The notes beneath the pieces were generated by a model. It was not told where the DNA came from, did no database searches, and saw only the letters and a list, made by a program, of their open reading frames with translations. Shown in pieces: positions 1-55,824 of a stretch of 55,824 bases of DNA. Each line of letters starts with the position of its first letter. The first letter of the stretch is position 1. The translations under genes were made by a program, and so were the position numbers. The DNA is from Cryomorphaceae bacterium (lineage in GTDB: Bacteria; Bacteroidota; Bacteroidia; Flavobacteriales; Schleiferiaceae), in NCBI GenBank assembly GCA_020832345.1, contig JAFIEY010000073.1, positions 1-55,824 on the forward strand, given 5' to 3'.

Positions 1-140
1 GTCCACTCTAAAAAGGATGATTTCAATCAAAATCGACGCGGAGGGGATTTTTGAACCGGAGCTAACCAGCTGTTAGTGAGGATTCAAAAATCTACCGACA
101 AGGAAGATTTTGGCAGAAAGGGACTTTTTAGAGCAGACTC
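1..140 (+). repeat. MITE-like intergenic repeat, copy 1
   Basis: First of four related non-coding elements in this window. The left end starts GTCCACTCTAAAAAGGATGA and the right end, read on the other strand, starts GAGTCTGCTCTAAAAAGTCC, so the termini form an imperfect inverted repeat. The interior holds a near-palindrome around CTAACCAGCTGTTAG. The left end may be cut by the window edge. It lies just downstream of the stop of the minus-strand barrel gene. No ORF of its own. Confidence 0.8.
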
Positions 141-162
141 ATAATTCTATCATCATGACTAT

Positions 163-747
163 TTATAACAAAAAATGCATTCCGATTTGCAATATCCCGT
201 AAGGCAAAAGTGGCACATAGGTATTGACAAAAGGTGCTTGCATCAAAACGGTATAGGACAGTTGAACCGAGAAACGATCATCCAACTGGTAATCGCCGCC
301 TAAGCTCAATCCAAATCCAATCTGTGGTCGCCCCAGTGATTTCTTCTTTTCATAATCCCCCTGATCGTTGAGTATAAATCGTCCTTCGTGGGGAAAGGCG
401 TGAATGTATCCGGCATTTAATGAACTGAAGGCCGAAATTTTTTGATTAAAATGGTAGTTGTACTGAAGCGAAGCCATTAGGGGAAGTGCCTGTTGGATAA
501 ACCGATGATTGAAATACCCGAGGTTTACATCAAACCAAAACGAATGGTGTTCTCGTTGTCTGAGCGCCCAACCATAACCAACCTCCACATACGGGCGATA
601 GACATCGGTCAGCAGTGTTTCCACACCACTAAAGGGAAGTGCGGCGCCAATGGTTCCCGTGCGAAGGTTTACCCTTTGGCTATAATCCTGTCCCAAACAA
701 GGCACAGCAAATACAAAAACAAAAATCCCAAATACAAATTTTTTCAT
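163..747 (-). CDS. Outer-membrane beta-barrel protein, function unknown
   Basis: About 194 residues from the chosen start (MKKFVFGIFVFVFAVPCLGQ), which gives a clean signal peptide ending CLG|Q. Starts at 765 or further upstream are possible but would add a non-signal-like leader. The mature part alternates aromatic and polar residues (GYGWALRQREHHSFWFDVNL, LMASLQYNYHFNQKISAFSS) as in small 8- to 10-strand outer-membrane barrels, and ends with a hydrophobic strand (YGILQIGMHFLL). The cysteine in the signal region does not form a convincing lipobox. It stands alone, divergent from the epimerase gene at 911, and a repeat element lies 3' of it. The barrel fold is inferred from composition; no specific function is recognised. 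Confidence 0.75.
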   Translation of the reverse strand: MKKFVFGIFVFVFAVPCLGQDYSQRVNLRTGTIGAALPFSGVETLLTDVYRPYVEVGYGWALRQREHHSFWFDVNLGYFNHRFIQQALPLMASLQYNYHFNQKISAFSSLNAGYIHAFPHEGRFILNDQGDYEKKKSLGRPQIGFGLSLGGDYQLDDRFSVQLSYTVLMQAPFVNTYVPLLPYGILQIGMHFLL

Positions 748-910
748 AAGTATATTTTTTTTCATTGGAGTAATAGCATGCATCAACCCATCAGAGAAAG
801 ACAATTTATCGATCTTGCAGGTGTGGAAGTTTTTCTCATGTGGACTCAAACATAAAAATTGTTATTGACGGGTAAAAATACAACCCCAATTAGTATTTTC
901 GCCATAGTGT

Positions 911-1864
911 ATGAAGCATATATGGATTTTAGGAGCAAGTGGTTATGTAGGGAGCGCGCTCACTCGCTACCTTATTGATCTTCAATTAGATCAAACTGTA
1001 ATCACCACTGTTGTTCATCAGAATATTCCCTTTAAAACCCTCGAAAACACCAATCTTATTGTAAGTGATTTGTCGAACCTCGATCCGATTTGGCTCCATC
1101 GCTTTCCTCCCGATGTGATTTTCCACTGTGCGCGAATGGCCGGCAAAACGGATGCTGGAAGGATTAGGGCTTCTATTACCGGAGAAAAAGCCAATTTAAG
1201 ACTGAGGGAATTGTTGTTTAAACTGGAAAATAAACCCGTCGTCGTGTATTGCAGCGGCACTTTGATGTACGGAAACTCAAAAGATCCCGTGACAGAAGAT
1301 GCGCCCATACAGCCCATTTCTTATGCAAAACACTACCACAGGGCTGAGCTACCCTGGGTGAATCCGGCTCGTCCGGGTGAGGATATAAGGATGTCGCGAC
1401 CGGCGTGGATCTTGGGTCCGGATTCTTGGTTTTATCACTTTTTCTACCTGCCGGCAATTCAAAACGGAAAAGTTCCGTATTACGGCGATGGGCGTCAACT
1501 CATGTCCCTACTCCACGTAAATGATTGCGGTGCCATGCTGTATCACACCTTTAAATACGGTGTCAAAAACGAGGATTATAACCTCTACACCCATCCGCCC
1601 ATTTCGCAAAAAGCTTTTTCTCAATTGGTGGCAAAAATGCTCGATTGTCGAGTAGAAGAAATAAGTACAGCACAAACCATAAAACGATACGGAAAGACCG
1701 TTGCGGAAGCACTCACTTCCAACATCCCTTGCACCACCAAACATCCAGATTGGCATGCCCGATACCAACCCTTGCATCTAAATCTGGAATCTATGATTGG
1801 AGAGGTGATTCAGCATCTCGATGCGAAAAAACATAAAGCGCGTATTCGCCAAACCCCCGCATAA
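911..1864 (+). CDS. NAD-dependent epimerase/dehydratase (extended SDR) with unusual active site
   Basis: 317 residues. The N-terminal Rossmann motif LGASGYVGSALT (about residues 7-18) and the SGTLMYGN strand identify an extended short-chain dehydrogenase of the nucleotide-sugar epimerase/dehydratase type. A late HVNDCG motif also fits the family. Where the family has a Y-x3-K catalytic pair the sequence reads PISYAKHYHRAE: the Tyr and the Glu at +8 align, but the position expected to be Lys is Tyr. The protein may therefore be inactive, or the reaction may be altered. It faces a minus-strand polysaccharide gene run and overlaps the convergent methyltransferase by 74 bp, which suggests a role in surface glycan synthesis. 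The substrate cannot be told. Confidence 0.85.
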   Translation: MKHIWILGASGYVGSALTRYLIDLQLDQTVITTVVHQNIPFKTLENTNLIVSDLSNLDPIWLHRFPPDVIFHCARMAGKTDAGRIRASITGEKANLRLRELLFKLENKPVVVYCSGTLMYGNSKDPVTEDAPIQPISYAKHYHRAELPWVNPARPGEDIRMSRPAWILGPDSWFYHFFYLPAIQNGKVPYYGDGRQLMSLLHVNDCGAMLYHTFKYGVKNEDYNLYTHPPISQKAFSQLVAKMLDCRVEEISTAQTIKRYGKTVAEALTSNIPCTTKHPDWHARYQPLHLNLESMIGEVIQHLDAKKHKARIRQTPA

Positions 1865-2615
1865 AACCCGATCCTATTCGGTCATCGATTTTCCAAAGTA
1901 AGTTCAGCAACCGTTTGGGCATTTTCTGATGCAACCTATGGTAGTACCAGGCCGGATAAAAAATGCTGTAACCCCGAATGGTTTCGCAACGAAAATCTGA
2001 AAATATTTTCACAATTTCCTTAGTCGAATAACAGGTGCTGGCCAAGTGTTTGGTGGGAGAATAACCACCCCAAACCGGCTTGAGTCGAGCAAAAGCACTT
2101 TTTGGTTTCAACTTCAGCAATTCGATTCCCATTCCCGCCAAGTACCACTTATTCACAAAAGTCAACACCATTTTCCCTTGGGGCAAAAGCAATCGCTTTA
2201 AACAGTCGGCCACAATATTTAAATCTGCCACGGTATTTAACGCACCAAAAAACACATAAATCAAATCGAACTTCTGATTGGGGAAAATTCGAGAAACATC
2301 CTCTACACTTCCCTGTGCAACTTTGGCATTTCGGAGTCCTGCATCGGCAATTTTATCCTGTGCCAAGCGCACCATCTCTCCGGAAATATCCACCCCATAA
2401 ACTTCCGTTTCCGGTAAAATGCGGGCAAAATTCATCAAATCAAAACCGGGTCCAAAGCCAATCTCTAGCATCTTTTTGGCGGGAATTCGCTTTACCGTTT
2501 CCCGAAACGATTGTCTAATTCTCTGTAGCACCGCATTTTGCCAATACCGAAATTCAAAATCGGTCGCATCTTCGTCATAATAAGATTCAACCTTTTTATA
2601 GTAGTTTGTTTCCAT
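1791..2615 (-). CDS. Class I SAM-dependent methyltransferase
   Basis: 274 residues. SAM-binding motif I is MLEIGFGPGFDL (about residues 49-60), followed by an acidic residue at the end of strand 2 (VYGVDISGEM) and motif IV-like FDLIYVFFGALN. These place it in the small-molecule methyltransferase (Methyltransf_11/25) group. Its start overlaps the end of the upstream O-antigen polymerase-like gene by 20 bp on the same strand, so the two are probably cotranscribed and translationally coupled. Context suggests methylation of a sugar or lipid in surface polysaccharide synthesis, but the acceptor is not visible. Its 3' end overlaps the convergent SDR gene. Confidence 0.88.
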   Translation of the reverse strand: METNYYKKVESYYDEDATDFEFRYWQNAVLQRIRQSFRETVKRIPAKKMLEIGFGPGFDLMNFARILPETEVYGVDISGEMVRLAQDKIADAGLRNAKVAQGSVEDVSRIFPNQKFDLIYVFFGALNTVADLNIVADCLKRLLLPQGKMVLTFVNKWYLAGMGIELLKLKPKSAFARLKPVWGGYSPTKHLASTCYSTKEIVKIFSDFRCETIRGYSIFYPAWYYHRLHQKMPKRLLNLLWKIDDRIGSGFMRGFGEYALYVFSHRDAESPLQS

Positions 2616-4032
2616 TTTCTATCGACTTTTTATTTCCTGAAAACTCAACCACTGCGCCCATCGACCAAAACAAAAAGGCAAAAGCGTCGGTATTGAGGAA
2701 ATTATTGAATTGCATGTGAAAGTAATAGGTAGCCAAGGCCAGGGCTGCACCTATCATAATAGGTGAGCATTTCCGTCTAATGGCGAGGTAAGCCCATCGC
2801 ATCAAAAGTAACACAAACAAAAGTGTTGTGGGCCAACCATTTTCAGACAATTGCAACAACAGCTCAGAATGCGCACTACCACCTGAACCCGGTGGCGGAT
2901 GGTCGGGATTGGTCACCGTTAACCGATTTTCCAAGGATTTTTCCTGAAAGGGAATATAAGTAAATTGATAAGTGCCAGGGCCGAATCCCACATGGGGTTT
3001 TTCTTTAAACATCCGAAGTGCAGAAACCCAGCGATTGAGTCGCTCGATATTGCTCGCCTCATTTTTGATATTGGTCACGGATTTTGTTCGCTCAACTAAA
3101 GAAAGTGAAGCATCGCGGGAGGACAAATTTGTTTGCTCAAAACTCTTTTGAATGTCGTCCCGCATGAACCAAACGACCAAAGCTAAAAGCAGCAACAAAA
3201 CCGGAGTTGCTTTGCGAATAAGGGGGAAGTGAAAAAAAAGCGCCAATGGGAACATTATCAATAAACTCAAAATGGAAGCTCTGCTACCACTTAGAAAAAC
3301 GGCTAAGGTGGCCACTAAAAATGCAATCCATGCCAACTTATTCTGTCTTACTGAACCGAGAAAAAATCCCGCCAACATGGCTGCGCATGCCCCAAATATG
3401 GTGTGATCATTATAAAAAGGATGGAAAATTCCGGATAGCGTAACGGGATTAAATCCAAATTGATAATATCGAAAAAAGCCCCAAACCATCACGGGTAAAA
3501 AGCCCAGCAAATACAAGGTTATCCATTTTTTAAAGTCATTTCTTTGAGCTAGAAAAAAAATGACCCCATAAAAAAACAGAAACACATACGCCGAATTTAT
3601 CATGGTAAACTTTGCAGATACCCCTGGCATATCGGAGAAAATCAGTGGAAGGGTAAAACTTGAAATCCATAATGCCGGTAATGGGTATTGCACCAATACA
3701 CGTTTCCAAACAGATGGTGGATGCATTATAATCAGCATTATACACAAAGTTCCAATGATGTATTCTGAAGGCAAAAAGATTGTACTCGAACGCCCCAAAT
3801 CAAATTGTATAGACCATGGAAGCACAAAAACCAAAAGAGAAAAAAACACCCCATGCATTTTCTCTTTTACAAGTATGATTGCACATAAAATCATCGTCAA
3901 AAATAAAAACCCCCAAAACCATTGGGGGGTTATGGTAGCCAAACCAATTAAGGCAAAAACAATTAAAACGGATAAAAGGTGTTTTTGCATCAACTGTTTA
4001 AGTTTATTGAATGATATAAATTGGTCTCCCAA
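2596..4032 (-). CDS. O-antigen ligase/polymerase-like (Wzy_C) membrane protein
   Basis: 478 residues with about ten to twelve hydrophobic segments spread along the chain (for example LSVLIVFALIGLATITPQWF and IIGTLCIMLIIM). A long periplasmic loop contains ERLNRWVSALRMFKEKPHVG, FGPGTYQF and a later HSELLLQLSENGW, the hallmark of the Wzy_C / O-antigen ligase family (WaaL, Wzy). These enzymes join or polymerise lipid-linked oligosaccharides at the outer face of the inner membrane. The gene starts 12 bp after the Wzz-like gene and overlaps the methyltransferase, so it is in one operon. Whether it acts as ligase or polymerase cannot be decided from sequence. A later Met at 3990 is an alternative start. 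Confidence 0.85.
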   Translation of the reverse strand: MGDQFISFNKLKQLMQKHLLSVLIVFALIGLATITPQWFWGFLFLTMILCAIILVKEKMHGVFFSLLVFVLPWSIQFDLGRSSTIFLPSEYIIGTLCIMLIIMHPPSVWKRVLVQYPLPALWISSFTLPLIFSDMPGVSAKFTMINSAYVFLFFYGVIFFLAQRNDFKKWITLYLLGFLPVMVWGFFRYYQFGFNPVTLSGIFHPFYNDHTIFGACAAMLAGFFLGSVRQNKLAWIAFLVATLAVFLSGSRASILSLLIMFPLALFFHFPLIRKATPVLLLLLALVVWFMRDDIQKSFEQTNLSSRDASLSLVERTKSVTNIKNEASNIERLNRWVSALRMFKEKPHVGFGPGTYQFTYIPFQEKSLENRLTVTNPDHPPPGSGGSAHSELLLQLSENGWPTTLLFVLLLMRWAYLAIRRKCSPIMIGAALALATYYFHMQFNNFLNTDAFAFLFWSMGAVVEFSGNKKSIENGNKLL

Positions 4033-4044
4033 ATAAAGTCCAAG

Positions 4045-4812
4045 TTATTTTTCAAATATCAAGCGGGCAGCGTACTGAACCAAAAAAGATAGGGCAAAGG
4101 CAGCCAAAGCCAAAAGATACCCGGGCGTAAGGGCACTTTCTGCCGGCAATGAAGCTGCACTTATCACATAAGCTCTGGGGACTGGCGCTTCAAGGATCAT
4201 TTCTAATCTGCGAAGTTGGGTATGATATTTCGCCAATTCATTTACTGCTGTTCCGTAAAGCGTTTCAATCTTAAAGGTATAGGCGTCTTCTGTTTTGTTG
4301 CTTTTGAGTTTATTTTGAAATTTGGGCAAGGATCTCAAAGAGTCAAGTTCAATCTGGAAACGGTTAACTTCAATTTCCTTTTCCCGATAGAGGTTTTGGG
4401 TGAAAGTAAAGGTTTGTAATCGATTTTCCCGCATCATCGATTGTTTTAAAGAGTCGCCAAATAGAACAAAAGCATTGGCAATCTCTACCAAAACAGAATC
4501 TTCCCCTCCAACCACTTCTACCTGAACGGCACCATATCGCGTTCGATCAACAGAAAATGAAAATTCTATATTGGGAAACTTCTTTTGAATGACTTTGAGT
4601 AAAACCGGGGACTTGAGCAATTGAATATGCGCATCGATTTCTGCGCCACCCGCAAAACCAACCCCACCCTGCTCCATCTGCTTTTCAAGAACAGTAAGCG
4701 GCACAAAGAAATCCGTACGTACAATATATTTTTCATCCCGAAAAAGGGAAATGACAAAGACAATGGCTGCCAAAGCCAAAGAAATAATTATTGAAAGTCG
4801 GAAGTTATGCAT
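4045..4812 (-). CDS. Wzz-like polysaccharide chain-length determinant
   Basis: 255 residues with a membrane segment at each end (LSIIISLALAAIVFVISLF near residues 6-24 and LLALAAFALSFLVQYAARLI near the C terminus) and a long periplasmic helical middle. A hydrophobic/proline-bearing stretch (ASLPAESALTPGYLLALAAF) leads into the second TM, as in Wzz/Wze-type co-polymerases. The tyrosine-kinase domain present in Wzc proteins is absent, so this is the short type. It would set polysaccharide chain length together with the Wzy-like neighbour, whose start is 12 bp downstream. Upstream, the nucleotidyltransferase gene begins the run. Confidence 0.8.
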   Translation of the reverse strand: MHNFRLSIIISLALAAIVFVISLFRDEKYIVRTDFFVPLTVLEKQMEQGGVGFAGGAEIDAHIQLLKSPVLLKVIQKKFPNIEFSFSVDRTRYGAVQVEVVGGEDSVLVEIANAFVLFGDSLKQSMMRENRLQTFTFTQNLYREKEIEVNRFQIELDSLRSLPKFQNKLKSNKTEDAYTFKIETLYGTAVNELAKYHTQLRRLEMILEAPVPRAYVISAASLPAESALTPGYLLALAAFALSFLVQYAARLIFEK

Positions 4813-4834
4813 AAAATCAGGAGTTTAAAGTAAT

Positions 4835-5701
4835 CTATATTCCAAATGACTCAAATTGAAATTGCCGATAATGCTGCAACAATTTTTCTTCCGGACTATC
4901 TGGAAAGTGGGCTGCGGTTCGTTCATCTAAATAAAAGTTTGGATTATGTCCGTAAACTTTTAGCGTGTGTTTTTGGTAAATTTGAAAAACTAGTCGCTCA
5001 ATCGCATCCGCCATAGCATTTCTATATAATCCTGAAACCTTGAGCGGGTTGAACCTCATAGATTTGTTCTGAGCAGATTCAAAACGGTAAAAGTTTGGCA
5101 AAAAATCATCTACCCACGAATTTTCAAAAATTAATTCATGCAACAACCCTCGATTATAAACGGGGATAAGTGAAGCTATTTCAGTTGCGATATAAATATT
5201 GTGTTTTGTCATTTTTAAATCGTCCGCAGACTTGTAAAAATTGATGCAAAAGTATTTTTTGGAATTAAGCAGAAACACCTTTTTGAAAATCATCAATAAA
5301 AATCGGGTTACCCATAACCTTCCCGGCGAAGTAATTACAAAAAAATCAATATCGTCTGAGGAATCCTTTACGCCCATTTTCGAGACCGATCCGGAAATAT
5401 AAACCCCCCTAACATAGGGAAATAGGGCGATCAAACGTCCTACCAATTTTCCTATTATCAACTTGCGCTGATTGAGCTTTTCATTACCGCTTCGCAAATA
5501 AAGGTGTTCTTCTTGCAATCCATACCGCTTTCCATCAGAAAATATGACACCTTTGCCAACCATGTTATCTAAAGCAATAGATAAATCCTTTTCCCCAATG
5601 GATACCCCTAAATATTTGTGCAGCTCTTCACGACAAAGCGGGTGCTGAAAAAAACTAAAGTAATTTAAACACTTTAAAATATGATGGTAATATTCTCCCA
5701 T
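4835..5701 (-). CDS. Nucleotidyltransferase-fold protein with N-terminal winged-helix-like domain
   Basis: About 288 residues from the Met at 5701 (MGEYYHHILK). A longer reading to 5881 would add a Cys/Phe-rich leader that looks untranslated. Residues 1-70 resemble a small winged-helix module (REELHKYLGV, LDNMVGKGVIFSDGKRYGL). Residues 100-120 carry the nucleotidyltransferase signature GS-x(10)-DDID (GSVSKMGVKDSSDDIDFFV), with the metal-binding Asp pair near 117 and 119. The rest is unassigned. It is the first gene of the nucleotidyltransferase, Wzz, Wzy, methyltransferase run (22 bp to the next gene). Known NTase proteins of this sort transfer a nucleotide to a sugar, antibiotic or protein; the substrate here is unknown. 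A GTTAC-atTT-GTAAC inverted repeat lies about 25 bp upstream. Confidence 0.75.
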   Translation of the reverse strand: MGEYYHHILKCLNYFSFFQHPLCREELHKYLGVSIGEKDLSIALDNMVGKGVIFSDGKRYGLQEEHLYLRSGNEKLNQRKLIIGKLVGRLIALFPYVRGVYISGSVSKMGVKDSSDDIDFFVITSPGRLWVTRFLLMIFKKVFLLNSKKYFCINFYKSADDLKMTKHNIYIATEIASLIPVYNRGLLHELIFENSWVDDFLPNFYRFESAQNKSMRFNPLKVSGLYRNAMADAIERLVFQIYQKHTLKVYGHNPNFYLDERTAAHFPDSPEEKLLQHYRQFQFESFGI

Positions 5702-5725
5702 ATTTTTTGAAAAAAATTTAATGTT

Positions 5726-5739
5726 GTTACATTTGTAAC
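5726..5739. promoter_or_regulatory. Short inverted repeat upstream of the polysaccharide operon
   Basis: GTTACatttGTAAC, a perfect 5 bp inverted repeat with a 4 bp spacer, about 25 bp upstream of the nucleotidyltransferase start. It might be an operator or simply chance in AT-rich DNA. Confidence 0.3.
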
Positions 5740-5958
5740 CAAGTTTACCAATAGTGGAACGAATTTCAAGCATAAAGTGTTTATCAACAATAAACAATCC
5801 ATTAAAAAAACACCCAAAACACTGATTACACGAAACATAAATCACAAATATATAATGCCATTTTGAATTACACACAACCAAATATCAGCAGGGCATGTTA
5901 TAATTAAAAATCTTTATCGTTACTTTGCACCCGCAATTTTTGAATAATATCTCCATCC

Positions 5959-8352
5959 ATGGCCAAAAATCTCGTTATCGTTGAGTCTCCCGCAAAAGCC
6001 AAAACCATTGAAAAATTCTTAGGAAAGGATTTTAAAGTTACTTCCAGTTACGGGCATATCAGAGACTTAGTTTCTAAGGAACTAGGTGTTGATATAGAAA
6101 AAGATTTTCATCCCAATTACGTCATTCCAAACGACAAAAAAGAAAAAGTCAAAGAGCTAAAAAAACTTGCAAAGGCAGCAGAAACCATTTGGCTCGCTTC
6201 GGATGAGGATCGCGAAGGAGAGGCCATCGCCTGGCATTTGGCAGAGACCCTAAACTTGCCACACGACACAACCAAAAGGATTGTTTTTCACGAAATCACC
6301 AAAACTGCCATTGAAAAGGCCATAAAAAATCCGCGCATTATTGATGCGAATTTGGTCAATGCGCAACAAGCACGACGAATTCTCGACCGTTTGGTAGGTT
6401 ATGAACTTTCGCCCGTATTGTGGAAAAAAGTAAAACCGGGATTGTCCGCAGGCCGCGTGCAAAGTGTAGCCGTCCGCTTAATTGTGGAAAGAGAACGTCA
6501 AATCCAAAGTTTTGATTCTAAAAACTACTTCCGGGTTACCGGTACTTTTTTAACCGACGCCAATCAGCCTTTTTCAGCGGAGCTAAATAAAAGGTTAGAA
6601 AACAAAGAGGAAAGTCAAGCTTTTTTACAAAGTCTGAAAGGTGCAAAACTCAAAATAGACGACTTGCAAAAAAAGCCGGCAAAAAAATCCCCGGCACCGC
6701 CTTTTACCACTTCTACTTTGCAACAGGAAGCCGCGCGAAAACTGGGCTATCCCGTTAGCATGACCATGAGTGTTGCCCAAAGACTATACGAAGCAGGACA
6801 CATCACTTATATGCGTACCGATAGCGTCAACCTCAGCAATGACGCCATGACAGCGGCAGCAGCTGAAATCACCAAAGAATACAGCAAAGAATACGTCGAA
6901 AACCGGCGCTATGCCACCAAAAATAAAGGTGCTCAAGAAGCCCACGAAGCCATTCGTCCGACCTATATGGACAAAAAAATTGCGGGCGCCGATGACCAGC
7001 AAAAACGTTTATACGATTTGATTCGCAAGCGCACCCTAGCCTCACAAATGGCCGATGCACAACTCGAACGAACCACAGCGACCATTAACACACCCGACAA
7101 TAATCTCAACTTTGTCGCCAAAGGTGAAATCATTAAATTTGAAGGATTCCTCAAGGTGTATCTCGAAGGACGCGACGACGATGATGAAGACGAAAACACC
7201 TCCGGTATGTTGCCCGCCATGCGCGTAAACATGCCACTCGATATTTCTGAAATTCATGCTACGGAGCGATTTACCAAAGCGCCCGCGCGATATACCGAAG
7301 CGAGTTTGGTGAAAAAACTTGAAGAATTGGGCATCGGAAGACCATCCACCTATGCGCCTACCATTTCCACCATTATTAAAAGGGAATACGTTCACAAACC
7401 CGAACGCGAAGGAGTTAAACGCCAATATTTGCAAATTGCTCTCGACAACAAAGGCGAAATCAGTAGCGCAAACCTCTCAGAAAATACCGGAGCCGAAAGA
7501 GGAAAATTAGCACCTACCGACATTGGCATGGTGGTGAATGACTTTTTGGTGGAACACTTTAATGAAGTATTGGACTTCCACTTTACCGCCGCAGTAGAAG
7601 AAGAATTTGATAAAATTGCCGAAGGTCAGAAAGACTGGGTGGAAATGCTAAAGAAGTTTTACAGTGACTTCCATCCCAAAATAGACGATACCCTGGAAAA
7701 TGCAGAACGAGCAAAGGGTGAACGACTTTTAGGTCAGGATCCAAAAACCGGTAAAAACATCTATGCGCGAATCGGAAGGTACGGCGCTATGGTGCAAAAA
7801 GGTGAAGCGGAGGATGAGGAAAAACCGACATTTGCAAGCCTTCGCCCCGGTCAGTCCATCGATACCTTAACATACGAAGAGGCGCTGGATTTGTTCAAAC
7901 TTCCACGGGAGCTCGGCGAATACGAAGGGAAAATGCTCAAGGCCAATGTAGGCAGATTTGGACCCTACGTACAATGGGGCGGCACTTTTGCCAGCATCAA
8001 AGCGGCAGATGGCGACGATCCCATGACCATTGAATTTGACCGGGCTGTAGAAATTTTGGAAGCGAAACGACAAGCCGACCGGGAAAAATTCATCGCGTCA
8101 TTTGACGACCAAGAACCTACCATAGAAATACTCAAAGGCAGATGGGGGCCATATATCAAGGTTGGAAAAAACAATGTAAAAATTCCCAAAGACGTAGATC
8201 CGCTCACCCTCACGAGAAAAGATTGCGAGGAAATCATCAAAAATGCACCCGCCAAAAAAGGTGGACGAGCAGGTGGCAAAAAGACAGCCGCTAAAAAAAC
8301 AACCACCCGAAAAAAGGCGACGACCAAAAAAACATCCGCAAAAAAGAAATAG
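5959..8352 (+). CDS. topA: DNA topoisomerase I
   Basis: 797 residues, type IA topoisomerase that relaxes negative supercoils. The Toprim start LVIVESPAKAKTIEKFLG (residues 5-22) and the acidic DEDREGEAIAWHL motif (about 83-95) are intact. The catalytic tyrosine is in HITYMRTDSVNLS (Tyr284). After the core, repeated Topo_C modules (GRYGAMVQKG, GRFGPYVQWG, GRWGPYIKVG) replace the zinc fingers of the E. coli enzyme. The tail is Lys/Thr/Ala-rich (about 767-797) and should bind DNA non-specifically. A weak promoter-like TTACTTTG lies at 5920-5927. The next gene starts immediately after the stop, so the two are likely cotranscribed. Confidence 0.98.
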   Translation: MAKNLVIVESPAKAKTIEKFLGKDFKVTSSYGHIRDLVSKELGVDIEKDFHPNYVIPNDKKEKVKELKKLAKAAETIWLASDEDREGEAIAWHLAETLNLPHDTTKRIVFHEITKTAIEKAIKNPRIIDANLVNAQQARRILDRLVGYELSPVLWKKVKPGLSAGRVQSVAVRLIVERERQIQSFDSKNYFRVTGTFLTDANQPFSAELNKRLENKEESQAFLQSLKGAKLKIDDLQKKPAKKSPAPPFTTSTLQQEAARKLGYPVSMTMSVAQRLYEAGHITYMRTDSVNLSNDAMTAAAAEITKEYSKEYVENRRYATKNKGAQEAHEAIRPTYMDKKIAGADDQQKRLYDLIRKRTLASQMADAQLERTTATINTPDNNLNFVAKGEIIKFEGFLKVYLEGRDDDDEDENTSGMLPAMRVNMPLDISEIHATERFTKAPARYTEASLVKKLEELGIGRPSTYAPTISTIIKREYVHKPEREGVKRQYLQIALDNKGEISSANLSENTGAERGKLAPTDIGMVVNDFLVEHFNEVLDFHFTAAVEEEFDKIAEGQKDWVEMLKKFYSDFHPKIDDTLENAERAKGERLLGQDPKTGKNIYARIGRYGAMVQKGEAEDEEKPTFASLRPGQSIDTLTYEEALDLFKLPRELGEYEGKMLKANVGRFGPYVQWGGTFASIKAADGDDPMTIEFDRAVEILEAKRQADREKFIASFDDQEPTIEILKGRWGPYIKVGKNNVKIPKDVDPLTLTRKDCEEIIKNAPAKKGGRAGGKKTAAKKTTTRKKATTKKTSAKKK

Positions 8353-8355
8353 GTG

Positions 8356-9525
8356 ATGATCAGCAGCGATTTTCTAGCCCCGGTTTCAAATAAACTTTTA
8401 GAAAAATTTTCAACCGGAAAAGGCGAAACCTTGGGTTATAATATCGGGATTCACAGAGAAATTGAAGGTCTTCCCGACCTCACCGATGTTAAAATCGTCC
8501 TGTTGGGCATTTTAGAAGATCGACTATCCGTTGCCAACACAGGTTGTGATCGCGGCGTGGACGCCGTTCGCAACTACTTTTACAAACTCTACCCCGGCGA
8601 GTGGAACATTAAAATTGCGGACATCGGCAACATCTACAAAGGTGATACCCCGGAAGACACCTATGCGGCATTTCGGTACATTCTAAAAGAACTCTTGCAC
8701 CTCGACATCATCCCCGTTATATTGGGGGGTAGTCAGGAAGCCACCTACCACATGTATCGCGTGTACGATGAAATGGAGCAATCGGTGAACCTCGTTTGCG
8801 CCGATCCCCGCTTTGACCTAGGAGACTTCAATCTTCCCCTCAACGACGAGAACTATTTATCGCATATCGTTTTACAAAAACCCCACAACCTATATAACTT
8901 CGGAAATTTGGGACACCAGAGTTATTTTGTAAATCCCGGAGAGCGCGACCTTATGGGGCGAATGTATTTCGACACATATCGCATCGGCCAGCTTAGACCT
9001 TTTGCTTATGCCGAACCGGTTTTGCGAAACAGCGACATAGTTAGTATAGATATGTCCGTGGTTCGTGCAGCAGAAGCGCCCGGTCATCGACAAGCCTCGC
9101 CAAATGGGCTAAATGGGGAAGAAATTTGTGCCTTGACTCGTTATGCCGGGTTAAGCGACAAACTTTCGCAGATTGGAATATATGGATACAATCCGGGATT
9201 GGACATAAATGGCCGAACTGCACAGCTCATGGCCGAAATGATTTGGTACTTTATCGAAGGTGTAAACTATCGAAAAGGAGATTTCCCCATCGGTAGCAAG
9301 AAAAATTACGCCCGGTTTACCGTATTGTTAGAGGAAGGTTATGAACTAATTTTCTACAAAAGTGACAAAAGTGGACGTTGGTGGATAGAAGCACCCATAG
9401 AAATGGCCTCCATTATTCAACACGAAAGACACCGATTAATACCCTGTAATGTAGAGGATTACGACCTAGCCATGCAAGGCGAAATACCACAAGTTTGGTG
9501 GAATGCACTAAAAAGGTTAGATTAA
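8356..9525 (+). CDS. Arginase/formimidoylglutamase-fold protein, probable pseudoenzyme
   Basis: 389 residues of the ureohydrolase fold. Landmarks are DIGNIYKGDTPEDTY, PVILGGSQEATYHMYR, VCADPRFDLGDFNL and IVSIDMSVVRAAEAPG. In active arginases these are GGDHS, DAHxD and SxDxDxxDP. Here the aspartate-histidine of the first reads SQ, the histidine of the second reads Arg, and the second aspartate of the third reads Ser. The binuclear manganese site is therefore largely missing. The ATG at 8356 is preferred; an in-frame GTG at 8353 directly after the topA stop is also possible. Such proteins beside topA are, from memory, common in flavobacteria and are usually annotated formimidoylglutamase; that activity is doubtful here. 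Confidence 0.85.
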   Translation: MISSDFLAPVSNKLLEKFSTGKGETLGYNIGIHREIEGLPDLTDVKIVLLGILEDRLSVANTGCDRGVDAVRNYFYKLYPGEWNIKIADIGNIYKGDTPEDTYAAFRYILKELLHLDIIPVILGGSQEATYHMYRVYDEMEQSVNLVCADPRFDLGDFNLPLNDENYLSHIVLQKPHNLYNFGNLGHQSYFVNPGERDLMGRMYFDTYRIGQLRPFAYAEPVLRNSDIVSIDMSVVRAAEAPGHRQASPNGLNGEEICALTRYAGLSDKLSQIGIYGYNPGLDINGRTAQLMAEMIWYFIEGVNYRKGDFPIGSKKNYARFTVLLEEGYELIFYKSDKSGRWWIEAPIEMASIIQHERHRLIPCNVEDYDLAMQGEIPQVWWNALKRLD

Positions 9526-9670
9526 TTTGCTGTTTATCCACATTTTTTTGTTAATATTGCGGTGTCAAATTGATGTCTCATTTAATCATGGGGCTTTTTT
9601 ATTTTGTGTGATAAAATAATTGGTGTATCTTAGCGTTTGAATTTAGCTAGATAAATTGGAAACCGACTTT

Positions 9671-10621
9671 ATGAAAAAATATTACTTCGCTTTTATACTT
9701 TCAGGCTTGTTTTTAACAGTCTTTGGGCAACAGGAAGTGCAGTGGAGCCAGTATATGTTTAATAAACTGTACTTTAACCCGGCTTATGCAGGAATGACAG
9801 ATGGAACGTGTATCAGTGGTTTCTTCAGAAATCAATGGGCGGGTTTTGAAGGCGCTCCGGTTACATCCAATGTAAACGCAAACATACCCGTTTCCTTCCT
9901 AGGAGGTGGTATCGGAATAAACGTCGTTAACGACCAATGGGGTGCACTTAACGATGTTATGCTAGGCGTTTCTTATGCTTACCATATCAATTTAGGAAGT
10001 GGCGTATTGAGTATCGGTATCCGCGGAGACCTTCTCAACAAATCTATTGCATCCGGAAAAACTTATATCGCACCTGATGGAACTGATGGTTCAGGTGACG
10101 AAAGTATTATTACAGCTGGCAGTGATGGTATAAACTTCGATGCCGGTGCCGGTGTATTTTATCAAAGTGAACATTTCTGGCTGGGTGGTTCTTCCGTAAT
10201 GTTGGCCGAAACCTCAACCGAATTTTCTTCCGGTCAAGGTCAAATCACCGAATTCCAAGGTCGTCGCCACTATTTCCTCTCTGCCGGATTTAACTTCCCA
10301 ATCCCCAACACAAACGTGACCCTTTCCCCCAACACACTTATAAAAAGTGATATTACCAAAACCACCGTTGATGCTGGTCTAATAGCTACCGTTAACAATC
10401 GTTTTTGGGCTGGCGCCTCCTGGCGACGCGAGGATGCAATGTCAATCCTTGTCGGTTTTTATCTAACCCCACAACTGCGTTTTGGATACTCCTACGACGC
10501 GAATGTCAGTCCACTTCGCACCGAAAACGCAGGTAGTCACGAAGTCTTTGTTTCGTATTGCTTTAAAATCGAAATCCCTCCAAGAGAGCCGGGAATGTAT
10601 CGACACCCCCACTACTTGTGA
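9671..10621 (+). CDS. porP: Type IX secretion membrane protein, PorP/SprF family
   Basis: 316 residues from the Met giving a proper signal peptide (MKKYYFAFILSGLFLTVFGQ); an upstream Met at 9656 would add five residues. The family signature follows at once: EVQWSQYMFNKLYFNPAYAG and FFRNQWAGFEGAP. The rest is repeated amphipathic strands of an outer-membrane barrel, ending in FGYSYD. PorP/SprF proteins are outer-membrane T9SS components, and several bind PorE-like or cargo-linked partners. Position immediately before gldK-gldL-gldM-gldN is the standard T9SS arrangement and makes this the core PorP rather than an accessory SprF. The 171 bp before gldK may hold a second promoter. Confidence 0.93.
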   Translation: MKKYYFAFILSGLFLTVFGQQEVQWSQYMFNKLYFNPAYAGMTDGTCISGFFRNQWAGFEGAPVTSNVNANIPVSFLGGGIGINVVNDQWGALNDVMLGVSYAYHINLGSGVLSIGIRGDLLNKSIASGKTYIAPDGTDGSGDESIITAGSDGINFDAGAGVFYQSEHFWLGGSSVMLAETSTEFSSGQGQITEFQGRRHYFLSAGFNFPIPNTNVTLSPNTLIKSDITKTTVDAGLIATVNNRFWAGASWRREDAMSILVGFYLTPQLRFGYSYDANVSPLRTENAGSHEVFVSYCFKIEIPPREPGMYRHPHYL

Positions 10622-10792
10622 TTTTTTTCGTAATATAGCAGCCTGAAACATAATAAAAATTTAAAGCCCCCGTTTAATAAGTCCAAACCAGAATTGAATA
10701 AGTAATCGGATCGTTCCCTCAAAACCGAAACACTTTGCTAAGTGATGAGAGAATTTAAAATTACTTCCAATGCACAATATAATTGTAACTCT

Positions 10793-12211
10793 ATGAAAAA
10801 GCTCATCGTTTTCTTTTTCGCTATTGCAGCCCTATCGGCTTGTAGAAGCTCCGATCACGGAGAACTTGTCGGCGTTAGAGACCGCCCCACTTGGTATCCA
10901 TCGGAGCCATACGGAATGGTTTTCATCCCACAAGGCTCATTTAATATGGGTAATGCCGATCAAGATGTACCCTATGCTCAGGTTACACCAACCAAAACCG
11001 TGTCTATCGCGCCATTCTGGATGGATCAAACCGAAATTACAAACAACGAATACAGACAATTCGTGAATTGGGTAAGGGACTCTATCGTTCGAACCCGCTT
11101 GGCCGAAGATGGTATGGTAGAAGGTTTCGAATACAATGATCCGGCAGAAAAACCCAGACCTAGCTTCTTTGATGAGTACGTCATGACCAACTATCCCGAG
11201 CACATGCAAAAATCCCTAAATTGGGATGCGTACTTGGTGTGGCGTCTCGACCGTTACCCCAGCTTGGAATATACCGAGATTATTGAAAGTATATATCTTG
11301 CGCCAGAAGAGCGTATGCTCGGCGAAAGAATGGTCGATCCACGTCAGTTGAATTATACATTTTTCTGGATCAACAAGCAAAAAGCATCTAAGAAAAACAA
11401 CCGCGCGATCTTCGATTTTGACGAAGATAACACAGACGATAAACCTTTTAGTTATCGCGACTTTATCAAGGATACCAAAGAGGAATCGGACAGGAGTTCA
11501 TTCTTTGAGCAAGAAACCATCAACGTATATCCCGATACTTTATCCTGGATTCACGATTTTGCCTATTCTTATAACGAACAAATGCACGATGCGTATTTCT
11601 GGCATGTATCCTACGACGAATATCCGGTTGTGGGCATTAGCTGGAAACAAGCCAAAGCATTCTGCAACTGGCGTACAAAATACCGCAACAGCTACCTTCG
11701 TGGTAATGGCGAATACACCGAGCAAGAATTTCGCTTACCTACAGAAGGCGAATGGGAATACGCTGCAAGAGGCGGTATCAAAAACATGACCTATCCTTGG
11801 GGTGGGCCCTACGCCACCAATAGCTCCGGATGTTATTTGGCAAACTTTAAACCCATGCGTGGTAACCTCGTAGCCGATGGTGGTTTTTATCCAGTAAAAG
11901 CTACTTCTTACAACCCCAATGGTTACAACCTATATAATATGGCCGGAAATGTTTCTGAATGGACAAGCTCTGCATACCGCGCATCTTCGTACCACTATGC
12001 AAACAACTTCCAACCCGACCTACAATACAATGCAGATGAATCTGATGACTCCTCACTTAAACTAAAGGTAACGCGTGGCGGATCTTGGAAAGATATCGCA
12101 TACCACCTTCAGGTAAGTACCCGTGATTTTGAATATCAAGACACTGCAACTTGCTACATTGGATTTCGTACTGTTCAAAGTTTCTTAGGACGTGATATCC
12201 GCGATTTTTAA
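10793..12211 (+). CDS. gldK: T9SS ring lipoprotein GldK
   Basis: 472 residues from the Met that opens a lipoprotein signal (MKKLIVFFFAIAALSACRSS, lipobox cysteine Cys17). An in-frame start at 10742 would bury the signal and is rejected. The body is a formylglycine-generating-enzyme-like (FGE-sulfatase) domain: PYGMVFIPQGSFNMG, WMDQTEITNNEYRQFV, RLPTEGEWEYAARGG, NLYNMAGNVSEWTS and GGSW. In T9SS the GldK/PorK lipoprotein forms the large periplasmic ring with GldN/PorN under the outer membrane and is not an active sulfatase-modifying enzyme. The gene is 42 bp from gldL on the same strand. Confidence 0.96.
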   Translation: MKKLIVFFFAIAALSACRSSDHGELVGVRDRPTWYPSEPYGMVFIPQGSFNMGNADQDVPYAQVTPTKTVSIAPFWMDQTEITNNEYRQFVNWVRDSIVRTRLAEDGMVEGFEYNDPAEKPRPSFFDEYVMTNYPEHMQKSLNWDAYLVWRLDRYPSLEYTEIIESIYLAPEERMLGERMVDPRQLNYTFFWINKQKASKKNNRAIFDFDEDNTDDKPFSYRDFIKDTKEESDRSSFFEQETINVYPDTLSWIHDFAYSYNEQMHDAYFWHVSYDEYPVVGISWKQAKAFCNWRTKYRNSYLRGNGEYTEQEFRLPTEGEWEYAARGGIKNMTYPWGGPYATNSSGCYLANFKPMRGNLVADGGFYPVKATSYNPNGYNLYNMAGNVSEWTSSAYRASSYHYANNFQPDLQYNADESDDSSLKLKVTRGGSWKDIAYHLQVSTRDFEYQDTATCYIGFRTVQSFLGRDIRDF

Positions 12212-12253
12212 CCAAAAACTAAATCTTAATTTTAATTTCTAAACTCAACAACT

Positions 12254-12946
12254 ATGGCCTTAATTGATGTAAATGGTAAAGGTTTTAAGAACTTTATGGC
12301 GAAACTGTACGGTATTGGTGCCGCAGTAGTAATTATGGGAGCGATGTTTAAAATCTTGCACTGGCCGGGTGCTGACATCATGCTTATCGTTGGTCTCTCT
12401 ACGGAGTCCGTAATTTTCTTCTTCTCCGCTTTTGAAAAACCAGCCTCCGAATATGACTGGTCTCTCGTTTATCCCGAACTAGCCGGTATTGACGACCTTG
12501 ATGAAGATGAACGCATCGACGGCAGAAACAATGCTGTTGGCGGCGGCGGCGGCGGAACAATTGCCCACGAACTAGACGCAATGCTTGAAGAAGCAAAAAT
12601 CGATTCTGAACTCATTCAAAGCTTAGGTGATGGACTGCGTCGTTTTGGTGATGCTGCTACCAAACTCAACAGCACCATCGACGCCTCAGCCGCTACCGAA
12701 GAGTACGGAGAGCAAATTAAACTTGCCTCTAAAAACATGGAATCGCTTAACGCCCTTTATGCCGTTCAGCTCGAAGGCTCTGCCAACCATGTTGAAGCAC
12801 AAAATTCTCTTATGGAGAAACTCAACGAAAGTCTCTCTCAATCTGATCGTTTGACCGGAGAGGTTAATAGTTTAGTTTCAAACATGTCAAACCTTAACTC
12901 CATCTATGGTGGTATGTTAAGTGCCATGAACCCCAACAGAAACTAA
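12254..12946 (+). CDS. gldL: T9SS inner-membrane motor protein GldL
   Basis: 230 residues. Two adjacent transmembrane helices, about residues 17-35 (KLYGIGAAVVIMGAMFKIL) and 41-59 (DIMLIVGLSTESVIFFFSA), carry the conserved glutamate in the second helix (STESV) used for proton-driven rotation in GldLM motors. The cytoplasmic remainder is helical, with a six-glycine run (about 96-101) acting as a hinge between the helices and a coiled region. GldL forms the stator-like pentamer around a GldM dimer, converting proton motive force to T9SS transport and gliding. It sits 38 bp before gldM. Confidence 0.97.
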   Translation: MALIDVNGKGFKNFMAKLYGIGAAVVIMGAMFKILHWPGADIMLIVGLSTESVIFFFSAFEKPASEYDWSLVYPELAGIDDLDEDERIDGRNNAVGGGGGGTIAHELDAMLEEAKIDSELIQSLGDGLRRFGDAATKLNSTIDASAATEEYGEQIKLASKNMESLNALYAVQLEGSANHVEAQNSLMEKLNESLSQSDRLTGEVNSLVSNMSNLNSIYGGMLSAMNPNRN

Positions 12947-12984
12947 GCAATTTTAAACAAAATTAACCAAGAATAGCATAAATT

Positions 12985-14559
12985 ATGGCAGGAGGTAAGC
13001 TTAGTCCAAGACAGAAGATGATCAACATGATGTACCTTGTGTTGACCGCACTTTTGGCAATGAACATTTCCAAAGATATTTTGGATGCATTGACCAAGGT
13101 GCAGCGAGACTTGGAGTCATCAGCATCGGCGGTAAATAGGGGAAATGTGCAGGTATATAATGAATTTACAGCTGCTGCTGCTGAAAAACCCGAAAGAGCC
13201 GAAAAATGGAGAGTAAAGGCATTTCAGGTAAAGGACGTTGCCGACGAAACTTTTGATCTCATCGAAACCATTAAAACCGAACTTATTGCCCTGCATGGAG
13301 AAATCGGTGACGATGGAAAAATCCCCGGTGCTGATAAACGCGAAAAAGCAGCAAATTACCTTCTCAACTCCAAAAAAATGGGAGGTGAGGATAAAGGTAA
13401 AGAGTTGCGGGAACAAATGTCTAAATTCCGAGAAAATCTGATTAAGGTAATTGGGGAAACAAATCCTGGATTGGTTTCATCACTAAAAGAGGAGTTTAGC
13501 ACAGATCCCAAGCCAATTAATAAAGACGGAACTACAGCTGAATGGGAAAAAGCCGAATTTGAGCATATTCCCCTCGCAGGCGTACTTACCTTTTTATCTA
13601 GTTATCAGGCGAAAATTAGAAATGCAGAAGCCAGTGTGATCAGCGAGCTACAAAAGAACATTGATAAAGGTACTTTAAAATTTACAGGCGTTAAACCTGT
13701 AATCTTGCCAATTTCTACCTTTGTGACAACCGGTGACAGTTTCCGTGCTGAAGTTTTTCTGGCCGCTTATGATAAAGATCAAGAACCAGAAGTAATTCTT
13801 TATGATGGCTGGAAAGACGATTCAACCTTTATCGGAGAAGGAAGACCTTTGACTGAAGCGCAAATCAGAAACGGTGCAGGTCATGTTCGATTTTCTGCAA
13901 GTCAACCCGGTGAAAAAAGATGGGGTGGAATCATACGAATTGGTGGTGGTGATAATATTACCGAAGAAAAATTCTGGGGTACCTACAACGTAGCACCTCC
14001 CTCCGCAGTTATCTCCCCTACCGCAATGAACGTTTTGTACCGCGGTGTGGATAATCCTCTGGAAATTGGTGTTCCCGGTGTAGATCCTAAAAATTTGACC
14101 GTGTCCGGCCCAGGGGTTAGCCCCAAAGGAGATGGAACTTATGTTGCGGATGTAACCCGTGTACAAGGTACCGAAATGAAAATTACCGTGGGTATTAAGG
14201 ATAAACCCGGATTTTCTCAAAGTAAAACCTTCCGTATTAAAGGACTTCCTCCCGCAACAGGTATGGTGTATAGAAACCGTTCCACCATTTACTCTAAAAG
14301 TGCTGTGCAAAACCTTACAGTTGAAGCCGAGTTTAAGGATTTTCCTTTCGACCTAAACCTTGAGGTAATTTCCTTCGATATTGTTGTTCCGGGTTTTCCA
14401 CCAAAAACCATCCGTGGCACAAAGCTGGATGGTTCCGTTCGTCAGCAAATTCAAACGTTGCGCCCGGGAACTTCCATTACCATTCGTAACATCAAAGCCA
14501 AAGGACCTAAGGGCATCAATGTACAGGACATCTCCCCAATTTCCTTTGACGTAAACTAA
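12985..14559 (+). CDS. gldM: T9SS motor protein GldM
   Basis: 524 residues. A single N-terminal transmembrane helix (MINMMYLVLTALLAMNIS, about 12-29) follows the MAGGKLSPRQKMI leader typical of GldM/PorM. The long periplasmic part starts with a helical domain (about 40-220) and continues as consecutive beta-rich domains (for example VILPISTFVTTGDSFRAEVF, PPSAVISPTAMNVLYRGVDN), fitting the four-domain structure of known GldM. The dimeric protein spans the periplasm and transmits torque from GldL to the GldK/GldN ring. It lies between gldL and gldN (12 bp before gldN), so one operon is likely. Confidence 0.97.
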   Translation: MAGGKLSPRQKMINMMYLVLTALLAMNISKDILDALTKVQRDLESSASAVNRGNVQVYNEFTAAAAEKPERAEKWRVKAFQVKDVADETFDLIETIKTELIALHGEIGDDGKIPGADKREKAANYLLNSKKMGGEDKGKELREQMSKFRENLIKVIGETNPGLVSSLKEEFSTDPKPINKDGTTAEWEKAEFEHIPLAGVLTFLSSYQAKIRNAEASVISELQKNIDKGTLKFTGVKPVILPISTFVTTGDSFRAEVFLAAYDKDQEPEVILYDGWKDDSTFIGEGRPLTEAQIRNGAGHVRFSASQPGEKRWGGIIRIGGGDNITEEKFWGTYNVAPPSAVISPTAMNVLYRGVDNPLEIGVPGVDPKNLTVSGPGVSPKGDGTYVADVTRVQGTEMKITVGIKDKPGFSQSKTFRIKGLPPATGMVYRNRSTIYSKSAVQNLTVEAEFKDFPFDLNLEVISFDIVVPGFPPKTIRGTKLDGSVRQQIQTLRPGTSITIRNIKAKGPKGINVQDISPISFDVN

Positions 14560-14571
14560 TAATTAATTGCT

Positions 14572-15414
14572 ATGAAACGCTTTTCACAACTTGTTTTTCT
14601 ATTTTCCGCCTTTTTTGGGCTGCAAGCTGCTTTTGTTTCGGCTCAGGTTCTGAGTCCGGAAGACGATGGTCCCATCGTTAAAGTTGAACGGCTGTACCAC
14701 AACAACGAGGTGATAGAATTCCCATTGCCAAGAGAAATCGACCAACTTTTCTCTGTACGTCATTGGGAACAAATCAACGTACGTGAAAAGATGAATCATC
14801 ACTTGTATTACCCCGTGATGGCACTACCCGATCGCAAAAGTCTTTTCGACGTTTTGATTGACGGGATTATGAATGAGGGAACCATCATGGAGGTGTTTGC
14901 CGAAGATCGCTTTGAACTCCCCTATACCCCGGAAGAAATCCAAAACAACGTAATGACCATCGATACGTTCTTTAATCCCGATGATCCTTTCATCATCGAC
15001 TTTATCGATACCATTACTGTTACCGCAAAAGACGTGCTTTATTACCGAGTTAAATCCGATTGGTATTTCGACAAACGTCGCGGACAAATGGAAAACTATA
15101 TCATTGGTATTGCCCCCATCGTGCAAAATCCGAAAACCAAAGATATCTATCCCCTTTTCTGGGTATGGTTTCCCGATGCGAGATATGCTTTGGCAACAAA
15201 CATTTGCTTTAACAGACATAACAATGCCGCACGACTGAGTTATGACGACATTTTTAAAGCCCGAATGTTTGATGCAATCATCATCAAGGAAGACAATGTG
15301 TATGATAGGGCCATTGCAGATTATAAGCGGCAAAGCGCCTTGGATAAATTATTGGAATCTAAGAAAATTAAACAAACCCTTCGAAATTACGAAAATGACC
15401 TTTGGGAGTTTTAA
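14572..15414 (+). CDS. gldN: T9SS ring protein GldN
   Basis: 280 residues with a signal peptide (MKRFSQLVFLFSAFFGLQAA..., cleavage after Ala24). Family landmarks are IDQLFSVRHWEQINVREKMN near residues 57-76, the YYRVKSDWYFDKRRGQMENY segment and a charged C terminus (LRNYENDLWEF). GldN/PorN is a periplasmic protein that assembles with the GldK lipoprotein into the T9SS ring. It is the last gene of the operon, followed after 21 bp by a GC-rich hairpin with a T run that should stop transcription. Confidence 0.96.
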   Translation: MKRFSQLVFLFSAFFGLQAAFVSAQVLSPEDDGPIVKVERLYHNNEVIEFPLPREIDQLFSVRHWEQINVREKMNHHLYYPVMALPDRKSLFDVLIDGIMNEGTIMEVFAEDRFELPYTPEEIQNNVMTIDTFFNPDDPFIIDFIDTITVTAKDVLYYRVKSDWYFDKRRGQMENYIIGIAPIVQNPKTKDIYPLFWVWFPDARYALATNICFNRHNNAARLSYDDIFKARMFDAIIIKEDNVYDRAIADYKRQSALDKLLESKKIKQTLRNYENDLWEF

Positions 15415-15435
15415 CCCCAAAGTGATAAACTTAAG

Positions 15436-15460
15436 AACCGGCCCTCGTGCCGGTTTTTTT
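15436..15460 (+). terminator. Intrinsic terminator of the gldKLMN operon
   Basis: AACCGGC-CCTCGT-GCCGGTT followed by a run of T: a 7 bp GC-rich stem, 6-base loop and T run, starting 21 bp after the gldN stop. Confidence 0.85.
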
Positions 15461-15468
15461 ATGTTTGA

Positions 15469-16524
15469 ATGATGAAGAAAACCCGGAAAATGAAAGAAGT
15501 TTTGATTTTGGGCCAAGGGATTGCCGGCACTGTGTTGAGTGCAACCCTGCAAAAAAAGGGGATTAACGTCACCATTATCGATTCTCCAAGTAAATCAAAA
15601 GCCTCGCAAATTGCTTCGGGACTTTACAATCCCATCGTATTAAAACGTATGAAACTGGTACATTTCGCTGAGGAAATGATGCGAGATCTGCATGGATTTT
15701 ACGAAGATTTGGAAAATATCCTAGAGGTGAACTTTTTCCACCCCTCACCCATTCACCGAATTTTTCACGATGTTGCAGAACAAAATGATTGGTTTGCCAA
15801 AAGTGATCATCCCGATTGGAAATCTTATCTGGGTGATATCGTCAATGGTATTGGGGAAATAAAGTCCCCACATGGAATGGGCATTGTCAACCAAACTGGC
15901 TGGGTCAATACTCGGAAAATGTTAAATGCCTTTCGCACAAAAAATAAAGTAATCGAACAGATAGTCGAAGCTAAATCGCTGGTAAATCCAGACGGAAATA
16001 TTATTTTTGACGGCAAAGTTTTCGATGCCCTGGTTTTTGCCGAAGGATGGCTCGCCGCAAAAGAAAACGTATTCTACCCCGTGGATGTATTTCGTCCCAG
16101 CAAAGGAGAGCTATTGGAAATAAAGATTTCACCAAAAAAAGCCGGGCAATCGGTTCTGCATTTTAAACATTTCCTGATTCCGGTAGAAAACGACGTTTAT
16201 AAAACCGGCGCCACTTATGTACACGGGCAGTTTGATGAAACCACCACCCCGGAGAGCGCCAAAGAACTTATGAATGCCTTACGGAAAATTTTTCCCCGAG
16301 ATGTAGAAATAACCGTGTTGAATCAAATGGCTGGGGTACGTGCTGCCACCAAGGACAGAAGACCCCTAATCGGAAAACATCCAGAATATTCCAAGGTGTT
16401 TTTCATGAATGGCCTGGGCAGTCGCTCAATCCTCATGTCCCCGTATCTTTCAAACTGTCTGGTACAATGTATGCTTTACGGAAGTGAAATCCCGCCAAGC
16501 CTCGATATCAATCGTTTTTTTTAG
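15469..16524 (+). CDS. FAD-dependent oxidoreductase (DAO family)
   Basis: 351 residues (345 if the Met at 15490 is used). The dinucleotide-binding motif VLILGQGIAGTVLSATL (GxGxxG) sits at the N terminus, and residues around 60 read ASGLYNPIVLKR, the loop seen in D-amino-acid-oxidase/glycine-oxidase type flavoproteins. A C-terminal GVRAATKDRRPLIGKHPE and NGLGSRSILMSPYLS supply the second FAD-contact motif. The reaction is probably oxidation of an amine or amino acid, but the substrate is unknown. The start lies only 9 bp after the T run of the gldN terminator, so it needs its own promoter or readthrough. Its 3' end overlaps the convergent DUF983 gene by 17 bp. Confidence 0.85.
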   Translation: MMKKTRKMKEVLILGQGIAGTVLSATLQKKGINVTIIDSPSKSKASQIASGLYNPIVLKRMKLVHFAEEMMRDLHGFYEDLENILEVNFFHPSPIHRIFHDVAEQNDWFAKSDHPDWKSYLGDIVNGIGEIKSPHGMGIVNQTGWVNTRKMLNAFRTKNKVIEQIVEAKSLVNPDGNIIFDGKVFDALVFAEGWLAAKENVFYPVDVFRPSKGELLEIKISPKKAGQSVLHFKHFLIPVENDVYKTGATYVHGQFDETTTPESAKELMNALRKIFPRDVEITVLNQMAGVRAATKDRRPLIGKHPEYSKVFFMNGLGSRSILMSPYLSNCLVQCMLYGSEIPPSLDINRFF

Positions 16525-16888
16525 ATTCCTTTTTGCGCTTGATAAACATGTGTGCCCAAACCGATCGCGACAATCGGAAAACCATGGGCGCTACTATAAT
16601 CAGAACCACACTGAGTGATATGACAATCTCCCAAATTCCAGGATTGCCAAATATGGTCATCAAAACCACAATGGCCACATAAATCGCAACGGTAATTCCG
16701 TAGCTCACATACATGGATCCGTAAAAAAAACCAGGCTCAGGTTCATAAACCTGACCGCAATTTGGACATCGATTGTGCATTTCCGCAATTCCTTTCAGTC
16801 GATATGGATTGCTATTGGAAAAAAGTTTACCCTCCCGACAAGAAGGACACCGCATACCAAAAATAGAGGCTAAAAGCGAACGTGCCAT
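16508..16888 (-). CDS. DUF983 family membrane protein
   Basis: 126 residues from MARSLLASIFG, preferred over the longer start at 16939 because the family begins at this point. Two zinc-ribbon-like pairs CPSC (14-17) and CPNC (41-44) are followed by PEPGFFYGSMYVSYG and two transmembrane helices (about 64-80 and 87-105). DUF983 proteins are inner-membrane proteins of unknown role, often near cytochrome oxidase genes in other phyla; that context is absent here. The tail is basic (RKKESKKND). The gene is divergent from thiL, and repeat copy 2 lies between them. Confidence 0.9.
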   Translation of the reverse strand: MARSLLASIFGMRCPSCREGKLFSNSNPYRLKGIAEMHNRCPNCGQVYEPEPGFFYGSMYVSYGITVAIYVAIVVLMTIFGNPGIWEIVISLSVVLIIVAPMVFRLSRSVWAHMFIKRKKESKKND

Positions 16889-16959
16889 TTGAAAATTTTG
16901 GGCAAAATTACAACTAAAAATATGTGGATTTTGCCACAAATTCGTTAAGTAACAATAGT

Positions 16960-17095
16960 GAGTTTACTCCAAAAAGTCCCTTTCTGCCAAAATATTCCTT
17001 GTCGTTTGATCTTTAAATCCTCACTAACGGCTAGTTTGCTCCTGATCAGAAATCCCCTCGATTTTGATTAAAATCATCATTTTTGGCGTGGACTC
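16960..17095 (-). repeat. MITE-like intergenic repeat, copy 2
   Basis: Same family as the element at 1-140 but inverted. On the plus strand it begins GAGTTTACTCCAAAAAGTCC and ends with the complement of GAGTCCACGCCAAAAATGAT, so both ends match the terminal inverted repeat GAGTCyrC. Interior matches include the CTTCCTTGTCG-like and AACGGCTAGTT segments. It sits between two divergent genes (DUF983 and thiL), upstream of the thiL promoter. Confidence 0.8.
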
Positions 17096-17145
17096 ATATT
17101 CATAAACAAATAAACGACCAAACGCATAAACATCAAAAAAACCCG

Positions 17146-17153
17146 TACTTTTG
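17146..17153 (+). promoter_or_regulatory. Candidate -7 box for thiL
   Basis: TACTTTTG matches the Bacteroidota consensus TAnnTTTG and lies 17 bp before the thiL start. No TTG is seen at the expected -33 position. Confidence 0.45.
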
Positions 17154-17170
17154 CAAAAAATTTCCCCCTT

Positions 17171-18217
17171 ATGCTCGACGACAAAAATCCCGCTTTTACC
17201 CCCCTATCGGAAATTGGTGAATTTGGTTTAATCGAAAGATTAAAAAACAAAACCAAGCGTAATTTGCCTTCTACCGCTATTGGTATTGGCGATGATGCTG
17301 CCGTACTCAATCACAGTGACAAAACCCAAACCGTGGTTACCACCGACCTTTTGGTGGAAAACGTACATTTTGATTTCACCTATACCCCGGTAAAACACCT
17401 CGGATACAAGTGTATTGCGGTCAACATCTCTGATTTGGCTGCCATGGGCGCAACACCCACTTCTATTTTGGTCAGCATTGCTGCCTCCAATAGAGTTACC
17501 CTGGAAGCCATTGAAGAACTCTATAGTGGAATGCAATTGGCCTGCGAAAAATACAATGTTGAAATTGTAGGTGGTGACACCAGTTCCAGTTTGTCCGGCA
17601 TGGTCATCAACATTACCGCCATCGGCACGGTGGAAGAAGGAAAGGCCATCCTCCGCAATGGTGGAAACGATACCGATTTAATTGTGGTTTCGGGTGACTT
17701 AGGAGGTGCATATATGGGCTTACAGGTACTGGAAAGGGAAAAACAGGTTTTTAAAGAAAATCCCCTTGTTCAGCCGGATCTCAGCGAATACGAATACCTA
17801 CTTCAACGGCAGTTAAAACCCGAGGCGCGGGTAGATATTTTACCCATGCTCAACGACCTCGGTGTTCACCCCACCACCATGATTGATATAAGTGATGGTT
17901 TATCATCAGAGATTCTGCATATTTGTAAAGCCTCAAATGTTGGATGCAGAATTTACGAAGAAAAAATCCCCATCGATCCTTCGGTATTTAAGGTTTGTGA
18001 AGAAATGAAAATTAATGCGGTCACGGCAGCTATGAACGGCGGGGAGGACTATGAACTTCTTATGACCATTCCGGTAACGGATTTTGAAAAAATAAAAGGC
18101 AATCCCCACCTCACTGTCATCGGGCATCTCACGGGCAAAGACCTCACGCCTTATTTGGTGACCAATACCGGAGAGGTTTTGGTGATTAAGGCGCAAGGAT
18201 GGAACACCTACAAATAG
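17171..18217 (+). CDS. thiL: Thiamine-monophosphate kinase
   Basis: 348 residues. ThiL phosphorylates thiamine monophosphate to thiamine diphosphate with ATP. Visible motifs are GEFGLIERL, IGDDAAVL (metal binding), TTDLLVENVHFD, VNISDLAAMGATPTSI and VGGDTSSS, then a C-terminal ISDGLSSE and NGGEDYELL. All are standard for the PurM-like ATP-grasp-free kinase fold. It is a single gene with its own promoter-like box, and the 3' neighbour is convergent with it. No TPP riboswitch was recognised upstream; the space is taken by the repeat element. Confidence 0.96.
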   Translation: MLDDKNPAFTPLSEIGEFGLIERLKNKTKRNLPSTAIGIGDDAAVLNHSDKTQTVVTTDLLVENVHFDFTYTPVKHLGYKCIAVNISDLAAMGATPTSILVSIAASNRVTLEAIEELYSGMQLACEKYNVEIVGGDTSSSLSGMVINITAIGTVEEGKAILRNGGNDTDLIVVSGDLGGAYMGLQVLEREKQVFKENPLVQPDLSEYEYLLQRQLKPEARVDILPMLNDLGVHPTTMIDISDGLSSEILHICKASNVGCRIYEEKIPIDPSVFKVCEEMKINAVTAAMNGGEDYELLMTIPVTDFEKIKGNPHLTVIGHLTGKDLTPYLVTNTGEVLVIKAQGWNTYK

Positions 18218-18231
18218 GCTTTGAGATTATT

Positions 18232-19776
18232 CTAAAGTGGGATATTCCCATGCTTCTTTTTTGGAAGATTGACAACCTTGGTCTTTAGTGAATCAAATGC
18301 TTGAATCAAAACCTCACGAGTTTGAGATGGCATAATGATATCGTCCACGTAACCTCTGGCTGCTGCGCGATATGGATTGGCAAATAAATCGGCATATTCC
18401 TGATCCTTTTCAGCAAGTTTAGCCGCGGGATTTTCAGCCTCGGAAATTTCCTTTCGGAAAATAATTTCCGCTGCACCTTTTGATCCCATCACGGCAATTT
18501 CGGCTGTTGGCCAGGCAAAGTTTAAATCCGCACCGATATGTTTTGAGTTCATCACATCATAGGCACCCCCGTAAGCTTTTCTGGTAATCACCGTAATGCG
18601 GGGAACTGTGGCCTCACTAAAGGCGTAAAGCAGTTTGGCTCCATTAGTAATAATCGCGTTCCACTCTTGGTCAGTACCTGGTAAAAATCCCGGTACATCT
18701 TCAAAAACCAGGAGGGGGATATTAAATGAGTCACAAAAGCGGACAAATCTGGCGCCCTTTTGCGAGGCTTTAATATCCAGAACACCCGCCAAAAAAGCCG
18801 GTTGATTGGCCACAATTCCGATGGATTTTCCGGCCAAACGGGCAAAACCCACAACAATATTTTCCGCAAAATCCTTGTGCACCTCAAAAAAAGATTCCGA
18901 ATCGGTAACCTCTTCAATAACCTCCCGGATATCGTAAGGTTGGTTCGCGCTTTCGGGAATAATCCCATCCAATTTGGGACGGGTTTCATTACCTTCAGAA
19001 TTATACGGAATGGAAGGCGCATCCTCCTCACAGTTTTGTGGCACGTAGGTCAGCAGTCTGCGCAAACCATCAATACAGGCCACCTCATGGGGATAGGAAA
19101 AATGTGAAACACCGGATTTGCTGCTGTGAACAGAGGCGCCTCCCAAATCTTCCGAGGTAACCTCCTCGTGTGTGACAGTCTTTACCACATTGGGTCCGGT
19201 AACAAACATGTATGACGTTCCTTCCACCATCATAATAAAATCCGTAAGTGCAGGTGAGTAAACGGCACCACCGGCGCATGGCCCCATGATGGCACTGATT
19301 TGAGGAATCACGCCGGAAGCCTGGGTATTTCGATAAAAAATATCCGCGTAACCGCCCAGTGAGACAACGCCTTCTTGAATCCGCGCCCCGCCGGAGTCGT
19401 TAAGGCCAATTACCGGTGCGCCAACCTTCATAGCCAAATCCATCACCTTACATATTTTCTCCGCATGGGCTTCGGCCAAAGATCCGCCAAGAACGGTAAA
19501 ATCTTGTGCAAAAACATACACCAACCTACCGTGAATATTTCCATAGCCCGTGACAACGCCATCGCCATAAAACACCTGTTTATCGAGACCGAAATTCTTA
19601 GACCTATGTTTTACCAGCATGCCCATTTCCTTAAACGAGCCTTTGTCGAGCAACATCTCAATCCGCTCTCTGGCCGTTAGTTTTCCCTTTGCATGCTGTG
19701 CTTCAATTCTCTTCTCACCTCCACCTTTCACAGCTTCACTTTTAATTTGCTGAAGTCTTTCAAATGCTTCTTTCAT
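18232..19776 (-). CDS. Acyl-CoA carboxylase carboxyltransferase (beta) subunit
   Basis: 514 residues, biotin-dependent carboxyltransferase of the propionyl-/acetyl-CoA carboxylase type (PCCB family). Motifs include [59 protein letters not shown] and FADIK-like [18 protein letters not shown], with the crotonase-fold oxyanion glycines [13 protein letters not shown]. Length is normal for the family. It transfers CO2 from biotin to propionyl- or another acyl-CoA. The biotin-carrier and carboxylase subunits are not in this window. Substrate (propionyl vs methylcrotonyl) is inferred only from overall resemblance. Confidence 0.95.
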
Positions 19777-20117
19777 ATATGATGGTTTTTACGTAAAATT
19801 ATCCGGCGGCTAAGATAGGGCGAATGGGAAAAACGAATGTGGTTTTTTCGGGTTGAGATTGGTTGTAGAGATTGATTGGAGTGTGCAACGAATATCAACA
19901 AACAGGTGATGGAAATTTATCCTTATCTTAAAAATCGGATTAGACTTCTTTAAATAACAACTTAGCTCCTTTAATTGCCCATCCACCCGCTAAATAAAAA
20001 AACCGTACTTTAAATAAGGTATTGTCACCAATGAATCAAAAAGGTATTGAAATTCAATCGAGGTTCATTATATTTGCTCGGTGAAAGCGGTGTTTTGACT
20101 GCTATAGGATTTTTTAT
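19777..20117. other. Non-coding spacer
   Basis: AT-rich spacer between the divergent carboxylase gene and the first secreted gliding-associated gene. No ORF, tRNA or convincing hairpin was seen; it ends in the promoter described next. Confidence 0.6.
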
Positions 20118-20147
20118 TTGACCAATAAATAATTTTCACTAATTTTA
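20118..20147 (+). promoter_or_regulatory. Promoter of the first gliding-associated paralogue
   Basis: TTG at 20118-20120, a 19 bp spacer, then TAATTTTA at 20140-20147 (consensus TAnnTTTG with one mismatch), 54 bp before the ATG. Spacing is as expected for Bacteroidota sigma-A. Confidence 0.5.
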
Positions 20148-20201
20148 GCACCGGAAAAACGACATCGAATTTCCAATAAAAAAACAGATAACCCCAAGAT
20201 T

Positions 20202-22559
20202 ATGAAAAGATTTTTTCTCCTTTTCGCCTTGCCCGTTTTGACCTTGTTTTTGGGTCAACCGCAACAAGCTGATGCTGCCCACTTGATTGGTGGTGAACTC
20301 ACCTATAAGTATATAGGTGACTCGACCAACATCCCTCATCACTACCGTATAGACTTGGTGCTCCACCGTACAACCCGTTGGACGACGCTAAACTTAGGTG
20401 CTAGCTATCAGGTTTGTATCCGCTCTTCTTGTCACCCTAACCAAACAATAACCGTTTCATACCCACAAGGTTTTCCTTCTACCGGAGAACCAGTTCCAGG
20501 TCAGGATGAATGTGTAGAAAGTGCATCTCAGGACTTCACTCCGGTATTTCAACATCTATATACTGGAACTGTAATTCTGGGTGGTACTTGTGCAGATTAC
20601 AAATTTTCCCACGCAATGATTTGCTGTAGGATAGGAATTGGTAACATTGTAAATTATTCTGCAAACGGTGGAGGTGGTTCAACCAATTATTTAGAAGCAA
20701 CCCTAAATAACACCCAAGGCGAAAATACCTCACCACAGTTTGTGGCGCCCCCAGCAAAATCTTTTTGTGTCAGCAACTTCTTTACATGGTCTCAGGCTTC
20801 TTGGGAGCCTGATAACGACTCCATTGAATACGAATTTGGCACTGCGATGAACGGCCCTTGCAACGGCCCCGGTCAAAACATGATTTTCGCAGCTGGATAT
20901 TCTCAACCTGACCCCTTAGGACCTGCCGTAACCGGGCTTACCATCAACACCACTTTGGGTATTTTTGAATTTACCACAACGACAATAACCGGAAACTTCA
21001 TTGTGGTCATCGTTGTAAAGGAACTGCGATTACACCCTAACGGAAATTTTTATTATGAAGTCGGCTCTGTTATGCGAGAGATGCTCATAAATATTGTAGG
21101 TACCTGTTTGCAGGCTACTGCCAATGGCCCTCGCTTTGATCTTAGCATACCTGGCATATACATGGACGATACCATATCCACAGGCGTTCTGGGCATTATC
21201 GGGAATAATTATCCCCACCCCAATGCAGATTCGGTGCCAAATGCTAATAGTCCTACAGGTTACGTCATGGAATGGCCCGTTATTGAGTATGACTGTTTTG
21301 ACTCCGTTATTACCCTTGAATTTGAGACCAATGTACAGTGTATGTCCATTACCGAATCAGGTTCAGAGTTCAGATTGGTTGGTCCGGATTCCAATCTAGT
21401 CCCCATAACTTTTGTGGATCGAAATTGTAATCTTGCATTGGAAACCAAAATTGTACATCTCTATCTCCATCAACCTCTGGCAAAGGAAGGGGATCATTAT
21501 ATGTACATCAAAGAAGGCACGGATGGCAATACCATACTCAACTCCTGTGGTTTCCCAATGGATGAGTTCTTTGCCCTTATCATTCGAGTCATCGATTGTC
21601 CGGATCCGCTTTACGACATCAAGAATGTCAGTGTGGTCAATAATGACCATATCCAAATATTCTGGGAACCCGACTCCACCTCATTCCCTACCCATGCGAC
21701 TAGTGGGTGGTACTTCTTCCGATCCGACGATGGTGGTGGAACATTTAATAGAGTAGGATCTATTCGGGGACAAAATGCGCCAACTGCCAGAAACTGGATT
21801 GATTACGGCGTGTCCAACGACGATGTAAATAGCCAAACTTATCAATATCAGGTTCAAATGGAGGTGAGTGGTAATTTCTACCAATTTACCCGCGACATTA
21901 CCAGTATATACCTGAAGCGAGGCCCTGGTTGGGGTAACTACAATAACTTCCAATGGAACCTTGAATGGAATGATTACGACGGATGGGTAGCACCCGAATA
22001 CCACCTCATGATTTGGGATATCGATTCCACCGGACTTTGGACTCCGGTCAATCAGCCTACTAATACTACGACCAATACCACCATTACTTTTGACTATGAG
22101 CAGGTTGCTGGTAGAATGGGAGATAATTTTGCGCTGCGAATTGATGCCAAAGATCCAAACTTCTCCGGTATTGACTACACCGCGAAGTCCAATTATGTCT
22201 ATTTGAAAATACCCACAACGCCTCCTCCCCCCATAATTGATACCGTTGCGCTAGACGACCTTGTCATTCCCAATGTATTTACACCAAATGGTGATGGTAA
22301 AAACGATGTATTTTACATCAAGGGAATTGAAGGATTCCGCAGTGCGGAAGTCATTTTTACCAACCGCTGGGGAAATGTGGTCTATCGCAATAGTAACTTC
22401 CAAAGGGATAATGCTTGGGATGGCAGAGATCAAACCACCGGTCAGATGGTTTCTGATGGGGTTTATTTCTACATCATTCGATTACGTGGTAGCATAATGG
22501 GTTTTCCTGATGTTGAGGAAACTGGTTCAATCTCCATCTTTGGCAGTGGAAGCAGATAA
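20202..22559 (+). CDS. Secreted gliding-associated protein with T9SS type-B-like C-terminal domain (paralogue A)
   Basis: 785 residues. Signal peptide MKRFFLLFALPVLTLFLGQP..., cleavage near ADA|AHLIGG. The mature start AHLIGGELTYKYIGDSTN matches the opening module of a large family of flavobacterial cell-surface proteins. The middle is beta-rich and Cys-containing. The last 95 or so residues carry the gliding-motility-associated sorting domain (VIPNVFTPNGDGKNDVFYIK, VIFTNRWGNVVY, WDGRDQTTGQMVSDGVYFY). Cargo with this domain is exported by the T9SS encoded 5 kb upstream. It is followed by a strong terminator. Paralogue B, near-identical over most of the mature part, starts 464 bp downstream. 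Confidence 0.9.
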   Translation: MKRFFLLFALPVLTLFLGQPQQADAAHLIGGELTYKYIGDSTNIPHHYRIDLVLHRTTRWTTLNLGASYQVCIRSSCHPNQTITVSYPQGFPSTGEPVPGQDECVESASQDFTPVFQHLYTGTVILGGTCADYKFSHAMICCRIGIGNIVNYSANGGGGSTNYLEATLNNTQGENTSPQFVAPPAKSFCVSNFFTWSQASWEPDNDSIEYEFGTAMNGPCNGPGQNMIFAAGYSQPDPLGPAVTGLTINTTLGIFEFTTTTITGNFIVVIVVKELRLHPNGNFYYEVGSVMREMLINIVGTCLQATANGPRFDLSIPGIYMDDTISTGVLGIIGNNYPHPNADSVPNANSPTGYVMEWPVIEYDCFDSVITLEFETNVQCMSITESGSEFRLVGPDSNLVPITFVDRNCNLALETKIVHLYLHQPLAKEGDHYMYIKEGTDGNTILNSCGFPMDEFFALIIRVIDCPDPLYDIKNVSVVNNDHIQIFWEPDSTSFPTHATSGWYFFRSDDGGGTFNRVGSIRGQNAPTARNWIDYGVSNDDVNSQTYQYQVQMEVSGNFYQFTRDITSIYLKRGPGWGNYNNFQWNLEWNDYDGWVAPEYHLMIWDIDSTGLWTPVNQPTNTTTNTTITFDYEQVAGRMGDNFALRIDAKDPNFSGIDYTAKSNYVYLKIPTTPPPPIIDTVALDDLVIPNVFTPNGDGKNDVFYIKGIEGFRSAEVIFTNRWGNVVYRNSNFQRDNAWDGRDQTTGQMVSDGVYFYIIRLRGSIMGFPDVEETGSISIFGSGSR

Positions 22560-22576
22560 ATTTTTTAGTCATAACT

Positions 22577-22612
22577 AAAAAAAGCCGTCAAGTTTTTGAC
22601 GGCTTTTTTTGT
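22577..22612 (+). terminator. Intrinsic terminator after paralogue A
   Basis: AAAAAAAGCCGTCAA-gttt-TTGACGGC followed by TTTTTTT; stem of about 12 bp, short loop and T run, 18 bp after the stop. Confidence 0.9.
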
Positions 22613-22630
22613 TTGAAAATTATAAGAAAG

Positions 22631-22765
22631 CATCCACTCCAAAAAAAATGATTTCAATCAAAATCGAGGCGATTTTTGAACCGGAGTTAACCAACTGTTG
22701 GTGAGTCTTCAAAAGTCGATCGACAAGGAAGATTTTGGCAGAAAGGGACTTTTTGGAGCAGACTC
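22631..22765 (+). repeat. MITE-like intergenic repeat, copy 3
   Basis: Same orientation as copy 1. The left end reads CATCCACTCCAAAAAAAATG, the right end on the other strand GAGTCTGCTCCAAAAAGTCC. The base after CTC is C at both ends, whereas it is T at both ends in copy 1, so the pairing of the ends is kept. It sits between the two tandem gliding-associated paralogues. Confidence 0.85.
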
Positions 22766-22825
22766 AAAAATATATCCCATAACCGAGAGAAGTTTTCTTT
22801 GACTTCCTTCGATAATCACAATTAT

Positions 22826-22864
22826 AAAACCCCAAAGCCAAAAACGCTTTGGGTTTTCTTTTTA
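22826..22864 (+). terminator. Orphan terminator-like hairpin
   Basis: AAAACCCCAAAGC-caaaaac-GCTTTGGGTTTT followed by TTTT-like tail. It is a full terminator shape but there is no gene between it and the preceding terminator, which already closed paralogue A. It may be a remnant of the duplication, the end of a small RNA, or an attenuator for paralogue B. Confidence 0.55.
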
Positions 22865-22865
22865 C

Positions 22866-23023
22866 CTGGCAGATATATACAAGTTGTTTGTAAAAAATCG
22901 TTATCTCAATAAAAATAACCTTTAACTAAACAGATTCATATATCACTCATTTTCAACAACAAGGATACACTTTCTTCAATACATTTGAACATTAATTAAA
23001 CAAATGTTTGTAAAAAAAATGCC
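22866..23023. other. AT-rich leader of paralogue B with an inverted repeat
   Basis: No ORF. ACATTTG (22981-22987) and CAAATGT (23001-23007) form a 7 bp inverted repeat just upstream of the start of paralogue B at 23024. A possible operator or chance. Confidence 0.35.
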
Positions 23024-25384
23024 ATGAAAAAGCACATCCGGTTCTTTCAAATTCTCAGTTTAATCTCCATTACTTTACTTTCCTTTCATGAAACTAAAGC
23101 AGATCACTTGATTGGTGGTGAACTCACCTATAAATATATCGGTGACTCAACCAACATACCTCACCACTACCGGATTGATTTGGTTCTCCACCGCACAACC
23201 CGTTGGACGATGCTTAATCTAATAGCCAACTATCAAGTTTGTATTCGCTCATCTTGTTTTCCCAGTCAAACCATAACCGTTTCTTACCCCCAAGGTTTTC
23301 CAGCTTCCGGGGAACCTGTGCCCGGACAAGATGAATGTGTTGAAAGCACTTCAAATGATTATACCCCCGTTTTCCAACATATTTACACCGGAACCGTAAT
23401 TTTGTCAGGTCCTTGTTCGGATTATAAGTTTTCCCATTCAATGGTTTGCTGTAGGATTGGAATTATCAGGATAGCTAACTACAGCGGGATGGGAACAGGT
23501 GGTAATACCAATTATTTAGAGGCAACTCTAAATAACACCCAAGGCGAAAACACCTCCCCACAGTTTGTTGCCCCTCCGGCAAAATCTTTTTGCACCAACA
23601 ATTTCTTTACTTGGTCTCAAGCTTCCTGGGAGCCGGATAACGATTCCATCGAATACGAATTTGGGACTGCGATGAATGGCCCTTGCAACGGCCCTGGTCA
23701 AAACTTAATTTTCGAAGCTGGTTTTTCCCAAGCTGACCCATTGGGGCCTGCCGTTACTGGTCTTACTATCAACACCACTTTGGGTATTTTTGAATTTACC
23801 ACAACAACATTAACAGGAAACTTCATTGTGGTCATCATTGTGAAGGAACTACGACTGCACCCAACAGGTAACTTCTATTATGAAGTCGGTTCAGTCATGC
23901 GAGAGATGCTTATAAATATTGTTGGACAATGTCTCACTGCAACGGCAAATGGTCCTCGATTTGATCTTAGCATACCGGGCATATATATGGACGATACCAT
24001 ATCCACCGGGGTTCTTGGCATTATCGGGAATAATTATCCCCACCCCAATGCGGATTCGGTGGCAAATGCTAACAGTCCTACCGGATACGTCATGGAATGG
24101 CCGGTCATTGAATACGATTGCTTCGACTCCGTTATTACCTTGGAATTTGAGACCAATGTACAGTGTATGTCCATTACCGAATCAGGTTCAGAGTTTAGGT
24201 TGGTTGGTCCCGACTCTAACCTTGTGCCCATAACCCATGTGGATCGAAATTGTAATCTCGCCTTGGAAACCAAAATTGTACATCTCTATCTCCATCAACC
24301 CCTGGCAAAGGAAGGCGATCATTATATGTACATCAAAGAAGGTACGGATGGAAATACCATTCTCAACTCCTGTGGTTTCCCAATGGATGAGTTTTTTGCC
24401 CTCATCATTCGAGTCATCGATTGCCCGGAGCCGATTTACGACATCAAAAACGTCAGTGTGGTCAATAACGACCATATCCAAATTTTTTGGGAACCCGACA
24501 CCAACTCATTCCCTGCCCATGCGACCAGTGGATGGTACTTCTTCCGCTCCGACGACGGTGGTGGCTCCTTTAACAGGGTGGGCTCCATTCAGGGACAAAA
24601 CGCACCAACTGCCAGAAATTGGATTGATTACGGCGTATCCAACGACGATGTAAATAGCCAAACACATCAATATCAAGTTCAAATGGAGGTGAGTGGGAAT
24701 TTCTACTCATTCACCCGCGACATTACGAGTATTTACCTTCGACGCGGAACAGGTTGGGGCAATTACAATAATTTCCTATGGAATCTGGAGTGGAATGATT
24801 ACGATGGTTGGGTAGCTCCCGAATATCACCTCATGATATGGGATATTGATTCCTCTGGACTTTGGACACCGGCCAATCAGCCCACGAATACCACAACCAA
24901 TACTTCCATTGCATTTAATTACGAGCAAGTAAAAGATAGGAAAGGTAATAGTTTTGCCCTGCGGATAGATGCCAAAGATCCTAATTCCTCGGGTATCGAT
25001 TATACAGCAAAATCAAATTATGTCTATTTGAGAATTCCCACAACACCTCCAGACACACCAATTGATACAGTAGCGATAGATGACCTCGTTATCCCCAATG
25101 TTTTCACCCCAAATGGTGATGGCAAAAACGATGTATTCCACATAAAAGGCATTGAAGGATTCCGCAGTGCGGAAGTCATTTTCACCAATCGTTGGGGCAA
25201 TGTAGTTTATCGCAACTCCAACTTCCAAAAGGATAATGCCTGGGATGGCAGAGACCAAACCACCGGACGGATGGTAGCCGATGGAGTTTACTTCTACATC
25301 ATTCGCTTGCGTGGCAGCGTTATGGGGTATCGAGACGTAGAAGAAAGCGGTTCGATTTCTGTCTTTGGAAACGGAACGAGGTAA
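23024..25384 (+). CDS. Secreted gliding-associated protein with T9SS type-B-like C-terminal domain (paralogue B)
   Basis: 786 residues, same domain layout as paralogue A, including the HLIGGELTYKYIGDSTN opening and the VIPNVFTPNGDGKNDVFHIK sorting domain. Long stretches are identical to A (for example GENTSPQFVAPPAKSFC), but the signal peptide is unrelated (MKKHIRFFQILSLISITLLS...) and a block around residues 110-150 is clearly different. Upstream sequence also differs from A. This pattern suggests a tandem duplication followed by divergence of the export signal and one surface-exposed block, or gene conversion of the rest. It ends in a heptamer repeat and faces convergent lepA. Confidence 0.9.
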   Translation: MKKHIRFFQILSLISITLLSFHETKADHLIGGELTYKYIGDSTNIPHHYRIDLVLHRTTRWTMLNLIANYQVCIRSSCFPSQTITVSYPQGFPASGEPVPGQDECVESTSNDYTPVFQHIYTGTVILSGPCSDYKFSHSMVCCRIGIIRIANYSGMGTGGNTNYLEATLNNTQGENTSPQFVAPPAKSFCTNNFFTWSQASWEPDNDSIEYEFGTAMNGPCNGPGQNLIFEAGFSQADPLGPAVTGLTINTTLGIFEFTTTTLTGNFIVVIIVKELRLHPTGNFYYEVGSVMREMLINIVGQCLTATANGPRFDLSIPGIYMDDTISTGVLGIIGNNYPHPNADSVANANSPTGYVMEWPVIEYDCFDSVITLEFETNVQCMSITESGSEFRLVGPDSNLVPITHVDRNCNLALETKIVHLYLHQPLAKEGDHYMYIKEGTDGNTILNSCGFPMDEFFALIIRVIDCPEPIYDIKNVSVVNNDHIQIFWEPDTNSFPAHATSGWYFFRSDDGGGSFNRVGSIQGQNAPTARNWIDYGVSNDDVNSQTHQYQVQMEVSGNFYSFTRDITSIYLRRGTGWGNYNNFLWNLEWNDYDGWVAPEYHLMIWDIDSSGLWTPANQPTNTTTNTSIAFNYEQVKDRKGNSFALRIDAKDPNSSGIDYTAKSNYVYLRIPTTPPDTPIDTVAIDDLVIPNVFTPNGDGKNDVFHIKGIEGFRSAEVIFTNRWGNVVYRNSNFQKDNAWDGRDQTTGRMVADGVYFYIIRLRGSVMGYRDVEESGSISVFGNGTR

Positions 25385-25424
25385 TGGTGGATGGTGGATG
25401 GTGGATGGTGGGTGGTGGATGGTG
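25385..25424 (+). repeat. Heptanucleotide tandem repeat
   Basis: TGGTGGA repeated 5.7 times (third unit TGGTGGG), starting right after the stop of paralogue B and 43 bp before the convergent lepA stop. A candidate variable-number repeat; it is G-rich on the plus strand. Confidence 0.85.
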
Positions 25425-25467
25425 GATGGTGTGACAAATTTCACTATTCACCGCTCACTACTCCCTG

Positions 25468-27264
25468 TTAGTCATTTAACCGCAACACCGCCATAAAGGC
25501 CTGTTGTGGGATCTCAACATTTCCGACTTGGCGCATTCGCTTTTTACCGGCTTTTTGTTTTTCGAGTAATTTCCGCTTACGGCTAATGTCACCTCCATAA
25601 CACTTTGCCGTTACATCCTTCCGGAGTGCACTTACGGTTTCACGGGCAATGATTTTTGCGCCAATGGCCGCTTGTATGGCAATTACAAATTGTTGTCGGG
25701 GAATAAGCTCTCGAAGTTTGGCGCACATCTTTTTGCCAATTTCATAGGCGTTGCTCCGGTGTACTAAGGCTGACAAGGCATCAATGGGGTCGCTATTCAG
25801 CAATACATCTACCTTGACCAAATCTGAATCTTGGTAACCAATGGGTTGATAGTCGAAAGAAGCATAGCCACGGGAAATGGTTTTTAGGCGATCATAAAAG
25901 TCAAAAACGATTTCGGTTAGTGGAAGGTCAAACGACAATTCTACGCGGTCGGAAGTGAGGTAAATCTGGTTTTTAAGGATACCTCGTTTTTCAATGGCGA
26001 GATTCATTACCGCACCAACATAATCGGCTTTGGTAATAATTTGTGCGCGAATAAAGGGCTCCTGGATACGCTCCAAACGAGAGGGATCCGGGAAGTCCGT
26101 AGGGTTATTTACTGGAACCATCGTTTCGGGATCTCTTTTGAGAAAAGCGCGATACGAAACGTTGGGCACCGTGGTAATCACGGTCATATTAAACTCTCGC
26201 TCCAATCGCTCCTGAATAATTTCCATGTGCAGCATTCCGAGAAATCCACAACGGAAACCAAAGCCCAAGGCCGCAGATGACTCGGGTTCATACACCAAAG
26301 AAGCATCGTTTAGTTGAAGTTTTTCCAGTGAAGCTCGCAGCTCTTCAAACTCTTCCGTATCCACCGGAAACAATCCGGCAAAAACCATTGGCTTCACATC
26401 TTCAAAACCGGAAATTGCCACCGTAGCCGGGCGCTCCATCGAGGTGATGGTATCCCCTACTTTCACTTCACGCGCTTCCTTTATTCCCGAGATGATGTAC
26501 CCAACATCCCCGGCGGAAATTTCTGCTCTGGGTTCCTGTTTCAATTTTAATGCACCAATTTCATCCGCAAAATATTGTTTTCCGGTGGCCATAAACTTAA
26601 CCCGCTCTCCTTTGCGAATTTTACCATTTCTCACCTTAAAATAGGCTTCAATGCCCCGAAAAGGATTATACACACTATCGAAAATTAAAGCTTGAAGTGG
26701 TGCATCCGGATCACCGGTTGGGGGTGGAATGCGTTTTACAATGGCCTCCAGAATACGATCCACACCAATGCCTGTTTTTCCACTGGCGGGAATTACATCT
26801 TCGGCGTTACAGCCAAGCAAATCGACAATTTGGTCGGTAACCTCCTCGGGGTTTGCTCCCGGGAGATCAATTTTATTTAAAATGGGAATGATCTCTAAAT
26901 CGTGTTCCAGTGCGAGGTATAAATTAGAAATGGTTTGCGCCTGAATTCCCTGGGCGGCATCCACAATGAGCAATGCGCCTTCACAGGCAGCAATTGAACG
27001 GCTAACCTCATAAGAAAAATCCACGTGCCCCGGTGTGTCGATTAGGTTAAGGATATAAGCCTTCCCATGGTGTAAATAATTCATTTGAATCGCGTGGCTC
27101 TTAATGGTAATTCCCCTTTCCCTTTCGAGATCCATATTGTCGAGCAATTGATCCATTTTTTCACGAGATGTAACACTTTGGGTGGCATCCAACAAGCGAT
27201 CTGCCAAGGTGCTTTTTCCGTGGTCAATGTGGGCAATAATGCAAAAATTGCGAATGTTTTCCAT
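25468..27264 (-). CDS. lepA: Elongation factor 4 (LepA)
   Basis: 598 residues, the usual length. Translational GTPase that back-translocates or remodels stalled ribosomes. The G1 motif [10 protein letters not shown] (residues 11-20), the [12 protein letters not shown] switch region and [17 protein letters not shown] are intact, along with NKIDLPGA. The C-terminal LepA-specific domain ends with [19 protein letters not shown], whose GGDxSRKRKLLxKQK stretch is diagnostic of LepA versus EF-G. Single gene, minus strand. Its start region is separated by 273 bp from the PfkB kinase, which is divergent. Confidence 0.98.
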
Positions 27265-27507
27265 TTTATTTCAAAAATTAACGTCTATTATCGCGACGTA
27301 GCGTCATTATTTTTCTGATCAAAATCAATTTAATTCCGCAAACAAAACCAGCAAAATTCTATATATCAAAATCTTAAGTATTCTATCCCAATTGCTATTT
27401 CAAGGGTGCGGTTGGCTGCAAAGGTAATTCAGGAAGCATGCACGATAATCTCAAAACAAAATATTGATATCCTTTTACCACAGCATGCATAGTCCTCAAT
27501 CCTGAAA

Positions 27508-27515
27508 TATATTTG
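27508..27515 (+). promoter_or_regulatory. Candidate -7 box for the PfkB kinase gene
   Basis: TATATTTG, an exact TAnnTTTG match, 22 bp before the start. No TTG at the usual -33 distance. Confidence 0.45.
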
Positions 27516-27537
27516 CCGCCAAAATATACCACTATTT

Positions 27538-28446
27538 ATGAGCTTATTGATTGTAGGAACCGTTGCCTTTGACGCCATCGAAACGCCTTATGGAAAAACT
27601 GACAAAATCATAGGTGGCGCGGCCACTTACATCGGTTTATCCGCATCTAACCTTTTGGAAAAATCGCATCTGGTCTCCGTAGTTGGCGAAGATTTTCCGC
27701 GTGAAACCATCGATTTGTTGCAGTCAAAAGGCATTGATGTGGAGGGACTGCAAATCAAAAAAGGTGAAAAAACTTTTTTCTGGTCGGGCAAATATCACCG
27801 TGATATGAACACGCGTGACACCATGGAAACCCAATTAAATGTATTGGAAACTTTTGACCCCATTGTTCCTGACAGCTTTAAGGATGCCGAATTTTTAATG
27901 TTGGGGAATTTGATGCCCGCCGTTCAGCAAAAGGTGCTCAGTCAGATGAATCGTCGGCCAAAATTGGTCGTCCTAGACACCATGAACTTCTGGATGGATC
28001 ACTTCCTCGACGACTTGATGGAGGCCCTAAAAAGTGTGGATGTTTTGACCATCAACGATGAGGAAGCTAGGCAATTATCAGGCGAATACGCATTGGTCAC
28101 CGCGGCGAGAAAAATTTTAAACATGGGACCCAAATACCTAATCATCAAAAAGGGTGAACACGGCGCCATGCTGTTTGACAGAGATCGGATTTTCTTTGCC
28201 CCGGCTTTTCCGCTGGCAGATGTAATTGATCCGACCGGTGCGGGAGACACCTTTGCCGGGGGATTTATCAGTTACCTAGTCAATGGCGGGGACTTGTCCT
28301 TCGACGGGATGAAAAGGGCTTTGATCCACGCCACTGCAATGGCTTCATTTTGTGTGGAAAAGTTTGGAATTGAAAAACTTCTGGAAATTACCCCGGCAGA
28401 ATTGGAAGAAAGGAAATTGGCCTTGGCAGAACTTACAAGGGTTTAA
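27538..28446 (+). CDS. PfkB family sugar kinase
   Basis: 302 residues. The first signature GGAATYIGLSAS (about residues 23-34) is the substrate-binding glycine motif; the second, DPTGAGDTFAGGF (about 231-243), carries the catalytic Asp and anion-hole glycines. Both are intact, so this is an active ribokinase-like kinase that phosphorylates a sugar or nucleoside with ATP. The substrate cannot be read from sequence. Start choice MSLLIVGT follows a good -7 box closely. No partner gene makes a pathway obvious; pdhB is the next gene, after 165 bp. Confidence 0.9.
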   Translation: MSLLIVGTVAFDAIETPYGKTDKIIGGAATYIGLSASNLLEKSHLVSVVGEDFPRETIDLLQSKGIDVEGLQIKKGEKTFFWSGKYHRDMNTRDTMETQLNVLETFDPIVPDSFKDAEFLMLGNLMPAVQQKVLSQMNRRPKLVVLDTMNFWMDHFLDDLMEALKSVDVLTINDEEARQLSGEYALVTAARKILNMGPKYLIIKKGEHGAMLFDRDRIFFAPAFPLADVIDPTGAGDTFAGGFISYLVNGGDLSFDGMKRALIHATAMASFCVEKFGIEKLLEITPAELEERKLALAELTRV

Positions 28447-28489
28447 CTTTTTTCTTAGGTAAAAAAACTTTTGTCCACACTTCCGTATG

Positions 28490-28497
28490 TATTTTTG
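28490..28497 (+). promoter_or_regulatory. Candidate -7 box for pdhB
   Basis: TATTTTTG, exact TAnnTTTG match, about 115 bp before the pdhB start, with a TTG at 28471-28473 (16 bp spacer, shorter than usual). A long leader would follow. Confidence 0.45.
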
Positions 28498-28611
28498 CTA
28501 CCTATAAAAATTGATTCAAAAAGGCGGAATTCGAAAATCAAGTGAGCTTTAAAACTGAAGCAATCCCAAGTTATTCCAAATTCCCACAGTTTAAATAAAC
28601 GTCACAAAGCA

Positions 28612-29595
28612 ATGAAAGAAGTAACCTTTAGAGAAGCGATAGCCGAGGCGATGAGCGAAGAAATGCGCCGGGATGAGAATATTTACCTAATGGGAGAGGA
28701 AGTTGCCGAATACAATGGTGCATACAAAGCCTCAAAGGGTATGTTGGACGAATTTGGTGCCAAACGCGTAATCGACACGCCCATATCCGAACTCGGTTTT
28801 TCCGGTATTGGTGTGGGTTCTGCGATGAATGGACTTCGCCCCATCATTGAGTTTATGACCTTTAATTTTTCCTTGGTTGCCATCGACCAAATTATAAATA
28901 ATGCGGCCAAGATGAAGCAAATGTCCGGTGGTCAATTTAATATTCCCATCGTATTTCGCGGGCCAACTGCCTCTGCCGGACAATTGGGCGCAACGCACTC
29001 ACAAGCTTTTGAGAGCTGGTACGCCAATTGCCCCGGGCTCAAAGTAATAGTTCCAAGCAATCCCCTCGATGCTAAAGGACTTTTGAAGTCTGCTATTCGC
29101 GACGACGATCCGGTAATTTTTATGGAATCCGAGCAGATGTACGGTGATAAAATGGAAATTCCCGAGGACGAATACACCATTGAAATTGGTAAAGCTGAAA
29201 TCAAACGCGAGGGTTCAGACGTTACCATCGTTTCATTTGGAAAAATTATCAAACGAGCATACGAAGCAGCAGATGCTCTGGCAGAAGAGGGCATTAGCTG
29301 TGAAGTGATTGATTTACGTACCGTTAGACCGATTGACTACGACACTGTTATTGAATCCGTGAAGAAAACCAACCGTTTGGTTTGTGTAGAAGAAGCATGG
29401 CCTTTGGGTTCCATAGCGACAGAAATTGCCTTTGTGGTACAGCGCTTGGCCTTTGATTTTCTGGATGCGCCCATTCGCAGGATTACCTGCACAGATACCC
29501 CCATTGCCTATGCACCAAATTTGGTAGAGGCTTTCCTTCCCGCAACCAAAGACATCGTTCAGGCTGCAAAGGACGTGATGTACGTTAATAGTTAA
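28612..29595 (+). CDS. pdhB: Pyruvate dehydrogenase E1 component, beta subunit
   Basis: 327 residues, the normal length for the E1-beta subunit of 2-oxo acid dehydrogenases. Landmarks: REAIAEAMSEEMRRD, the GEEVAEYNGAYK thiamine-side loop, RVIDTPISELGFSGIGVG and the C-terminal EEAWPLGSIATEIA with CTDTPIAYAP. It pairs with an E1-alpha, absent from this window, to decarboxylate pyruvate. It is closest in form to PdhB of the pyruvate complex, but a branched-chain E1-beta cannot be excluded by eye. The RidA-like gene starts 11 bp downstream, so they are probably cotranscribed. Confidence 0.93.
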   Translation: MKEVTFREAIAEAMSEEMRRDENIYLMGEEVAEYNGAYKASKGMLDEFGAKRVIDTPISELGFSGIGVGSAMNGLRPIIEFMTFNFSLVAIDQIINNAAKMKQMSGGQFNIPIVFRGPTASAGQLGATHSQAFESWYANCPGLKVIVPSNPLDAKGLLKSAIRDDDPVIFMESEQMYGDKMEIPEDEYTIEIGKAEIKREGSDVTIVSFGKIIKRAYEAADALAEEGISCEVIDLRTVRPIDYDTVIESVKKTNRLVCVEEAWPLGSIATEIAFVVQRLAFDFLDAPIRRITCTDTPIAYAPNLVEAFLPATKDIVQAAKDVMYVNS

Positions 29596-29606
29596 TTAGA
29601 TTTTCC

Positions 29607-30029
29607 ATGAGTAAAATCAGCACGAATAAAGCGCCAAAACCCGTTGGATTATACCCCCATGCACGCAAAGTTGGTCAATTACTGTTTTTGTCGGGTGTGG
29701 GTCCCAGGGTCGCCGGAAGTGATGCCAACGACAGTGGTGTTCCCGGGTTGACGTTGGATCACAATGGAAATTTTAAAACCTTCGATTTTGAAAAGCAGGT
29801 GCATTCCGTTTTTCAAAATGTTAGAGAAATACTGGAAGCAAGTGGTTCGTCTTGGGACAAACTGGTGGATGTTACCGTATTCCTGGTAGATATGAAACGT
29901 AATTTTCACACCTTTAATCGCATTTACGCCGAGTATTTCAAAGACAACCAACCTTGTCGCACCACCGTGGAAATTAGCAGCTTGCCAACACCCATTGCCA
30001 TCGAGCTGAAGTGCATTGCCGAAGTTTGA
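29607..30029 (+). CDS. RidA (YjgF/YER057c/UK114) family protein
   Basis: 140 residues. The RidA fold signature appears as KVGQLLFLSGVGPR, FQNVREILEASGSSWDKLVD and PCRTTVEISSLPTPIAIELKCIA. The Arg of the ligand-binding loop is present in PCRTT. RidA enzymes hydrolyse reactive enamine/imine intermediates formed by PLP enzymes. The extra middle block (GSDANDSGVPGLTLD) is longer than in classical RidA and resembles the aminomuconate-deaminase-like branch. It sits between pdhB (11 bp) and the PLP enzyme gcvP, so a role in scavenging imines around PLP chemistry is plausible but inferred. Confidence 0.85.
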   Translation: MSKISTNKAPKPVGLYPHARKVGQLLFLSGVGPRVAGSDANDSGVPGLTLDHNGNFKTFDFEKQVHSVFQNVREILEASGSSWDKLVDVTVFLVDMKRNFHTFNRIYAEYFKDNQPCRTTVEISSLPTPIAIELKCIAEV

Positions 30030-30101
30030 TTTTAACCCCTATTCTCTAAACAGTAGCAACTTTCGGTTGTTATCTCTTTAAATTCTTATTTCAATACAAT
30101 T

Positions 30102-32960
30102 ATGGCCGAAAATTCATTTGCCTCTCGCCACAATGGACCACGCCCTGAAGATGTTCAGGAAATGTTGTCGTTTATGGGTGTAAACTCCATTGATGATTTG
30201 ATCAGAAAAAGCATACCCGATAGTATTCGTTTGGAAAAACAGTTGGAGTTGGATCCCGCAATGGGCGAGCACCAGTACATAAAACACCTGCACGAAGTTG
30301 CGTCCCGCAATAAAGTTTTCAGTAACTTTATTGGGATGGGCTATCACGACACCGTTTTACCCGGTGTAATTCAGCGCAATATATTAGAAAATCCGGGGTG
30401 GTACACTGCTTATACACCGTATCAGGCAGAAATCGCTCAGGGTCGGTTGGAGGCACTTATTAATTTCCAAACACTGGTCACAGATTTGACCGGCATGGAG
30501 TTGGCCAATTCCTCTTTACTCGATGAACCTACCGCGGCAGCCGAAGCGATGAGTATGCTTTTCAGTGCCAAAACACGTGAGCAAAAAGACGCCAATATGT
30601 TTTTCGTTTCGCGTCATTGTTTGCCGCAAACCATTGCATTGATGGAGACCCGCGCAGAACCCCAAGGCATCCAGCTGGTCATTGGTGACCACCGTGAAGT
30701 AAATATCGACGAGCGATTTTTCGGTGCACTTATCCAGTATCCAGCGGGTGACGGCGAAGTTTTTGATTATCGTGAATTTGTAGAGAAGGCCAAGTCTCAC
30801 AACGTGAAAATTGCCGTAGCAGCTGACATCATGGCCTTGGTATTATTGGAAGCCCCCGGACATTGGGGCGCAGATGTAGTGGTAGGAACCACTCAGCGTT
30901 TTGGCGTTCCACTCGGTTATGGCGGACCCCACGCGGCGTATTTTGCCACCCACGAATCCTATAAGCGGTTTGTACCCGGGCGGATTATTGGCAAAACCAT
31001 CGACAAAGAAGGAAATCCCGCCATGAGAATGGCGCTCCAAACCAGAGAGCAACACATCAAGCGCGATCGTGCAACTTCAAATATTTGTACCGCACAAGTA
31101 CTATTAGCCGTTATGGCAGGTATGTACGGCGTATATCACGGGCCGGAAGGACTCAGGAAAATTGCCACCAGAATTCACCACCTAACCGTTAGTCTCGCCG
31201 ATGGACTTCGGAAGTTGGGCTTTAATTTATTATCATCTGAATTCTTCGACACCATTCAAATAGAACTCGATACCATTGATGTATCGCAATTGAGAAAAAT
31301 TGCCGAAGCACACCAGATGAACTTCCGTTATTTTGACAACCATACCGTTGGCATCAGTTTAAATGAAACCAACACATTGGATACGGTAAACGAAATATTG
31401 GAAATTTTTGCAGAAGCCTGCGAAATTGAAGAGTTCATTTCAGCACAGCAACTGGAATTGACCATCATCCCCAATCAACTATTGCGCACCGATCGCATTT
31501 TGGAATACGATGTCTTCAACAGCTATCACAGCGAAACAGAAATGATGCGCTACATCAAAAAACTAGAGCGCAGAGATTTATCGCTAAACCATTCCATGAT
31601 TGCCTTGGGTTCTTGTACCATGAAACTCAATGCCGCTGCAGAGATGATTCCCATTACTTGGCCTCAATGGGCAAATATTCATCCATTTGCACCCTTAAAT
31701 CAAGCTGAGGGATATCAATTCATCATACGAGAAATGGAGCGATATTTAGCTGAAATTACAGGATTTACCGGTGTGAGTTTGCAACCCAATTCCGGGGCAC
31801 AGGGAGAATATGCCGGGCTGATGGTCATTCGGGCATATCACCATTCACGTGGAGATCAACACCGCAACGTGGTGCTAATCCCTTCAAGTGCGCACGGCAC
31901 CAATCCGGCGAGTGCGGTCATGGCAGGTATGAAAGTCGTTGTCGTAAAATGCGACGAACAAGGAAATATCGATGTAGAAGACCTCCGAACCAAAGCGGAA
32001 AAACACAGTAATGAACTTTCGGCTTTAATGATCACTTACCCCTCTACGCATGGTGTATTTGAAGCTGCGGTAAAGGATATTACCCAAATCATTCACGATC
32101 ATGGCGGTCAGGTTTATATGGATGGTGCCAATATGAATGCGCAGGTTGGTTTGACCAGTCCGGGAAATATTGGTGCAGATGTATGTCACCTCAACTTGCA
32201 TAAAACCTTCGCAATTCCACACGGAGGTGGCGGTCCCGGAATGGGGCCTATTTGTGTGGCGTCTCAACTCGTTCCATTTTTGCCCGGTCACCCGGTGGTA
32301 AAAACCGGAGGAAAAACCGGCATTAGCCCCATTAGTGCTGCACCATGGGGCAGTGGACTTATTTTACTCATTTCTTATGGGTATATGAAAATGTTGGGTG
32401 CTGACGGACTCAAGACCGCAACTGAAATGGCCATATTAAACGCCAATTACATCAAAGAGCGATTAAAAGGTAATTTTGAGATATTATATACCGGTGAAAA
32501 AGATTGTGTTGCCCACGAAATGATCATCGACTGTCGTCCATTCAAAAAATCTGCAGGCATCGAGGTAACGGATATTGCAAAGCGATTAATGGATTACGGA
32601 TATCATGCTCCAACAGTATCGTTTCCAGTTGCTGGAACGATGATGATTGAGCCGACAGAAAGTGAATCTAAGAAAGAATTGGATCGTTTTGCGGATGCCC
32701 TCATCAGCATCAGGGAAGAAATTAACGAAATTGCAGACGGTCGTTTTGAAAAAGAAAACAACGTATTGAAGAATGCGCCTCATACCTTAAGGCTGATAAC
32801 CTCCGACGAATGGACACTGCCATATACAAGAGGAAAAGCCGCATTTCCAATGGATTATATTTTGGAAAATAAATTTTGGCCCAGTGTACGAAGGGTTGAC
32901 GATGCATACGGAGACCGCAATTTAATGTGTACTTGTGCGCCCATGACCGCATATGAATAA
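30102..32960 (+). CDS. gcvP: Glycine dehydrogenase (decarboxylating), P-protein
   Basis: 952 residues, single-chain form of the glycine cleavage P-protein. It decarboxylates glycine with PLP and passes the aminomethyl group to the H-protein lipoyl group. N-terminal [21 protein letters not shown] is typical. The PLP lysine lies near residue 700 in [15 protein letters not shown]. The glycine-rich [15 protein letters not shown] of the N-terminal half is also present. Start ATGGCCGAAAATTC is 72 bp after the RidA-like stop. No glycine riboswitch was recognised there. gcvT and gcvH are not in this window. Confidence 0.98.
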
Positions 32961-32963
32961 TGA

Positions 32964-33012
32964 TTTTTAACTGGTGATGTTTTTTTTAAAAAAAAGTGTT
33001 GCCAGTTAAAAA
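32964..33012. promoter_or_regulatory. 49 bp palindrome between gcvP and the first T9SS-cargo gene
   Basis: Outer arms TTTTTAACTGG (32964-32974) and CCAGTTAAAAA (33002-33012) are exact reverse complements; inside them T8A8 (32980-32995) forms a second palindrome at the same centre. There is no T run following the stem, so it is not a standard terminator on either strand. The right arm overlaps the TTG of the promoter of the next gene. Confidence 0.7.
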
Positions 33013-33027
33013 AATTTCATATTTTTG
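32999..33027 (+). promoter_or_regulatory. Promoter of T9SS-cargo gene 1
   Basis: TTG at 32999-33001, 18 bp spacer, TATTTTTG at 33020-33027, 30 bp before the ATG. The 5' untranslated part after it is nearly the same as in the tandem copy (35624-35652): both contain TTAAACTTAATCTA. Confidence 0.65.
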
Positions 33028-33057
33028 ACAATCAGTTAATTTAAACTTAATCTAACA

Positions 33058-35139
33058 ATGAGAAAGAATTACGTAATCGCGGCAATGCTGTTTTCAAGCT
33101 TTGCTTTCGCGCAGGAATCCTTGGTAGCCCCTGAGGCACCATCAAACCTTGAGGTGTTTGACGGCGTTACCAAGTTGGATGGGGCAGCTCCCCTTTTCGT
33201 AGATGGTAAAGAAACCACAATTTGGTCTGAAGATTTTTCAAATGGAATTCCTTCTTCATGGACAAATGCAGGTTTTACCGCAACGGGTGCCCCAATGCCC
33301 AATGCCGTATGGGAATATCGCGGACCTAATACAAATCCCGACAACACTGTGGGTAGTCGTGGCCAGTTTGCTGGTACCGCACTGCCAATCCTATCACCTA
33401 CAGCCGCAAATGGGTTTGTTATTTTTGATTCGGACTATTTAGACAATGGCGGAACGCCTCCATTTGGTTCTGGATCGGCTCCGGCTCCACACCTTGGTAC
33501 TTTGGAATCGAATGTTATTAACCTAGCAAATGAACCAAGTGTGATTTTTGAAATGTATTCCTTTTCAAGAAAATTTGCCGGTTTGTTATACGTAGCATTT
33601 AGTACAGATGGCGGCGTAACCTATCCCGACACCATAGAAATTGCTTCTTCAGTTGGTGTAAACGGATCTACAGCCAGAAATTACAGAACTTTGGAAAACG
33701 TTTCCAGTATCATTGGAGGTGAATCAAATGTTCGTCTGAAAATAATTTTTGACGGTACAATTGAATTAAACCCCAACAATCCTTCCGGTTTTTATTATTG
33801 GATGGTTGATGATATTGCAATTAAGGCAGCACCCAACACCTTGTTCGCTTTTGAAGAGTTTGAAGTACAGCCAGGTGAGTTTGCCCCTGCTTTTGATGTT
33901 TTATCGGACAATCCAGAAGTATATTACAACTTTTTTGGAGGTGGTTTAGTTCCCCCCGGTGTTTACGGTTCAAGCACCCTTCGTGAAAACCGCGGATTCG
34001 CATTTAACGCCAACGTTCGCAATATTGGAGCAGCGGTTCAAACAAACATGAAACTCGAGGTGGAAATATACAAAAATGGTGCTTTGGAAGCAACAGTTTC
34101 TTCTCCCCCAGTTTCGCTTTTACCAGTAATGGATATTGCACCATATTCTGTGCTTACCTCAAATCATTGGACGCCTACAACTAAGGGCATTTACGAATGT
34201 GTGTTTAAAGTAAGTTCAGACTCTTTGACACTGGCCAATAACTCAACGGACAATATCAATGGCCGTCCGGACACCGTGCGTATTAACATAAATGATAATA
34301 TGTGGGGACATGATTTCGGACGTTTCAACAATTCAATTGGAACGGTTCAATTGGGAGATGACGGCTCGGCAATAGCAACAAGATACGAAGTTGCTGAGGG
34401 GGCTCGTGATCAGGCGATCGGAGCATTTTTGGGTATTTCAACCACCATGCAACCCGGAGGTTTGGTAGAGTTTAAAATTTATCGCAATCTGGATTTGTCA
34501 GTAGGAATGCCTCCTATAGCCTCCGCATCAAAAACGATTAGTGCAGCGGATGTTTCTAATGGATTTGTGGAAATTGATTTCTATGATCCCGCAACCAATA
34601 GCGGTCACGCAGATATGGAATACCCCAATAGCAATCCTGTAACAGCCCTGCCGGACTCAGCATTCTGGCTGGTGGCAGAGTTTTTCTCCAACTCAGGTGC
34701 TAATCCTATTGTGGTTCGCAACGACCAAACTACTGCACCCCCATTGCAAGCTTTGATGTATATCACAGATGAAAATAGATGGTTCAGCCGCTATACCAGT
34801 TCGCGAAATTTTGGACGTCCACATCTTCGCTTAATCACTTGTTCTTCGACTGATGCTTGTAATCTTAGTGTTGAGCGTTTGGAAACAAATCACAACATCA
34901 AGTATTTCCCGAACCCAACCAGCGGTCGTTTAATGCTTGACTTCACCGAGGCACGTGGACAAGATGCACGCATTACCTTGACTGATCTAAACGGTAAAGT
35001 TGTATTGGTAGAAGATGCTCGTACAGTTGCCGGTGCTCAGCACCAAATTGACCTCGGTCGCATGGCTTCCGGTGTTTACGTCATGACCATTGAATTTGGT
35101 GGCAAGAAATCTACCTACAAAGTAATTGTGGAAAAGTAA
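33058..35139 (+). CDS. Secreted T9SS cargo protein, tandem copy 1
   Basis: 693 residues. Signal peptide MRKNYVIAAMLFSSFAFAQ. The mature part is beta-rich; it includes a MAM/jelly-roll-like opening (TIWSEDFSNGIPSSWTNAGF) of the kind found in secreted proteins with cleaved-adhesin type domains. The last 80 or so residues (NHNIKYFPNPTSGRLMLDFT through GVYVMTIEFGGKKSTYKVIV) are a type A T9SS sorting domain with its PNPTSG and terminal basic strand. The function beyond secretion is unknown; adhesion or matrix binding is only a guess. A terminator and a short repeat copy follow, then tandem copy 2. Confidence 0.9.
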   Translation: MRKNYVIAAMLFSSFAFAQESLVAPEAPSNLEVFDGVTKLDGAAPLFVDGKETTIWSEDFSNGIPSSWTNAGFTATGAPMPNAVWEYRGPNTNPDNTVGSRGQFAGTALPILSPTAANGFVIFDSDYLDNGGTPPFGSGSAPAPHLGTLESNVINLANEPSVIFEMYSFSRKFAGLLYVAFSTDGGVTYPDTIEIASSVGVNGSTARNYRTLENVSSIIGGESNVRLKIIFDGTIELNPNNPSGFYYWMVDDIAIKAAPNTLFAFEEFEVQPGEFAPAFDVLSDNPEVYYNFFGGGLVPPGVYGSSTLRENRGFAFNANVRNIGAAVQTNMKLEVEIYKNGALEATVSSPPVSLLPVMDIAPYSVLTSNHWTPTTKGIYECVFKVSSDSLTLANNSTDNINGRPDTVRININDNMWGHDFGRFNNSIGTVQLGDDGSAIATRYEVAEGARDQAIGAFLGISTTMQPGGLVEFKIYRNLDLSVGMPPIASASKTISAADVSNGFVEIDFYDPATNSGHADMEYPNSNPVTALPDSAFWLVAEFFSNSGANPIVVRNDQTTAPPLQALMYITDENRWFSRYTSSRNFGRPHLRLITCSSTDACNLSVERLETNHNIKYFPNPTSGRLMLDFTEARGQDARITLTDLNGKVVLVEDARTVAGAQHQIDLGRMASGVYVMTIEFGGKKSTYKVIVEK

Positions 35140-35193
35140 CCCTTTATTGTTGTGTGTGTACATAGTAGATATTGGCACATAGCATCATTTTCA

Positions 35194-35236
35194 AAAAAAA
35201 AGCCTTGGACAATTTTTTTGTCTAAGGCTTTTTTTT
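35194..35236 (+). terminator. Intrinsic terminator after T9SS-cargo gene 1
   Basis: AAAAGCCTTGGACAA-tttt-TTGTCTAAGGCTTTT followed by TTTT; stem of about 15 bp with one G-T pair, about 55 bp after the stop. Confidence 0.88.
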
Positions 35237-35255
35237 CGTTCAATAATTAAACTTT

Positions 35256-35310
35256 GAGTCTGCTCTAAAAAGTCCCTTTCTGCCAAAATCATCCTTTTTG
35301 GAGTGCACAC
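35256..35310 (-). repeat. MITE-like intergenic repeat, copy 4 (internally deleted)
   Basis: About 55 bp consisting of the right end (GAGTCTGCTCTAAAAAGTCC..., through CTGCCAAAAT) joined directly to the left end (complement of GTGCACTCCAAAAAGGATGA). All of the interior of copies 1-3 is missing, leaving a near-perfect hairpin of the two termini. It lies between the two tandem T9SS-cargo genes. Confidence 0.8.
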
Positions 35311-35615
35311 AATCATTTACTTTCCAATGAGAAAAATCAAAAACACGCAAAGAATATCTTCATTATTTTCACTTGTCAAAGGCGTCTCTAGTTTTCCCTT
35401 AAAACATCCAAGGGAAACGTTAAGATGATAAATGATCAAAAGAATTAGATTATTTATCACATTTTACCGCACTTCATATTAAATGAAAAAACTAAATGAA
35501 TATAACGTAAAAATTTGTATCATGGTGAATTAAAAATAATAACTTATTATAAAACATAAAATACTTTATACACTATTAAATCGGAGAAAAAAAAATGTCA
35601 CTCAAATAGATTTTG
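35311..35615. other. AT-rich spacer
   Basis: No ORF. An 8 bp inverted repeat TTTCCCTT (35393-35400) / AAGGGAAA (35410-35417) is the only structured part seen. Confidence 0.5.
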
Positions 35616-35623
35616 TACTTTTG
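35616..35623 (+). promoter_or_regulatory. -7 box of T9SS-cargo gene 2
   Basis: TACTTTTG, exact TAnnTTTG match, 29 bp before the ATG. Sequence from here to the ATG is very like that before tandem copy 1, so the duplication carried the promoter. Confidence 0.6.
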
Positions 35624-35652
35624 ACAAACAGATAAATTAAACTTAATCTATA

Positions 35653-37749
35653 ATGAGAAGAAATTACGTAATTGCAGCGATGCTCGCTTCCGGCTTAGCT
35701 TTCGCGCAGGATCCGGTAAAAGCTCCGGAGGCACAAGCCCAATTGGAAGTGTTCGATGGAGTTGACAAATTAGATGGGGTTGGCCCCATATTTATTGACG
35801 GAAAAGAAACCACTATTTGGTCTGAAGATTTTGGCAGTGGAATACCGTCTGGATGGACAAATACAGGATTCACTGGTACAGGAGCGCCATCATCAAATGC
35901 GCTTTGGGAATACCGTGGGCCGAATACAAACCCCGACAATACCGTTGGTAGTAGAGGGCAGTTTTCCGGAATAAATAATAACCCGCCTACCAATCAACCA
36001 ATAAATTCTCCAACAGCCGCTAACGGTTTTGTTATTTTTGATTCGGATTATTTAGACAATGGAGGTACACCAAACTTTGGTTCCGGTGCATCACCTGCGC
36101 CTCACATTGGTACGCTAGAATCTGGTGTTATTAATTTAGCCAATGATCCAGATGTTATTATCGAATTTTTCAGTTATTTCCGCACCTTCGGTTCTAGGCA
36201 TTTTGTCGCCTTTAGTACGGATGGAGGAACAACTTATCCCGATTCCATTCAAATAGCACCAAGTGTTGGAATTAATGACGCAACCCCAAGAGATCACAGA
36301 ACATTGGCAAACGTCTCCAGTATTATTGGAGGTCAATCAAATGTTCGCATTAAATTTATCTATGAGGGATTGAATAATAATGGAACCGTTGATGACGGAT
36401 ACTATTTCTGGATGTTGGATGATGTAGCCATCAAAACTGCTCCTCATACATTATTCTCCTTTGAGCGTTTTGAGGTTCAACCTGGTGAATTTGCGCCAGC
36501 CTATGACGTCCTAGCCGATAACCCTGAAGTTTATTACAACTTCTTTGGAGGTGGCATGATTGGCCCGGCCAAATATGGTACTAGTACCCTACGTGAAAAC
36601 CGCGGAATTGCTTTTGACGCCAACGTACGTAACATTGGAAAAAGTCCACAAACCAATGTAAAACTGGAAGTAGAAGTCTATCGCGGTGGATCTTTAGAAA
36701 CCACCCTTTCTACCCCACCAGTTTCACTACTTCCTTCTATGGACATTGCGCCATTCTCAGTACTTACCACTTCATTCTGGACGCCAACACAAAAAGGTAT
36801 TTACGCTTGCGTATTTAAAGTAAGTTCAGATTCTTTGTCCTTAGCAGATAATTCAAGTGACAATCTTAATGAACAACCTGATACCATTTTTATCACCATA
36901 TCAGATGATTCTTGGGGACATGATTTCCGTCGCTTTAACAACACCATCGGAACTGCTCAATTGGGTGATGATGGCTCTGCTATAGCTGTACGTTATGAAG
37001 TTGTAGAAGGTGTCCGTGATCAAGCAATTGGTGCATTTCTTGGTATTTCAACAAATATGCAACCAGGAGGATTGGTGGAATTTAAACTCTATCGCAATCT
37101 TGACTTGCAAACAGGTATGCCACCTATCGCCTCCGGATCAAAAACCATTAGTGCAGCAGATGTAACGAACGGTTTTGTAGAGGTTGATTTTTACGATCCC
37201 GCTACCAATAGTGGTCATGCCGACATGGAATACCCCAGCAGCAATCCGGTTACAGCACTGCCTGATTCAGCCTTCTGGTTAGTTGCAGAATTCTTCTCTA
37301 ACTCTGGCGCTAATCCCATTTTAGTGCGGAATGACAGAACAACTGAACCTCCCCTACAAGCTTTGATGTACATTTCAGATCAAAATACTTGGTTTAGCCG
37401 CTATACAGCTTCTCGGAACTTTGCACGGCCACACCTTCGCTTACAAACTTGTTCTTCTACAGATGCTTGTAACTTAAGCGTTGATCGTATTGAGACAAAC
37501 CACAACATCAAGTTTTTCCCTAACCCTACTAGTGGTCGCATAATGCTTGACTTCACTGAAGCTAAGGGACAAGATGCACGTATTACACTTACCGATATGA
37601 ATGGTAAAGTAGTATTGGTTGAAGATGCTCGTACCGTTGCCGGTGCACAGCATCAAATGGATCTCGGACGCATGGCCTCTGGTATGTATATCATGACCAT
37701 AGAATTTGGCGGAAAAAAATCCACCTATAAAGTTTCTGTGGAGAAATAA
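35653..37749 (+). CDS. Secreted T9SS cargo protein, tandem copy 2
   Basis: 698 residues, the same architecture as copy 1: signal peptide MRRNYVIAAMLASGLAFAQ, TIWSEDFGSGIPSGWTNTGF opening, central blocks (NPEVYYNFFGGGMIGPAKYG) and a type A T9SS sorting tail (NHNIKFFPNPTSGRIMLDFT...). The C-terminal third is almost unchanged between copies (VRNDRTTEPPLQALMYISD versus the copy 1 counterpart), while the first third differs more, including a short insertion (NNNPPTNQPINS). This suggests duplication with faster change in the N-terminal, probably ligand-facing, domain. It ends at its own terminator. Confidence 0.9.
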   Translation: MRRNYVIAAMLASGLAFAQDPVKAPEAQAQLEVFDGVDKLDGVGPIFIDGKETTIWSEDFGSGIPSGWTNTGFTGTGAPSSNALWEYRGPNTNPDNTVGSRGQFSGINNNPPTNQPINSPTAANGFVIFDSDYLDNGGTPNFGSGASPAPHIGTLESGVINLANDPDVIIEFFSYFRTFGSRHFVAFSTDGGTTYPDSIQIAPSVGINDATPRDHRTLANVSSIIGGQSNVRIKFIYEGLNNNGTVDDGYYFWMLDDVAIKTAPHTLFSFERFEVQPGEFAPAYDVLADNPEVYYNFFGGGMIGPAKYGTSTLRENRGIAFDANVRNIGKSPQTNVKLEVEVYRGGSLETTLSTPPVSLLPSMDIAPFSVLTTSFWTPTQKGIYACVFKVSSDSLSLADNSSDNLNEQPDTIFITISDDSWGHDFRRFNNTIGTAQLGDDGSAIAVRYEVVEGVRDQAIGAFLGISTNMQPGGLVEFKLYRNLDLQTGMPPIASGSKTISAADVTNGFVEVDFYDPATNSGHADMEYPSSNPVTALPDSAFWLVAEFFSNSGANPILVRNDRTTEPPLQALMYISDQNTWFSRYTASRNFARPHLRLQTCSSTDACNLSVDRIETNHNIKFFPNPTSGRIMLDFTEAKGQDARITLTDMNGKVVLVEDARTVAGAQHQMDLGRMASGMYIMTIEFGGKKSTYKVSVEK

Positions 37750-37776
37750 AACCTCCCTTGTGAATTTTATTTATCG

Positions 37777-37812
37777 AAAAAGCCCTGAACATTTTTGTTC
37801 AGGGCTTTTTTT
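37777..37812 (+). terminator. Intrinsic terminator after T9SS-cargo gene 2
   Basis: AAAAAGCCCTGAAC-attttt-GTTCAGGGC followed by TTTTTTT; strong stem and T run, 28 bp after the stop. Confidence 0.9.
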
Positions 37813-37897
37813 ATTTGCCATTTAAAAAGGAATCACAAGAAGGTAAAAATGTTGAGATTTTAGGCTAAGGCTCTCAATCTGTATTAAAATTAAAACA

Positions 37898-37938
37898 AAA
37901 AAAAATGTGCTACTCCATTTTGAATAGCACATTTTTTC
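37898..37938. terminator. Bidirectional hairpin terminator
   Basis: AAAAAATGTGCTA (37900-37912) pairs with TAGCACATTTTTT (37925-37937), with A and T runs outside, so it can work on both strands. It should stop the minus-strand speA operon just after the small acidic protein gene. Confidence 0.8.
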
Positions 37939-37949
37939 TTGTCATTGAA

Positions 37950-38237
37950 TCAGTCTTTATCAAGAGCTTCATCCGGAAGATCAAGCTCCTTCTCATCAAC
38001 ATCATCGTCGTCATCTTCTAAAAAAGCCTCTACCTTTCTGTCCATTTCTACACCAATTTTAATGAGGTATTTGGTGTCTTCTGTTTCCAGCGGCACAGCG
38101 TTGACGTACTCCCCTTTTACATTTTTAAAGCGGATGATATCGTCTTCGTCATACCCGTCGGGAAATGCATCGGTGAAGCGTTGCAGCAACGCCTGCGTAA
38201 TGTTCTTGTAATCGACAATTACTCGTTTTTTATCCAT
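37950..38237 (-). CDS. Small acidic conserved-type hypothetical protein
   Basis: 95 residues, strongly acidic at its C terminus (LEDDDDDVDEKELDLPDEALDKD). Not recognised as a named domain; the first 60 residues look folded (KNITQALLQRFTDAFPDGYDEDDIIRFKN). It starts 3 bp before the end of the deoxyhypusine-synthase-like gene's stop codon region, on the same strand, so it is the third gene of a speA-Dys-like-acidic protein run. The hairpin at 37898-37938 follows. A regulatory or chaperone-like role for the neighbours is possible but unsupported. Confidence 0.8.
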   Translation of the reverse strand: MDKKRVIVDYKNITQALLQRFTDAFPDGYDEDDIIRFKNVKGEYVNAVPLETEDTKYLIKIGVEMDRKVEAFLEDDDDDVDEKELDLPDEALDKD

Positions 38238-38240
38238 GGT

Positions 38241-39212
38241 TTATTGATCTAATAGCCATGCAAAAATAAGCGGAGCAACAATAGTTGCATCAGATTCTAC
38301 AATAAATTTTGGGGTATTTATATCTAATTTTCCCCAGGTTATTTTTTCATTCGGAACTGCACCAGAATAAGAACCGTAACTTGTTGTGCTATCGCTAATT
38401 TGACAAAAATAACTCCAAAATGGAATATTGGTCATTTCCATGTCTTGATACAACATAGGCACCACACAAATGGGAAAATCACCCGCAATACCACCGCCAA
38501 TTTGGAAAAACCCCACACCTTTTCCGTCGCAATTCTTCACATACCAATCGGCCAAAAAAGCCATATACTCAATTCCAGATTTTACCGTAGATGCCTTCAA
38601 TTCATTTTTGATTACAAAAGAGGAGAATATGTTTCCCATGGTACTGTCTTCCCATCCCGGAACTACAATTGGTAAATTCTTCTCTGCTGCGGCCACCATC
38701 CAAGAATCCTTGGGGTCTATTTCGTAATACTGCTCAAGCACGCCGCTCAACAGCATCTTATACATGTATTCGTGTGGAAAATACCGCTCACCTTTTGCTT
38801 CAGCGTCAGTCCAAATCGCGTGAATGTGTTTTTGCAAACGACGAAAGGCTTCTTCCTCCGGAATGCAGGTATCCGTAACCCGGTTAAAACCATTTTCCAA
38901 CAATGCCCATTCTTCTTGGGGCGATAAATCTCGGTAATTTGGCACACGTTTATAACTGTTGTGCGCCACCAAATTCATCAAATCTTCCTCGAGATTGGCG
39001 CCTGTACAGGATATAATATGTACCTTATCTCGTCTTATAAGTTCAGCTAAACTAATACCCAACTCGGCAGTACTCATTGCACCTGCTAGCGTTACCATCA
39101 TTTTTCCACCCTCGAGAAGATGTGTTTCGTATCCTTTGGCCGCATCCATTAATGCTGCTGCATTAAAGTGGCGGTAATTGTGTTCGATAAACTTGGAAAC
39201 CGGACCTTTCAT
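38241..39212 (-). CDS. Deoxyhypusine synthase family protein
   Basis: 323 residues. It has the deoxyhypusine-synthase fold motifs TLAGAMSTAELGISLAELIR, IISCTGANLEEDLM and the C-terminal EKITWGKLDINTPKFIVESD. The Lys in TWGK (Lys295) corresponds to the catalytic lysine of eukaryotic deoxyhypusine synthase (the SWGK lysine). Bacteria lack eIF5A, so bacterial members probably act on small polyamines, for example making homospermidine or related compounds with NAD. Adjacent arginine decarboxylase, which makes agmatine, supports a polyamine role. TATATTTG on the minus strand at 39238-39245 is a candidate promoter box, so it may be transcribed separately as well. Confidence 0.88.
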   Translation of the reverse strand: MKGPVSKFIEHNYRHFNAAALMDAAKGYETHLLEGGKMMVTLAGAMSTAELGISLAELIRRDKVHIISCTGANLEEDLMNLVAHNSYKRVPNYRDLSPQEEWALLENGFNRVTDTCIPEEEAFRRLQKHIHAIWTDAEAKGERYFPHEYMYKMLLSGVLEQYYEIDPKDSWMVAAAEKNLPIVVPGWEDSTMGNIFSSFVIKNELKASTVKSGIEYMAFLADWYVKNCDGKGVGFFQIGGGIAGDFPICVVPMLYQDMEMTNIPFWSYFCQISDSTTSYGSYSGAVPNEKITWGKLDINTPKFIVESDATIVAPLIFAWLLDQ

Positions 39213-39247
39213 AATTATTTCAATTTTATTTATTTAACAAATATACC

Positions 39248-40645
39248 CTACATGTATCCCAAAATTTTCAACATGCTTTTGTAACTCTGCTCTTTGGCAA
39301 ACAACCTCGTGCGGATTTCCCCATCCTCACCACGCTCAATTACAACATGTTTGGGCGCCGGCGTCAGACAGTGTTGGATTCCACCATAGCCGCCCAAACT
39401 TTCCTGATAGGCGCCGGTGTGAAAAAACCCAATATACTGAATCTCTTCCCGATCATATTTGGGCAAATATATAGCATTGGCGTGTTGTTCACTGTTGTAA
39501 TAGTCATCGCTATCGCAAGTGAGTCCGCCGAGAAGAACCCGTTCGTATTCCTTTTCCCATTTGTTGATGGCCAAAAGAATAAATCGCTTATTGATCGCCC
39601 AACTATCGGGTAGGGTGGTCATAAAGCTCCCGTCAATCATATTCCAAGCTTCCCGGTCATTTTGCTTCTTTTGTCCGATAATGGAAAATAACGTAGCACC
39701 ACTCTCGCCAACAGTAAATGAGCCAAATTCCGTAAAAATATGAGGCTCCTTTACGTTTGCTGCGGCACAAGTTCCCTTTATTTGAGCAATGATTTCTTCG
39801 GCCATGTAATCGTAATCATAATCGTAACGAAGGGAATTTTTTATGGGAAAACCTCCACCAATATTCAAGGAATCAAGCGATGGACAAATCTTTTTCAATT
39901 CGACATAGACATTGACACATTTTAGCAATTCACTCCAATAATAGGCATTATCGTTTATCCCCGTATTGATGAAAAAGTGGAGCATTTTAAGTTCAAAATT
40001 CGGATTATCCTGAATTTGTTCTTTATAAAACGGAACAATATCCTTGTAACCAATTCCCAACCGACTGGTATAAAATTCAAATTTTGGTTCCTCCTCCGAA
40101 GCAATCCTTATTCCAATTTTCATAGGTTGGCTAACGAGGTCTTGATATTTTTTCAATTCAGCTTTATTGTCAACAATGGGAATGGTATTGACAAATCCAT
40201 TATTGATAAGCCGGACTATATTTTCAATGTATTGTGGTCTTTTATAACCGTTGCAAATCACATAACTCTTTGGAGAAATCTTTCCTTCCTCTGCCAGGCT
40301 CTCCACTATATTAATATCAAAGGCCGAACTGGTTTCGATATGGATGTCATTTTTTAGCGCCTCTTCCAAAACAAATTGAAAATGAGAACTCTTAGTGCAA
40401 TAGCAATAGTTGTACTTACCTTTATAACCGACCTTGGCCATCGCCACATTGAACATGGTTTTGGCCTTTTGAATTTGCTGGGAAATCTTAGGCAAATACG
40501 TAAGCTTTAATGGAGTTCCGTATTGCTTAATTACGTCCATTAAATAGATTCCGTTCCAAGTGAGTTCATTGCCTTCCTCCAGGTCAAACTCATCTTGAGG
40601 CCAATCAAAGGACTGTTCGATTAGATCTTTATATCTATTGCGCAT
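39248..40645 (-). CDS. speA: Arginine decarboxylase (PLP, fold type III)
   Basis: 465 residues; shorter than the E. coli enzyme (658) but like the short biosynthetic decarboxylases of this phylum. PLP lysine in YCYCTKSSHFQF (Lys85). The glycine-rich phosphate-binding stretch LNIGGGFPIKNS and a late TCDSDDYYN carrying the substrate-side Cys-Asp are intact. It converts arginine to agmatine for polyamine synthesis. The deoxyhypusine-synthase-like gene follows by 35 bp, pointing to a linked polyamine step. Substrate specificity (arginine versus another basic amino acid) is inferred from the family. Confidence 0.88.
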   Translation of the reverse strand: MRNRYKDLIEQSFDWPQDEFDLEEGNELTWNGIYLMDVIKQYGTPLKLTYLPKISQQIQKAKTMFNVAMAKVGYKGKYNYCYCTKSSHFQFVLEEALKNDIHIETSSAFDINIVESLAEEGKISPKSYVICNGYKRPQYIENIVRLINNGFVNTIPIVDNKAELKKYQDLVSQPMKIGIRIASEEEPKFEFYTSRLGIGYKDIVPFYKEQIQDNPNFELKMLHFFINTGINDNAYYWSELLKCVNVYVELKKICPSLDSLNIGGGFPIKNSLRYDYDYDYMAEEIIAQIKGTCAAANVKEPHIFTEFGSFTVGESGATLFSIIGQKKQNDREAWNMIDGSFMTTLPDSWAINKRFILLAINKWEKEYERVLLGGLTCDSDDYYNSEQHANAIYLPKYDREEIQYIGFFHTGAYQESLGGYGGIQHCLTPAPKHVVIERGEDGEIRTRLFAKEQSYKSMLKILGYM

Positions 40646-41078
40646 GCGATTTATTTTAAGTGGGGCTAAATTAATACGATTTTAAAAGCACAAAAAAAGT
40701 GAGGAGTAAATTTATTAATTGACTATAAAACTTCAAAATAATATTTATTATATTGAAATTAAATTATATGCAACAATGATTAAAGATTATACTTTTTAAT
40801 AATATCCATGTTGATTGGACTTCCTAAAAACCAATAATTAAAAATTAACACTTATCGTCACCTAAATCATCATTAGTCATGGTAAATATAAATAAAATCT
40901 TTCCACCAAATCTTTTGAAGTGCAATATAGTGATAAGGGCACAACATACCATAGTAATTCTTATTTACTATCTATTTAATTTACTTGTTGCCAAATTATA
41001 AATTTCAACTGGGTTAAATAATTTGATATGATTTTGATGGTATTTAAACTTATTATTTTAACATTCAAATAGAAAAAA
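40646..41078. other. Intergenic region
   Basis: Very AT-rich, no ORF with family features, and no hairpin with a T run. On the minus strand it should carry the speA promoter; CTAAATTA at 40666-40673 (complement TAATTTAG) with CAA at 40691 is a weak candidate. Confidence 0.5.
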
Positions 41079-43025
41079 TTATCTATTGGTATTAATAACA
41101 CATTTTTGCTTATATAAAAATCCTTGACCTTCTAATATTACCATATATACTCCGGGGGTGTGCAAATAAAAATCTATAAAAATATCACTTTGTTTTTCAA
41201 TATCATAGGACAGAACCTCTGCGCCATTGGCAGAAAAAACCCGAAATTTTAAATCTACATCAAATCGAAGGTTACTCCGCAATGTAACCGCACCGCTTGA
41301 AGGATTAGGGTACAATACAACTTCATTAAATAGCTTTTGATATTCTCCTTTCTCATACACTAAGTTTGCATAGGTTATCCAGTGCATTTCCGGATCAATC
41401 TCAAATTTATTTAGATTCCCGTCAACTTTAAATTTGGTTTGAGTGGTGGTGGATGAAATTGCAATTGTCGTATCAAAATGGCTTCCATTGTCGAAAGTCA
41501 ATCGAATGGGCAATGGAAAGGTAAACAAAGGGGTCACATCCGTGGAAGTCTGTTGGTAAAAAGACAGTTCGAGCGAGTCCCCCACTTGTGACCAAATCGC
41601 TATAAAAGATGGATGCCCTTCCCCATAAATCCATTGTTCGAAGAAATCGCGCAGATCAACACCACTGAATTGGGAAATATGATCCATAAAATCAGAGGTA
41701 TTGGCAAATCCAAAAGCAAAAGCATTTAAATAACTTCTCACGGCGGCGTAAAACACTTCCTCACCCAAATACTTTGAAAGTGAATAAATAACATATCCCG
41801 CCTTTTCATATCTCAACCGTAAGTCAAACAGACCAAAGGTATCAACAGTATCCTCAGGAGCCGCAAATACGCTGCCGTCGGGAAGGGCTGTAACCTTAGA
41901 CATCATGGTTCCTTTATATTGCCGCCACTCATCCTCGGACAACAAAACCTTATAACGCAATCCGGTAAGAAAGGTAGCAAATCCTTCATTTAGCCATAAA
42001 TCCTGCCAACTCGCACAAGTCACAAAATTTCCAAACCATTGATGCGCTAACTCGTGAGCAATAAGATCTGGGTGAAAGTTTCCCATAGAACTCATGGTTT
42101 GGTGCTCCATACCTCCGGCACGGGGAAATCTCGCATGACCGTATTTTTCTTTGTAAAAAGGGTAAATGCCAAACAAACTATCGTACAGTGCCATGAGGGC
42201 GTGGGTTTGTTGAATTTCTCCCTCCACCCTTCCGATATCGTTTTGATAGACGTAATTGACAAATGGAAGATATTGATTGTTGGAAAGCAAAATACTATCC
42301 GAAATTTCGACATAATTTCCAATGGTAACCGAAACCAAATAGTTGGCAATGGGATATCGGTGTTCCCAGCGCTGCACCCGGCGGTCTCCATCTACAATGG
42401 AATCCACGATCAACAATCCCGGTGCAGCGGATTGGGCATTATCAGGGATATTTAAGACAAAGTCAACGGAATCTATTTTATCGAATAAATCGGATTTACC
42501 CGGCCACCATGAAGGACTGCCATAAGGCTGGGAAAGCGTCCATAAAACTGGTTCTCCTTGATGCTGATGCGAATTAAACCCTCCAAACCCTCCGTATTCT
42601 GGCGGGACTCCACGATAGGCCACAGCAACTGTAAACATTTCGCCTGATGTGAGGGTATCCGGTAATTTAATAAGAAAATCCGATGTCCCCCGAATCACCG
42701 ACAGCAATTGGTGATTATCAACTGCCCAAACGGAGTCAATCGTGAGTTCTAAATCGAGATCAAAAGCGATATAAGGTGTTTTTTTTGTCGCTTTTAACTG
42801 CGTTACCACGACCCCTTCTATATATCGTACACCTGGGTTAAGCCGCAACTCAATTCGGTGATAATTTATTTCAAATGAGGATTTTACCGCATCAAAAACA
42901 CCGGATGATTTTCGCATTGCCGTGCTATGGCGTTTGGTTTCAACCTCTCGAATCTCTTCAATTTGCCCTTGCAGTGAAAAAATTGAAAAGCACAAAAACA
43001 GGCAAAAACCACAGAACCTTAGCAT
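41079..43025 (-). CDS. Secreted M1 family aminopeptidase with T9SS sorting domain
   Basis: 648 residues. Signal peptide MLRFCGFCLFLCFSIFSLQG. The zinc site is HELAHQWFGNF (His324, Glu325, His328) with the third ligand in LWLNEGFATFL (Glu347), as in gluzincins. The exopeptidase motif reads GGMEH instead of GxMEN. The C-terminal 80 residues (VVLYPNPSSGAVTLRS ... GVYMVILEGQGFLYKQKCVI) are a type A T9SS sorting tail. So it is an aminopeptidase exported to the surface or medium. The upstream M36 gene stops 36 bp before its start on the same strand, so the two peptidases may be cotranscribed. Confidence 0.93.
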   Translation of the reverse strand: MLRFCGFCLFLCFSIFSLQGQIEEIREVETKRHSTAMRKSSGVFDAVKSSFEINYHRIELRLNPGVRYIEGVVVTQLKATKKTPYIAFDLDLELTIDSVWAVDNHQLLSVIRGTSDFLIKLPDTLTSGEMFTVAVAYRGVPPEYGGFGGFNSHQHQGEPVLWTLSQPYGSPSWWPGKSDLFDKIDSVDFVLNIPDNAQSAAPGLLIVDSIVDGDRRVQRWEHRYPIANYLVSVTIGNYVEISDSILLSNNQYLPFVNYVYQNDIGRVEGEIQQTHALMALYDSLFGIYPFYKEKYGHARFPRAGGMEHQTMSSMGNFHPDLIAHELAHQWFGNFVTCASWQDLWLNEGFATFLTGLRYKVLLSEDEWRQYKGTMMSKVTALPDGSVFAAPEDTVDTFGLFDLRLRYEKAGYVIYSLSKYLGEEVFYAAVRSYLNAFAFGFANTSDFMDHISQFSGVDLRDFFEQWIYGEGHPSFIAIWSQVGDSLELSFYQQTSTDVTPLFTFPLPIRLTFDNGSHFDTTIAISSTTTQTKFKVDGNLNKFEIDPEMHWITYANLVYEKGEYQKLFNEVVLYPNPSSGAVTLRSNLRFDVDLKFRVFSANGAEVLSYDIEKQSDIFIDFYLHTPGVYMVILEGQGFLYKQKCVINTNR

Positions 43026-43061
43026 ACCGGTTTTATAAAGAGTTTTTTATTCAAAGGCAGC

Positions 43062-45641
43062 TTATTGAAGCATCAATTTTTGGCGGTGCGTTTTACCTTT
43101 CCCATCGGATAGTTTTACCACATAAATTCCTGCGGGTAAGTTTCGTACATCCACTTCCATTTTTGAATTTGGAGATATATTGACATTATAATTGCGAACA
43201 ACCCGTCCCTCCATGGAAAGCATTTCTAAATGTATATTTCCTTCCCAAAGCGCAAAATCAATGGTAAACACACCACTGGCTGGATTGGGATATACTTTTG
43301 GCAGTACACCGTCCTCATCGAAGTCGTGGGTACTTACATTTTCGCAATAAGCCGGAATATCAAAGGCTTGTGTGCCATCTGATCTACTTGATGGTGAACC
43401 TTGATCCGCTGAATATCCAAGACCACGACGGGCGAAGGTCTCCCAAATTAAACATTGATTTTCACCATTATAACGAATAGAATCTGCTTTTAAAATCGCG
43501 TCACGGCTATCTACAAACCCGGGACCACAAGGCTGGTATTTCAATCCGTCGATGACAAGTTGCATGGCAATATTATTTCCACCGGAACTCTCATACATAT
43601 TGGGATTAAATCCGTGTTTATCTACCAGCGCCCAGTACATATCCCAAATCATTGCAGACCACACAGTTCCAACGCCATGCGGAATACTCAGCGTACGAAT
43701 ATTGTTGTAAGTCAAACTATTTTGAGAAAAATTCGTACTATAGGGTTGTACGCGTATTCCTTGTCCGGTTGTGGGCTGATTGATCAGAAAAGTGCCAATT
43801 CCACGGCGATCTACAGCAGTCATATTGGTGTCAGTAAGAAAAGCCAAACCAAAGAAGTCGCTCCATCCTTCACCGGCTTGCTCGTCATTCGACAAGCAAC
43901 CTGAATTAAACCTACCACCGGTAAGTCGCACGGAAACACCATGACCGTATTCGTGTAAAACCACACCGTTATCGAGTGAGCTATCAAACAAAAGGGAACC
44001 GGTGGTATCGCTGATTTGCCCGACCACACTGTCTGCATTAGAAAACGCTTTTAGGGTATTTCCCAATTGCACCGAAATCATCAATGAGGGGATATTTATT
44101 GGCCCCGGCGGATTACCTCCCATGGCAAATGGATTTGTGGTTTGGTTATTTATCATAATAACCCCAGCAGCTCCGGCATTTTGCGCATAGGTTATTTTCT
44201 CCACAAATGGACAATCTCCGCGGTCAATCAACACAATTTTTCCGGAGAGATCCTGAGTTGTTTGCACACATCCACGGGTTGGATTACTTGAGCTATCATT
44301 CATAACAATAAATTGTCCCGTAATTATGGAATCGGCAGCACGTGGGCCAAAACCTGCTTCAACTGCATTATAACTGCCCGCAACGGCACTCGGATGTAGC
44401 ACTTGCAAAAATTCGGTATTTTGAAATTGTACCCAGGGATACATTTGCATACGGCCACGTGTTCCATCGGGCGGGGATTGAAAGTTTGCATTGTTCTGAC
44501 CACCACCATCCATGGCTTCGGCAATCACAGCATCGCCTTGGGATCCTCCACGAAAAAAGTTGTTTTGCTGAAAATTTCCGGATTGTTCGTCAAATCCAAA
44601 TCGATAGAACAAATCATGGGCCTTGTTATTGGCGTAAAAAAGCTGCGTAATATTGATGTCCATATTTGGCCCAACGCTTTTGGTGATATCAAACGGGAAA
44701 ATAAAAGACAAGTCTTGCCCACCATCAGGCGCATACCCTGGTGAGTTACTGGCATTTTGATCTTCGTAGGCATAAACGTTATTTCCTCTGGTGTTGGTAT
44801 ATAAAACAGGGATGGTAGCACTAATTGAATGCCAACCAGCCGGAGAAGCCAAACTATCCCAAGGTTCAACAGCCATACTTTGCGAACCATGGCTGGGTGA
44901 TTCTACCGGAAAACGAAAAACATAGTATCCGGGTGTATTTTCAGGGTGATGATCATTTTCGAGATGTGCGTGATCTTGATGTGTATGATCTCCTTTGTGG
45001 TCGTGTTCGCAAATGATGGTCCAATTATTCTTTTCCAAAAAGGTGAAATCACCATCGAGCAATCGAATTTGCCACCAATCGACTGTTGAGGTGGGTGGCA
45101 AACTCACATTCCATGCGGGAAAAAGTTTATCATCTTTAAACACGTAAACCGGATAAATCTCTACGGGGTGTTCAGTTTCAAATCCTCCTGATACAATTGC
45201 CTTTAGGGTATCACCATGCATTTTTTGACTTTCGATTTTCATCGAAGACTCTCCCCACTCGGTATGTTGCACCGCTGACTCAAAAGCTTGCATATATCCC
45301 GAACCATCATGTTGCGCCAACGCGATTTTCTCTGGATTTAACACAATTCTATTTCCGAGATGTTTCAACTTTTTATTCTTGGAAAAAACAGAAGAAGTTA
45401 CAGCGTTGTGAATGGGTTTATTTTGATAAAACTGCTGCCAATAAACAAAATGTGTTTGCGTTTTTGCATCTTGATGTTGCGATGAAATTCTAATATCAAT
45501 TGCGTCTTTAGAAATACCGAGTTTTTGAAAAACCTGATTTCGGAATTGCTCTTCTTTATTCATTTCCTGAGCAAACATAGCTCCTCCCTGCAAAACACAT
45601 AGGGCAAAACCTATGATTCCTTGTAAAAATGTGTTTTTCAT
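43062..45641 (-). CDS. Secreted M36 (fungalysin-like) metallopeptidase with PA and T9SS domains
   Basis: 859 residues. Signal peptide MKNTFLQGIIGFALCVLQGG. A propeptide (about 30-230) precedes the catalytic domain. A protease-associated (PA) insert at roughly 430-530 includes DLSGKIVLIDRGDCPFVEKI. The catalytic site is VVLHEYGHGVSVRL (His563, Glu564, His567) with Glu591 in AGEGWSDFFG. The sorting tail VYPNPASGVFTIDF to KTHRQKLML is type A. The His-rich stretch GDHTHQDHAHLENDHHPE lies between the propeptide and the catalytic domain and may bind metal. Such enzymes degrade extracellular protein. It is divergent from the deoxynucleoside kinase. Confidence 0.93.
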   Translation of the reverse strand: MKNTFLQGIIGFALCVLQGGAMFAQEMNKEEQFRNQVFQKLGISKDAIDIRISSQHQDAKTQTHFVYWQQFYQNKPIHNAVTSSVFSKNKKLKHLGNRIVLNPEKIALAQHDGSGYMQAFESAVQHTEWGESSMKIESQKMHGDTLKAIVSGGFETEHPVEIYPVYVFKDDKLFPAWNVSLPPTSTVDWWQIRLLDGDFTFLEKNNWTIICEHDHKGDHTHQDHAHLENDHHPENTPGYYVFRFPVESPSHGSQSMAVEPWDSLASPAGWHSISATIPVLYTNTRGNNVYAYEDQNASNSPGYAPDGGQDLSFIFPFDITKSVGPNMDINITQLFYANNKAHDLFYRFGFDEQSGNFQQNNFFRGGSQGDAVIAEAMDGGGQNNANFQSPPDGTRGRMQMYPWVQFQNTEFLQVLHPSAVAGSYNAVEAGFGPRAADSIITGQFIVMNDSSSNPTRGCVQTTQDLSGKIVLIDRGDCPFVEKITYAQNAGAAGVIMINNQTTNPFAMGGNPPGPINIPSLMISVQLGNTLKAFSNADSVVGQISDTTGSLLFDSSLDNGVVLHEYGHGVSVRLTGGRFNSGCLSNDEQAGEGWSDFFGLAFLTDTNMTAVDRRGIGTFLINQPTTGQGIRVQPYSTNFSQNSLTYNNIRTLSIPHGVGTVWSAMIWDMYWALVDKHGFNPNMYESSGGNNIAMQLVIDGLKYQPCGPGFVDSRDAILKADSIRYNGENQCLIWETFARRGLGYSADQGSPSSRSDGTQAFDIPAYCENVSTHDFDEDGVLPKVYPNPASGVFTIDFALWEGNIHLEMLSMEGRVVRNYNVNISPNSKMEVDVRNLPAGIYVVKLSDGKGKTHRQKLMLQ

Positions 45642-45722
45642 TTTTTTTCTCGTTCTTCTGTTTATATTTTTACCTGCTCAAAAAAATTAGTTTTTAACAG
45701 GCCTCCAAAATTACAACACAAA

Positions 45723-46337
45723 ATGCACATTGCAGTAGCAGGGAACATTGGATCGGGAAAAACCACGCTAACCCAAATGCTTTCAAAACACTATAAATGG
45801 AAAGCTGAGTATGAATCTGTGGACGACAACCCCTATCTCGACGATTTTTATAACGAAATGCAACGCTGGTCGTTCAACCTTCAGGTATATTTTCTCAATA
45901 GTCGCTTCCGACAAGTGATGGACATTAGGAAAAAAGACAAGGATGTTATTCAGGATCGCACCATATATGAGGACGCCTATATTTTTGCCCCAAACCTGCA
46001 CGCCATGGGTTTGATGCCCAGCAGAGATTTTGAAAATTATATGTCGCTTTTTGAGCTGATGGAAGAATTTTTACAGGCGCCTGATTTGCTCATTTACCTT
46101 AGGGCCAGCATCCCCACTTTGGTCAATCAAATTCAAAAACGCGGCAGAGAGTATGAAACCAATATTCGTTTGGACTACCTCAACAGACTCAATGAGCGCT
46201 ACGAAGCTTGGATCAGTAAATACGACAAAGGCAATTTACTCATTATCGATGTGGACTCCAACAACTTCCCGGAAGTCCCTGAAGATTTAGGTGAAATCAT
46301 CAATAAAGTCGATAGTAAAATTCACGGATTATTTTAA
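45723..46337 (+). CDS. Deoxynucleoside kinase
   Basis: 204 residues. Walker A AGNIGSGKT (about 6-14) at the N terminus, the ERS-like substrate motif VIQDRTIYEDAYIFA and the lid Arg-rich stretch IQKRGREYE identify the dNK (dGK/dAK, thymidine-kinase-2-like) family. It phosphorylates a purine deoxynucleoside (dGuo or dAdo) with ATP to salvage DNA precursors. The exact nucleoside is not readable. The gene is alone between divergent and convergent neighbours. The radA stop lies just 3 bp beyond its own. Confidence 0.92.
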   Translation: MHIAVAGNIGSGKTTLTQMLSKHYKWKAEYESVDDNPYLDDFYNEMQRWSFNLQVYFLNSRFRQVMDIRKKDKDVIQDRTIYEDAYIFAPNLHAMGLMPSRDFENYMSLFELMEEFLQAPDLLIYLRASIPTLVNQIQKRGREYETNIRLDYLNRLNERYEAWISKYDKGNLLIIDVDSNNFPEVPEDLGEIINKVDSKIHGLF

Positions 46338-46340
46338 TCC

Positions 46341-47711
46341 CTATCCAAAGAGATTTTTGAAAACATCGTCGATGCGATTGCAACGAACGATTTCTATGCC
46401 CTGAGCCGTTTTGTCAAGTGGGCCATGACCGGAAACGATAATTCGTTCAAAACCCATTTTTTCCGCTTCATTGACGCGCTGCTCCAATCGGGTAACCGGG
46501 CGTATTTCGCCGGACAAACCAACCTCACCAGCCAAACATGTTCCCTTGTGTAACGGAACATCTTCGCTACTGGATAAAATGGCCGCAACCACCGCTAGGT
46601 CGATGGCCGGATCGTCAACTTTAATACCACCGGTTATATTGAGAAAAACGTCTTTGGTGCCCAATCGAAATCCACATCGCTTTTCCAATACCGCCAACAA
46701 CATATTTAAACGACGGGCGTCAAAACCGGTTGTGGATCGCTGGGGAGTGCCGTAAACTGCCGAACTCACGAGGGCTTGAACCTCGATCAACATAGCGCGC
46801 ATTCCTTCGAGGGTAGCAGCAACAGCATTGCCACTCAGGGATTCTCCACGGCGAGATAGCAAAGCTTCACTGGCATTTTTCACCTCTCTTAGGCCACTGG
46901 CAACCATTTCATATATTCCCAACTCCGAAGTTGAACCAAACCTGTTTTTTGATGCCCGAAGTAAGCGGTACATGTGATGGCGATCGCCTTCAAATTGCAA
47001 AACGGCATCCACCATGTGCTCGAGAATTTTTGGCCCGGCAAGATTTCCATCTTTGGTAATGTGACCTATAAGGATAACCGGAACCCCGCTGGTTTTGCTG
47101 TATTGTAAAAACTCAGCGGCACAATGGCGAATCTGACTTACGCTTCCGGGTGCCGCATCCAACAAATCAGAATACAGTGTTTGAATACTGTCGATAATGA
47201 CCAAATCGGGTTCGACTTGCTCCGTTTGCGCCAAAATATTCCGGGTGGCAGTTTCTGTTAAAATAAAGCACGTACTTCTTTCGTCACCAATACGGTCGGC
47301 CCGCATTTTCAATTGCTTTTCACTTTCCTCTCCAGATACATACAACACCTTTCCGACATTGGCCTGAAGGGCGAGTTGCAACATTAGCGTCGATTTTCCT
47401 ATGCCGGGTTCGCCACCTAAAAGCACCAAAGAACCAGGAACCAATCCGCCGCCCAAAACCCTGTCAAACTCTTCCAGACCGGTCAATGCCCTTTCTTCTT
47501 TTTCGAAACGAATTTCACTTACCGGGCGAGCTTTGGGTTTGGTTTTTTCACCAGATCGCGCCCTACTCCACGCCGGTTGATTCCCGGCATCCTTTTCCAC
47601 AACTTCCTCCACAATGGTATTCCACTCGCCGCAAGCATTGCACTTGCCCTGCCATTTGGCATGACTGGCGCCGCAGTTTTGACAAAAAAAAGCAGTTTTG
47701 GTTTTGGCCAT
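46341..47711 (-). CDS. radA: DNA repair protein RadA
   Basis: 456 residues. The N-terminal four-cysteine zinc finger (CQNCGASHAKWQGKCNACG, Cys 10, 13, 24, 27) is followed by a RecA-type ATPase core: Walker A GGEPGIGKST (about 99-108), the RadA-specific KNRFGS motif in RASKNRFGSTSE, and a C-terminal Lon-like domain. RadA processes recombination intermediates by branch migration. It is last in the panC-panD-flippase-like-radA run; the flippase-like gene stops 4 bp before its start. Confidence 0.97.
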   Translation of the reverse strand: MAKTKTAFFCQNCGASHAKWQGKCNACGEWNTIVEEVVEKDAGNQPAWSRARSGEKTKPKARPVSEIRFEKEERALTGLEEFDRVLGGGLVPGSLVLLGGEPGIGKSTLMLQLALQANVGKVLYVSGEESEKQLKMRADRIGDERSTCFILTETATRNILAQTEQVEPDLVIIDSIQTLYSDLLDAAPGSVSQIRHCAAEFLQYSKTSGVPVILIGHITKDGNLAGPKILEHMVDAVLQFEGDRHHMYRLLRASKNRFGSTSELGIYEMVASGLREVKNASEALLSRRGESLSGNAVAATLEGMRAMLIEVQALVSSAVYGTPQRSTTGFDARRLNMLLAVLEKRCGFRLGTKDVFLNITGGIKVDDPAIDLAVVAAILSSSEDVPLHKGTCLAGEVGLSGEIRPVTRLEQRVNEAEKMGFERIIVSGHGPLDKTAQGIEIVRCNRIDDVFKNLFG

Positions 47712-47715
47712 AGAA

Positions 47716-48705
47716 TTATTTTTGGTGCTTTAGGCGAGCCAAATATAAGAAACCCACAAGACCCGCAACAATTCCCATGATCAACTGTGTGGTGTGAACA
47801 ATGGTGGCAAAGCTCATTCCTATTGCGGCTTCTACACCGAGAAATACCAGGCCGGTCATCACTAAAAAATGGTAGGATCCAATTCCACCGGGTGAAGGAA
47901 TCACCATCCCCAATCCACCCACAACCATTATAAACAATCCATCAGATACCCCCAAATGCGATGTGCTTTCCAATGCGAAAAACACCACATAGACCATCAG
48001 AAAATACATGAGCCAAATTTGAATCGTATAGGAAAGAAATAACCACCTTTGTCGAATGCTGAGTTTTTTAAATGATTTTACCCCTTCCCCTACCCCAACA
48101 ACAAAATGGCGAACTTTGACCATGATTGGGTGATTTCTAAGCAACCTCAAAATCAAAAAAGCACCACCGATTAATACAAGTATAACAACGATAAGTAACA
48201 CCCCTTCAAATAGACCAAATGAATCCGGCAAAACGGCGTAATCACCGAGCAGGGCTTTCATGTGTTTTACATTGGTAATAAATCCCAGAGCAAACACTAT
48301 GAACAACATGAAAAAATCAACAATTCGTTCTAAAATAACAGTACCTACCAAGCGATCCACGGGAATTTTTTCGGCCCGATATAATGCTGTGCATCGAAAA
48401 AGCTCACCTGAACGGGGAATGGCCATATTGGAAAAATACCCCAGAGAAATACTGTGAATTGCACTCCAGTTACTCTTAATTGGGAATTTCATAGATTTAA
48501 GCAACATGCTCCAGCGAATTCCACGGGCCACGTAGGCATAAAATCCCAAAATAGCAGAAAGTACTAAATATTGAACTTTGGCTTTTCGCACATCGTCCCA
48601 CAACTGTGACCATTCCGTTTGCCGGAAGGCCAAATAGAAAAGACCTCCACCTATAATAACAAAAACAATGTAGGTGATGATGGATTTTAATCGGGGTGCA
48701 GCCAA
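47716..48705 (-). CDS. Lysylphosphatidylglycerol synthase TM-region / flippase-like protein
   Basis: 329 residues with about eight hydrophobic segments (SIITYIVFVIIGGGLFYLAF to IVHTTQLIMGIVAGLVGFLY). It has the family features ARGIRWSMLLK in the N-terminal loop and FSNMAIPRSGELFRCTALYR, plus the late VIPSPGGIGSYHFL. These belong to the UPF0104/YbhN (LPG_synthase_TM) family, which lacks the cytosolic aminoacyl-transferase domain. Such proteins are membrane proteins of unclear function, possibly lipid flippases. It lies between panD (7 bp) and radA (4 bp) in a tight run common in flavobacteria. Confidence 0.9.
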   Translation of the reverse strand: MAAPRLKSIITYIVFVIIGGGLFYLAFRQTEWSQLWDDVRKAKVQYLVLSAILGFYAYVARGIRWSMLLKSMKFPIKSNWSAIHSISLGYFSNMAIPRSGELFRCTALYRAEKIPVDRLVGTVILERIVDFFMLFIVFALGFITNVKHMKALLGDYAVLPDSFGLFEGVLLIVVILVLIGGAFLILRLLRNHPIMVKVRHFVVGVGEGVKSFKKLSIRQRWLFLSYTIQIWLMYFLMVYVVFFALESTSHLGVSDGLFIMVVGGLGMVIPSPGGIGSYHFLVMTGLVFLGVEAAIGMSFATIVHTTQLIMGIVAGLVGFLYLARLKHQK

Positions 48706-48712
48706 TTGAGGT

Positions 48713-49063
48713 TTAGGTTAGTTTATTGGTAGTTTCATTGGGAAAGACAATGGAAGGAACAAAAGATTTTGCCTTTTCAAAGTCCATGCTGGCATAAGAA
48801 ATAATAATAATAATATCTCCCGGTTGCACTTTTCGGGCAGCGGGGCCGTTCATGGTAACTTCACCGGAGTTTCTGTCGCCCTTAATTACATAGGTTTCGA
48901 GCCGTTCACCATTATTGATATTCACAATGGAAACCTTTTCGCCTTCTATAAGGTTGGCGGCGTCCATCAGGGCTTCATCAATGGTAATGCTTCCAATATA
49001 ATTGAGGTCGGCACCGGTAATTTTCACGCGGTGGATTTTGGATTTGAGCACCTCTATCGTCAT
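48713..49063 (-). CDS. panD: Aspartate 1-decarboxylase
   Basis: 116 residues from [20 protein letters not shown]; the longer start at 49129 adds an unlikely leader. It makes beta-alanine for pantothenate. The self-cleavage site NYIGSITID has Gly24-Ser25, where Ser25 becomes the pyruvoyl cofactor. [20 protein letters not shown] is the conserved end. It follows panC by 46 bp on the same strand, so the two steps of pantothenate synthesis are together. Confidence 0.97.
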
Positions 49064-49109
49064 AAGAAAAAAATTGCTGGATATTAATTTCCGGGTGCAA
49101 AAGTACGGT

Positions 49110-49955
49110 TCACAGTGGGATGTTATCAATCAATCTCACAGAGCCGGCAAAAACGGAGGTGAACACCCTTACACCTCGTTCTTTTAGGGGTGTAACAATT
49201 GGTTTTAAGGTTTCTGAATCTGCCAAAATGAGATATTCCAACTCAAGTGTATCATCAGATTCCACATATTTTCGAAAATTTTCCCGAGCTACATCGTAAC
49301 CTACGTAGAAAACTTCCTTTGAGAATTTTTTTAAACCCTGATAAATCCGAGGTGCAGATTTTCGTTGTTCTGGGTTAAGGCGAATATTTCTGGAGCTCAT
49401 TGCCAAACCGTCTATTTCCCGTAGTGTGGGCACTGATTTCACCTCAACCGGATGGTTTAGAGACTTGGCCACGTGCATAATAATACAAAGCTGTTGATAG
49501 TCCTTTTCTCCAAAATAAGCTCGACACGCACCTACGATAGAAAAAAATCTGTCGATAATTGCGGCGACACCTTGAAAATGTCCCGGTCGAAAAGCGCCTT
49601 CCATAAATTCGTCCAAACCATTAAGATTGTACTTTGGAATATTGAAGTTTTGGGGGTACATTTCATCAACGGAGGGAGAAAAAACGATAACGTCGGGGAA
49701 TTCTCGACCCAAAATTTCCATATCTATTTCGATTTGACGAGGATATTGAGCCAAATCTACTGTTGAGTTAAACTGTCGTGGATTGACAAAAATAGACACC
49801 AAAACACGATCATTTTCCCGGCTTGCAGCCCGTACAAGTTCCAGGTGCCCATCGTGCAAAGCCCCCATGGTTGGGACAAATCCCAATTTTTGCTCCGACT
49901 TGCGAAGGGTTTGCAAAAATTTTTGCAGGGCGGTTATTTCACTGACAAATTTCAT
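49110..49955 (-). CDS. panC: Pantothenate synthetase
   Basis: 281 residues. It joins pantoate and beta-alanine with ATP. The nucleotide motif [17 protein letters not shown] (about 26-42) matches the HxGH signature. The later SSRNIRL is the KMSKS-like loop. It is first in the panC-panD-flippase-like-radA run. Divergent from the glycogen-synthase-like gene; a candidate -7 box for panC is CAAATCTA at 49978-49985 on the plus strand (TAGATTTG on the minus strand). Confidence 0.97.
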
Positions 49956-49977
49956 TGATAGATAGTATAGAAATCGG

Positions 49978-50024
49978 CAAATCTATAAGAAAATTTATTA
50001 TCTGCCATATAATTATTATCTTTG
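49978..50024. promoter_or_regulatory. Divergent promoter region for panC and the GT5-like gene
   Basis: Minus-strand TAGATTTG at 49978-49985 for panC and plus-strand TATCTTTG at 50017-50024 for the GT5-like gene, both exact TAnnTTTG matches. Neither has an ideal -33 TTG. Confidence 0.45.
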
Positions 50025-50062
50025 CACCGTTATTATTTGACTACACCTTAAGTAAAGCCCCC

Positions 50063-50884
50063 ATGGAGAAAAAGCGCATCCTGTACGTATCCCAAGAAAT
50101 CTGTCCCTACCTTCCCGAAAACGATTTGTCGAAAATTTCCCTTCAGCTGCCGAAAAAAATGACCGAAATGGGTCATGAGGTTCGCGTTTTTATGCCGCGT
50201 TTTGGCGTAATTAACGAGCGAAGGCATCAATTACATGAAGTGATTCGTCTCAGCGGAATCAACATTGTAATCAATGATCTCGACATGCCCTTGATCATTA
50301 AGGTAGCTTCAGTTCCCCAAGCACGTATGCAAGTGTATTTCATAGACAACGAAGAGCTCTTTAAGCGCAAATTCACCCACTTCGACGAAAACGGAGAGGC
50401 ATTTGCAGACAATGAGCACCGTATGATTTTCTTTTGCAAAGGTGTGGTCGAAACTGTCAAAAAGCTCGGCTGGGCGCCAGACGTGATTCACTGTCATGGA
50501 TGGATGGCTTCATTCCTTCCAACTTACCTTCGTCAATATTACAAAGACGATGCACTGTTTGCCAATAGCAAAATTATATACAGTAGTTATAGCTATCCTT
50601 ATGACACCGTTTTAAGCGGCAAACACATTCACGACATTTTAGCCTTTGATGGTGTAAACGGAATTCCATCCAAGGATCTCAAAAAGCCGTTTGTGGACAA
50701 GCTCCAAATTATCGGAATAGGAACTGCAGATGCCGTGATGAAACTCGGTAGAAATTCCGACGACATCAACGCCTTTATCGAAGAAAAAAATATCCCGGTA
50801 CTCGAATTCAATCAGGAATCCGACGACCTAAAGAAAATTCAACAATTTTATGAGGAAGTGGTTTCAGAAGAAAGCTTGGCGTAA
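50063..50884 (+). CDS. Glycogen/starch synthase-like protein, N-terminal domain only
   Basis: 273 residues from MEKKRILYVSQEICPYLPEN, the Met that follows a good -7 box by 38 bp. It matches the N-terminal (GT5) half of glycogen synthase: LPKKMTEMGHEVRVFMPRFG, DNEHRMIFFCKGVVETVKKL and VIHCHGWMASFLPTYL. The usual K-x-GGL-x-DV ADP-glucose lysine motif is absent, and the whole C-terminal GT1-like domain is missing. It is therefore unlikely to be a working glycosyltransferase. It overlaps the DUF4270 gene by 35 bp and precedes glmS, so a role in sugar sensing or cell-envelope control is conceivable but unproven. Confidence 0.8.
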   Translation: MEKKRILYVSQEICPYLPENDLSKISLQLPKKMTEMGHEVRVFMPRFGVINERRHQLHEVIRLSGINIVINDLDMPLIIKVASVPQARMQVYFIDNEELFKRKFTHFDENGEAFADNEHRMIFFCKGVVETVKKLGWAPDVIHCHGWMASFLPTYLRQYYKDDALFANSKIIYSSYSYPYDTVLSGKHIHDILAFDGVNGIPSKDLKKPFVDKLQIIGIGTADAVMKLGRNSDDINAFIEEKNIPVLEFNQESDDLKKIQQFYEEVVSEESLA

Positions 50885-52217
50885 CGCGTCTAACCTTTTC
50901 ACCCACCCCAAACGTTTATCAATTTTCAAAGCCAGCCTTGTGTTGGCTTTGTTTGTTTCTATTGCCTGCGAAAAAGATACGGAGGATTTGGGCAGCAACT
51001 TAATTGATGACGAAGGGTTTACCATTGTCGTACGCGATGACATCGAAGTTATCACCTATACAAAATTACGCGATTCTATTGCCACTTCGAGGGCAGCTGA
51101 TGCCTTGCGTTTTATTATAGGACGAAGTGATGATCCGGATTTCGGAAAATCTGAGTCCACTGTATATTCACAATTACGTCCGCAGGCATTAAGCCCCGAC
51201 TTTGGCACTAATGCCAGAGTTGATTCGGTATGGCTCACCCTGGAGTTGGAATCGCCTCCATTTGCACAAAACCTTACCCAACCCTTTGACTTTGAAGTCC
51301 ACAGACTTGCCGAAAAGTACGATGGGAGTATCGTATATTACAGCAATCAGGAGCTCGAAGTTGAGGATGACCCGATTGGTGTTTTGAACAATTACACAGT
51401 TAATTTTAAAAAGAAAACCAATGTGGGGGACACCTCCATTGCGGTGATTAAAATTCCGTTGGACAATGCCTATTTTGAAGATTTAATTGTCAATCCGGCA
51501 TCCAATGACCCACTGCCAAATGAATTAACTGATTTAAATTCGTTTCTGGAATACTTTAAGGGTATTCGAATCAAATGCACCTCGGGAGAGGGTTATATTT
51601 ATGTCAATGGCTATAGTAACCAAACAGCCATTCGCATTTATTACAGCAATGACGACACCGTTTCCAGCACCGGACAATTCCGTTTACTGGCCGGTAACGA
51701 CAACAACTTTTTCATGAATTACGCGCACGATTTATCGCAATCGAGCGCTGATTTTTCTCTTCAAGACACCATAACCGGCATGGATAAGTTATATGTCTCG
51801 GCTATGGGTGGGCCAACTGCCTATGTTTATATCCCAGAAATAGAAACCTTCCGCGATTCACTGCCCGTCATCAACCGATGCATTTTACGATTCCCAATTG
51901 AAAGTGGTTCTCAGGCCAAACACGTTGCTCCTCAATTGATTTCGGGTTTTTCCGGAAATCAAATCATTCGCGATTTTCAAGAAGAATTTATCTGGACACA
52001 AAATGGAGAGCGCATTCGCGGAGAGGTTAGAAATGGTTATTATGAAATTAATATTACCCAATTCCTCATGAATGCTTTAGTTAAAGAAAAACCACTTACC
52101 TTTGGCCTCCTGCCGTTCAGAGGTAATTCCACCGCAAATCGGGTTATTTTGGGCGGCAATAAAAACCCAGAAAGAAAACTTGAAATCACACTCTATTACA
52201 CTAAACCCATAAATTAA
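50850..52217 (+). CDS. DUF4270 family lipoprotein
   Basis: 455 residues. A basic leader is followed by a lipoprotein signal ending VSIAC (lipobox cysteine Cys40). The mature part begins EKDTEDLGSNLIDDEGFTIV and continues through repeated beta segments with DSIATSRAADALRFIIGRSD. This is the DUF4270 type found as surface or outer-membrane lipoproteins in Bacteroidota, of unknown function. The start lies inside the end of the GT5-like gene (35 bp overlap) and glmS starts 5 bp after the stop, so three genes form one transcription unit. Confidence 0.87.
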   Translation: MRKWFQKKAWRNASNLFTHPKRLSIFKASLVLALFVSIACEKDTEDLGSNLIDDEGFTIVVRDDIEVITYTKLRDSIATSRAADALRFIIGRSDDPDFGKSESTVYSQLRPQALSPDFGTNARVDSVWLTLELESPPFAQNLTQPFDFEVHRLAEKYDGSIVYYSNQELEVEDDPIGVLNNYTVNFKKKTNVGDTSIAVIKIPLDNAYFEDLIVNPASNDPLPNELTDLNSFLEYFKGIRIKCTSGEGYIYVNGYSNQTAIRIYYSNDDTVSSTGQFRLLAGNDNNFFMNYAHDLSQSSADFSLQDTITGMDKLYVSAMGGPTAYVYIPEIETFRDSLPVINRCILRFPIESGSQAKHVAPQLISGFSGNQIIRDFQEEFIWTQNGERIRGEVRNGYYEINITQFLMNALVKEKPLTFGLLPFRGNSTANRVILGGNKNPERKLEITLYYTKPIN

Positions 52218-52222
52218 AAACT

Positions 52223-54070
52223 ATGTGCGGAATTGTTGGTTACTTAGGCTCAAAGGAAGCCTATCCCATTCTCATTAACGGATTAAAGCGATTGGAATAT
52301 CGCGGTTATGACTCGGCAGGTCTGGCCATTCACAACGGAAGCGAAATAAAGCAATACAAGCGAAAGGGTAAAGTTGCGCGAATGGAAGAAATCGCAGCTA
52401 ACTCTCCCCACGAAGGAACCCTTGGAATAGCTCATACACGTTGGGCCACGCACGGGGAACCCAACGACGTAAACAGCCATCCACATACTTCCATGTCGGG
52501 TCGCTTCCACATCATCCACAACGGCATTATTGAAAATTTTGCCTCCATAAAAGAGGCCTTAAAGTCGAGAGGATTTACCTTTCAATCGGACACCGACACC
52601 GAGGTTTTAATAAATCTCATTGAGGATATTTATACCGAGGGCGCAAAAAGTCTTTCAAAAGCAGTTAAGGCTGCACTCAACCAAGTAAGCGGTGCTTATG
52701 CCATAGCGGTAATCGATAGTGAAGACCCTAATACCATGGTGGTTGCTAAAATGGGCAGTCCATTGGTTGTGGGTATTTCGGACAACGAATACTTTGTTGC
52801 ATCCGATGCAACACCATTTTTGGAATACACAAAAAGAGCTATTTATCTGGAGGATGGTCAAATGGCCACCCTCAGACGAGGCGAAAACATTCACTTATAC
52901 AATGTTATAAGTGATGAACCTGTAGAGCCTTATATCCACCAACTTACTCTGGACATTGCGTCAATAGAAAAAGGCGGATACGAGCACTTCATGTTGAAGG
53001 AAATCTACGAGCAACCACAATCTATTCACGATTCATTGCGCGGACGATTACTGGCAGAGGAAGGGAAAATCATCATGCGCGGCGTTTCTGAATACAAAGC
53101 CAAGTTCATGAATGCCGAGCGAATCATCATCGTAGGATGTGGAACGAGCTGGCATGCCGGTTTGGTTGCCGAGTATGTTTTTGAAGAGTTGGCGAGAATT
53201 CCTGTAGAAGTAGAATACGCTTCGGAATTCCGTTATCGCAATCCAATCATAACTGAGAAGGATGTTGTGATTGCCATTTCACAATCTGGAGAAACGGCAG
53301 ATACCTTGGCCGCCATCAAGTTGGCCAAATCAAAAGGTGCAACCATTTTCGGGGTATGTAACATCGTTGGATCAAGCATTGCTAGAGAAAGTCACGCTGG
53401 TGCATTTACGCATGCCGGACCGGAAATTGGTGTAGCATCCACAAAGGCATTCACAGCGCAAGTTGCTGTTTTAACGCTTATGGCGTTGAAAATAGGCCAA
53501 GAGCGGGGTAATATCCCCAAAACCCAATATTTAAAATACCTTCATGCATTAAGTCAAATTCCCGGTCAAGTTGAACGGGTTTTGAAATGCAACGACGAAA
53601 ATCTAATTGCCATCGCAGAGGAATATGCATCCGCGCTCAACTTTTTATATCTCGGTAGAGGCGTAAACTTCCCGGTTGCGTTGGAAGGTGCTTTAAAGTT
53701 AAAAGAGATTTCATACATCCACGCCGAGGGATACCCTGCCGCAGAAATGAAGCATGGCCCCATTGCATTAATTGACGAAAACATGCCGGTGGTGATTATA
53801 GCGCAACAGAATGCCAACTATGAAAAAGTAGTTTCCAATGCGCAAGAAGTGAAAGCCCGGAAGGGTAAAATCATCGCAATCATCAATCCCGGTGATACCG
53901 ATATGCGTCATTTGGCCGATCATTGCATCGAGGTAGAAGAAACCGACGAGTTATTTTCACCATTACTGACGACCATTCCGTTGCAGTTGTTGTCGTATCA
54001 CATTGCCGTGATATTAGGCCGCAATGTAGATCAGCCGAGGAATTTAGCCAAGAGTGTAACAGTTGAGTAA
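52223..54070 (+). CDS. glmS: Glutamine--fructose-6-phosphate aminotransferase
   Basis: 615 residues, full length. Catalytic Cys2 in MCGIVGYLGS of the N-terminal glutaminase; HTRWATHGEPNDVNSHPH and NGIIEN are present. The two SIS domains show GCGTSWHAG, SQSGETADT and the C-terminal KSVTVE. It makes glucosamine-6-phosphate, the first step to UDP-GlcNAc for peptidoglycan and lipopolysaccharide. No glmS ribozyme-like element was recognised. It ends an operon with the GT5-like and DUF4270 genes and has a strong terminator. Confidence 0.98.
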   Translation: MCGIVGYLGSKEAYPILINGLKRLEYRGYDSAGLAIHNGSEIKQYKRKGKVARMEEIAANSPHEGTLGIAHTRWATHGEPNDVNSHPHTSMSGRFHIIHNGIIENFASIKEALKSRGFTFQSDTDTEVLINLIEDIYTEGAKSLSKAVKAALNQVSGAYAIAVIDSEDPNTMVVAKMGSPLVVGISDNEYFVASDATPFLEYTKRAIYLEDGQMATLRRGENIHLYNVISDEPVEPYIHQLTLDIASIEKGGYEHFMLKEIYEQPQSIHDSLRGRLLAEEGKIIMRGVSEYKAKFMNAERIIIVGCGTSWHAGLVAEYVFEELARIPVEVEYASEFRYRNPIITEKDVVIAISQSGETADTLAAIKLAKSKGATIFGVCNIVGSSIARESHAGAFTHAGPEIGVASTKAFTAQVAVLTLMALKIGQERGNIPKTQYLKYLHALSQIPGQVERVLKCNDENLIAIAEEYASALNFLYLGRGVNFPVALEGALKLKEISYIHAEGYPAAEMKHGPIALIDENMPVVIIAQQNANYEKVVSNAQEVKARKGKIIAIINPGDTDMRHLADHCIEVEETDELFSPLLTTIPLQLLSYHIAVILGRNVDQPRNLAKSVTVE

Positions 54071-54090
54071 ACCTGAATTATTCTAATTTC

Positions 54091-54127
54091 AAAAGGTTCC
54101 GGAAGTAAAAACCGGAACCTTTTTTGT
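54091..54127 (+). terminator. Intrinsic terminator after glmS
   Basis: AAAAGGTTCCGG-aagtaaaaa-CCGGAACC followed by TTTTTTG; 10 bp or longer stem with T run, 20 bp after the stop. Confidence 0.9.
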
Positions 54128-54171
54128 TGAGCACATCAAAAACAGGCACAAAATAATTTTCAAAAAAGCCC

Positions 54172-54202
54172 TTGTCCAGAAGCACAAGTCGCCGTATATT
54201 TG
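54172..54202 (+). promoter_or_regulatory. Promoter of the initiator tRNA
   Basis: TTG at 54172-54174, 20 bp spacer, TATATTTG at 54195-54202, 13 bp before the mature 5' end. Full match to the Bacteroidota consensus. Confidence 0.75.
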
Positions 54203-54214
54203 CACCACTGAAAT

Positions 54215-54287
<73 letters not shown>

Positions 54288-54293
54288 CAAGCA

Positions 54294-54328
54294 AACCCGC
54301 CAAAAGCATAGCTTTTGGCGGGTTTTTC
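54294..54328 (+). terminator. Intrinsic terminator after the initiator tRNA
   Basis: AACCCGCCAAAAGC-ATA-GCTTTTGGCGGGTT then TTT: a perfect 14 bp stem with 3-base loop and T run, starting 7 bp after the tRNA. Confidence 0.92.
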
Positions 54329-54373
54329 ATTTCCCAAACAAGCCAAGCTCTGCTTGAGCTTGTTTGGGAAATG
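54328..54373. repeat. Long hairpin downstream of the initiator tRNA
   Basis: CATTTCCCAAACAAGC and GCTTGTTTGGGAAATG are exact 16 bp reverse complements with AAGC-TCT-GCTT nested between them. It starts at the end of the tRNA terminator and extends into the first of two 102 bp direct repeats. No protein of known type is encoded here. Confidence 0.85.
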
Positions 54374-54454
54374 AAAAACCTCAATCCGACGAAAGGAGGA
54401 TTGATGGGTTTGCTTGGGTAAAGCATCCCAAACCAGTCCGCCGAAGGCAATCTG
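54353..54454 (+). repeat. 102 bp direct repeat, unit 1
   Basis: Begins CTTGAGCTTGTTTGGGAAAT and ends AAGGCAATCTG. One base differs from unit 2. Contains AATCC/GGATT and GGTTTG/CAAACC self-complementary pieces. Confidence 0.9.
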
Positions 54455-54474
54455 GCCCAAAAACGAAATACCCA

Positions 54475-54576
54475 CTTGAGCTTGTTTGGGAAATGAAAAA
54501 CCTCAATCCGACGAAAGGAGGATTGATGGGTTTGCTTGGGTAAAGCATCCCAAACCAGTCCGCCGAAAGCAATCTG
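54475..54576 (+). repeat. 102 bp direct repeat, unit 2
   Basis: The same sequence as 54353-54454 with one substitution, repeating at a 122 bp period. It is followed by an A run and a second hairpin region before the ric stop. Confidence 0.9.
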
Positions 54577-54660
54577 ATGAAAAAAAAAAAAAGCGCACGA
54601 ATCAAAACAAGTTTTGACCGTGCGCTTTGAACCAAAAAAAAACAGGGAATCCAAAAAATT

Positions 54661-55398
54661 TTAAACGCTTTGATTGGCTTTCTCAAAGTCAATAGCCCGT
54701 GGAAATAAAATGTTATTTTCCAGATGAATATGAATCATCAGATCATCCCTAAATTCCAATAATTTCTCAAAAGTTATGCGGTGCGTATTGCAGGCTTGTT
54801 CCGGTGGCGTGAAATTATTGGTCAATTTCTGAATCGTTTCGATGTCATTTCCTGCATGTTCGTGTTCGTGCTCCATCATGGCGATAGGGTTTTGAACACT
54901 TCCAAAACCAGAGCCGGGAAGCCCCTCGCCATTATTCACCTTATCCTCCATACTTCTAATGAAAGGAAATAAAATAAGCTCTTCCTTTTTCATGTGTCCG
55001 GCCAATTCTTTTGCCAAATTGTTAAACACATTTCTCAATTGATTTAATTCGGGATACCGCTCCCCGTGAACATTCACGAGTTTATCCAAAAACTGCTGAA
55101 TCATGGGCGTGTTTTCCTCAATGTATTTATGATGCTTTAACTCGATATAATTAACGAGGTTACGCAAACTATATTTGTGTAGAGCATCTACTTCGGTCCT
55201 TTCCAGCGAAAGTGCTTCTTCAATTTCAAGCATTACCTTATCTACATCTAATTGCTTTGATTCACAAACATGTTGCAAAGATTTTCCTCCACCACAGCAA
55301 AAGTCAATTCCATATTTATGGAATACCGAAACAGTTCGGAAATTATCGGAAACCAAGCTGCCTATGGTTGTGTCCGGGGCGATTTTTGTGATTTTCAT
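54661..55398 (-). CDS. ric: Iron-sulfur cluster repair di-iron protein RIC (ScdA/YtfE)
   Basis: 245 residues. The N-terminal ScdA_N domain has TIGSLVSDNF and KYGIDFCCGGGKSL (Cys-Cys near residue 32). A hemerythrin-like C-terminal domain supplies the di-iron ligands in KHHKYIEENTP, GHMKKEELILFPF, EHEHEHAGND and HIHLENNILFPR. The protein repairs iron-sulfur clusters damaged by nitric oxide or oxidation. The gene is alone, with a Bacteroidota promoter 90 bp upstream embedded in a palindrome, so it is probably repressed until stress occurs. Confidence 0.95.
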   Translation of the reverse strand: MKITKIAPDTTIGSLVSDNFRTVSVFHKYGIDFCCGGGKSLQHVCESKQLDVDKVMLEIEEALSLERTEVDALHKYSLRNLVNYIELKHHKYIEENTPMIQQFLDKLVNVHGERYPELNQLRNVFNNLAKELAGHMKKEELILFPFIRSMEDKVNNGEGLPGSGFGSVQNPIAMMEHEHEHAGNDIETIQKLTNNFTPPEQACNTHRITFEKLLEFRDDLMIHIHLENNILFPRAIDFEKANQSV

Positions 55399-55431
55399 AA
55401 GTTCAAAATTTATTTTTAATCGGTCAAATGA

Positions 55432-55463
55432 AACCTACTTAGGAAGGTCTATTAAGGTAGGTT
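55432..55463. promoter_or_regulatory. Inverted repeat in the ric leader
   Basis: AACCTACTTA (55432-55441) and TAAGGTAGGTT (55453-55463) form an imperfect inverted repeat in the transcribed leader of ric. It may be a second operator or a leader hairpin. Confidence 0.45.
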
Positions 55464-55478
55464 CTATACCGGTTTTTA

Positions 55479-55517
55479 ATTAAAGGACAAATTTATCCTT
55501 TAATATTATAATCACAA
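55479..55517 (-). promoter_or_regulatory. ric promoter with palindromic operator
   Basis: On the minus strand TTG (55517-55515), a 19 bp spacer and TAAATTTG (55495-55488) match the consensus exactly. The -7 box is the spacer of the palindrome ATTAAAGGA (55479-55487) / TCCTTTAAT (55496-55504). A repressor bound there would block the -7 box directly. Confidence 0.7.
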
Positions 55518-55565
55518 AATTTATTTTGTTAAATTTTAAACGATTTTTGGAACAATAAACTTTTG

Positions 55566-55596
55566 TTGAGACCGAACTATTTTCGGTATTCGTGGA
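55566..55596 (+). repeat. 31 bp repeat with hairpin, unit 1
   Basis: Starts TTGAGACCGAAC and ends TTCGGTATTCGTGGA; ACCGAA pairs with TTCGGT over a 5 base loop. Differs from unit 2 at two bases. Confidence 0.75.
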
Positions 55597-55671
55597 AGTT
55601 TCCTGATACCGAACGTTTTTGGGTAATGGGGTTAAGGTTTAGGCGTTGAGTCGTTTAGGTGTTTAGTCGTT

Positions 55672-55702
55672 TTGAGACCGAACCTTTTTCGGTATTCGTG
55701 GA
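55672..55702 (+). repeat. 31 bp repeat with hairpin, unit 2
   Basis: Same as unit 1 with CT in place of TA after ACCGAAC; 106 bp downstream of it in the same orientation. Confidence 0.75.
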
Positions 55703-55824
55703 GATTACGAGAGACCGGAATCATTTGGTTCGTGGTCTTTTTTGTTCAGTAAACATTCAGGTAATCGGGACTTTTTCAGTTGACAGTTGACAATGTTGGC
55801 GACGAACGAATTTCGGTTTTCGCA

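Follow-up and report, generated by a model that had tools for sequence, protein, structure and literature searches.

Target-site duplications and nested insertions in a probable MITE family with hundreds of copies in a Cryomorphaceae genome

RESULTS AND DISCUSSION

Four copies of a short intergenic element in the window

The window, by which we mean the whole stretch of 55,824 nucleotides analysed here, is contig C159 of a fragmented assembly of 4,026,091 bases in 260 contigs. It contains four copies of a short element (Table 1), all of which had been noticed in a sequence-only reading of this DNA; the coordinates given there stand for copies 1, 2, and 4, while the start of copy 3 moves from 22631 to 22630. 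The element is bounded by 17-bp imperfect inverted repeats (GAGTCCACTCYAAAAAG and GAGTCTGCTCYAAAAAGTCCC). When up to three mismatches are allowed, the right-end pattern GACTTTTTRGAGYRGACTC has exactly four matches in the window against 0.09 expected by chance, with four or more matches in none of 100 shuffles. The copies lie in both orientations, as had been claimed, and our own reading of them agrees that they are non-coding and placed between genes. The contig begins at the third base of the element in copy 1, whose first two bases are therefore missing.

Table 1. Copies of the element in the window and the terminal repeats of copy 3
Feature	Coordinates	Strand	Description
MITE copy 1	1..140	+	142-bp class, both modules, T subfamily
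MITE copy 2	16960..17095	-	136 bp, diverged; flanks match at 1/6 positions, duplication gone
MITE copy 3	22630..22765	+	136 bp; outer left GAGTC mutated to GCATC
Left terminal inverted repeat of copy 3	22630..22646	+	mutated; consensus GAGTCCACTCYAAAAAG
Right terminal inverted repeat of copy 3	22749..22765	+	CTTTTTGGAGCAGACTC
MITE copy 4	35256..35310	-	55 bp, internal-deletion class

Two pairs of tandem paralogues lie in the same window (20202-22559 and 23024-25384, with 83.7% nucleotide identity; 33058-35139 and 35653-37749, with 73.2%) and encode proteins with type IX secretion tails (CHU_C; Por_Secre_tail). One copy of the element sits between the members of each pair, in our reading just after a T-run hairpin; a pattern scan of 22400-23100 did not recover this hairpin and listed another, at 22831-22853. 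Directly after the second paralogue of the first pair is a short tandem repeat of GGTGGAT (window positions ~25385-25431).

Copy number and placement in the genome

The genome was queried with the region of copy 3 (22630-22768). With up to two mismatches the termini have 505 + 522 matches (1,027) in the whole genome against 6 + 3 (9) for a reversed-pattern control, and with up to one mismatch 423 + 463 against none. A sample made up of the window and 80 further stretches (1,309,352 bp, about a third of the genome; a non-random choice, several contigs having been picked for having matches) holds 185 complete copies, 183 of them distinct, which occupy 21,855 bases. Scaling by the counts of ends gives about 493 complete copies genome-wide, or about 490-510 overall. 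The expectation, raised from the four copies alone, that many more would exist is thus borne out, and the element is clearly not confined to the window.

The midpoint lies outside open reading frames of at least 110 codons in 182 of the 185 copies, although such frames cover 81.8% of the sample. Measured from the copies, gene 3' ends are at a median distance of 42 bp and gene starts at one of 128 bp, and both orientations occur across the sample. AT-rich targets and selection could each be the cause of this intergenic placement. The element is also found within the outermost 145 bases at 9 of 58 contig starts and 4 of 39 contig ends, compared with 3.5% of internal windows, and it probably explains part of the fragmentation of the assembly.

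Size classes and modules

Complete copies in the sampled genome range from 54 to 143 bp (within a search window of 45-175 bp), and the 55-bp class accounts for 29 of the 185. Stop codons and size classes that break the frame indicate, by eye, that the element is non-coding. An open frame that starts at an internal ATG in the 125- and 131-bp classes was considered as a trace of a coding origin; it is absent from the 142- and 136-bp classes and was judged by eye to be due to chance. Internal deletion between short direct repeats appears to account for the classes of 55, 84, 125, 131, and 136 bp; in our reading, AAGGATGATTT/AAGGAAGATTT and AAAATC/AAAATC are fitting repeat pairs, and the size classes also fit the loss of a 6-bp module and of an apical module. 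End subfamily, 6-bp module, and apical module occur in all eight possible combinations, which indicates that the modules have been repeatedly recombined or lost.

Target-site duplications, nested insertions, and empty sites

An exact 6-bp duplication flanks 87 of 182 copies (3 of the 185 were left out as having no flank), against a mean of 3.2 and a maximum of 8 in 500 shuffles; the first sample gave 55 of 102 copies against a shuffled mean of 1.7. At other lengths exact duplications are close to expectation (10 observed versus 8.9 expected at 3 bp; 2 versus 2.9 at 4 bp), somewhat raised (8 versus 1.4 at 5 bp; 3 versus 0.4 at 7 bp), or absent (8 and 9 bp). The duplicated sequence has the consensus AANNTT, with A at -6, T at -1, and A/T adjoining, in a wider TTTA..TAAA context. 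The sequence-only reading had seen no obvious target-site duplication, and this remains true of the window, whose three testable copies match at 1/6, 4/6, and 3/6 positions, but not of the family. Exact duplications occur in the 55-, 84-, 125-, 131-, 136-, and 142-bp classes alike, and thus the short forms insert too.

Two copies are nested inside others: one (L108 16661-16802) is flanked by AAGTGA on both sides, and the other lies within L276 1356-1645 with ATGATT on both sides, its outer copy retaining an AAAATT duplication of its own. As the outer sequence is known in uninterrupted form from other copies, these two insertions amount to base-exact empty sites. A comparison with 297 kb of four related genomes (G001, G002, G003, and G009) yielded one orthologous region: the counterpart in G002 of L268 13810-13933 is an intergenic region of ~104 bp that does not have the element present at L268, and the intergenic bases of the two do not align. 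Five tandem pairs of copies are exactly 6 bp apart, suggesting that new copies may target the duplication adjoining an old one.

Short non-coding length, terminal inverted repeats, a target-site duplication, and many dispersed, mainly intergenic copies are thus found together in this family. It is almost certainly a MITE, i.e., a non-coding fold-back DNA transposon moved by a transposase made elsewhere, that has gone through a recent burst. Its ends, target preference, 6-bp duplication, nested insertions, and copy number can be read directly from the DNA, and its mobility is read from these scars of past transposition. In the mechanism that we propose, the transposase would recognise both ends, GAGTCCACTCYAAAAAG and GAGTCTGCTCYAAAAAGTCCC, and cut an AT-rich palindromic target (approximately TTTA-AANNTT-TAAA) with a 6-bp stagger, into which the element would be inserted; gap repair would then leave the 6-bp duplication. 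The enzyme would probably be a DDE-type transposase acting in trans, and an autonomous element presumably exists, possibly at a contig-end terminus considered below (L278:12168-12298). We take the family to be, most plausibly, a selfish element persisting between genes, where it does least harm.

REP/REPIN palindromes, moved by the single-strand (HUH) RAYT transposase, resemble this family in being small, palindromic, intergenic, present in hundreds of copies, and devoid of a transposase of their own. To our knowledge, however, REP/REPIN elements with RAYT have no target duplication, nor would one of 6 bp be expected from single-strand HUH transposition. Given the 6-bp duplication and the long inverted ends of our element, an origin of this kind is extremely improbable.

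The end-to-end fold and the regulatory-RNA alternative

The consensus folds into one long hairpin from end to end (-54.8 kcal/mol), with folding z scores of -5.9 for copy 1 and -2.3 for copy 3 of the window. Such a fold, along with the closeness of copies to gene 3' ends (median 42 bp, against 128 bp for 5' ends), might be taken as a sign of a structured regulatory RNA, or of a 3' untranslated element, that is retained locus by locus for its function. We examined pairing in 109 distinct copies of 131-143 bp. As the RNAalifold result was empty (0.0) both for the 109 copies and for 100 of them, pairs were counted on the fold of the single consensus. Of 5,277 paired cells 4,888 are kept, whereas 4,862 are expected if both sides vary independently, and most of the excess lies at the single pair that marks the subfamilies, where 95 are kept versus 76.6 expected and 41 of the 57 double changes fall. 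Pairing is hardly above what independent decay would give, and hence the fold more likely reflects the transposing form of the element than maintenance at the individual sites. Further, an Rfam search of the window found only a tRNA and no match to the element over the gathering score, so that identity with a known housekeeping RNA did not arise; copies occur in both orientations; and the four congeners have between 0 and 10 matches to the ends (two with none, the others with 6 and 10, at up to one mismatch). On the pairing statistics above all we reject the regulatory-RNA alternative as highly improbable. The sequence-only reading had left the choice between a non-autonomous mobile element and a regulatory RNA undecided: the copies, duplications, nesting, and burst speak for the former, and the pairing and Rfam results speak against the latter.

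Age and subfamilies

Within the MITE family two end subfamilies can be told apart. Exact duplications are retained by 45 of 69 copies of the T subfamily (T at position 11 and A at its partner) and by 30 of 81 of the C subfamily, with 32 copies in neither. In the 147 of 185 copies that belong to the five main size classes, the share with exact duplications falls across quartiles of divergence from the class consensus (25/36, 20/36, 13/36, and 13/39; Spearman rho -0.30, p 1.8e-4), and the least diverged quartile is within 2.4% of the consensus. The decay of duplications with divergence, combined with the closeness of the youngest quartile to the consensus, indicates that the element moved recently. 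Taken with the few matches in congeners, these sequence comparisons suggest a recent burst to ~500 copies in one species of the genus.

Search for the mobilising transposase

A search of the genome with two Pfam models found six DDE_Tnp_1 (PF01609) genes and one rve gene, and no MITE-type ends surround any of the seven as far as the loci reach. The inverted repeats that bracket these genes, namely CAGGG.. at L127, CCTGTTTTGTGCG at L128, and TTAACCCA.. at L131 and L132, are all unlike the MITE ends; none was identified at L129, nor at L130, whose contig ends in the gene. An ordinary MITE copy lies at L127 outside the insertion sequence, and a truncated one lies beside the rve gene (L133). The transposase contig of L129, seen again as L299 (G000:C239), is 3,004 bp long with 58% G+C, compared with 42% in the sample, and is possibly a contaminant or a recent import.

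In the 1.31 Mb examined, no two such ends that lie 400-4,000 bp from each other have flanks that match. The sole plausible long pair (L108:13276-14706, 1,431 bp apart) has unmatched flanks and consists of two broken, facing MITE copies that share the variant GACGTGG; the 373-aa frame that it encloses is, by eye, a secreted-protein gene rather than one for a transposase. The earlier remark that no transposase with such ends accompanies the copies therefore extends from the window to the seven transposase genes and the 1.31 Mb. Neither the element nor its ends had a match in phage records, plasmid records, or viral contigs. The best place to seek an autonomous element is L278:12168-12298, where a near-perfect end, GAGCCCACTCTAAAAAGTCCCC, is followed by an AT-rich, non-MITE interior that runs off the contig; this could equally be another mini-element.

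A second repeat family is present in the same genome (L078:16172-16811, L078:8270-8674, L079:2343-2923, and L098:18428-18785), with matches of 300-500 bp that are 79-88% alike. Among the matches listed in a 780-kb self-comparison, no repeat of at least 300 bp exceeds 88% identity.

An IS1182-like lead

One candidate for the mobiliser is a distant IS1182-like (DUF772 + DDE_Tnp_1_6) insertion sequence. As multicopy insertion sequences collapse during assembly and are left unbinned, it would on this reading be missing from the contigs. This, the best lead, comes from genome G397, in which insertion-sequence ends, GAGTCTACCGCAAAAAGCC, lie beside a 69-aa open frame cut by the contig end (L169), and a further single end, GAGTCTACTCCAAAAAGTCCC, runs off its contig at an ATG, much as the L278:12168 terminus of our own genome has the right end and a non-MITE interior that runs off the contig. 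No model of Pfam or NCBIfam recognises the 69-aa fragment. The relatives that it has in haloarchaea (seven plasmid records, 42-52% identity) score 120-125 bits with the IS1182 model in the three proteins scanned, below the cut-off of 270 bits; their loci have ends of the type GAG..C..(A/G)GAAAGGG and, if the end is set at GAG, exact 7-bp duplications at two of four loci. A search of viral contigs with the fragment gave one locus. The IS1182-like transposases of the haloarchaeal plasmids (L207-L210) come, by the source line, from salt or soda lakes in three of the four records.

Several observations weigh against this candidate. The IS1182 model has two weak matches in our own genome, both on genes already found with DDE_Tnp_1, and none in G002, G003, G009, or G397. 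A profile of the archaeal subgroup matches one of 395 genomes of the phylum (G550), which has none of the ends. An end pair was obtained at 26 of 30 IS1182 loci from the order; not one of these pairs is MITE-like or has an exact 6-bp duplication. Twenty further stretches yielded no such ends except those already known from G397 and two loose, chance-like matches (L218 and L223). Moreover, IS1272, which belongs to the IS1182 family, inserts without duplicating its target according to the passages on it in PMC5678879. Thus, while the terminal motif of these elements is reminiscent of ours (GAG.C..C....AAAAG in G397), the archaeal duplication is 7 bp rather than 6 bp and an IS1182-like transposase was not detected in the genomes carrying the MITE. 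The more specific notion of an IS1182-derived MITE is not supported, as these searches found no IS1182-type transposase with matching ends and the lead failed a co-occurrence test. A distant IS1182-like mobiliser missing from the assembly is, on balance, unlikely.

Related ends in other Bacteroidota

A member of another genus of the same family (G009) has its own variant of the element, with 48 + 49 matches against 2 + 2 in the control. The four congeners (G001-G004, 88-99% complete) have genomes of 2.3-2.6 Mb compared with 4.0 Mb here, a difference for which the MITE accounts for little. Across 60 genomes, 12 have end matches, our own included, and 9 have control matches. With a longer end pattern, an order-wide draw gave matches in 15 of 395 genomes, our own included; only our own genome, G002, G003, and G009 have several, ten have single matches, and these single matches may be due to chance, as at least five genomes have control matches. 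In G063 two facing ends span 129 bp with a different interior. A draw from the phylum, with GAGTCYRCTCYRAAAAGTC at up to one mismatch, likewise gave 15 of 395 genomes, our own included, with control matches in five, so that some of its single matches are chance ones.

From the other 14 genomes we took 26 loci among the matches listed, with ~1.5 kb on each side, and paired each end with a facing end within 400 bp, disregarding the flanks. A partner was found at 13 of these 26 loci and no small partner at the other 13; after two repeats of the same place were dropped, 11 distinct elements from eight genomes remained. An exact 6-bp duplication flanks seven of the 11, while other lengths from 3 to 9 bp are exact in at most two. 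Among the remaining four, one matches at 5/6 and one at 4/6 positions, and two (L236 and L243) were probably given the wrong partner; with an alternative partner, from a ranking that favoured matching flanks, L243 matches at 6/6. The elements are 96-307 bp long, too short for a transposase gene, and nine of the 11 fold from end to end (z scores of all 11 from -2.6 to -10.1 with mononucleotide shuffles). Their interiors have no similarity between genomes or to our MITE at E 1e-3, and within ~1.5 kb per side none of the 26 loci contains facing ends that are separated by 400-2,600 bp and have flanks that match.

That unrelated elements across the phylum carry near-identical ends points to a shared transposase, for which it is now possible to search. 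One could go further and posit a fold-back superfamily throughout Bacteroidota that shares only its ends (GAG[TC]CYRCTCYRAAAAGTC) and the 6-bp AT-rich duplication and is moved by a single unrecognised, stand-alone transposase encoded outside such ends. We regard this broader proposal as decidedly doubtful; were it true, the transposase would be a double-strand counterpart of the REP/RAYT partnership.

Comparison with known MITEs

Correia elements target TA, and both Correia and ERIC elements differ from this MITE in end sequences and in target. With its GAGTC... ends and 6-bp AANNTT duplication, our family is therefore distinct from Correia, although the Correia elements of Neisseria and the ERIC elements of enterobacteria are likewise short, non-coding, intergenic, and multicopy in the sections of a review that cover them (PMC10969869). 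Within Bacteroidota, the account of MITECca01 of Cardinium describes 169 copies, mostly intergenic, of ~240 bp, with an IS982-family parent, ISCca4, in the genome (PMC9769881, in the text on this element), whereas no parent was found for ours. BrickBuilt of Porphyromonas gingivalis, from the same phylum, is likewise an intergenic, non-coding MITE, with a consensus end GAGACC...; it differs, as described in the relevant parts of PMC4596501, in having 19 copies, internal 23-nt tandem repeats, and duplications of variable length. The same parts of that paper compare the ends of P. gingivalis MITEs with the IS5-family ISNme1. The main text of the review, as available to us, contains no word beginning bacteroid or flavobacter, and the ends reported here are not described in the portions seen of the open-licence literature on MITEs and insertion sequences of Bacteroidota; given that scope and the poor searchability of sequence motifs, this is weak evidence of novelty, by which the element may be a previously undescribed MITE family of known type. 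In copy number, the same sections of the review give more than 120 Correia copies in N. gonorrhoeae and 711 ERIC copies in Photorhabdus luminescens (PMC10969869), and ~500 apparently recent insertions in a 4-Mb genome come close to the higher of these figures.
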